From positions 1-35,583 of the forward strand of contig CALFXA010000091.1 of NCBI GenBank assembly GCA_937928015.1: DNA of 35,583 nt, in the 5' to 3' direction. The position numbers and the translations under genes were made by a program. The notes under the pieces are model-generated. The model ran no database searches and was not told the origin of the DNA. It saw only the letters and a list, made by a program, of their open reading frames with translations. This document shows, one piece after another, positions 1-35,583 of the stretch (positions are counted from its first letter, which is position 1; every line of letters starts with the position of its first letter). Source of the DNA: an uncultured Anaerolineales bacterium (lineage in GTDB: Bacteria > Chloroflexota > Anaerolineae > Anaerolineales > Villigracilaceae).

Positions 1-43
1 ATTTTGGGGCGGTTGGGGAGTTTTCTCATAGCGTCCTCGCAAG

Positions 44-1696
44 TTAGCGGGTGAGTCGGGTGGCGATATTATCGGCAATCTGGGCAAAGATCTCACGTAA
101 TTGAGATCCAGACGGTGCAAAGAAGTACAGGCCGCCGGTCACGCCAGCAACGTATTTCAGAAGTTGCTCACCATCTTTTGGGTCGCCTTTTGAAGGATCG
201 GCCTGGTTGACACCGGTCACCAGATCGCCCAAACCGATAGAAAAGGAAAGTACGTTATTCTGAAACAACCAGTCTGCCATATCACGGGCAAAATCATCAG
301 CATCATAATTGGAACCGTCATCCAAAACGCCAGAAAAATCCCACTTTGGATCCACATCGTCCAAGCACATGACGCGATTATCCATGGTCACCCCGGGCCG
401 ATCATAACAATGACGAGTGTTGACATATTTGGGAACACCCAACACCACGCCAGCATATTCATTATCACGGCAGAAGGGGTTGACATCCTTGGTAGGATCG
501 GGGCAGAAGCCATGCGGCAACGTGTTCGATACATCCGTAGATGCATTGGCAGCGCCATCCGTCAACAGAATGACTACCCATAACGACTCTTTACGGTAAT
601 TCTTTGGATCTGCAAATTCATTACCAGCCGCCAACAAACCGCCACCGATATTCGTGGTAGTGCAAGAGGAAGCATCAGAACCAATGTGGTAGGACGGACA
701 GTCGAAGGCTTGGTATTTTTGAGTGGCATCATCGTACAATCGGCAGGGTCCTCCAGGGACCGTCTCACCTGGAGGGGGGGTATAACGCGGATTCGAGTCG
801 AAGCCAGGGATTTTATTACAGGTTTGACCATCATAGCCAACGTCCACACCGGGCAGGCTATCATCGCCAGTCTGATACACCCAAAGGTGGCGAATAGCAT
901 GCAAGATTTTATCCTTGTCTGTGGTCAGGGCCAAGCTAAGGCCATCACCAGCATTGCTACAGGTACTGCAATGGATATTACGGTCAAAAGTGACCACACC
1001 TACACGATCATATCCGATATGTGGACCGGCTTCTCCATCGTCATCCAAAAAGAGGTTTTCCACAAAAGCAGCAGCTGCCACCTTCACATCTTCAAACGGC
1101 GAGCAATCGCCAGGGAAGATGCCACCTGCATCAGCAGCGTTACACTGCGAGGGATCGCGCATATTGCTGCCTATCGGTGCATCAAAGGTCATGGACTCGG
1201 AGCGGTCAATGGCAATCACCACGTCCACCGAAGCTGCCTCAGAAACGGCTTCAGCAGTAAGCGGGATATTATCGATGCCGATCACTGGCAGGAATGCTAA
1301 TTTCACATGTGTGGAGGCGACTACATGTACGAATTTACGGTGCTCGTTGTCCATAATTTCCCCATCGCCATTGGTATCACACAAGAGCATTGTCTCGGCG
1401 CAGGTTTGAATCGTGGCACTCGGATCATTAATTCCGTTCAGCACCAAGAATTCCGTGGCGGCAGTCTCAAGATCAGAAATAGTATATCCTTCGCGATATT
1501 GCAGAGAGGCAGCCAAAGCAGCGGCATCTACAGATCGACGCAATTGACCATAGCTGATATACACCAAACCCAGGTCCACCACCAATCCGACAAAGGCCAC
1601 CAAACCGATAATGGCAAATACCACAATAACCAGAACCTGGCCTTTTTCATTGCGGTGATTTTGACGAAACAAGGGGTCAATAACTGACATTTTCAT
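44..1696 (-). CDS. TadG-like protein with von Willebrand factor A domain
   Basis: A 550-residue protein with a single N-terminal membrane segment (about residues 20-45) directly after an EKGQ motif, as in the Tad/TadG-like family of Flp pilus assembly proteins; the bulk should face outward. A VWA domain begins near residue 157 with the metal-ion site motif D164-R-S-E-S168 (DxSxS) and a later LLTDG strand. Residues 107-118 read as an EF-hand-like calcium loop (D, N, D, G, I, E at the usual spacing). The Cys-rich middle could form disulfides. The start is supported by an AGAGG box six bases upstream. It lies 13 bases after the TadE-like gene and is surely cotranscribed with it. The role in pilus assembly or adhesion is inferred from the family; no other tad genes are in the window. 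Confidence 0.85.
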   Translation of the reverse strand: MKMSVIDPLFRQNHRNEKGQVLVIVVFAIIGLVAFVGLVVDLGLVYISYGQLRRSVDAAALAASLQYREGYTISDLETAATEFLVLNGINDPSATIQTCAETMLLCDTNGDGEIMDNEHRKFVHVVASTHVKLAFLPVIGIDNIPLTAEAVSEAASVDVVIAIDRSESMTFDAPIGSNMRDPSQCNAADAGGIFPGDCSPFEDVKVAAAAFVENLFLDDDGEAGPHIGYDRVGVVTFDRNIHCSTCSNAGDGLSLALTTDKDKILHAIRHLWVYQTGDDSLPGVDVGYDGQTCNKIPGFDSNPRYTPPPGETVPGGPCRLYDDATQKYQAFDCPSYHIGSDASSCTTTNIGGGLLAAGNEFADPKNYRKESLWVVILLTDGAANASTDVSNTLPHGFCPDPTKDVNPFCRDNEYAGVVLGVPKYVNTRHCYDRPGVTMDNRVMCLDDVDPKWDFSGVLDDGSNYDADDFARDMADWLFQNNVLSFSIGLGDLVTGVNQADPSKGDPKDGEQLLKYVAGVTGGLYFFAPSGSQLREIFAQIADNIATRLTR

Positions 1697-1709
1697 TCAC
1701 AACCTCTTT

Positions 1710-2360
1710 CTACGGCATCGGGGTTGGGGTGGGTTCGGCCGCCGAGAGCGGCATGATTGCGTAATTATAGAGCGGAATTGGATTTGGAACCACGTTAGAG
1801 AAGATCGGTAGATTCATAGTCTGCCAATAATTGTAAAAAATCTCAACCAACAAAACACCTGTAGCGGGAGCGCCACCGTTCAGCCGCGCCTCAATATCTG
1901 CAGTGGAAAACTGTGATACGCTGTTTCCATAGCGGCTCCAACCATTCGAATCCGGGAACCTTGTGGCACTTCCGCCACTCACGCTGAAAAAGGAAATAAC
2001 AATATCATCGCGAGTGGGATCCAAAGTCAGAGGTTTAAGATAATCTTCCACCAAATCGGCCACCCCAGGAGGATTGTTTGGAGAGGAGGGAGGTAGACTC
2101 AAATTTGGACGCACAAAGAAGTTCGGGTCGAGGTTGTTATTATCATCAAACGGGTCAGCCAGACTGGCTTGGCGGGCAGCTTCACGGCCCGCATCCAAAA
2201 TATTCAGGTATTGGTTAAGCATGAAGCCATATTCGACAATGGCGATGACCATGAACAACAACAGAGCCAACACAATGGCCAGTTCCACCAGGCTCTGTCC
2301 ACGTGTGGACCGGGGGTGTGTTTTACGGAAGTCTGAAAGTTTTTTCAGAAAGTTTGCCAT
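1710..2360 (-). CDS. TadE-like pseudopilin
   Basis: A 216-residue TadE-family protein of Flp pilus systems. The N-terminal basic stretch is followed by RGQSLVELAIVLALLLFMV: a prepilin-like cleavage site (G before Q) with glutamate at position +5 and then one hydrophobic helix, as expected for TadE pseudopilins processed by a TadV-type peptidase. The rest is a periplasmic/extracellular domain ending in a Pro/Thr-rich tail. An upstream in-frame ATG at 2411 is rejected because it lies inside the -35 box; the start at 2360 has AGGAG six bases upstream and sits 16 bases after the predicted transcription start. First gene of a two-gene operon with the VWA protein. Confidence 0.85.
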   Translation of the reverse strand: MANFLKKLSDFRKTHPRSTRGQSLVELAIVLALLLFMVIAIVEYGFMLNQYLNILDAGREAARQASLADPFDDNNNLDPNFFVRPNLSLPPSSPNNPPGVADLVEDYLKPLTLDPTRDDIVISFFSVSGGSATRFPDSNGWSRYGNSVSQFSTADIEARLNGGAPATGVLLVEIFYNYWQTMNLPIFSNVVPNPIPLYNYAIMPLSAAEPTPTPMP

Positions 2361-2382
2361 AAGGTGCTCCTCTGCCATTTCA

Positions 2383-2411
2383 ATCATATCAAAGCAAAAA
2401 TATACAGTCAA
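2383..2411 (-). promoter_or_regulatory. Promoter of the tadE/tadG-like operon
   Basis: On the minus strand TTGACT (2411-2406) and TATGAT (2388-2383) are separated by 17 bases, with an extended TGA just before the -10. Transcription would begin near 2376, leaving a leader of about 16 bases that contains the AGGAG ribosome site. This is one of the best sigma-70 style promoters in the window and decides the tadE start. Confidence 0.75.
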
Positions 2412-2516
2412 TCGACCCCGGAGAATTGTCAGGGGAACGTAACGTTTTTTTCACAAAAACAGGACGAACGAGGGTCGATTCGGACCAAATTCGGACTCGG
2501 TTAGGGTTTTATCGGG

Positions 2517-2522
2517 TATAAT
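2517..2522 (+). promoter_or_regulatory. -10 box of the glmS transcript
   Basis: A perfect TATAAT. No good -35 hexamer is seen at 16-18 bases. The predicted transcription start near 2529 lies about 56 bases before the glmS ribozyme cleavage site, the layout expected for a ribozyme-controlled glmS mRNA. Confidence 0.5.
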
Positions 2523-2584
2523 CCCGCCTCGCAAGACGTCTAAACAGCAAAAGGAGGTACACGACAAACTTTCATAGGGAAAGC

Positions 2585-2832
2585 AGCGCATGGACTTTGG
2601 CATTGATTGTACAGCCAAAGTTGACGAGGAACAGGGTTCTTCACTTCGCCGTGAAGCTAATTCAGCCCTCACCCCAACCCTCTCTCAGAGGGAGAGGGAG
2701 AAGGTTGAAGAAAATCGAAAGATCAGCGGAAGCCCTGCGGGATGCCAACCCGAGACCTTTCCCTCCAGTAAAAACTCCAGCACAAGACGTATCGGCAACG
2801 ATGCGGATAAAACGTTGGAGACGGCAAAGAAT
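2585..2832 (+). ncRNA. glmS self-cleaving ribozyme/riboswitch with an inserted REP-like arm
   Basis: Matches the glmS ribozyme family from memory of its consensus. Cleavage site A2585|G2586CGC. P1: ACTTTGGC (2594-2601) with GCCAAAGT (2614-2621). Core GTTGACGAGG at 2620-2629 is identical to the conserved core. P2: CAGGG (2632-2636) with CCCTG (2733-2737), enclosing the conserved-type ATCGA (2714-2718) and AGCGGAAGCCCTGCGG (2725-2740). P3: CGGG (2738-2741) with CCCG (2749-2752); its loop TGCC (2743-2746) pairs with GGCA (2823-2826) as the P3.1 pseudoknot. P4: CTCCAGC (2775-2781) with GTTGGAG (2814-2820). P4.1: 7 bp at 2788-2805 closed by a GCAA tetraloop. It lies about 90 bases before the glmS ATG. 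Glucosamine-6-phosphate acts as cofactor for cleavage, which lowers glmS expression. About 72 bases (2639-2710) are extra within the P2 arm. Confidence 0.93.
2639..2710 (+). repeat. REP-like palindromic insertion inside the ribozyme P2 arm
   Basis: The segment separates the two halves of the conserved P2/P2a sequence. It holds a small hairpin CTTCAC/GTGAAG (2639-2656) and a REP-like unit at 2666-2698 with a 9-bp stem CCCTCTCTC/GGGAGAGGG (2678-2686 with 2690-2698). The same unit recurs at 24281-24316, in the same orientation relative to its downstream gene. Removing it restores a compact, consensus-like ribozyme. Confidence 0.75.
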
Positions 2833-2920
2833 GTCATTGCGCGCATGGACAGGCAATGGATTATTGCTTGTTGCGTGGTTGCGCAACTACACCTAATTTC
2901 AAAATCTGGAGGAACCTACC

Positions 2921-4762
2921 ATGTGTGGTATCGTCGGTTACATCGGCCCGCGTGATGCGACGCCGGTCATTCTCAACGGCCTGAAACGGCTGGAGTATCG
3001 TGGTTACGATTCGGCGGGAGTCGCTGTCATTAGCGGCGACCAGATCGAGGTCCGTAGGGATGCGGGGAAACTCTCGCAGTTGGTGGACCTGGTCGCCAAG
3101 TCCCCCGTCAGCGGCGCGCCTGGCATCGGTCACACGCGCTGGGCCACGCACGGAGCGCCGTCGGCGCGCAACGCCCATCCGCATTTGGGCAGCACGGGGC
3201 GCATGGTCGTCGTCCATAACGGCATCGTCGAAAATTTCCTGGAACTCAAGGATGAACTGAGCGCCGAGGGCGTGACCTTCAACTCCGACACGGACACCGA
3301 AACCATCGTGCACCTGGCCGAGCATCACTACGCCGCCGAGGGCGGGATGGTCGAAGCCGCCCGCCGCACCTTCAAGCAGATCGAAGGCGCGAACGTGGTG
3401 GTGATGCTGTCGTCGGACGAGCCCGACAAGATCGTGACGGCACGCATCGGCAATGCAGGCGGTGTGGTCATCGGCCTGGGCGACGGGGAAAACTTCCTCG
3501 CATCAGACATCCCCGCCATTCTGGAACACACCCGCCGCGTCATCTTTTTAGAATCACATCAGATGGCGATCATCACCCGCGACAGCGTGCGCGTCGAAAC
3601 CCTGGACGGAGAGCTGGTCCAGCCCGAGGTGCACGTCATCGCCTGGGACGCGGTATCCGCTGAAAAGGGCGAGTATCGCCACTTCATGCAGAAAGAGATC
3701 CACGAACAGGTGCGCGCGCTGACCGACACGCTGGCAGGCCGCGTGGACTTCAAGGAAGGGCGCATCCGCCTGCCCGAGTTGAACCTGACGCCCGAACTAG
3801 CGAAGCGCATCCAGCGCATCTACATCACCGCCTGCGGTACGGCCGCCTATGCGGGCATGGTCGGCAAGTACTTGATCGAGAAGATCGCGCGCATCCCCGT
3901 GGAAGTGGTCATCGGCTCCGAGTTCCGCTACAGCGACCCGATCATCGATGAGAACACCGTGGTGTTGGCCATCTCGCAATCGGGCGAGACCGCCGACACG
4001 CTGGCCGCGATGGAAGAGGGACGCCGCAAGGGCGCCATCGTGTGGAGCAATGTCAACGCCATCGGCTCGCAAGCCATGCGCGTGGCAGATGGATTCATCT
4101 CGATGCAGACGGGACCCGAGATCGGTGTGGCCTCGACCAAGGCTTTCACCGCCCCATTGGTGGACCAGTACATGCTGGCCATCCTGCTGGCCGACCTGCG
4201 CGGCGTAATCGACGACGCTACGCGCCGCGCGCTGGTGGCCGACCTGCGCCTGGTCCCCGACTTGGCGGGCCGCACCCTGAACGGCGAAGCCGAAGTGGAA
4301 AAGGTGGCGCACGCGCTCAAGGACATCCACGGCTGTCTGTACCTGGGGCGCGGCATCAACATGCCCATCGCCTACGAAGGCGCGCTGAAGTTGAAGGAAA
4401 TCTCCTACATCCACGCTGAAGGCTATCCTGCGGGCGAGATGAAGCACGGTCCCATCGCGCTAATCGACGAGAACATGCCCGTGCTGTGCCTGGCCCCCAA
4501 GGATCCCTGGCACGAGAAGATGATCTCGCAGATCCAGCAGGCCAAGGCGCGCGGAGGGATGGTCATCGCCGTGGCGACCGAAGGCGACGAGTTGATCGCC
4601 TCGATGGCAGACCACGTGCTGTGGGTGCCCGAGGCGCCGTGGATGCTCTCGCCCATCATCACGGTCATCCCGTTGCAATTGCTGGCCTATCACATCGCCG
4701 CCATCCGCGGCCTGGACGTGGACCAGCCGAGGAATTTGGCAAAGAGTGTGACGGTGGAATAG
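2921..4762 (+). CDS. glmS: Glutamine-fructose-6-phosphate aminotransferase (isomerizing)
   Basis: GlmS makes glucosamine-6-phosphate from fructose-6-phosphate and glutamine (EC 2.6.1.16), the first step toward UDP-GlcNAc and cell wall amino sugars, in the cytoplasm. The 613 residues have the full two-part layout. The N-terminal class II glutaminase domain shows Cys2 (MCGIVGYIG), EYRGYDSAG, HTRWATHG, HNGIVEN and SDTDTE. Two SIS isomerase domains follow, with AISQSGETADT and the glmS signature EGYPAGEMKHGPIAL, ending in the typical LAKSVTVE tail needed at the active site. GGAGG lies eight bases before the ATG. It is monocistronic: its own promoter and ribozyme upstream, a strong terminator downstream. 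Product feedback through the ribozyme is the expected control. Confidence 0.98.
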   Translation: MCGIVGYIGPRDATPVILNGLKRLEYRGYDSAGVAVISGDQIEVRRDAGKLSQLVDLVAKSPVSGAPGIGHTRWATHGAPSARNAHPHLGSTGRMVVVHNGIVENFLELKDELSAEGVTFNSDTDTETIVHLAEHHYAAEGGMVEAARRTFKQIEGANVVVMLSSDEPDKIVTARIGNAGGVVIGLGDGENFLASDIPAILEHTRRVIFLESHQMAIITRDSVRVETLDGELVQPEVHVIAWDAVSAEKGEYRHFMQKEIHEQVRALTDTLAGRVDFKEGRIRLPELNLTPELAKRIQRIYITACGTAAYAGMVGKYLIEKIARIPVEVVIGSEFRYSDPIIDENTVVLAISQSGETADTLAAMEEGRRKGAIVWSNVNAIGSQAMRVADGFISMQTGPEIGVASTKAFTAPLVDQYMLAILLADLRGVIDDATRRALVADLRLVPDLAGRTLNGEAEVEKVAHALKDIHGCLYLGRGINMPIAYEGALKLKEISYIHAEGYPAGEMKHGPIALIDENMPVLCLAPKDPWHEKMISQIQQAKARGGMVIAVATEGDELIASMADHVLWVPEAPWMLSPIITVIPLQLLAYHIAAIRGLDVDQPRNLAKSVTVE

Positions 4763-4803
4763 CGGCACGTGGTAAGTGGGGATTAGTAATTGGTGAAGAA
4801 GTG

Positions 4804-4837
4804 AAAAGTGGCAGCCAACTCATGGCTGCCACTTTTT
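4804..4837 (+). terminator. Rho-independent terminator of glmS
   Basis: A 13-bp perfect stem (4804-4816 with 4824-4836), including GTGGCAGCC/GGCTGCCAC, a 7-base loop and a run of T residues. It stands 41 bases after the glmS stop. Confidence 0.9.
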
Positions 4838-4839
4838 GC

Positions 4840-4853
4840 AGTACTTAAGTACT
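4840..4853. other. 14-bp perfect palindrome AGTACTTAAGTACT
   Basis: A perfect palindrome directly after the glmS terminator and about 30 bases upstream of the predicted promoter of the giant surface protein gene. It could be a regulator binding site for that gene. No function can be read from the sequence alone. Confidence 0.3.
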
Positions 4854-4881
4854 ATCAATAATCAATCATGATTTTTGTCAC

Positions 4882-4910
4882 TTGATAAGGCATTTATCAG
4901 CATTGATAAT
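4882..4910 (+). promoter_or_regulatory. Promoter of the SLH surface lipase gene
   Basis: TTGATA (4882-4887) and GATAAT (4905-4910) are separated by exactly 17 bases. The expected start near 4917 gives a leader of about 67 bases. A TGATAA/TTATCA inverted repeat (4883-4888 with 4894-4899) overlaps the -35 and spacer. The promoter rules out the upstream in-frame TTG at 4882 as translation start. Confidence 0.55.
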
Positions 4911-4983
4911 AGGTCTTGTACTATGCGGGGGAAATTTTTTCTCTCCCCAAAAATCAAAAAATAGAATACTTAGGAGGCATCTC

Positions 4984-7900
4984 ATGTTCAAGAAATATAG
5001 GCCAACATTGGTACGTATGTTGACTCTCGCGATTATCTTTTCCCTACTAGGAAACATAACTGGGACGACGACCATCCCTGCGCAAGCACAACCGGCCGAC
5101 AACATACCATCTTCTATTACTCTTCCAACCGACAGGATCAATGTTATTTCTAAAGATTTTTATGGGGAAGTAGGATATTCGGCTCCCCTAATAAATCCTT
5201 CTATTTCGCCTAATGGACGTTATATCGTATATCAATCTGACTACTATAACGGCATCCCCTCAGACATTTTTATCCATGATAGGATTACACAATTCACCTA
5301 TAAGATGCCATTCAATCATGAAAATCTGTTACAGCCAGCATACCCCAGCTCAGCGGTTGCGCCGTCCATTTCTAACGACGGGCGATATATTGTTTTCACA
5401 AGCCTAGAATGGGGTGAGTATTCGTTTCCATCCCCTTTTGTGCGAATTTATGACCGCCTCAACCCAAACAGTGAACCAGATTATATTTCGGGGGGGGGCT
5501 CCTTAACAGACTGTGCAGCAATTTCTGGTGATGGGAGATATGTGGCTTTTGAGACTCCGCAACCCCTGGCATCGAACGACAACAATGAATGGCTTGATGA
5601 TATATATGTTAAGGAAATTTCCTCTGGTGACTACACTCTTGTTTCTGTATCCTCCAACGGAGTTGTGGGAAATGAGGGCTCTGGAGAAGGCCGAAGCCAA
5701 GGTTCTTTTAACTGTTCTCCTTCAATTTCAGAAGACGGAAGATATATTGCTTTTACGTCTCCATCCTCTAACCTAGTTGATGGAGACACTAATGGGAAAA
5801 GGGATATATTTGTCCGGGATCAGATATTAGGTACAACCATTCGTGCTTCCGTAGGTTCTAATGGCGTACAAGGAAGTCAAGACTCTATCAATCCATCTAT
5901 TTCTCCGGACGGACGCTATGTGACTTTTTCAACAGCCTCTGCGTTGGATCCTGAAGATACCAACGAAGCTAAAGATATTTACATGCATAACTTGGAGACG
6001 GGCGAGACTTCATGGGTTTCTCAAAGTTATCCTGGTGCATCCTTTACTTTAGAATCCTCCGAACAACCTTCTATCTCAAATAATGGACGGTATGTTGCGT
6101 TTCGTGCCAGTGCGCATGATAATGAGGGGAGTTTTTGGGGAACGTTTATAAATGACACTATCCTTAAGAGCACAATACTGGTTTCATCAGAAAACTTAAC
6201 CACACTCGTTCCTGATGGAATCTCTCTCTCCGCTAGCGGCCAAGAGGTGACATTCGATTCATCTAACAATCTAGTCTCGGAAGATACAAATAATACAACC
6301 GATGTGTTTTGGTATGACAACGCAAGAACTCCTATCATCTTGGTTCATGGATTTCAAGGTTTTAGTGAAGAGGGCGGATACCATTGTAGTGGCATTGGAA
6401 AAAATGATATTAAACTTTACAATCCCGATCTAGATAATACAGATTCAACTTTACATTCAACAGATGGCTCGCCAGCTCTAGCTGATTGGCTCGTTGATGA
6501 CATGGGCTATGAAGTATGGATTGCACACTTAGAGACCACACCCCTCGATTTAGGTACACTCTCAGGTGGCACACCATCATTGTACCTTAATGCAAAATGT
6601 CTACGCAATCAGATAGAATACGTAGCGACACAAAATCCTCAACCCATAACAATTATTGCTCATTCTATGGGTGGTGTTGTCAGCCGCGCAGCAATTAGAG
6701 ATCTAGAACCAGAAGTAAAAGTGGGGGCGCTTTTTACGCTTGGCTCTCCGCATGCCGGTATTCCAATAGACAGTATTGTTACCAACCCCCCTTTCTCAAA
6801 TATATGTATTTCGCATGTAGCTATATGTGAGATGGCATATAGCAAAATGTTTAATTACAATCATGTCAATAAGAACTTAAGCTATATTGACTATTATTTT
6901 ATTGGCGGCAATGGTGGAACTGGCTTTATAAGTAAAATATTACAAGCAGCTGGGGGTGGAGAGACAAACGATGGACTAGTAGGGCAAGAAAGCGCTGTGG
7001 GATGGGCATATTCCATTGGCGGATTTACATCTAACTGGGCAGATGCTTCCATTCCGTTTCAGTACTATACAGATGAGACTCATCCGGCGCGAAGCACCCC
7101 AGAAAAAGCTTATTACGTCGGACAAAATGATCCTGGCAACACAATAGGCGGCATCAAATACAGCGATTCATACCTTTGCATAAAAGCACTTTGGCAAGGA
7201 CAGACTCTGTCAAGCAACAATTGTTCTCCAGCAACGCCACAACAACCTTTAGAAGCCAATAGCCAACAAGAATATTCCTTTACGGACATAGACACCGGGT
7301 CTCTTGCTGCCAACGAAGTCACTTCTGTGCAAATATCTTCAGATACTGCCAATCCAATTCTTTTCTATGTGAACTGGAACGGCGGAAATGCACCATCCGT
7401 AACGCTAACCAGACCGGATGGACAAGTCATCGATCCGACCTATGCGGAAGCGCACCCAGCGGAGGTTACATACGAGACAGGCACAGGGGCCGAAAATCCA
7501 GAGGCTGCTCCCTATATTGGTTATTACTTAACCTCTGGGCAAATTGGTTCCTGGATAATCAATATCACCGCCACAGATGCAATCGAATATCAAGCATTTG
7601 GTATGTTGGAAAGCAGCAACATTATCTTGAATGCCCAAACTGATAATGATAGTTATCAAATCAACCAAGTAGCCACAATTACGGCAACCCTGAACAATAA
7701 CGGCGCTGGCCTCCCTGGCGCCACTGTCATCGCATCACTAGATCGCATGGATGGCATCCAAGATGCTGTCTCCTTGTCCGACCCTGACAACGATGGCATT
7801 TATACTGGCGCGTACGAAATTCCCAATGCTCCAGGGTATCTGACGATTGATGTAACCGCAACCGGAACCAACAACGGTATTATCTTTACCAGGCAAAAGA

Positions 7901-10900
7901 ATTTAATTGTCACAATTGCGCCTGATAATTTAACCTTCACTGGAAACTATGCTGACGCTCCCAATGATGAAAATGCGGATAGCTTCTATGAATATCTTGA
8001 CTTCAGCATGGAGGTCAATGCAAATGTGGCCAAAGAATACAGCATATCTGCCGAATTGTATGCAGGCAATCAACTCATTACCCAATCAAGCGGTTTCTAC
8101 ACACTAACTGGTGGAATACAAGATGTCACGCTCAAGTTTGATGGAAATTCCATCCGAGAAAAGGGACTTGACGGTCCGTACATCATTAAAAACTTGTACG
8201 TCACGCCTCTTGACGTTGGGGTACCAGATCTGAGTGTTGAGAATATTTGGACCACTTCTTACTATGATCATTCGCAGTTTGGAACTCATCCGTGCTACAC
8301 GCTAACACTAACGCACAGTGGCTCGGGCGACGACCCAATTGCAAATCCAGCAAATTCAGAACATTGTGGCCCTGGTGAGTATGCGCCAAACGAAGACATT
8401 GTTCTTACCGCATCACCGTCCAATGGGTGGCATATAAGTGGCTGGACAGGTGCCATTTACGGTAACAGCACTGCAAACTCGAATGCGCTCTTGATGCCTG
8501 GGCACAATCATACGGTGGAAGTCCATTATGGTAGCGAGACCTGGAATACCTTCCTCGGCGGCATCGGCACCGAATTTACGTCCAGTGTCCTAGTTAGTGA
8601 TACAAATGGAAATTCCTATATTGCAGGCCGAAGCAACTTTACCTGGGGTAATCCCATTCGGCCCCATTCGGCATGTGAAACCCCATCAGCAACCTGTGAA
8701 GATATTTATGTCGCCAAAGTCGGTCCAGATGGTTCCTTAATATGGAACACATTCCTGGGAGGCAGCGAATCGGATACGGCCGTGGATATTGCCATCGATA
8801 ACACTGGGAATATCTACGTGTCTGGATTCAGCTATGCTTCTTGGGGCACCCCTCTGCGAGCATTTTCTGGAAATCTGGATGGAGTAGTTGCCAAACTAAA
8901 TTCCTCCGGCACATTGATTTGGAATACCTTCTTAGGTGGAGGAGAGTACGACACAGCCTGGGGCATTGAGGTCGATTCGAACCAGAATATCTACATCAAT
9001 GGCTATAGTACTGCCAGTTGGGGAACCCCGATCCACGCGTTTACCAGCAATTCCATCAGCGGGACAAACGATATCTTTGTGGCAAAGATAAATCCCTCTG
9101 GGACCCTTGCCTGGAATACTTTCCTGGGAGGAGTTGAGGACGATCGAGGCTATGGCATTACCCTGGATAACAACCAGAATATCCTCATCACCGGGCATAG
9201 TGATGCCACCTGGGGTACCCCGGTACGAGCCTTTGTAGGCGGTGTTGGTAGTCCGCGCGATGCTTTTGTCGCAAAATTGAATTCCGCAGGTGCATTAACA
9301 TGGAACACCTTCCTTGGCGGAAACGGAATGGACCGCTGTATCAATCTGGCTGCAGATGCCAGTGGAAACATATATGTGGTTGGCTATAGCACTGAAGACT
9401 GGGGAACGCCCATATATGCCTATAGTGGTGGAAGCCAGGATGGTATAGCCGTCAAATTGTCACCCACAGGGACTCTGGTTTGGAATACTTTTTATGGCGG
9501 AGGCGGAAAAGCCAACGGATATAACGTCACTCTCGATGGAGATGGAAATGTCAATATTGTGGGCGGAAGCAACGCCACGTGGGGTTATCCAATTCATGGG
9601 TACACAGCCAACTTCGATGCCCTGGTTGTAAAAATGAGTCCCTATGGCGGTTTGTTGGCAAACACCTTCCTGGGTGGCAACGGCGAAGATAGGGCATACG
9701 GGATCTACATAAGCGCAGATGGCCGATATTACATATCAGGAATGAGCAAAGCGACTTGGGGAACCCCAATTCGAGCCTACACAGAAAGTCCCACATACCC
9801 AGAAGACACTTTCGTTTTGAAAACCAACTTGGATTCCGCGCCGCTGATCGTATCTTCTATTATTAGAAATAACAACAGTCCCACCAACGCAACCAGTGTA
9901 AGCTTTGAGGTCAAGTTCTCTGAAAACGTGACAGGCATAGATGTGACTGGTCCCATCTATGATGACTTCGCCTTGACAACTGACGGAGTCACCGGCGCAA
10001 CCATCACAAATGTCAGCGGATCAGGTTCTACTTACACAGTGACAGTTAATACAGGTACAGGATACGGCACCCTCCGCCTGGACGTGACAACAAACGGCCA
10101 TATTGTGGATATTGACAGCAATCCGTTAGCTGGGAGTTTTGACCATGGTCAGGCTTATACAATTGACAGGATCGCCCCGACAGTCTCCTCCATAACCCGT
10201 GCATCAGTCAACCCAACGAATTCCGTTAGTGTGGATTATATAGTAACGTTTTCTGAAGCTGTTACTGGCGTGGGGAGCAACGACTTTTCGCTTACCATCT
10301 CCGGCCTTTCTGGAACCAGCATTACCAGTGTTAGCGGCTCTGGGAACAGCTATACCGTGACAGTCAACACGGGTAGCGGTAGCGGCACTCTTAACTTGAT
10401 CGTACCTGCTACAGCCACGATCTATGATAGCGTCGGAAACGCGCTCAGTAGCCTACCCTTCACTACTGGACAAGTCTATAATGTCCGAACAAGTACATTT
10501 TCCGACGTACCAGTCAGTTATTGGGCATGGCAGTACATCGAACGAGCCTACAGCGCGGGCGTTACCGGGGGATGCTCAACAAATCCGCTCATGTACTGCC
10601 CCGAGACAAACGTGACTCGCGATATCATGGCAATATTTTTGTTGCGAGGAAAATATGGCTCTACTTATGCCCCCCCTCCCGTGGGTTCCAGCACGGGTTT
10701 CAACGATGTCCCAACCACATATTGGGCTGCGGCATGGATCAAGGAATTGGCAGCCGAAGGCATAACGAGCGGGTGCGGCAACGGGAATTATTGCCCTGGA
10801 ACCGTCGTTACTCGTGAACAAATGGCCGTCTTCTTGTTGCGAGCCAAACACGGTGCGGCATATACACCTCCTGCAGCCACCGGTATGTTCGCAGATGTCC

Positions 10901-11058
10901 CACAAAACTATTCAGTGGCAGCCTGGATTGAACAGCTTGTAAATGAAGGTATCTCGGGAGGGTGTTCGACAACAAATCCGCCCATGTACTGCCCCAGCGC
11001 CTCTGTGACACGTGCACAGATGGCAATATTCTTGGTGAGAACATTTAACTTACCATAA
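4984..11058 (+). CDS. Giant secreted SLH-anchored protein with lipase domain and SBBP propeller
   Basis: 2024 residues; start chosen at 4984 because AGGAGG lies six bases upstream. Order of parts: signal peptide (residues 1 to about 40, ending near AQAQP); six or seven PD40/TolB-like beta-propeller repeats (about 60-443; SISPNGRYIVYQSD type); an alpha/beta-hydrolase lipase domain (about 449-710) with ILVHGFQG oxyanion strand, nucleophile Ser561 in AHSMGG, and likely acid Asp663 and His700; beta-sandwich and Ig-like segments (about 730-1100); an InlB-B-like repeat (about 1105-1184); seven WNTFLGG-type SBBP repeats (about 1186-1618); two Ig-like units (about 1620-1834); three Cys-containing SLH domains (about 1838-2024). 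Expected to be exported and anchored to the cell surface by the SLH domains. The substrate is unknown; a PGAP1/triacylglycerol-lipase-like esterase is the best guess. Base composition is more AT-rich than in the core genes. Confidence 0.85.
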   Translation: MFKKYRPTLVRMLTLAIIFSLLGNITGTTTIPAQAQPADNIPSSITLPTDRINVISKDFYGEVGYSAPLINPSISPNGRYIVYQSDYYNGIPSDIFIHDRITQFTYKMPFNHENLLQPAYPSSAVAPSISNDGRYIVFTSLEWGEYSFPSPFVRIYDRLNPNSEPDYISGGGSLTDCAAISGDGRYVAFETPQPLASNDNNEWLDDIYVKEISSGDYTLVSVSSNGVVGNEGSGEGRSQGSFNCSPSISEDGRYIAFTSPSSNLVDGDTNGKRDIFVRDQILGTTIRASVGSNGVQGSQDSINPSISPDGRYVTFSTASALDPEDTNEAKDIYMHNLETGETSWVSQSYPGASFTLESSEQPSISNNGRYVAFRASAHDNEGSFWGTFINDTILKSTILVSSENLTTLVPDGISLSASGQEVTFDSSNNLVSEDTNNTTDVFWYDNARTPIILVHGFQGFSEEGGYHCSGIGKNDIKLYNPDLDNTDSTLHSTDGSPALADWLVDDMGYEVWIAHLETTPLDLGTLSGGTPSLYLNAKCLRNQIEYVATQNPQPITIIAHSMGGVVSRAAIRDLEPEVKVGALFTLGSPHAGIPIDSIVTNPPFSNICISHVAICEMAYSKMFNYNHVNKNLSYIDYYFIGGNGGTGFISKILQAAGGGETNDGLVGQESAVGWAYSIGGFTSNWADASIPFQYYTDETHPARSTPEKAYYVGQNDPGNTIGGIKYSDSYLCIKALWQGQTLSSNNCSPATPQQPLEANSQQEYSFTDIDTGSLAANEVTSVQISSDTANPILFYVNWNGGNAPSVTLTRPDGQVIDPTYAEAHPAEVTYETGTGAENPEAAPYIGYYLTSGQIGSWIINITATDAIEYQAFGMLESSNIILNAQTDNDSYQINQVATITATLNNNGAGLPGATVIASLDRMDGIQDAVSLSDPDNDGIYTGAYEIPNAPGYLTIDVTATGTNNGIIFTRQKNLIVTIAPDNLTFTGNYADAPNDENADSFYEYLDFSMEVNANVAKEYSISAELYAGNQLITQSSGFYTLTGGIQDVTLKFDGNSIREKGLDGPYIIKNLYVTPLDVGVPDLSVENIWTTSYYDHSQFGTHPCYTLTLTHSGSGDDPIANPANSEHCGPGEYAPNEDIVLTASPSNGWHISGWTGAIYGNSTANSNALLMPGHNHTVEVHYGSETWNTFLGGIGTEFTSSVLVSDTNGNSYIAGRSNFTWGNPIRPHSACETPSATCEDIYVAKVGPDGSLIWNTFLGGSESDTAVDIAIDNTGNIYVSGFSYASWGTPLRAFSGNLDGVVAKLNSSGTLIWNTFLGGGEYDTAWGIEVDSNQNIYINGYSTASWGTPIHAFTSNSISGTNDIFVAKINPSGTLAWNTFLGGVEDDRGYGITLDNNQNILITGHSDATWGTPVRAFVGGVGSPRDAFVAKLNSAGALTWNTFLGGNGMDRCINLAADASGNIYVVGYSTEDWGTPIYAYSGGSQDGIAVKLSPTGTLVWNTFYGGGGKANGYNVTLDGDGNVNIVGGSNATWGYPIHGYTANFDALVVKMSPYGGLLANTFLGGNGEDRAYGIYISADGRYYISGMSKATWGTPIRAYTESPTYPEDTFVLKTNLDSAPLIVSSIIRNNNSPTNATSVSFEVKFSENVTGIDVTGPIYDDFALTTDGVTGATITNVSGSGSTYTVTVNTGTGYGTLRLDVTTNGHIVDIDSNPLAGSFDHGQAYTIDRIAPTVSSITRASVNPTNSVSVDYIVTFSEAVTGVGSNDFSLTISGLSGTSITSVSGSGNSYTVTVNTGSGSGTLNLIVPATATIYDSVGNALSSLPFTTGQVYNVRTSTFSDVPVSYWAWQYIERAYSAGVTGGCSTNPLMYCPETNVTRDIMAIFLLRGKYGSTYAPPPVGSSTGFNDVPTTYWAAAWIKELAAEGITSGCGNGNYCPGTVVTREQMAVFLLRAKHGAAYTPPAATGMFADVPQNYSVAAWIEQLVNEGISGGCSTTNPPMYCPSASVTRAQMAIFLVRTFNLP

Positions 11059-11083
11059 ACCCATACAGCCAGAATAAAATGTA

Positions 11084-11122
11084 AAGATCGAGCCCTAGAG
11101 CAATGCTCTAGGGCTCGATCTT
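11084..11122 (+). terminator. Terminator-like 17-bp hairpin after the SLH protein
   Basis: A perfect 17-bp stem (11084-11100 with 11106-11122) with a 5-base loop, followed by ATATTAAATT. The A/T-rich tail has no long T run, so termination strength is uncertain. It separates the surface protein from the lipoprotein array. Confidence 0.7.
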
Positions 11123-11192
11123 ATATTAAATTGGAACTTAATTGCTGCGGAAGGCGTATTGACTTGGAAACTTCTTGTTTAGGAGGTAAGTA

Positions 11193-12371
11193 ATGAAAGC
11201 TCAAATCGTACTCCTTACAACTCTAATCATCATGTTGACAGCCTGTCTGCCGCCGCAAATCAGCGAAATAGATATTCAAAATACAAATGTTGCCATTATC
11301 GGGACAGGGGTAGTGCTGACACAAACGGCTTTACCTACCATGACTCCAACAATTACTTCTATGGAATCGGCCCCGACCCCTTTGCCGCCAGAGCCAACTG
11401 CCGTCGTTTTGTCGCCAGGGCAAGAGGACCTGAAAACCGTTATTCAGACCTATTTTGATATCCGCTACCTTACATATAACTCTTTACAATTACCAGACTT
11501 TGGGGATGTAATATCCAATGAACCTGATGGAAAGGCGTTTCTTGATGCGGAAATGCATAATCTGGCAGTCTGGACTCAGTATGCGCGGTTGAATTCCTTA
11601 CGATATTCCTACTACAAATACTCCCTTACATTTCAAAATATCACCACCGACCCAATTACTCAACTGGTTACAGTGAATGTGATTGAGGGAAATGAAGTTA
11701 TTTATGAAATTTCGGAAAGGCTCGATCCTGAAAGTCCCATCATTTCTCATTCGGCCGGAATAGTCCATACAATCACTCTCCGAAATGAGCAGGGACAATG
11801 GAAAATCATATCGGACAGTTACCACAACGATGCCCAGGTACAGTACTGGCAAGGGGGTGAATCCACCGAAGAAAGGCAGAAGTTTATAGATGGTATATTG
11901 AGTCCTAAAGAAACATATTCTTCTTCGCAAACTTTGAAAGTGACCGTTACGCCAGATTTGATCCAAATCTCGCACTGGAAAGAATATGAGAGTGCGCTTG
12001 CCAATAAATTACTCCCCGCGCTGCCGCGAGAAAAGGTTTTATGTGAATGGCAGCCTTTTAGCCAGACTGCACAAGAACTTTTCGTCTGGACAATGTGCAC
12101 AGAAACCACTCCACTGGCAGAAATCAGCATTTATTTCTTCCGTACAGTGGACATTCCAGCAGTAATCCACCTCAATGCAGATGGCTCCGTGCAAAGTATA
12201 GAAATTCCAGAATTTGGACCGAATTATTACTCTGACTTGAACAGACTATTTCCATTGGCAGCGCGAAACGGGCTACCCGATGTGAAGTTGATGGAAGAAC
12301 ATCTCGATTGGCGACGGACGCATCCGGAGGAACCACCTTTGATCGTCCTTTCCGCAACACCCATACCATAA
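11193..12371 (+). CDS. Lipoprotein, first and longest of a tandem paralogous array
   Basis: A 392-residue lipoprotein: signal helix, lipobox LTAC (Cys18) and a Thr/Pro linker. AGGAGG precedes the ATG. Residues about 75-225 form an extra domain that the next three genes lack (QEDLKTVIQTYFDIRY to GQWKIISDSYHNDAQVQYW); it resembles the small alpha/beta domains that accompany secreted amidase-like proteins, but I cannot name it. The C-terminal half (from about residue 255) has the domain shared by all four paralogs: a Trp-x-x-hydrophobic stretch, LCEW, a QELFVW strand, an AVIHLNADGS strand, and the tail HLDWRRTHPEEPPLIVLSA. Function unknown; expected on the outer face of the membrane. Confidence 0.8.
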   Translation: MKAQIVLLTTLIIMLTACLPPQISEIDIQNTNVAIIGTGVVLTQTALPTMTPTITSMESAPTPLPPEPTAVVLSPGQEDLKTVIQTYFDIRYLTYNSLQLPDFGDVISNEPDGKAFLDAEMHNLAVWTQYARLNSLRYSYYKYSLTFQNITTDPITQLVTVNVIEGNEVIYEISERLDPESPIISHSAGIVHTITLRNEQGQWKIISDSYHNDAQVQYWQGGESTEERQKFIDGILSPKETYSSSQTLKVTVTPDLIQISHWKEYESALANKLLPALPREKVLCEWQPFSQTAQELFVWTMCTETTPLAEISIYFFRTVDIPAVIHLNADGSVQSIEIPEFGPNYYSDLNRLFPLAARNGLPDVKLMEEHLDWRRTHPEEPPLIVLSATPIP

Positions 12372-12375
12372 AATC

Positions 12376-13029
12376 ATGAAAACCAACATCATTTCCTTCA
12401 TCCTGCTCATCCTAGCCTTGACCGCCTGCACGTCCGCCCAACCCGTGGACATTCAAGGCACGGCTGTCGTCCTTGCGAAAACAGGCGTCGCGCTGACGCA
12501 AACCGCCCAACCAACTGCCACGCTTCCGCCGACTGTGACGCCCACGGCCACGATCACGTATCCCTCGCCATCGCCCTATCCTACGCAAAAGCCTCTCCCT
12601 ATCTTTACTCCCGATGCAATTCTGGTAGAGCGCTGGACAGAATGTCAAACAGAACTGGCAAAGATTGTCCTCTCTGGATATGGGTCTGTTTCCAAATATG
12701 CTTTATGTGAATGGGATATCTTAGGACGTTCTGGACAGGAAGTATATGTATGGGCATTTTGCATAGAGAGGGGGGCCAATGGCAGTCACCCCGCAGTAAT
12801 TTATCTTGAAAAGGATGGGGCGATTAGAGATGTGAGAATCGCCAGGTACAAAGGCGATTCTTTTGACCTTAGCATATTTCCAGAATATGTGCAGGAGAAA
12901 TGTGATTTGTATTTGGGATATTCACTATTTGATGGAAGAATAAAAGAAATGATAGAGCATGTCCACTATAGAGAAACACATCCAGAAATACCGCCTTTGG
13001 TCGTTCTTTCCGCAATATCCATGCCATAA
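12376..13029 (+). CDS. Lipoprotein, second member of tandem array
   Basis: A 217-residue protein: signal helix, lipobox LTAC, GTAVVLAKTGVALTQTAQP linker common to the array, a TPT-rich spacer, then the shared C-terminal domain (ALCEWDILGRSGQEVYVWAF, AVIYLEKDGAIRDV, tail HVHYRETHPEIPPLVVLSA). The ATG lies four bases after the previous stop and has no ribosome binding site, so it probably depends on coupled translation. Its first 80 bases are almost identical to those of the fourth gene. Function unknown. Not a shadow frame: the lipobox and the shared domain are both intact. Confidence 0.8.
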   Translation: MKTNIISFILLILALTACTSAQPVDIQGTAVVLAKTGVALTQTAQPTATLPPTVTPTATITYPSPSPYPTQKPLPIFTPDAILVERWTECQTELAKIVLSGYGSVSKYALCEWDILGRSGQEVYVWAFCIERGANGSHPAVIYLEKDGAIRDVRIARYKGDSFDLSIFPEYVQEKCDLYLGYSLFDGRIKEMIEHVHYRETHPEIPPLVVLSAISMP

Positions 13030-13033
13030 AACC

Positions 13034-13684
13034 ATGAAAACCAACATCATTTCCCTCATCTTGCTCACCCTGGCGTTGACTACTGCCTGCACATCCACCC
13101 AACCCGCGGACGTTCAAGGCACGGCCGTCGTGCTCGCCAAAACTGGCATTGCGCTGACGCAAACCGCCCAACCTACGGCCACGCTTCCGCCGACTGTGAC
13201 GCCCACGGCTACGGTCACGTATCCCGTGCCATCGCCGTATCCCCCTCTGCCTCCTATCTTTGACGTTACCCCTAACGCCATCCAAATAAATAATTGGAAG
13301 AGCTATCAAACTGCATTGGCAAAAAGTATCCTACCCTACACATTACCAGAATTACTCCATCTGGTTTTATGTGAATGGAGCATTTTAGGGCAATCCGATC
13401 AAGAAATATATGTGTGGGCTGTGTGTGATAGTGGAGAACGCGGATCATCTCCAGCAGTTATTTACATAAAGGCTGATGGCAGTATACAAAACGTGAAGGC
13501 TGTTAACCCCGATTCCACACGAGGTTCTCAAATTCGACAACTATTCCCGCCAAATATCCAAGAGAAAATTTTTAGCAATTTCATTTCAACTATCGATGAA
13601 CAGTTAATCATTCATCTCGATTGGCGACGAACACACCCAGAAGAACCGCCTTTGATCGTCCTTTCCGCAACACCCATACCATAA
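13034..13684 (+). CDS. Lipoprotein, third member of tandem array
   Basis: A 216-residue lipoprotein with lipobox LTTAC, the same QGTAVVLAKTGIALTQTAQP linker and the same C-terminal domain (VLCEWSILGQSDQEIYVWAV, AVIYIKADGSIQNV, tail HLDWRRTHPEEPPLIVLSA). The start at 13034 lines up with its paralogs; a longer in-frame start at 12959 lies inside the previous gene and is rejected. The gap to the preceding stop is four bases and no Shine-Dalgarno is visible. The tail and stop region are nearly identical in DNA to the end of the first array gene, while the middle is diverged. Function unknown. Confidence 0.8.
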   Translation: MKTNIISLILLTLALTTACTSTQPADVQGTAVVLAKTGIALTQTAQPTATLPPTVTPTATVTYPVPSPYPPLPPIFDVTPNAIQINNWKSYQTALAKSILPYTLPELLHLVLCEWSILGQSDQEIYVWAVCDSGERGSSPAVIYIKADGSIQNVKAVNPDSTRGSQIRQLFPPNIQEKIFSNFISTIDEQLIIHLDWRRTHPEEPPLIVLSATPIP

Positions 13685-13688
13685 AATC

Positions 13689-14399
13689 ATGAAAACCAAC
13701 ATCATTTCCTTCATCCTGCTCATCCTAGCCTTGACCGCCTGCACGTCCGCCCAACCCGTGGACGTTCAAGGCACTGCCGTTGCGCTTGCGGTGACGGAAA
13801 TTCATCTGACGCAATCCCTATTGCCTACCCCAACGCCAACTGCAACAGCGACAATCGAATTCATCTTGCCAACTCCCTATCCAACACAGCCACATCCACC
13901 CATTTTTACGCCAGACGCAACTCAAGTAGAAAGGTGGAAAGAGTATCAAGCAGAATTATCAAAAATTGTTCTTTCTTCTAATCTGGAACTGGGAAATGAT
14001 CCTGCTACATATGAGAATGCTTTATGTGAATGGGATATTTTAGGGCAATCAAGTCAAGCAGTGTACGTGTATGTAGTGTGTGTCATTGCAAAAGGTAACG
14101 GGGGTATGAGAACCCCAGCCATAATTTATCTTGAGAAAGACGGCTCCATTCAAAAAGTACAGCTTCCCGAGTCTAAAGATACAAATAGTGAAATGTTTGA
14201 CTATGCCTCATTTCCAATCTATGTACAGGAAAAATTCTGCTACTACTTTGACCCGTTTCCATCTGATCTCCCCCCTTGCCCATTCAGCAGCACATATCCA
14301 CGACCAAGACTTGATAAATTATATGCTCACCTCGAATATAGAAAAGCGCATCCAGAAGAGCCACCTTTGATCGTCCTTTCCGCAACACCTACACCATAA
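13689..14399 (+). CDS. Lipoprotein, fourth member of tandem array
   Basis: A 236-residue lipoprotein with lipobox LTAC and QGTAVALAVTEIHLTQ linker. The shared domain follows (ALCEWDILGQSSQAVYVYVV, AIIYLEKDGSIQKV), with a short Cys/Pro-rich insertion near residues 195-213 that the others lack, then tail HLEYRKAHPEEPPLIVLSA. It starts four bases after the third gene with no ribosome binding site. A terminator follows. The four genes appear to form one transcript. Function unknown. Confidence 0.8.
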   Translation: MKTNIISFILLILALTACTSAQPVDVQGTAVALAVTEIHLTQSLLPTPTPTATATIEFILPTPYPTQPHPPIFTPDATQVERWKEYQAELSKIVLSSNLELGNDPATYENALCEWDILGQSSQAVYVYVVCVIAKGNGGMRTPAIIYLEKDGSIQKVQLPESKDTNSEMFDYASFPIYVQEKFCYYFDPFPSDLPPCPFSSTYPRPRLDKLYAHLEYRKAHPEEPPLIVLSATPTP

Positions 14400-14403
14400 A
14401 GCA

Positions 14404-14431
14404 AGAAGGTCACCGTAACAGGTGACCTTCT
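14404..14431. terminator. Terminator between convergent lipoprotein genes
   Basis: An 11-bp stem AGAAGGTCACC/GGTGACCTTCT with a 6-base loop sits between the plus-strand lipoprotein array and the minus-strand SH3-like lipoprotein gene, whose stop is 7 bases away. It can serve both directions; the tails are only moderately T-rich. Confidence 0.7.
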
Positions 14432-14437
14432 CGATTA

Positions 14438-14974
14438 TTACGGATGCGGGGTGTTGGTCGGTGTGGGCGTATCGGTCGGGACGGGGGTGGGTGTGGGTGG
14501 CGGAGTAAAGACCTTGAGATTGGTCAGGTCGTAACCCGCGTCGAATTGCAGGACGTCCGCTTGCAGCCAGCAGGGTTCGTGGTAACGCGGGTTGTCGATG
14601 ATCCACCAGGCGCCCACACTGCCGCGTCCCAGCAATTGCACGCGGATGCCCGTCTTGACCGAGCTGGACACCTCGTACACGGAGCCAGGTCCCAGCCAGC
14701 ACAGGGCGTCTTTCACCACCAGCGGATCCTGCGGCGTGGGGAACGGGGTGAAGGTAAAGGCCACGGTCGGCGTGGCGGTCGGCTCCTGCGGAGGGACCGT
14801 CGCGGTGGGGGCAGCAGCCGTCTCCGCCTGGATGGCGGACATGGTCGCCGCCACGGCCGTCTGCGCCAGGACCTCGGGCGCAACGGGCGGCTCCCCCATC
14901 CCAGTCAATGGCAGGTTACAGGCCGATAGAATCAGGACCAGGCCCAGGGTCAGGACAAATTTCATGCGGGTCAT
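14438..14974 (-). CDS. SH3-like domain lipoprotein
   Basis: A 178-residue lipoprotein. The start at 14974 has AGGAGG four bases upstream; the longer frame to 15007 would overlap the preceding gene and is rejected. Signal helix with lipobox LSAC, an Ala/Thr/Pro-rich linker, then a bacterial SH3-like fold from about residue 95: ALCWLGPGSVYEVSSSVKTG to WWIIDNPRYHEPCWLQADVL, with a Cys in each CW motif that could form a disulfide. The C-terminus is a PTPTPVPTDTPTPTNTP tail. It lies 19 bases after the SufR-like regulator gene and is probably cotranscribed. Such domains often bind cell wall or protein ligands; the exact role is unknown. Confidence 0.78.
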   Translation of the reverse strand: MTRMKFVLTLGLVLILSACNLPLTGMGEPPVAPEVLAQTAVAATMSAIQAETAAAPTATVPPQEPTATPTVAFTFTPFPTPQDPLVVKDALCWLGPGSVYEVSSSVKTGIRVQLLGRGSVGAWWIIDNPRYHEPCWLQADVLQFDAGYDLTNLKVFTPPPTPTPVPTDTPTPTNTPHP

Positions 14975-14993
14975 ACTTCCTCCTACATTCTTT

Positions 14994-15602
14994 TCAACTG
15001 ACTTCAAATAAAAACGGACACATCCCAGGCAAGGCTGCCTCGTTCCGTTTCAACGGCGTGACCGTCCGCCCGAGCAGCGTGTCGAGCAGGGCCGCATCCA
15101 TTGTACATAATTCGGGATGGGTCGCCATCACCTTTGCGTACGGGCATGGCCCCAGCAGAATGCGCGGACCCTCGGCGCCCGCCTCCCAGCGCGCCTGATA
15201 GTGGAGCTGATTCAGCCGCTCGACCGTGGAAGCCAGCCGACGCATCAGCGGCGCGGACTCTGCCTGAGTCGCCCCGCCCATCCGCTCGGCCAGGGACCTC
15301 AGAGCCTGCTCCCGTTTCGACGGCGACAGCCCGCCCAGCCATTCGTCCAGCACGGAGCCGAACAGGCTTGGTAGTGAATCACCCGCCAGCATCGCCGACA
15401 GTCCATAACGCTTGACGGGCCGCCCGCGCCCCTCGCCGCCCGCGCTGACAACCGTCACGCGCCCGTCCGCCGCCAGGATGCGCAGGTGATGACGGGCGTT
15501 GGCGGGCGTCACATGCAGGGCGCGCGCAACTTCCTGCGCCGAAGCCAGGCGATTCTTCTTGAGATAAGCCAGCACTTTCTGCCGGGCGGTTGTCATAGCC
15601 AT
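14994..15602 (-). CDS. SufR-like winged-helix transcriptional regulator
   Basis: A 202-residue DNA-binding regulator. Residues about 5-65 form an ArsR/DeoR-type winged helix (SAQEVARALHVTPANARHHL is the recognition region; GRGRPVKRYGLS the wing). The C-terminal part carries CPYAKVMATHPELC and a final MCPF. Cys153 and Cys166 are 12 residues apart, and Cys195 sits where the last cysteine of the SufR-type CX12CX13CX14C cluster motif would fall; the third position (180) is Thr. SufR proteins bind a [4Fe-4S] cluster and repress Fe-S assembly genes (family knowledge, recalled). The TATAAT at 15609-15614 puts the transcription start on the ATG, so the mRNA looks leaderless. It faces the iscX-nuo run across a 93-base gap. 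Confidence 0.8.
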   Translation of the reverse strand: MAMTTARQKVLAYLKKNRLASAQEVARALHVTPANARHHLRILAADGRVTVVSAGGEGRGRPVKRYGLSAMLAGDSLPSLFGSVLDEWLGGLSPSKREQALRSLAERMGGATQAESAPLMRRLASTVERLNQLHYQARWEAGAEGPRILLGPCPYAKVMATHPELCTMDAALLDTLLGRTVTPLKRNEAALPGMCPFLFEVS

Positions 15603-15608
15603 GCGGTG

Positions 15609-15614
15609 ATTATA
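15609..15614 (-). promoter_or_regulatory. -10 box of the SufR-like gene (leaderless)
   Basis: A perfect minus-strand TATAAT. Six bases separate it from the ATG whose A is at 15602, so initiation at the normal distance falls on the start codon itself. No Shine-Dalgarno is present. The expected -35 position overlaps the palindrome at 15625-15638. Confidence 0.6.
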
Positions 15615-15624
15615 CTCACTATTT

Positions 15625-15638
15625 TATTTTCGAAAATA
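15625..15638. promoter_or_regulatory. Palindromic operator candidate TATTTTCGAAAATA
   Basis: A 14-bp perfect palindrome in the divergent promoter region between the SufR-like regulator and the DUF2834-iscX-nuo genes. It covers the -35 region of the regulator promoter and lies about 40 bases upstream of the -10 box of the opposite promoter. A dimeric winged-helix regulator binding here could repress itself and affect the nuo side. The binding is inferred from position and symmetry. Confidence 0.5.
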
Positions 15639-15678
15639 TATTTTTTCGTAAATCGGCCGTTTTTGGAGATACCCGTGC

Positions 15679-15684
15679 TATAAT
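15679..15684 (+). promoter_or_regulatory. Extended -10 promoter of the DUF2834-iscX-nuo run
   Basis: TGCTATAAT: a perfect -10 with the TGn extension (TG at 15676-15677). Initiation near 15691 leaves about five bases before the ATG at 15696, which has no ribosome binding site. The message is nearly leaderless. Confidence 0.6.
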
Positions 15685-15695
15685 CCTCACTCGCG

Positions 15696-16013
15696 ATGAA
15701 AAAGGGCATTTATCTCTTCTTTGCAATGGTGGGTTTGATCGTCCCCTATTTCTTTTTAATCCGCTTCCTCAGTTCCAACGGTTTCGACATCCCCCTGCTC
15801 ATCGGGCAATTGTTCACCAACGACATTTCCACCTTCTTTGCCGTTGACCTGATCCTCTCGATCATCCTGTTCTGGTTCTTTGTCCAGGCCGAGACAAGCA
15901 GGCTGGGCATGAAAAACGGGTGGCTGTACGTCCTGGCCTCCCTCACAGTGGGACTGTCCTTTGCCTTGCCACTTTTCCTTTACTTCCGTGAGCGCAAACT
16001 GGCCACAGGATGA
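15696..16013 (+). CDS. DUF2834 family small membrane protein
   Basis: A 105-residue protein with three predicted membrane helices (about 4-24, 45-65, 76-97). The segment FFAVDLILSIILFWFFV followed by a basic RLGMKNGW and VGLSFALPLFLYFRE matches the DUF2834 family as I know it. Function of the family is unknown. It is the first gene of the iscX-nuo run; its stop overlaps the iscX start (ATGA), so translation of iscX is likely coupled to it. A cofactor or quinone related role would be speculation from context. Confidence 0.75.
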   Translation: MKKGIYLFFAMVGLIVPYFFLIRFLSSNGFDIPLLIGQLFTNDISTFFAVDLILSIILFWFFVQAETSRLGMKNGWLYVLASLTVGLSFALPLFLYFRERKLATG

Positions 16014-16219
16014 CTCTCACCTGGGACTCCACCTTTGCCATTGCGCTGGAACTGCGCCGTCAACACCCAGGCGTGAACATGGATGACCTGTCCTTCAGAC
16101 AGATTTACGAGTGGACGCTTCAACTTCAGGAATTCGAGGATGACCCGTCGTTGTGCAATGACGACATCCTGGCTGCAATCTTTCAAGACTGGTTCGAGGA
16201 GACAATTCATGGACAATGA
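16010..16219 (+). CDS. iscX: Fe-S assembly protein IscX
   Basis: A 69-residue acidic protein matching IscX/YfhJ over its length: [19 protein letters not shown], then [20 protein letters not shown] and [15 protein letters not shown], the family's conserved helices with the DDP and LxAIxxxWxxE signatures. In enterobacteria IscX is the last protein of the isc operon, binds the IscS desulfurase and iron, and modulates cluster assembly in competition with frataxin. Here it stands alone, without iscS or iscU, between a DUF2834 gene (ATGA overlap) and nuoB (11-base overlap). The tight packing suggests a job linked to supplying clusters to complex I (inference). Confidence 0.9.
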
Positions 16220-16838
16220 ACAACTCAATTCACCGGGCTACGACATCCCCGACGAGCTGAAGAACGTGGTCTCGATCACCACGCTCGACCGCCTGTACAA
16301 CTGGGGCCGTCGTTCCTCGGTCTGGCCGCTGATGTTCGGCCTGGCCTGCTGCGCCATCGAAATGATCGCCGCACAGGCCTCCCGCTACGACATGGCCCGC
16401 TTCGGCATGGAGGTCATGCGCCCCACCCCGCGCCAGGCCGACATGATGTTGGTCTCGGGCACCGTCACCAAGAAGATGGTCCCGCTGATCGTGCGCCTGT
16501 ATAACCAGATGCCCGAGCCCAAGTACGTGGTGGCCATGGGTGCCTGCGCCTCGGGCGGCGGTCCCTTCAAGGAAGGCTACAACGTGGTGGCGGGCATCGA
16601 CAAGTTCCTGCCCGTGGATGTCTACATCCCAGGCTGCCCGCCCACCCCGCAGGCTCTGATCCACGGCATGATCAAACTCCAGGAAAAGATCGACAAGGAG
16701 TCGCTCAGCAAGGTGCGCTGGTACGATAGGAAGAAGGAAGACTCCGTCTACATCCCCGTGCCCGTGCTGGGTCCCGACCTGATGGACCCGCGCCGCTTCG
16801 CCGAAATCAAGGCCATTGCCGCCGCGAAGGAAGGATAA
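16209..16838 (+). CDS. nuoB: NADH-quinone oxidoreductase subunit B
   Basis: NuoB carries the terminal [4Fe-4S] cluster N2 that passes electrons to quinone in complex I. The 209-residue protein begins at 16209, with GAGGAG seven bases upstream; the start lies inside the end of iscX. Cluster ligands are visible: Cys47 and Cys48 in GLACCAIEM, Cys113 in [10 protein letters not shown] and Cys143 in [10 protein letters not shown]. Also conserved are RYDMARFG and [16 protein letters not shown]. The usual nuoA gene does not precede it. nuoCD starts four bases after its stop. Peripheral subunit on the cytoplasmic side of the membrane. Confidence 0.97.
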
Positions 16839-16842
16839 GCAC

Positions 16843-18582
16843 ATGGCTACTCCTGTCACCACCGCGACCCTCGACCTGGCCGCCCGTTTCCCGGGTGCCG
16901 TCAGCGCTGACGCCCGCCCCGGCTACAAGGGCTGGATCGTCGAAAAAGACAAGCTCATCGAAGTGTCCACCGCCATCCGCGACGAGTTCGGCTACGACCA
17001 CCTGACCGCCGTCACCGGCGTGGACTACCTGCCCGAAGGCAAGATGGAAGTCGTCTATCACGCCTTCAAGACCACGGGCGGACCTGTGCTAACCTTCAAG
17101 GTGCAGGTGCCGCGCGTCGATCCCGTGGAAGTCCCCTCGGTCACGCCCGTCTGGCCTGGTGCCGAATTCCAGGAGCGCGAAGCCTGGGACCTGCTGGGCA
17201 TCAAGTTCACGAATCACCCCGACCTGCGCCGCATCCTGCTATGGGAAGGCTTCGAAGGTCACCCGCTGCGCAAGGACTGGAAGGAAGCCTTCTACGAAGA
17301 AGACGCCAAGCCCTTCAAGAGCCGCTGGCCCGAGGGCAAGCACGTCATGGCCGAAGAGAAGAATCCCTTCAAGGACAACATCAACTTCCCCAAGGATTTC
17401 GACCCCGAACAGTGGGTCCCCGAAGGGGAGGCCGCCCTGTACGGCGCGCTGGCCAGGTACCAGGTCCAGGAAGGCAGCCTGAAGACCGACCATATCGTCA
17501 TCAACATGGGTCCGCAGCACCCGTCCACGCACGGTGTGTTCCGCGCGGCCGTCACGGTGGATGGCGAGACCGTCGTCAGCCTGAAACCTGTCATGGGTTA
17601 TCTGCACCGCAACCATGACAAGATCGGCGAGCGCAATACCTTCCTGCAAAACATGCCCTTTACCGACCGTCTCGACTACTTCAACTCGATGAGTAACAAC
17701 TTCGGGTACGCGGTGGCGGTCGAAAAGTTGATGAACATCCAGGTGGCCGAACGCGCCGAGTACATCCGCGTCATCATGGCGGAACTCAGCCGCATCCAGA
17801 ACCACCTCGTCTTCATCGGCATGTTGGGCAACGACCTGGGCATGATGTACACGCCCGCCCTGTACGCATTCGAAGAACGCGAATTGATCCTCGACATCTT
17901 CGAGGCGGTGGCTGGCTCGCGCATGATGTGCAATTACTATCGCTTCGGCGGCGTCGTCCGCGACCTGCCCGAGGGCGTTCTGGAAAAAATCAAGGGCCTG
18001 GTGTTCGAGCGCCTGCCTGGCAAGGCCGACGAACTCGACCGCATGTTGACCGAGAACGAGGTCTTCGTGGCACGCATGAAGGGCATCAAGGTCATCAACG
18101 CCGAGGACGCCATCCGCTACTCAATCACGGGTCCCGTGCTGCGCGCTGCTGGCGTGCCCTATGACATCCGCCGCGCCGACCCGTACTCGATCTACGACCG
18201 CTTCGACTTCGACATCCCCACTCGCCCGAACGGCGACCTGATGGACAACTACCTGCTGCGCCTCGATGAGATCCGCCAGTCGCTGCGCATTTTGCAGCAG
18301 GCCATCAAGCAGATCCCCGAAGGCCCCGTGATGACGGGCAAGCCGCAGTACCAGGTGCGCGTCCCTGCTGGCGAATCCTACGGCCGCGTGGAGTCTCCCA
18401 AGGGCGAACTGGCCTTCTACGTCGTCTCGAACGGCAAGCCCAACCCGTTCCGCTATCACGTGCGCCCCGCTTCGTTCGTCAACATCACGGCGCTCGAAAA
18501 GATGTGCGTGGGTACCAAGATCGCAGATTTCATCGCCATCCTGGGCGTGATCGACATCGTGCTCGGCGAGCTGGACCGCTAA
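16843..18582 (+). CDS. nuoCD: Fused NADH-quinone oxidoreductase subunits C and D
   Basis: A 579-residue fusion of two complex I subunits. Start at 16843, preceded by AAGGA at a normal distance. The NuoC part (about residues 1-185) shows [12 protein letters not shown], the [22 protein letters not shown] signature and HPLRKDW. The NuoD part (about 215-579) has [27 protein letters not shown]-site residues in [33 protein letters not shown] and the terminal [19 protein letters not shown]. NuoD helps build the quinone cavity next to cluster N2. C-D fusions are known in several phyla, including enterobacteria. It is followed after 12 bases by nuoI; nuoE, F, G, H and J-N are not in the window. Confidence 0.97.
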
Positions 18583-18594
18583 AGGAGAATGAAC

Positions 18595-19200
18595 ATGGAT
18601 GGAAAAGGCATCTTTAAAGGACTGAGCGTCACCTGGAACCGCTTCTGGAGCACGTACACCGAAGACATCCGTTGGTTCTTCAGCGGCAAGAAACGCTATT
18701 TCAATGAAGACGGCGTAAAGGCCCGCTCCAGCAAGGACACCAAGGGCATCTTCACGGTGCAATATCCAGAAGAAAAGTTGATCATCCCCGAGGAATTCCG
18801 CTACGTACCCTTCCTCGTGTACGATGAAGCCGACGGCAAGAAGGAAGTGCGTTGCACCTCGTGCGGCATCTGCGCCAAGGTCTGCCCGCCGCAGTGCATC
18901 TGGATCGTCCGCACCAACGACCCTGTCACAGGCCGCCCCGTGCCACAGCCCGCGGAGTTCTACATCGACGCCGACATCTGCATGAACTGCGGTTTCTGCG
19001 CCGAGTACTGCCCCTTCGACGCGATCAAGATGGACCACGATTTCGAGATCGCTTCGTACGGCCGCAACGTCTTCAACCTCGACAAGCTGATGAAGCCTGC
19101 CTCGTACTATGAGTCGATCCGCCCGTTGAATGCGACTCGCGAGAACGAAGCCCGTAAGGCTAAGGAAGCCGCCAAAGCCGCCAAGGCCGAGGCTGCATAA
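18595..19200 (+). CDS. nuoI: NADH-quinone oxidoreductase subunit I (two [4Fe-4S] ferredoxin)
   Basis: A 201-residue ferredoxin-like subunit carrying clusters N6a and N6b. Two CxxCxxCxxxCP motifs are seen: CTSCGICAKVCP (first ligands near residue 87) and CMNCGFCAEYCP. The N-terminus resembles NuoI helices that lie along the membrane. The start at 18595 is preferred over 18589 because AGGAG sits seven bases before it. The C-terminus is an unusual Ala/Lys-rich tail (ARKAKEAAKAAKAEAA), a probable helix of no known role. It lies directly after nuoCD, with nuoH absent between them. It transfers electrons toward NuoB. Confidence 0.95.
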   Translation: MDGKGIFKGLSVTWNRFWSTYTEDIRWFFSGKKRYFNEDGVKARSSKDTKGIFTVQYPEEKLIIPEEFRYVPFLVYDEADGKKEVRCTSCGICAKVCPPQCIWIVRTNDPVTGRPVPQPAEFYIDADICMNCGFCAEYCPFDAIKMDHDFEIASYGRNVFNLDKLMKPASYYESIRPLNATRENEARKAKEAAKAAKAEAA

Positions 19201-19208
19201 CACTCATC

Positions 19209-19247
19209 GCCCTTCGACTGTGCTGCTATCGCAGCTCCGCTCAGGGC
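19209..19247. repeat. Palindromic intergenic repeat before mrp
   Basis: GCCCT (19209-19213) pairs with AGGGC (19243-19247) and an inner GCTGC (19222-19226) pairs with GCAGC (19231-19235). The CCCTTCGACT and CGCTCAGGGC ends look like a dispersed palindromic repeat seen in many environmental genomes (recollection). It fills most of the 72-base nuoI-mrp gap and might lessen read-through. Confidence 0.45.
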
Positions 19248-19272
19248 ATAGATAATGAATTAATCGGTAAAA

Positions 19273-20349
<1,077 letters not shown>

Positions 20350-20366
20350 AAAGTTCGATCCACACG

Positions 20367-20397
20367 AAGGCCCGAGGATTTTCGCTCGGGCCTTTTT
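20367..20397 (+). terminator. Rho-independent terminator after mrp
   Basis: Stem AAGGCCCGAG/CTCGGGCCTT (20367-20376 with 20385-20394), 8-base loop and T run. It closes the iscX-nuo-mrp block and lies just before the next promoter. Confidence 0.9.
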
Positions 20398-20403
20398 CAT
20401 TGC

Positions 20404-20409
20404 TATAAT
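20404..20409 (+). promoter_or_regulatory. Extended -10 promoter of the histidine phosphatase gene
   Basis: TGCTATAAT, the same nine bases as in the promoter at 15676-15684. Initiation near 20416 leaves a 24-base leader with AAGGA before the ATG at 20440. Confidence 0.6.
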
Positions 20410-20439
20410 CGGCCAAAATCCAAACAGGCATCAAGGAAC

Positions 20440-21186
20440 ATGGAACTCTACTACATTCGTCACGGACAATCCGTCAACAACGCGGGCTGGGGAGACCCGA
20501 ACTATCGTGAAAATTCCGACCCGCCCCTGACCGAGATCGGGCGTCAGCAGGCCCAGTGCCTGGCCGACTTCCTAAGCAAGAATCAGCCTCTTCAGGAGTA
20601 CACGGGCTGGAACTCGCACAACCGTCACGGCTTCGGGCTGACCCGCCTCTACACCAGCCTGATGGAACGGGCCGCCCATACCGCCGCCCCCACCGCCCAG
20701 GCACTCGAACTCCCATTTGCCGTGTGGGAGGAGATCCACGAAACAGGCGGAATCTACAGCCGTGAGGATCCCGAAAACCCCTACGGATTGCCTGGCAAGC
20801 CGCGCGCCTACTTCGAGCAGCATTTCCCGACCCTGAGCCTGCCCGCCAACTTGGATGGTTCGGGCTGGTGGATGAGCCGTCCGCACGAATCGGAAGAGGA
20901 GTCGCAAGTGCGCGCCGAGAAGGTGCTGGCCGACCTGCTGGCCCGCCACGGCGACCGCGAAGGTCAGCCTGTCGAGCGTGTGGCCATCGTCAGTCACGGC
21001 GGATTCTTCATGCACCTGATGTGCGCCATCCTCAAACTCCCCTGGCGGCAGGCCGCGCTCGACCTGCGCTCGTGGTTCCTGCTCAACAATTGCTCGATCA
21101 GCCGCTTCGACTTCATAAAGGGCGAGGTTATCATCTCCTACCTGAACCGAACGGACCATCTCCCCGATCATCTGATTACTGGATAA
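20440..21186 (+). CDS. Histidine phosphatase (phosphoglycerate mutase-like) superfamily protein
   Basis: A 248-residue cytoplasmic protein. YYIRHGQSVNNAG at residues 4-16 holds the catalytic RHG motif (His8); PLTEIGRQQAQCLADFL follows; LYTSLMERAAHTAAPTAQAL supplies the second Arg; EEIHETGG fits the general acid; VAIVSHGGFFMHLM gives the second active-site His. This is the two-histidine phosphatase fold used by phosphoglycerate mutases, SixA-like and sugar or nucleotide phosphatases. The substrate cannot be read from the sequence. A 60-residue insertion between the RHG half and the acid (GWNSHNRHGFGL and on) is longer than in minimal members. It is transcribed alone, with its own promoter and a terminator shared with pckA. 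Confidence 0.88.
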   Translation: MELYYIRHGQSVNNAGWGDPNYRENSDPPLTEIGRQQAQCLADFLSKNQPLQEYTGWNSHNRHGFGLTRLYTSLMERAAHTAAPTAQALELPFAVWEEIHETGGIYSREDPENPYGLPGKPRAYFEQHFPTLSLPANLDGSGWWMSRPHESEEESQVRAEKVLADLLARHGDREGQPVERVAIVSHGGFFMHLMCAILKLPWRQAALDLRSWFLLNNCSISRFDFIKGEVIISYLNRTDHLPDHLITG

Positions 21187-21258
21187 CAATCTGTACACGG
21201 ATGGCGCGGATTGCACGGATTCACACGGAAAAGCCTTTCCATCCTGAATTTAGGCCAG

Positions 21259-21331
21259 TTTTAACGCAAAGGTGCAGAGTCGCAAAGAAAAAAGTATTAA
21301 GTCGTAGCGTCTTAGCGACTCTGCGTTAAAA
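21259..21331. repeat. Imperfect inverted repeat in the 20440-21186/pckA gap
   Basis: GCAGAGTCGC (21274-21283) pairs perfectly with GCGACTCTGC (21315-21324); outer TTTTAAC (21259-21265) and GTTAAAA (21325-21331) add an outer arm with an 8-base offset. The preceding 21199-21229 carries CACGGAT/CACGGATTCACACGGA-type direct repeats. Both look like dispersed intergenic repeats. No gene is present in this 210-base gap. Confidence 0.45.
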
Positions 21332-21352
21332 ATCTTGATTTAAAGCGATTCA

Positions 21353-21392
21353 AAAGAAAACCCCCGTGGCGCGAACCACGGGGGTTTTCTTT
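21353..21392. terminator. Bidirectional terminator between histidine phosphatase and pckA
   Basis: A perfect 17-bp stem (21353-21369 with 21376-21392) with A-rich and T-rich ends (AAAGAAAACCCCCGTGG / CCACGGGGGTTTTCTTT) and a 6-base loop, so it can end transcription in both directions. It lies 4 bases from the pckA stop. Confidence 0.92.
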
Positions 21393-21396
21393 ACCT

Positions 21397-23046
21397 TTAC
21401 TTCACCTTCGGTCCTGCATCGATGACTTCCTGCGGGGTACCTTCGGAGAATTTGGCGAAGTTGTCGATGAAGCGCTGGGCCAAGTCCTTGTAGCGCTTGT
21501 CGTACTCGGCGCGGCTCGGCCACGAGGACCAGGGCTGAAGCACGGAATCAGGCACGTCGGGGCAGGTCTTGGGGACCTCGAAGCCGAAAACGGGGTCGCG
21601 GTAATATTCCACGCCCGCCAGTTTGCCGCTCAGGGCGGCGTTGAGCAGGGCGCGCGTGTGGCGGATGCTGATGCGCTTGCCCACGCCATACGGTCCGCCC
21701 ACCCAGCCCGTGTTGACCAGCCAGCAGGTCACGCCGTAGCGTTCGATCTTGCGCTTGAGCAGTTCCGCGTATTTGTAGGGATGATGCACCATGAACGGTC
21801 CGCCGAAGCAGGCGCTGAAGGTGATCTCAGGTTCGTCGCGCAAGCCGATCTCGGTCCCGCCAACCTTGGCGGTGTAGCCCGAAATGAACTGGTACAACGC
21901 CTGATTGGGCGTCAGGCGCGCGATGGGCGGCATTACGCCGCTGGCGTCGCAGGTCAGCATGATGACGTTCTTCGGGTGGCCCGCCTTCTTCTCGGGCACG
22001 GCATTGTCGATGAACTCCAGCGGATACGAGGCGCGCGTATTCTCGGTCAGCGAGTCGTCGTCAAGGTCAATATAGCGCGTGATGGGATCATAAGGAACAT
22101 TTTCGAGGATCGTGCCAAAGCGCTTGGTGGTGGCATATATTTCAGGCTCAGCCGACTCCGACAGGCCGATGACCTTGGCGTAGCATCCGCCTTCGAAGTT
22201 GAAGACGCCATCGTCGCTCCAGCCGTGTTCATCGTCGCCGATTAGGCGTCGGGTCGGGTCGGCGGAAAGGGTCGTTTTGCCTGTTCCGCTCAGACCGAAG
22301 AACAGGGCCACGTCGTTCGAGTCGCTTGGGCTGACGTTGGCTGAGCAGTGCATCGAGAGCACGCCTTCCAGCGGCAGTAGGTAGTTCAGGATGGTGAAGA
22401 CCGATTTCTTGATCTCGCCCGCATAGGCCGTGTTGCCGATGATGGCCAGCTTCTTGGCAAACGACAGGCAGATGAAGGTCTCGCTAGCGGTGTTATCCAC
22501 GGCGGGCGCGGCCTTGAAGGATGGCATGGCGATGATCGTAAAGTCGGGCACGAAGCGCTTGTATTCCTCCAGCGACTGCGGCAGGAGGAACATGTTGCGC
22601 ACGAAGTGACTGTGCCAGGCTAGCTCGGTGACGATGCGCACGGGCAGGCGATACTTCTCGTCCGCGCCGCCATACACATCCTGGACGAAGACATCGCGCC
22701 CTTGCAGGAATCCCAGCAGACGGTCGTACAGGACCTCGAACTTGTCCGCCGCGATGGGACGGTTGTACACGCCCCACCAGACGTTGCCCTCCGAGTCGGT
22801 CTCGCGCACCACGAACTTGTCGTTGGCCGAGCGCGCGGTGTGCTTGCCCGTGTTTGCCACGAACGGTCCGCCCGCCACGATGGCGCCTTCGTTGCGGAAG
22901 GTGGCCTCTTCGTATAAGGCTTCAGTGGTCAGATTCCAATACGCCAGGCGCAGGTTGCCCACGCCCTGATTGGACAGGTTGTAATCCGCCTTGCGGAGTT
23001 GGGCGATGCTCTCGGCGGGGGTTTTGATGTTGAGTAGATTATTCAT
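21397..23046 (-). CDS. pckA: Phosphoenolpyruvate carboxykinase (ATP)
   Basis: PckA converts oxaloacetate and ATP to phosphoenolpyruvate, CO2 and ADP (EC 4.1.1.49), the entry to gluconeogenesis. The 549 residues are near the family length. The kinase P-loop GLSGTGKTTLSAD (251-263) and the metal-binding DDEHGW (271-276) are clear, as is FNFEGGCYAK. The ATP form is indicated by these motifs; the GTP enzyme has different ones. An in-phase upstream partner, the aminotransferase gene, ends four bases before this ATG; only a weak GGATG is seen upstream, so coupled translation is likely. Control would come through the leader upstream of the aminotransferase. Confidence 0.97.
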   Translation of the reverse strand: MNNLLNIKTPAESIAQLRKADYNLSNQGVGNLRLAYWNLTTEALYEEATFRNEGAIVAGGPFVANTGKHTARSANDKFVVRETDSEGNVWWGVYNRPIAADKFEVLYDRLLGFLQGRDVFVQDVYGGADEKYRLPVRIVTELAWHSHFVRNMFLLPQSLEEYKRFVPDFTIIAMPSFKAAPAVDNTASETFICLSFAKKLAIIGNTAYAGEIKKSVFTILNYLLPLEGVLSMHCSANVSPSDSNDVALFFGLSGTGKTTLSADPTRRLIGDDEHGWSDDGVFNFEGGCYAKVIGLSESAEPEIYATTKRFGTILENVPYDPITRYIDLDDDSLTENTRASYPLEFIDNAVPEKKAGHPKNVIMLTCDASGVMPPIARLTPNQALYQFISGYTAKVGGTEIGLRDEPEITFSACFGGPFMVHHPYKYAELLKRKIERYGVTCWLVNTGWVGGPYGVGKRISIRHTRALLNAALSGKLAGVEYYRDPVFGFEVPKTCPDVPDSVLQPWSSWPSRAEYDKRYKDLAQRFIDNFAKFSEGTPQEVIDAGPKVK

Positions 23047-23050
23047 GTGA

Positions 23051-24268
23051 TTACATCCAATCGCGGATCATCTTTTTGTCGCCGATGTAGATCTCGTTCG
23101 GCGAGGTCGGGTCGAGCGCCCACTTGATGCGCGCAATGCCTTCGGTCACATCCTTGACCGTGCCCGAGATCGACAAGCGGATATAGCCTTCCATGCCGAA
23201 CTCCTTGCCAGGCACGGTCACCACCAGCGCCTTCTTGAGCAGGAATTTCGACAACTCCACCGAGTTACCGTTGAAGGCTCGCAGGTCGGGCAGCGCGTAG
23301 AAGGTCCCATCGGGGGTAATGAGTCGCGCTCCCTGGAAGGTCTTCATCTCCTGCAACAGGATGGCGCGGTTGTTCTCGATCTGCGAGCGGATGGCTTCGA
23401 CCACCGACTGCAGGCCGTTCAGCGCACCCTCGGCCGCCGCCTGGCTGACGGAGGACACGCCCGAGGTGGTCTGCGCGGTGACGTTGGTCATCACCCGCAC
23501 CAGCTCGCGTGGACCCACCACCCAGCCGACGCGGAAGCCCGTCATGCCGTAGGCCTTAGCCACGCCGTTGACCACGATGATGTGCGAGTCCTCGATGTCC
23601 CTGCTGGTGAAACGATAAGCGGGCACCGCCACTTTGCGGTCGAAGACCAGCTTGTGATAGATGTCGTCGCAGACCATGTAGATGCCTTTGCGCTCGCACA
23701 AGGCCACGATCTTTTCAATCAATTCGGGCGGATAGACCACGCCCGAGGGGTTGTTCGGGCTGTTGACGATGATCGCACGTGTGTAGCTGGTGATGGCCTT
23801 TTCGATGTCCTCGAAGCGCGGGGTGAAGGTCCCGTCTTCGGGGGTGACGATCACAGGGCGGCCGTAGCACATCTTGATAATCTCGGGATACGAAACCCAG
23901 TACGGCGCCAGCACGATGACCTCGTCCTGCGGGTTGAGGATCGAGTAGAAAATGTTGAAGAGCGATTGCTTCGCGCCGTTGGTGGCAATCACGTTCTCGG
24001 GCGCCACCAGGCGGTCGTAGTTCTCCTCGGTGTAGCGGATGATGGCCTTCTTGAGCGCGGGTGTCCCGTCGGCGGGCGTGTACTTGACCTCGCCGCTGGT
24101 CAGCTTGGCCGCCGAAGCCAGGATGGCCGCGATGGGCGTCTTGTTCTTCGGCTCGCCGATCCCGAGGTGGATGACCGCCTCGCCGCGTTCGCGCAACTGT
24201 CGGGCTTCTTCATTCAAAGCCAGCGTCGGCGACTCGGCAATGTCTGATGCAAGTTTGCTGAGTTTCAT
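23051..24268 (-). CDS. aspC: Class I/II aminotransferase, probable aspartate aminotransferase
   Basis: A 405-residue PLP enzyme of fold type I. The PLP lysine is Lys238 in NGVAKAYGMTGFRVGW; SPNNPSG (160-166), DDIY (201-204) and the RLSISG region with the substrate-carboxylate Arg are in place. It is close to the thermophile/Bacillus-type AspAT subgroup, which swaps amino groups between aspartate and 2-oxoglutarate. Some relatives use other amino acids, so specificity is a guess, but the next gene being pckA favours oxaloacetate as product. The last 17 residues (from SPNEIYIGDKKM) are a short C-terminal extension. AAGGAG lies four bases before the ATG. Confidence 0.88.
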   Translation of the reverse strand: MKLSKLASDIAESPTLALNEEARQLRERGEAVIHLGIGEPKNKTPIAAILASAAKLTSGEVKYTPADGTPALKKAIIRYTEENYDRLVAPENVIATNGAKQSLFNIFYSILNPQDEVIVLAPYWVSYPEIIKMCYGRPVIVTPEDGTFTPRFEDIEKAITSYTRAIIVNSPNNPSGVVYPPELIEKIVALCERKGIYMVCDDIYHKLVFDRKVAVPAYRFTSRDIEDSHIIVVNGVAKAYGMTGFRVGWVVGPRELVRVMTNVTAQTTSGVSSVSQAAAEGALNGLQSVVEAIRSQIENNRAILLQEMKTFQGARLITPDGTFYALPDLRAFNGNSVELSKFLLKKALVVTVPGKEFGMEGYIRLSISGTVKDVTEGIARIKWALDPTSPNEIYIGDKKMIRDWM

Positions 24269-24280
24269 GATTCTCCTTGA

Positions 24281-24316
24281 CCCCCTCTCCCTGTGGGAGA
24301 GGGCTGGGTGAGGGTG
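24281..24316 (-). repeat. REP-like palindrome in the aspC leader
   Basis: A 9-bp stem CCCTCTCCC/GGGAGAGGG (24283-24291 with 24295-24303), followed on the plus strand by CTGGGTGAGGGTG. This is the same unit as at 2666-2698 and has the same orientation relative to its downstream gene. It ends four to five bases upstream of the aspC ribosome binding site. Confidence 0.7.
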
Positions 24317-24412
24317 TTAAAACAAAATCTGGTCAGGCACAACCTGACCAGATACACTTTCAGACCCGCGGGCAGCGGCGCTGACAATCGGATTGTCAGA
24401 CAAGACCGTCAT
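24317..24412 (-). CDS. Possible 31-codon leader peptide, leaderless
   Basis: A small ORF of 31 codons (begins MTVLSDNPIVSAAARG, ends VVPDQILF). Its ATG lies six bases after a perfect TATAAT, so it would be read from the first base of the mRNA. Its last 12 codons pass through the terminator hairpin and T-rich tail, and its TAA ends just after the T run. Translation to the stop would melt the hairpin. No run of a particular regulatory codon is obvious. It may be a leader peptide or, less likely, chance. Confidence 0.45.
   Translation of the reverse strand: MTVLSDNPIVSAAARGSESVSGQVVPDQILF
24327..24353 (-). terminator. Attenuator-like terminator in the aspC-pckA leader
   Basis: On the minus strand an 11-bp perfect stem ATCTGGTCAGG/CCTGACCAGAT with a 5-base loop is followed by TTTGTTTTAA. 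It lies between the -10 box at 24419-24424 and the aspC start, so it would stop the transcript before the coding region unless prevented. Confidence 0.7.
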
Positions 24413-24418
24413 GCCGTC

Positions 24419-24424
24419 ATTATA
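24419..24424 (-). promoter_or_regulatory. -10 box of the aspC-pckA transcript
   Basis: A perfect TATAAT on the minus strand. A GTGACA lies 20 bases further upstream, a suboptimal spacing. Expected start falls on or next to A24412 of the leader ORF. The main leader to aspC is about 144 bases. Confidence 0.5.
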
Positions 24425-24555
24425 CCGCAGCGGCATGGGCAGGCTGTCACGTCCCGCCCATTACAAACATCGCCTTATCGGAGTGAGAACTCCCAACTGT
24501 CATTATGGAACTTTGATACTCACAGTTCCGTCCCATTCGCATCATTGGAGGCTAA

Positions 24556-26019
24556 ATGAGAACTTCAAAGAATTACGACAGGCCGCGTCTTATATTTCCA
24601 ACCAAGTTATTTCTATTCGTCAGTCTGGCAGTCGTGGGCATCGTGCTAGCGGATTGTATGCCTGTACAGCCCGTCAGCACGCCGAGTGCTACTATAACGA
24701 CACTGCCAACGTTCACGTCTGTTGCTCCCCTGTATACTCCTACCCTTGGGTCCCCCAATATCTTGACAGCTTCTACACCAATTTCATCTCCTGCTCCCAT
24801 ACCAATATCCACCGCGACTGAAACCTTCCCACTGGATAATCTCCGTATGGCTTATATCGTGGATGGGAATCTGTACGTTCAGGACGGCAGTAACCCGTCC
24901 CAAAAACTGTCTGACAGTGGTAAGAATTGGTATCCTGTTTTTTCGGATGACGGCGGGAAGATTGTCTTTTATCGTGGCGAGAAGATAAACGACAATAACA
25001 ACATATTTTCAGTCAATGCCGATGGAAGCCGGATGCAGGAAATCATAACAACTGCATGGTTGGATACACTTGACGCAGGCACAAAAGCGGGACATCTGGC
25101 GTTTATCCCCAACACGCATCAACTCGTCTTCAACACTTACTTATGTCCAGAGTTCGATCCATCTTCCACTTCAGGCTGTACAGTAGGGCTATTTCTTGTC
25201 GACAGCGATACGGGAAAAATCAAGAAAATCATGAAGCCAGCATTGGGTGGGTGGTTAAGTGATGAACCTTGGATTCGCAATTTCAGTATATCGCCTGATG
25301 GAAAACTACTTTCAATTTCTCATGCAGGAAAAATAGATATTTTCGATATGGAAGGAAATATCATTCGTCAAAGCATTATGAAATACCCACCTGGAATGCC
25401 TTTTGAACTTTACGCTAGAGTGTACTGGCTTCCAGATTCAAGCGGGCTGATCATAGCTCTCCCAACAGAAACTGACTTTTATGGGCCAAGGCTTTCAGGA
25501 GATCCTACTTACTCCATTTGGAGATACCTATTCGATGGTGATGTTGCAACCCCAATCCCCTTGAATCCGCCTTTATCATGGGCACATATGGAGTCTAATG
25601 ACATAATCAGCATATCGCCAAACAGGGAATGGGTGATTTATCTTACAGAGGACTACAAACTATACAAAGGTAATCTCTTGGACGGAAATACAAACTTGCT
25701 CCTGCCTTACAGGTATTTTTTGCCAATGCTGTGGAGTTTAGATAATATCCACTTTGCCCACCTGTCAAATCCAGAAGGAAATATTCTCGCTTCTGTTAAA
25801 GCACCGCCAGGTTACCCACCTGGACAATTTTTAGGCTGGATTGACAGGGAACGATTTATTTATTTTCCATACTCTACCTCTATGAACAAAGATAATATTC
25901 CTGTTCTCGTAGGCGAAGTTAATGGAGAAAACATTAAGACGTATGAGACAAAAGTTTTTGTCCCACACGTAGCGCCGTATTCTTATTCTTTTGCATTTGC
26001 TATTTTGGAAATTAAATAA
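24556..26019 (+). CDS. Lipoprotein with PD40/TolB-like beta-propeller repeats
   Basis: A 487-residue protein beginning after GGAGG. The N-terminal basic stretch and hydrophobic helix (about 14-33) end in lipobox LADC (Cys34), then a Thr/Ser/Pro linker. From about residue 95 come TolB-like repeats: MAYIVDGNLYVQD, WYPVFSDDGGKIVFYRG, NIFSVNADGSRMQEI, FSISPDGKLLSISHAGKIDIFD, ISISPNREWVIYLTEDYKLYKG. The fold should be a beta-propeller on the outer surface of the membrane; ligand unknown. The gene is AT-richer than the flanking aspC and fabD and stands alone. Confidence 0.8.
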   Translation: MRTSKNYDRPRLIFPTKLFLFVSLAVVGIVLADCMPVQPVSTPSATITTLPTFTSVAPLYTPTLGSPNILTASTPISSPAPIPISTATETFPLDNLRMAYIVDGNLYVQDGSNPSQKLSDSGKNWYPVFSDDGGKIVFYRGEKINDNNNIFSVNADGSRMQEIITTAWLDTLDAGTKAGHLAFIPNTHQLVFNTYLCPEFDPSSTSGCTVGLFLVDSDTGKIKKIMKPALGGWLSDEPWIRNFSISPDGKLLSISHAGKIDIFDMEGNIIRQSIMKYPPGMPFELYARVYWLPDSSGLIIALPTETDFYGPRLSGDPTYSIWRYLFDGDVATPIPLNPPLSWAHMESNDIISISPNREWVIYLTEDYKLYKGNLLDGNTNLLLPYRYFLPMLWSLDNIHFAHLSNPEGNILASVKAPPGYPPGQFLGWIDRERFIYFPYSTSMNKDNIPVLVGEVNGENIKTYETKVFVPHVAPYSYSFAFAILEIK

Positions 26020-26080
26020 AAGGATATTTCTGAGGCCGATAGATTCTGCAGCAGGCCGGAAACCATCCACAAATTAATCA

Positions 26081-26127
26081 GCCACGAATACACGAAGCGC
26101 AATCATCTGCGTTCGAGCATTCGTGGC
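26081..26127. repeat. Palindromic repeat between the PD40 lipoprotein and fabD
   Basis: GCCACGAAT (26081-26089) pairs with ATTCGTGGC (26119-26127), with a bulged inner pairing of GAAGCGCA and TGCGTTC. It resembles dispersed intergenic palindromes. No gene in this 175-base convergent gap. Confidence 0.5.
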
Positions 26128-26194
26128 CAACTAACAAATGGAGATGGCTCTGATCTAATATTTTCTCTTTTTTGAAAATAAAGAGACTGCCTTA

Positions 26195-27142
26195 CTATAC
26201 CTTCTGCAATGCCTCGACATCGGCGGGATTCCCCAACGGAAGACCCGCGACCGACTCGTCAATGCGGCGGATCAACCCGAGCAGCACCACCCCGCTGCCC
26301 ATCTCGACGAAGGTCTGGATGCCCTGTCCGATCAGGAACTGCACCGACTCGGTCCAGCGCACGCGCGAGGTGAGCTGCGCCACCACGTCGGCGCGGAATT
26401 GGTCGGCGGTGGTCATCGGTTCGGCTTTGACGTTGCCGATAACAGGCGTCCTGGCACGGTGGAACGGCGTCGCCTTGACCGCCTCCTCGAACTCGGCCTG
26501 GATGGGCGCCATCAACGGCGAATGCGCCGCAATACTGACCGCCAGCGGGATGGCACGCTTGGCGCCTGCCGCCTTGGCCCCTGCGATGGCCCGCTCCACG
26601 GCGGCCTTCGCCCCCGAGATCACCACCTGCCCTGGACAGTTGTCGTTGGCCACCTGGACGATCTCGCCTTCCGTGCTGGCCTCCGCACAGACCTTGTCCA
26701 GCGTGGGGATGTCGAGGTTGAGCACAGCCGCCATGCCGCCTGGGGACATCTCGCCCGCACGCTTCATCAACTCGCCGCGCAGACGCACCAGCTTGATGCC
26801 GTCCTCGAAGGCCAGAGCACCAGCCGCCGTCAGCGCGGACAGTTCGCCGAGCGAATGTCCCGCCACGGAAACGGGTTTGAATTCAGGGAAAAGTTCGCAG
26901 AAAACGCGGTAGGCCGCCACAGAGTGGACGTACAGCGCGGGCTGGGTGTTGACCGTGTCGTTCAACTCCTCGGCAGGACCTTCCCACATCAGCTTCGAGA
27001 GGGAAAATCCAAGCACCGAATCAGCCTCTTCAAAGGTCTTTTGGGCGGCGAAATAAACGGCGGCCAGGTCGCGGCCCATGCCGACGGTCTGCGAGCCCTG
27101 GCCGGGGAAGACAAAAGCGGTGGTTTTCGGGTTCAGATTCAT
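26195..27142 (-). CDS. fabD: Malonyl-CoA-acyl carrier protein transacylase
   Basis: FabD loads malonyl groups from malonyl-CoA onto acyl carrier protein (EC 2.3.1.39) for fatty acid synthesis in the cytoplasm. The 315-residue protein has VFPGQGSQTVGMG (12-24), the GHSLGE nucleophile elbow (Ser97), the LVRLRGELM region with the malonyl-binding Arg122, and SIAAHSPLM with the catalytic His. AGAGGT lies seven bases before the ATG. rpmF lies 69 bases upstream on the same strand, an old pairing of rpmF with fatty acid genes seen in many bacteria (rpmF-plsX-fab). Confidence 0.97.
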   Translation of the reverse strand: MNLNPKTTAFVFPGQGSQTVGMGRDLAAVYFAAQKTFEEADSVLGFSLSKLMWEGPAEELNDTVNTQPALYVHSVAAYRVFCELFPEFKPVSVAGHSLGELSALTAAGALAFEDGIKLVRLRGELMKRAGEMSPGGMAAVLNLDIPTLDKVCAEASTEGEIVQVANDNCPGQVVISGAKAAVERAIAGAKAAGAKRAIPLAVSIAAHSPLMAPIQAEFEEAVKATPFHRARTPVIGNVKAEPMTTADQFRADVVAQLTSRVRWTESVQFLIGQGIQTFVEMGSGVVLLGLIRRIDESVAGLPLGNPADVEALQKV

Positions 27143-27169
27143 GTTAAGTACCTCTGGCGTTTAAACACA

Positions 27170-27196
27170 AACGGACCGCGTTGGTCACGGTCCGTT
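27170..27196 (-). terminator. Hairpin between rpmF and fabD
   Basis: Stem AACGGACCG/CGGTCCGTT (9 bp, 9-base loop), followed on the minus strand by TGTGTTTAAA. It may reduce read-through from rpmF into fabD. The tail is weak, so partial termination or a processing site are equally possible. Confidence 0.45.
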
Positions 27197-27211
27197 GAGG
27201 TTCTTGTGGAA

Positions 27212-27412
27212 CTAAGCGGCGGCTTTCTTTTCTTTCTTGACTTCCACCACTTCGCGGCCATCGTAGAAGCCACAGCTCGGGCACACGGTGTGCGGAAGGC
27301 GCATGGAACCGCAGTTCGAGCAGGCGACCAGGTTGCGGGCTTCCAACGCATCGTGCGCGCGGCGGCGGTCGCGGCGGCCCTTGGAATGTTTACGCTTTGG
27401 ATGAGGCGGCAT
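27212..27412 (-). CDS. rpmF: 50S ribosomal protein L32
   Basis: A 66-residue basic protein: MPPHPKRKHSKGRRDRRRAH at the N-terminus and a zinc ribbon CSNCG...CPSCG, the L32 form with four cysteines. The C-terminal KKEKKAAA tail is acidic/basic and variable. AAAGGAG lies seven bases before the ATG. It is the first gene of an rpmF-fabD pair. The leader carries a terminator-like hairpin (27440-27457), so expression may be attenuated. Confidence 0.96.
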   Translation of the reverse strand: MPPHPKRKHSKGRRDRRRAHDALEARNLVACSNCGSMRLPHTVCPSCGFYDGREVVEVKKEKKAAA

Positions 27413-27430
27413 GATCTTTCTCCTTTATGA

Positions 27431-27457
27431 CAAAAACATGCCGGGCAAACGCCCGGC
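27431..27457 (-). terminator. Terminator-like hairpin in the rpmF leader
   Basis: On the minus strand GCCGGGC/GCCCGGC with a GTTT loop is followed by ATGTTTTTG. It sits between the -10 box (27481-27486) and the rpmF ribosome site. It may be an attenuator; there is no upstream gene on this strand for it to terminate. Confidence 0.55.
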
Positions 27458-27480
27458 GGATTTCCAGACAAGCGGGCCAG

Positions 27481-27486
27481 ATTATA
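27481..27486 (-). promoter_or_regulatory. -10 box of the rpmF-fabD transcript
   Basis: A perfect minus-strand TATAAT. Start near 27474 gives a leader of about 60 bases that holds the terminator-like hairpin and AAAGGAG. Confidence 0.5.
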
Positions 27487-27574
27487 GCGGCATCAGGCGC
27501 AAGCGTCAAGGAAAATCGATGCGTTTTCCTTAAGGAAGCGCGGAATTACTCTCCCCACTCAAAGGTCAACATAG

Positions 27575-27580
27575 TACAAT
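27575..27580 (+). promoter_or_regulatory. -10 box of the PP2C-channel operon (leaderless)
   Basis: TACAAT lies seven bases before the ATG at 27588 and there is no ribosome binding site, so the transcript probably begins at or next to the start codon. Confidence 0.5.
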
Positions 27581-27587
27581 CACCTGC

Positions 27588-28307
27588 ATGGAAGTACAGA
27601 TCGCGGTTGCCAAGGTCAACAAGTATGCGGTCTCCGAAAGCGGAGACACGCTGGAGGTCGTGGAGCGGCCCAATGGTGGACTCTCGGTGGTGCTGGCCGA
27701 CGGTCAGACCAGCGGACGGGGCGCCAAGGCTGTCTCGCTGATGGTGGTCCGCAAGGTGATCGGCCTGCTGGCCGAAGGCGTGCGCGACGGCGCCGCCGCC
27801 CGCGCCGCATCGGATGCGCTCTTCACCGAGAAACAGGGCAAGGTCACCAGCACGCTCAACATTGTCTCAGTGGATATGTTGACCGAGACCATCGTCCTGA
27901 CCCGCAACAACCCGTCACCCATGTACATCTGCCGCGGCGAACGGGTGGATTGCCTGTGCGAGGACAGCGTCTCGCTGGGTACCTTGCGTAATGTGCGCCC
28001 GCTCATCTCGGAACTTGAACTCCAGCCCGGACTGATGGTCGTGGTCTACACCGACGGCCTGACCCACGCAGGCGAGCGGCGCGGCCATCCCATGGACGTG
28101 GGCGAGACCATCCGCTCGGTCCTCGAAGAACAAAATCCCTCTCCGCAGGAACTGGCCGACGCGCTGCTGTCCCACGCCGTGCGCCTGGACGAGAACCGCC
28201 CCGCCGACGACATCTCGGTGGTGGTCATCGCGGTCAAGCGCCGCAACGGAGATGACGTCCGCCGCATGACGGTGCGGCTGCCCATCCAGGCAAGGCGGCT
28301 GGGATGA
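27588..28307 (+). CDS. PP2C/SpoIIE-type serine phosphatase
   Basis: A 239-residue protein of the SpoIIE/PP2C family. Metal-binding aspartates sit in VVLADGQTSGRGAK (about 40), YTDGLTHAG and the terminal RPADDISVVVIAV. The stretch TSTLNIVSVDMLTETIVLTRNNPSPMYICR is the central beta-sheet of such phosphatases. No N-terminal sensor domain is attached, so it is a stand-alone catalytic domain. Members often dephosphorylate anti-sigma antagonists. Its stop overlaps the start of the channel-like gene (ATGA, 28304-28307), suggesting coupled expression and maybe a common regulatory job. Confidence 0.85.
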   Translation: MEVQIAVAKVNKYAVSESGDTLEVVERPNGGLSVVLADGQTSGRGAKAVSLMVVRKVIGLLAEGVRDGAAARAASDALFTEKQGKVTSTLNIVSVDMLTETIVLTRNNPSPMYICRGERVDCLCEDSVSLGTLRNVRPLISELELQPGLMVVVYTDGLTHAGERRGHPMDVGETIRSVLEEQNPSPQELADALLSHAVRLDENRPADDISVVVIAVKRRNGDDVRRMTVRLPIQARRLG

Positions 28308-29344
28308 AGACGAAGAAGTCGAGGTTCCGCCAGTGGAAAGCCTCCTGGCGGGATACGGTCATCCTGCTGGGCGAGTTCCGCATGCCACTGCTGCTGTTCA
28401 CCGTCGCCATGCTGGGCGGCGGATTGCTCTATAAGTGGCTGTCGGCCATGGTCGGCGAATCCACTTCGGGCTACGCGGAAGCGGTTTACACCGTCCTGAC
28501 CGCCACCTTTCTCCAGCCCATCGGGGAGTTCCCCCACCACCCCGCCTTACAGATCTTCCACTTTATCATGCCCATCTTCGGCATCAGCATCCTCGCACAG
28601 GGATTGGCCGATTTTGGGAGCCTGCTTTTCAACCGCCGCGCGCGGAACAAGGAATGGGAAATGGCTGTCGCATCCACCCTGAACAAACATATCGTCCTGG
28701 TCGGCCTGGGCCACCTGGGTTACCGCATCGCCTCGAAATTGCACGAGATGGGCGAGAACATGGTCATCATTGAGTACAAGGCCGAGGCTGACGCCGTGGA
28801 AAGAATGCACAGCCTCGGCATCCCCGTCATCCCCGATGACGCCACCCGCCAGATGGCGCTGGAGGCGGCCAACATCAAGGACGCACGCGCCATCATCCTG
28901 GCCAGCCAGAACGACGCCATGAACCTGCAAATTGCGCTCAAGGCCCGCAGCCTCAACCCGAACATCCAGGTGGTGGTACGCATCTTCGACGAGGATTTCG
29001 CCCACGCCTTGCAGGAGCAATTCGGATTCAACGCCATGAGCGCCACTGAGATGGCCGCTCCGCTCTTCGCCGCCGCCGCCGCGGGAGCCGACGTCTCCAG
29101 CCCGATCTCGGTCGAGGGACAGCAGCTCAGTCTGGCGCGGATGGTCATCCAGCCGCACTCCGAATTGGCCGACAAGACCGTCGGCTTCGTCGAGGACAAC
29201 TATCACCTTAACATTGTCTTCCTGCGCCGCGATCATCACTCGCACATGCATCCGACCGACTCGCACCCTCTCGAAGCGGGCGACACACTGGTGGTGTTGG
29301 GCGGCCCCGACGAGTTGAGCCACCTCATGCACGACAATGAGTGA
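28304..29344 (+). CDS. RCK/TrkA-N domain ion channel-like protein with atypical pore
   Basis: A 346-residue membrane protein. TM1 about 24-46, pore-helix region AEAVYTVLTATFLQPIGEFP (59-77), TM2 about 81-103. Then an RCK/TrkA-N Rossmann domain from about 128 (HIVLVGLGHLGYRIASKL, IIEYKAEAD, PVIPDDATRQMAL) and a TrkA-C domain from about 260. This is the MthK-like layout. But where K+ channels have T-x-GYGD the sequence reads FLQPIGEFP, so the potassium filter is not conserved. It may conduct other ions, or sense only. It is translationally coupled to the phosphatase gene in front and overlaps the next gene by 8 bases. Confidence 0.85.
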   Translation: MKTKKSRFRQWKASWRDTVILLGEFRMPLLLFTVAMLGGGLLYKWLSAMVGESTSGYAEAVYTVLTATFLQPIGEFPHHPALQIFHFIMPIFGISILAQGLADFGSLLFNRRARNKEWEMAVASTLNKHIVLVGLGHLGYRIASKLHEMGENMVIIEYKAEADAVERMHSLGIPVIPDDATRQMALEAANIKDARAIILASQNDAMNLQIALKARSLNPNIQVVVRIFDEDFAHALQEQFGFNAMSATEMAAPLFAAAAAGADVSSPISVEGQQLSLARMVIQPHSELADKTVGFVEDNYHLNIVFLRRDHHSHMHPTDSHPLEAGDTLVVLGGPDELSHLMHDNE

Positions 29345-29735
29345 CTCTTCGCAACGCCCCTCGCCCGACGAACCTCCCAGTCGCCGCCGACCGCTGATCG
29401 GCGTGGTCGGCCCGTGCGGCTCGGGCAAATCCACCCTCATCGCGCAGCTCGAACCGCGCGGCTATCCCTGCCGCCACATCGCGCAGGAACATTCCTACGT
29501 CAAGGATATGTGGCAGCGCATCAGCCATCCCGACCTGCTCATCTTCCTCGACGCCTCTTTCCCCATCAGCACCGACCGCCGAAAATTAAACTGGTTCGAA
29601 AGCGACCATGCCGAACAGCAGCGACGGCTATCGCACGCGCGCCAGCACGCCGACCTGATCGTGGACACGGACACACTAACCCCCGACCAGGTGCTGGACC
29701 TCGTGCTGGCCTTCCTCGAAGGATACACCCCATGA
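29337..29735 (+). CDS. Small P-loop ATPase/kinase-like protein
   Basis: A 132-residue protein: a disordered, charged N-terminus, then Walker A GPCGSGKST (about 25-33), HIAQEHSYVKDMWQ, and a Walker B-like LLIFLDASFP, followed by LIVDTDTLTPDQVLDLVLAF at the end. The size and pattern (RHIAQEHSYVKDMWQRISHPDLLIFLD) resemble a nucleoside-kinase-like P-loop domain. A lid is hinted by RRKLNWFESDHAEQQRRLSHAR. The substrate is unknown. The ATG overlaps the end of the channel-like gene, and its own stop overlaps the peptidase start (ATGA, 29732-29735). Confidence 0.8.
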   Translation: MSDSSQRPSPDEPPSRRRPLIGVVGPCGSGKSTLIAQLEPRGYPCRHIAQEHSYVKDMWQRISHPDLLIFLDASFPISTDRRKLNWFESDHAEQQRRLSHARQHADLIVDTDTLTPDQVLDLVLAFLEGYTP

Positions 29736-31231
29736 AACGCCTCCTCTCCCTGTGCCTGACCCTCAGCCTGTTGGCCGTTGCCTGCGGATTCCTGACACCC
29801 CAGCCTGCTCCCGTTTCCCCCGTCCCACCGACGGCTTCTCCGCAAATTCCCGCCTCTCCGACCCCTTCCTCCCCCCGCGCCGCCTTCCGCGATGGACTCG
29901 TCCAGGCCGACCAAGCCATCCTCGACGGACTCCAGGGCGCGAGCGAATACCAACTGACCCTCACCCTCGCCGCGGACCTGCTCAGTTTGGACGGGCAAGA
30001 GACTATTCACTACACGAATACTGAGGAAGTACCGTTGGACAAGATCGAATTGCGTCTCTTCCCCAACCTGCTCGGCGGGCAGATGACCGTCTCGAACATC
30101 CGCGTGGACGACGCATCTGTCTCGCCTCAGTTCGGGCTAAACGACAGCTTGCTGATCGTGCTACTGAACCCATCGCTCAAACCAGGCCAAAGCGTCACCC
30201 TTTCGATGGATTTCGGCGTAACCCTCCCCAGCACCGTGGACCAGGTCAACTACGGCGTACTAGCCTACGCCGAGGATGTGCTGGCCCTGGCACACGCCTA
30301 CCCGATGGTGGCGGTCTACAATGAAGAGGGTTGGAATGCCGAGGTCCCGCCGCCCTCGGGCGACCTCACTTTCTCGGACATGTCCTTCTTTACGGTCACA
30401 GTCCGTGCGCCCAAGGATCTGGTGTTGGTCGCCGTCGGACGCGAGGCCAGCCGTCAGGTCGAGGGCGACCAACAGGTGGTGACCTACGAGGCGGGTCCCG
30501 TGCGGGATTTCTATCTGGCGGCCAGCTCTGCCTATGAGGTGGTCAGCCGTCAGGTCGGCGAGACGACCGTCAACTTCTATGCTCCGCACGACCTGCGCAG
30601 CGGCGCACAGGCCGGGCTGGATGTGGCCGTCCGCGCTCTCGAAGATTTCAGCGCCCGTTACGCGCCCTACCCCTATACCGAACTGGACCTGGTGGCCACG
30701 CCCACGCTGGCGCTGGGCATCGAATACCCAGGCATGATTGCCATCAACCAGCGCATCTTGGAACCCGATCATCGCTTCCTCGAAGGGACGGTGGCGCACG
30801 AGGTCGGCCATCAATGGTTCTACAACCTGGTCGGCAACGACCAACTCGACCATCCCTGGCTGGACGAGTCGCTGACGCAATTCGTCACGCTCGAATACTT
30901 TTTCGACGAATATGGCTCACAGGGGTATCAGGGCTATCGCGAGTCGCTCACGAACCGCTGGGACCAGATCAATGATGAAGCCATCCCCATCGGCCTGCCC
31001 GTGGCGAGTTACAGCGACCAGGAATACAGCGCCATCGTCTACGGGCGCGGACCGCTGTTCTTCGAGGCGCTCAAGAACCAGATGGGCGGCGAGGCCTTCG
31101 ATTCTTTCCTGCGGGATTACACCGTCAGCTATTCGTGGGGTATCGCCACACCCGATGGGCTAAAATCGCTGGCCGAACGTCACTGTAACTGCGACCTGAC
31201 CCCATTGTTCGAGGAGTGGGTGAACCCGTAA
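29732..31231 (+). CDS. M1-family metallopeptidase, lipoprotein
   Basis: A 499-residue lipoprotein. Signal helix with lipobox AVAC, then a Pro/Thr-rich linker to about residue 50. An N-terminal beta-sandwich domain precedes the catalytic domain. Zinc ligands fit HEXXH-X18-E: His356, His360, Glu379, with catalytic Glu357, in VAHEVGHQWFYNLVG and HPWLDESLTQFVTLEYF. The exopeptidase GxMEN loop is replaced by GIEYPGM near residue 329-335, so aminopeptidase activity is not certain. A Tyr in YSAIVYGRGPLFFEAL could be the transition-state Tyr. The gene begins with an ATGA overlap with the P-loop protein. Expected outside the cell membrane; substrate unknown. Confidence 0.88.
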   Translation: MKRLLSLCLTLSLLAVACGFLTPQPAPVSPVPPTASPQIPASPTPSSPRAAFRDGLVQADQAILDGLQGASEYQLTLTLAADLLSLDGQETIHYTNTEEVPLDKIELRLFPNLLGGQMTVSNIRVDDASVSPQFGLNDSLLIVLLNPSLKPGQSVTLSMDFGVTLPSTVDQVNYGVLAYAEDVLALAHAYPMVAVYNEEGWNAEVPPPSGDLTFSDMSFFTVTVRAPKDLVLVAVGREASRQVEGDQQVVTYEAGPVRDFYLAASSAYEVVSRQVGETTVNFYAPHDLRSGAQAGLDVAVRALEDFSARYAPYPYTELDLVATPTLALGIEYPGMIAINQRILEPDHRFLEGTVAHEVGHQWFYNLVGNDQLDHPWLDESLTQFVTLEYFFDEYGSQGYQGYRESLTNRWDQINDEAIPIGLPVASYSDQEYSAIVYGRGPLFFEALKNQMGGEAFDSFLRDYTVSYSWGIATPDGLKSLAERHCNCDLTPLFEEWVNP

Positions 31232-31290
31232 GACAAACCCTCCCATTTCTGGTTACAAAAATCATCCTACCCGCCCCTTATCAAAGGGAG

Positions 31291-31296
31291 TATAAT
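31291..31296 (+). promoter_or_regulatory. -10 box of secDF
   Basis: A perfect TATAAT, 47 bases before the secD ATG. The predicted start near 31303 is just upstream of a GC-rich hairpin at 31306-31320. No convincing -35 is seen. Confidence 0.5.
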
Positions 31297-31305
31297 CATG
31301 CGGCG

Positions 31306-31327
31306 CCAGCCCAGGGCTGGTATTTTT
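31306..31327 (+). terminator. Terminator-like hairpin upstream of secD
   Basis: CCAGCC/GGCTGG stem with a 3-base loop (31306-31320), then TATTTTT. It may end transcription of the preceding peptidase operon or act in the secD leader. Confidence 0.5.
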
Positions 31328-31343
31328 ATGGACGGAGTGCAGC

Positions 31344-32687
31344 ATGAATCGTAACCGCAACCTATGGTTGATCCTCATTCTGTTGCTGACGGTCTTCTCC
31401 ACGTGGGTCGCCTTCAGCAATCGAATCTTGATCGTCAACCCCATCACGAAAGAAACCATGATCGACCGCAACGTGGCCGTGAAACTGGGCCTCGACCTGC
31501 GCGGCGGCCTGCAGGCCTTGCTCGAAGCGGATGTCCCCGCAGATCGAGTCATCGCTGCGGATGAAATGGGCAACACCAAGACCATTCTGGAAAACCGCGC
31601 CAACGGCCTGGGCGTGAGCGAAGTGGTCATGCAGGTGGCGGGTGACCGCCGCATCGTGGCCGAGTTCCCGGGCGTGAGCGATCCCGAGGCGGTGGTGGCT
31701 GCCCTGAAGCAGACCGCCCTGCTCGAATTCGTGGACATGGGCGACACCCCCGTCAAACCGGGCGAGACCGTCGTCACCGATACGGACGCCACCCAGGCCA
31801 CCGAAGGCCAGCAGGTCTATCACACCGTGATGACAGGCGCCGCACTCGACACCGTTTCAGTGGGACAGAACAGCGTCGGCGGCACCTACGCAATCAGCTT
31901 CACCCTCAAAACAGACGCCACTCAGATCTTCGCCGATTACACCACGGCCAACGTGGGCAAGTACCTCGGCATCGTGCTCGACAAGAAAGTCATCTCGGCT
32001 CCCACCGTCAGCACCCCCATCACTGGTGGACAAGGTCAAATCTCCGGCAGCTTCACCTACGAAAGCGCCAACACCCTGGCCATCCAGTTGCGCTCGGGCT
32101 CGCTGCCCGTGCCAGTCAAGGTGGTGGAAAGCCGCACGGTCGGCCCCACACTCGGTGAAGAGTCAGTGCGCAAGAGCGTGCTGGCAGGCGCCATCGGTCT
32201 GGCCGTGGTCATCCTGTTCATGGCCTTCAACTACCGCCTGCCTGGCATCATCGCCGACCTGGCGCTGATCGTGTACGCCCTGGTCTCGTTGATGCTGTTC
32301 AAGCTGATCCCCGTCACGTTGACACTGCCTGGCATCGCGGGTTTCATCTTAAGCATCGGTATGGCCGTGGATGCGAACGTGCTGATCTTCGAGCGTCTCA
32401 AAGAGGAACTGCGCGCAGGCCGCACCCTGAGTCAGGCCATCGACCTGGCCTGGAGCCGCGCCTGGCCGTCCATCCGTGACTCGAACATCTCCACGCTCAT
32501 TACCTGCGCCATCCTGTTCCTGTTCGGCAACACCTTTGGCGCCAGCATGGTCAAGGGTTTCTCGGTGACCCTGGCGTTGGGCGTGCTCGTCTCGCTTTTC
32601 ACCGCCATCAACGTCACCCGCACCTTCCTGCACACCGCGCTGGATAACCTCAAGCTCGGCGGGCATCAGTCCTGGTTCGGCCTGTAG
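31344..32687 (+). CDS. secD: Protein translocase subunit SecD
   Basis: SecD with SecF uses the proton-motive force to pull secreted proteins out of the SecYEG channel. The 447-residue protein has TM1 (about 7-25), the LGLDLRGG motif near residue 50, a periplasmic P1 domain with a GERVVAEFPGV-type strand, and a C-terminal block of five TM helices (from about 270), containing GFILSIGMAVDANVLIFER and SNISTLITCAILFLFG, where conserved polar residues carry protons. AGTGCAGC precedes the ATG. The P1 region is compact, with the 40-residue loop DTPVKPGETVVTDTDATQA. secF follows after 17 bases. Confidence 0.97.
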   Translation: MNRNRNLWLILILLLTVFSTWVAFSNRILIVNPITKETMIDRNVAVKLGLDLRGGLQALLEADVPADRVIAADEMGNTKTILENRANGLGVSEVVMQVAGDRRIVAEFPGVSDPEAVVAALKQTALLEFVDMGDTPVKPGETVVTDTDATQATEGQQVYHTVMTGAALDTVSVGQNSVGGTYAISFTLKTDATQIFADYTTANVGKYLGIVLDKKVISAPTVSTPITGGQGQISGSFTYESANTLAIQLRSGSLPVPVKVVESRTVGPTLGEESVRKSVLAGAIGLAVVILFMAFNYRLPGIIADLALIVYALVSLMLFKLIPVTLTLPGIAGFILSIGMAVDANVLIFERLKEELRAGRTLSQAIDLAWSRAWPSIRDSNISTLITCAILFLFGNTFGASMVKGFSVTLALGVLVSLFTAINVTRTFLHTALDNLKLGGHQSWFGL

Positions 32688-32704
32688 GAGCGGAGGAAGC
32701 AAAC

Positions 32705-33664
32705 ATGAATATCATCAAGAATCGCTACTGGTACTTTCTCATCTCGCTGATCGTGATCATCCCGGGCCTGATCTTCCTGGGCCTGCACTGGGCACAGAAC
32801 CCCGATGTGGGTCCCCTGCCGATGGGCATCGATTTCCGCGGCGGCTCACTGTTCGAGGTCCAGTTCGCGGGCACGCGCCCTTCAGCGGAGCAAATCAACG
32901 CCCTGTACGGTGAATTCTCCACCGATGCGGAACCCATCACGGACCCCGTCATCCAACCGCTGGGCGAGGACTCCTATTCCATCCGCTCGAAGACCATGAG
33001 CGACGAGACCAAGGGCAAGATGGTGACCGAAATGGAATCCCGCTTCGGGTCCAAGGTGACCGTGCTGAACTTCACCTCGGTCAGCGCAGCGGTCGGCGCG
33101 GAAGTGGCTCAGGCCGCCTCCATCGCCATCCTGGTCGCGGCTATTGCCATCCTCGGCTACATCTGGCTGGCCTTCCGCGGCGTGGAGCATTCCTTCCGCT
33201 ACGGCGTGGCCGCCATCATCGCCATGCTGCACGACGTGTTCGTGGTGCTGGGCGTCGAGGCCATGCTGGGATACTTCCTCGGCTGGGAGGCGGACGCGCT
33301 CTTCCTGACCGCCCTGCTGACGGTCATCGGTTTCTCGGTGCACGATACCATCGTGGTGTTCGACCGCGTGCGCGAAAACTCGCGCATTTACCGCCGCCTC
33401 AATTACGAGACCCTGGTCAATCACTCCATCGTGCAGACACTCGACCGCTCGATCACCACACAGTTGACGGTCATGTTCACGCTGACAGCCCTGGTGCTGT
33501 TCGGCGGCGACAGCATCCGCCACTTCGTGGTCATCCTGCTGGTGGGTATCTTCAGCGGCACCTACTCCTCCATCTTCAACGCGGCCCCCATCCTGGTGGT
33601 GTGGGAGAACCGCGAGTGGAAGACCTGGTTCAAGAAGAAAGACGAACTCGCTCCGCTCCCGTAA
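32705..33664 (+). CDS. secF: Protein translocase subunit SecF
   Basis: A 319-residue membrane partner of SecD. TM1 (about 9-28), then GIDFRGGSLFEVQF, a periplasmic loop, and five TM helices from about residue 135. The conserved VIGFSVHDTIVVFDRVREN and LNRSITTQLTVMFT-like (LDRSITTQ) stretches are visible. GGAGG precedes the ATG. The transcript ends at a strong terminator 10 bases after the stop. It acts with SecD and SecYEG in the membrane and helps export the many secreted proteins of this locus. Confidence 0.97.
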   Translation: MNIIKNRYWYFLISLIVIIPGLIFLGLHWAQNPDVGPLPMGIDFRGGSLFEVQFAGTRPSAEQINALYGEFSTDAEPITDPVIQPLGEDSYSIRSKTMSDETKGKMVTEMESRFGSKVTVLNFTSVSAAVGAEVAQAASIAILVAAIAILGYIWLAFRGVEHSFRYGVAAIIAMLHDVFVVLGVEAMLGYFLGWEADALFLTALLTVIGFSVHDTIVVFDRVRENSRIYRRLNYETLVNHSIVQTLDRSITTQLTVMFTLTALVLFGGDSIRHFVVILLVGIFSGTYSSIFNAAPILVVWENREWKTWFKKKDELAPLP

Positions 33665-33673
33665 GCGAAATGC

Positions 33674-33705
33674 AAAAGCCGACGCAGTGATGCGTCGGCT
33701 TTTTT
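33674..33705 (+). terminator. Rho-independent terminator of secDF
   Basis: 13-bp stem AAAAGCCGACGCA/TGCGTCGGCTTTT (33674-33686 with 33691-33703), GTGA loop, T run to 33705. The convergent sulP stop is 54 bases further. Confidence 0.93.
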
Positions 33706-33759
33706 GATTCTTGTTGCAGCTTTACAGATGTCCAGAATCCCGCTTCTGGACTCCACCAA

Positions 33760-35412
33760 CTAGCAGAACTTACACCCCCGCCTCTCAGCCTCGACGATGG
33801 CCTGGTCGCTGGACCAGAAGAAGTTCTCCGCGCCGACGGTATCCACCAGCCCGCCGCGCTCCATCATGGCGCGCGCGTTCTCATGGACGCCCGCAAACAT
33901 AAGCGTGCCGCCCTGCTGGTGAATCTTCTCGTACAAGCGGTGAATGGCTTCCAGCCCCGCCGAGTCGATCAGCGGCACGCCGCGCATCGAGAGGATCAGC
34001 GCATGGGTGTCGCCCAGGTTCTGGAAGGCCTCGTTGAACTGACCCGTGGCAGCGAAGAAGAGCGGTCCCGTGAGGAAAGCCACACGCACGTGACGGCATT
34101 TGCCCGCCGTCTCGATGCCTTTCTGGCGCAGCTTGTCCACGTCCACTTCCTGAACGGCGATGTCGATGCCCGCGATCTTGTTGAGAAAGACCGCCGCCGC
34201 CACGAAGGAGCCGATCAGGATGGCCTGGGTCAGGTCGAGGGTGATGGTGGCCAACATGGTGATGAGGAAGGCCGCCATGTCGGTCTTGAAGCGCTTGCCG
34301 AACATGAACCGAATCGCGCTCCACTCGTTCATACGGACGGCGGTCACCATCAGCACACCCGCCAGCGCAGCCAGCGGAATCCGCGCCATGACCGAGCCGA
34401 GCAGGAACATCGAAAGCAGCAATCCCACCGCGTGGACGATGCTGACCACGCGGGTCTGTCCGCCCGATTTGATGCCCACGCTGGTACGCGCGATAGCCGC
34501 CGTGGCGGGCACACCGCCGAAAAAGGGAATCAGCATGTTGCCGATGCCCTGTCCGATCAATTCCTGGTTGGCCTGCAGGCGGATGCCCGTCATGTTCGAG
34601 GCCACTGCCCCGCACAACAGCGACTCGACTGCGCCCAGTGCGGTGATGGTCAGCGCTGGGGCCAGTAACTCGGAGAGATGACTCCACGGGAGGTTGGCCA
34701 GGCTCAGGCGCTGGTCGAGGAACAGGGTTTGGGGGATGGCGCCGATCATCGGCGTGGACCAGCCCAACATCCAGTTGAGGGCGGTGGCAAGGATGATTCC
34801 CAGGAGTGAGGATGGGAAACGTGTGCTCCACTTGGCAGGCCAGAACAGCATGGTCAGAACAACGATTCCGCCAAGCAGGATGGTATGCCAGTCGGGGACA
34901 TATCCACCTTTGAAGTAGCCGAGCAGTTTGAGCGCGGCGGTATCAGCGCCTGCGGTCTTGACCCCGAGGAAGTTGTCGATCTGACCGATGAAGATAATCA
35001 GCGCGATGCCTGAGGTGAATCCGCTGATGACGGCGGAGGGGATGAAGGCGATAAAACGTCCCAGGCGCAGCAAACCGATGATGAGCAGGAACAGGCCCGA
35101 GAGCAGACCTGCCGCCCAGACACCTTCCAACCCATAGCGCTGTACCAGCACGATCAACACCGCGGACATGGCGCCCGTCGGCCCGCTGATCTGATACGGC
35201 GCGCCCGAAAGCAGGCCAATGACGATGCCCGCCAGAATGGCCGTAACCAGTCCCGCGGCCGCGGATGCCCCCGAGGCGACCCCGAAGGCCAGCGCCAGCG
35301 GCAGGGCCACAGCGGCGACCGTCAGGCCCGCGAGCAGATCCTGCTGAAACCTGGCAGACGAATATCCAGAGAACTCGTCCCGATAGAGACGAGCAAGACT
35401 CCTTCTTGGCAT
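33760..35412 (-). CDS. SulP family anion transporter with STAS domain
   Basis: A 550-residue SLC26/SulP permease. The N-terminal part has LLAGLTVAAVALPLALAFG (about 27-45) and further membrane helices up to about residue 415, with the family signature around SGPTGAMSAVLIVL. The cytoplasmic STAS domain covers about 430-550 (ILSMRGVPLIDSAGLEAIHRL with the conserved D-S-G). Substrate could be sulfate, bicarbonate or another anion; the sequence does not tell. GGAG lies before the ATG. It is convergent to secF and has a candidate TAAAAT -10 at 35488-35493. The last 171 bases (35413-35583) have no gene. Confidence 0.9.
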   Translation of the reverse strand: MPRRSLARLYRDEFSGYSSARFQQDLLAGLTVAAVALPLALAFGVASGASAAAGLVTAILAGIVIGLLSGAPYQISGPTGAMSAVLIVLVQRYGLEGVWAAGLLSGLFLLIIGLLRLGRFIAFIPSAVISGFTSGIALIIFIGQIDNFLGVKTAGADTAALKLLGYFKGGYVPDWHTILLGGIVVLTMLFWPAKWSTRFPSSLLGIILATALNWMLGWSTPMIGAIPQTLFLDQRLSLANLPWSHLSELLAPALTITALGAVESLLCGAVASNMTGIRLQANQELIGQGIGNMLIPFFGGVPATAAIARTSVGIKSGGQTRVVSIVHAVGLLLSMFLLGSVMARIPLAALAGVLMVTAVRMNEWSAIRFMFGKRFKTDMAAFLITMLATITLDLTQAILIGSFVAAAVFLNKIAGIDIAVQEVDVDKLRQKGIETAGKCRHVRVAFLTGPLFFAATGQFNEAFQNLGDTHALILSMRGVPLIDSAGLEAIHRLYEKIHQQGGTLMFAGVHENARAMMERGGLVDTVGAENFFWSSDQAIVEAERRGCKFC

Positions 35413-35487
35413 AAGTTGTTCTCCAAAGCAAAAAGAATTTCAAAGGCATACATGCTCCCCCAAGGCGTCCTTTGAGTAACGGGCGGT

Positions 35488-35493
35488 ATTTTA
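35488..35493 (-). promoter_or_regulatory. Possible -10 box of sulP
   Basis: TAAAAT on the minus strand, matching TATAAT at five of six positions, about 75 bases before the sulP ATG. No good -35 is seen, so this is weak. Confidence 0.3.
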
Positions 35494-35583
35494 TCACAAG
35501 TGAAAATAAGCAACGGGAATTTCTTAACAAGGGGAGTGTCTAAAATCGTGGGCTAACGAAGTCCATTACATGAGAGGCATAAC

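Follow-up and report, generated by a model that had tools for sequence, protein, structure and literature searches.

The leader of the glmS gene at 2921-4762 raises the question of which RNA it carries and, should that RNA be a glmS ribozyme, what the parts that depart from the known form might do. Within the window, by which we mean the whole stretch of 35,583 bases analysed, the sole Rfam match at gathering level is to the glmS ribozyme family RF00234, at 2574-2830 on the forward strand; its 48.7 bits (cut-off 37; E 1.6e-8) are a modest score for the plain Rfam model. A model built from relatives matches 2572-2767 with 122.7 bits, the window being itself one of its 32 training rows. The Rfam match ends 90 bases before the start codon of a gene whose product was identified as GlmS by its match to 4amv (E 4.1e-160), the RNA thus holding the glmS-leader position of the family. 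The family hallmark is also present, namely an A/G cleavage site followed by CGC (A2585/G2586) and the motif GACGAGG at 2623-2629. The first-pass annotation had placed a glmS ribozyme here and named the RF00234 model as its check. The search result above the cut-off, the anatomy and the gene context all agree with that proposal, the predicted cleavage site is the one that it gave, and every helix that it listed was found in place, including a P3.1 that in the window has merely 4 bp and was read by eye. Its assignment to a Chloroflexota host was also upheld: among the 80 loci kept, the nearest GlmS proteins by best-segment identity (L002, 89%; L001, 87%; L003, 86%) all come from Chloroflexi metagenome-assembled genomes. 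Relatives were reached through GlmS similarity and the comparisons below rest on those genomes.

The segment 2572-2830 has a minimum free energy of -88.3 (z -3.33), a value equalled in one of 200 shuffles, and unprompted folding yields P0, P1, P2, two extra stems, P3, P4 and P4.1 together. A chance match or a different RNA family is disfavoured by the covariance-model score and by the covariation described below. The window RNA is thus very probably, as judged from its sequence, a self-cleaving ribozyme of the RF00234 family activated by glucosamine-6-phosphate (GlcN6P), of a subtype with two additional core stems. Its parts are as follows, with the P3.1 and P2.1/P2.2 pseudoknots assigned by eye and core positions numbered after PMC7125110.

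2517-2522, + strand: probable -10 box (TATAAT) of the glmS leader, from the sequence; TATAAT-like boxes are seen by eye upstream in many of 39 leaders
2553-2558, + strand: conserved GGAGGU motif upstream of the ribozyme, from GGAGG counts in leaders against shuffling
2576-2583, + strand: 5' strand of helix P0, AGGGAAAG, from permutation tests and folding
2585-2586, + strand: predicted cleavage site A(-1)/G1, from the model match and the sequence
2587-2592, + strand: 5' strand of P2.2, with A2590 bulged and a probable U2591-A2725 pair, on the numbering given in passages of PMC7125110
2593-2622, + strand: P1 hairpin (2593-2601/2614-2622), from the Rfam match, covariation and folding
2623-2629, + strand: GACGAGG core, of which C2625, G2626 and A2627 form the 5' strand of P2.1, from the 33-row alignment
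2632-2636, + strand: 5' strand of P2, partner 2733-2737, from the Rfam match and covariation
2639-2656, + strand: extra hairpin stem A (2639-2644/2651-2656), inside J2/2.1, from covariation in 32 rows
2657-2660, + strand: CUAA linker from stem A to stem B, both A residues invariant in 32 rows
2661-2709, + strand: extra hairpin stem B (arms 2661-2667 and 2703-2709), from covariation and folding
2666-2698, + strand: REP-like palindromic insert at the tip of stem B, from a core pattern repeated in relatives' genomes
2713-2718, + strand: AAUCGA, of which U2715, C2716 and G2717 form the 3' strand of P2.1, from sequence and alignment
2721-2732, + strand: GAUCAGCGGAAG, of which C2724-G2728 form the 3' strand of P2.2, from sequence and alignment
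2733-2737, + strand: 3' strand of P2, from the Rfam match and covariation
2738-2752, + strand: P3 hairpin (2738-2741/2749-2752), whose loop UGCC at 2743-2746 pairs with 2823-2826 (P3.1), from sequence and folding, P3.1 by eye
2757-2764, + strand: 3' strand of helix P0, CUUUCCCU, in J3/4, from permutation tests and folding
2775-2820, + strand: P4 (2775-2781/2814-2820) with P4.1 (2788-2794/2799-2805) and its GCAA loop, from the Rfam match, sequence and folding
2823-2826, + strand: 3' strand of P3.1 (GGCA), from the sequence
2908-2912, + strand: probable ribosome-binding site of glmS (GGAGG), from the sequence
2921-4762, + strand: glmS, 613 aa, from the open reading frame and the 4amv match (E 4.1e-160)

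The window shares with canonical RF00234 members of Firmicutes, such as that of Thermobrachium (L048), the A/G site, the double pseudoknot, the GNRA-capped P4.1 on P4 and the place before glmS. The two differ in three respects: the canonical J2/2.1 is stemless, whereas that of the window bears two hairpins; the 5' leader is A-rich and shows no P0 in L048 and in the Rfam consensus, whereas the window has one; and a C5-G53 pair with a bulge at position 6 is replaced in the window by a bulged A5. Passages of PMC7125110 give about UUUA as the canonical joiner between P2 and the UCG strand of P2.1. The corresponding segment of the window reads UU, stem A, CUAA, stem B and GAAAAUCGA, that is, two J2/2.1 hairpins connected by a UAA linker. 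Here the first-pass anatomy, sound for the parts that it named, had overlooked both stems, the palindrome at the end of stem B, and P0, which begins outside the segment that it described (2585-2832).

Comparison with the relatives' leaders showed that the core strands are kept and that the extra stems covary. In 32 two-stem sequences, all six pairs of stem A and all five of stem B vary on both sides, with 91.0% and 96.8% of cells paired, respectively. For P1, P2 and the two stems together the figure was 91.5%, against 63.8% after shuffling (0/500 as high), and it fell to 53-55% when the partner was shifted by one base. Forty held-out sequences, taken in list order from the matches of the two-stem model in genomes unused before, gave 98.2% for the whole structure (0/500 shuffles), 98.3% for stem A and 97.4% for stem B, figures that lean towards the model because the sequences were aligned to it.

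Across 33 aligned rows, comprising leaders of glmS, glnA, ada-glnA, glutamate synthase and GlmR-mutase genes, ACGAGG, UCG and GCGG are invariant, and the first core letter, G2623, varies. The strands of P2.1 and P2.2 are complementary and in place, with C5-G53 replaced by a bulged A5 and a U6-A53 pair; on reading the sequences, the bulge of P2.2 thus appears shifted from position 6 to A5. By eye, leaders beginning GCGCA have A53 and those beginning GCGCC have G53; most of the former allow U6-A53 with A5 bulged, and L004, L007 and L011 are among those unable to form a standard 6-53 pair. Copies of the glnA type begin GCGGCUG or GCGACUG, with an additional base behind position 3, and position -1 is a G in L250. 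Such variation in P2.2 is not new as such, since passages of PMC7125110 describe the 5-53 pair as poorly conserved in nature and deduce bulge shifts from double mutants. The core changes (A5, A53, A59), together with the insertion of a mobile repeat, could also mean that the ribozyme is inactive and decaying. Single changes of C5 or G53 cost about 1000-fold on average in the canonical core, according to the same passages (PMC7125110), and the window ribozyme does carry a 33-base insert. We nevertheless regard decay as very improbable: the same changes are common to many genomes, with covariation and with unchanged core strands, and A5 accompanies A53, mostly with a U6 able to pair with it, on reading the rows, a pattern similar to the bulge shifts deduced from double mutants in PMC7125110.

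Immediately 5' of the cleavage site, AGGGAAAG at 2576-2583 is complementary to 2757-2764 in J3/4. The resulting helix, P0, which part of the family lacks, reaches across the cut, with the core and P3 enclosed between its strands. An initial energy test on mixed and wrongly anchored sequences showed an excess that was weak (-10.72 compared with -8.97 kcal/mol; median rank 20 of 69), because errors in the sites and sequences without P0 diluted it. Sequences were then divided by eye into 39 with P0 and 25 without, and the sites were anchored on P1, those of L006 and L178 being placed by hand. In the group of 39, whose best helices have 5-9 bp, each strand scored 18.18 with its own partner as opposed to 15.39 with permuted partners (0/5000); for 25 with distinct strands the values were 17.64 and 14.18 (0/5000). 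The 25 sequences judged to lack P0 showed no excess (10.40 against 11.05, with 4827/5000 permutations as high). To remedy the division by eye, 40 fetched sequences that score highly in the two-stem model R1 and were selected blind to P0 served as a held-out set; parsing succeeded for 37, and L294, L312 and L313 were dropped. Here the score was 18.73 against 16.11 (0/5000), and 18.48 against 15.77 (0/5000) for the 29 with distinct strands; the best helices ranged from 4 to 11 bp, with just 4 bp in three sequences and 5 bp in four. The most likely role of P0 is to hold the 5' strand in place and aid folding of the core; its pairing across the cut should keep the two products together once cleavage has occurred. 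A P0-like complement of 5-6 bp was seen by eye at four of six Deinococcota-type loci (L255, L256, L258 and L260), so P0 may belong to a wider two-stem type. Among the titles and abstract openings of the open-access literature searched, we found no report of P0.

It could be argued that this is an ordinary glmS ribozyme with neutral decoration, the extra stems and P0 having no functional effect. Canonical short cores that do without the extra parts occur in the same phylum, P0 is absent from part of the two-stem group, and the tip of stem B varies freely, as its inserts show. Yet compensatory changes maintain the stem arms, the linker and P0 over many genomes, which decoration would not require. 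On balance we consider this explanation rather unlikely.

At the tip of stem B, the insert 2666-2698 contains CCCTCACCCCAACCCTCTCTCAGAGGGAGAGGG, a palindrome that we take to be REP-like; its first 19 bases are single-copy in the window. Its core pattern was found 15 times in G003, four times in G001 (the genome of L001) and once each in G002 and G834; the remaining nine of the 13 genomes had none, nor did the reversed control. In G003 one of the copies lies within the glmS ribozyme, and in G001 one lies within the second ribozyme. Among the 15 ada-glnA ribozymes described below, about 11 show a similar CT-rich palindrome in stem B by eye, and long inserts in P1 occur in at least six. The end of stem B repeatedly bears CT-rich palindromes, in the window (2666-2698) and, also by eye, in L003, L188, L196, L197 and L238-L248; the P1 loop holds other palindromic repeats, as though these ends could safely receive insertions.

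Upstream of the ribozyme, GGAGG is present in 22/39 and 19/25 leaders of the two groups, against 3.0 and 5.0 expected from shuffling, and in 24/37 held-out leaders. By eye, no start codon followed it at a constant spacing among the leaders, a few of which have a stray TTG. The upstream GGAGG might pair with CCUCC in J3/4; the two co-occur in 18/39 and 9/25 leaders. Elsewhere in the window, an open reading frame of 2058 residues with repeats (4882-11058) ends in three stretches that, to our eye, resemble S-layer homology domains, and 12299-14400 contains direct repeats of 74-251 bases spaced by about 655-715 bases, perhaps tandem gene copies.

How widespread is this build? In the phylum of G001 (taxon names of the searched sets are deduced from named loci), RF00234 matched 136 of 400 genomes at E <= 0.01 and 111 of 400 over the cut-off, so its presence there is common. 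The first-pass suggestion that the ribozyme is exceptional outside Firmicutes is therefore right only in part; the unusual features are how its core is built and, in relatives, the additional target genes. In the class of G001, the R1 model matched 239 of 396 genomes at E <= 0.001, a count that includes the genome of L009, which has a short core; 28 short-core control loci score 25.3-58.4 bits in R1. As short cores too match the model, we call clearly two-stem only the 201 of 396 genomes with matches at E <= 1e-12 (about 67 bits), well above any of those 28 loci. The two-stem build is common in the relatives of the window. In the phylum of the Meiothermus genome, R1 matched 48 of 81 genomes with 28-52 bits, a range that short cores reach, so that the type cannot be told from these scores. 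All six loci fetched from that phylum (L255-L260) show both stems on reading, and in these as in Meiothermus L054 two hairpins surround a short linker (AUAA or similar). Compared at glmS ribozyme loci alone, the Deinococcus-Thermus sequences differ in their far lower scores in the Chloroflexota-built model, and the P2.2 of L054 has G6-C53, unlike that of the window. McCown, Roth and Breaker reportedly described, in 2011, additional core stems in glmS ribozymes of Deinococcus-Thermus; for that reason the extra stems are probably of a known kind, new here in extent. No additional stems of the glmS ribozyme were mentioned in the titles and abstract openings of the open-access literature searched, and passages of papers that mention both the ribozyme and Chloroflexi drew no link between them.

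Further copies in the relatives precede other genes. More than one match was found in 27 of 30 genomes, 24 of the 30 having been chosen for at least two matches and six as relatives; G002, G006 and G007 have a single match. In the 27 genomes, glnA lies directly downstream of an extra copy at seven loci (L212, L225-L229 and L234), and four of the encoded proteins score 523-551 bits with TIGR00653. An eighth case, L273, came from a pattern search that matched 16 of 396 genomes, with none in the reversed control. At 15 loci the extra copy is followed by an ada-like gene, whose product in L246 combines, by family search, an AraC helix-turn-helix with a methyltransferase; the others are 68-79% identical to it. 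That ada might itself be the target was set aside because glnA lies further along the same strand, 2.2-2.7 kb behind the ribozyme, in 13 of the 15; in the remaining two (L237 and L249) the contig ends before any glnA. The reading frame between the ada-like gene and glnA in L246 is, by its look, presumably a permease. Glutamate synthase-like genes follow an extra copy at four loci: L252 (PF01645, 341 bits), L231 and L232 (74% and 67% identical to L252) and L253 (42% identity over part of a reading frame of 1219 residues). In one case, L250, a fusion of CofD/YvcK-type (GlmR) and phosphohexomutase lies downstream. The latter gene (L250:948-3242) specifies a single protein of 764 residues in which the GlmR-like domain is joined to the phosphohexomutase.

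In the held-out set, glmS is downstream in 34 of 37 and a DegT-family aminotransferase in three (L285 and L299 by Pfam, L287 by similar sequence). The genomes of these three loci (G457 for L285, G481 for L299, G429 for L287), which are perhaps incomplete, contained no glmS over the family cut-off. G429 has a 106-residue reading frame with GlmS positions 1-52 and 559-607, and in G481 a C-terminal piece of GlmS lies 2.4 kb behind the ribozyme. Among the 143 loci L081-L223, some of which overlap, the best target was glmS in 129, glnA in eight, glutamate synthase in one and none in five (L115, L160, L172, L205 and L223). At L227:393-4488, ribozyme, glnA, ribozyme and glmS stand in tandem inside 4.1 kb.

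The position of second copies before amino-nitrogen genes suggests a GlcN6P-controlled amino-nitrogen regulon in the relatives. Conversely, targets besides glmS (glnA, ada-glnA, glutamate synthase and the DegT aminotransferase) might be taken to mean that the two-stem subtype, or some second copies, respond to another ligand. Consistent with this idea, position 26 deviates in L212 (A) and in the ada-glnA type (C or U), the latter also deviating after UCG. On the other hand, strands 28-30 and 43-45, which passages of PMC7125110 assign to the active site and the cofactor pocket, show no change across the 33 rows, and glmS remains the commonest target (34/37 held-out). A different ligand therefore seems improbable to us. 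Titles and abstract openings in the open-access literature searched included no glmS ribozyme before glnA and no glnA regulon.

By analogy with the known family, GlcN6P, the product of GlmS, would bind a preformed pocket and serve as cofactor, and the RNA would cut itself between A2585 and G2586. The 3' piece carrying glmS would thus acquire a 5'-OH and be destroyed by RNase J, its loss closing a negative feedback loop. TIGR00649, which we take to represent the RNase J family, was over its cut-off in 9/9 relatives, a weak argument because 13 of 14 control genomes match too, nine of them over the cut-off. In Bacillus subtilis, passages of PMC3997798 describe GlcN6P-dependent cleavage and decay of the 5'-OH product by RNase J1. 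In the relatives, GlcN6P would probably also throttle the supply of glutamine used by GlmS; because GlmS consumes glutamine, placing glnA and glutamate synthase under such control would bring nitrogen supply into line with the demand for amino sugars.

We lean slightly towards a multi-operon regulon of GlcN6P ribozymes in Anaerolineae-type Chloroflexota, comprising glmS, glnA, ada-permease-glnA operons, glutamate synthase-like genes, the GlmR-phosphohexomutase fusion and DegT aminotransferases. In it GlcN6P would signal amino-nitrogen sufficiency, P0 would clamp the products, and the outcome might be reached through release or strand exchange beyond exonuclease decay. The glmS ribozyme is the textbook one-gene riboswitch that uses a metabolite as cofactor; McCown, Roth and Breaker are said to have listed, in 2011, 463 ribozymes, all but two before glmS. 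A multi-gene regulon would, if true, be the first known to us for this ribozyme. Fresh test material comes from a widespread subtype whose core has additional helices and whose cleavage site is spanned by a further one; it bears on the tolerance of the core to insertions and on the role of the leader strand. Should the second copies, too, be responsive to GlcN6P, cell-wall sugar supply would be coupled to glutamine synthesis by an RNA catalyst.
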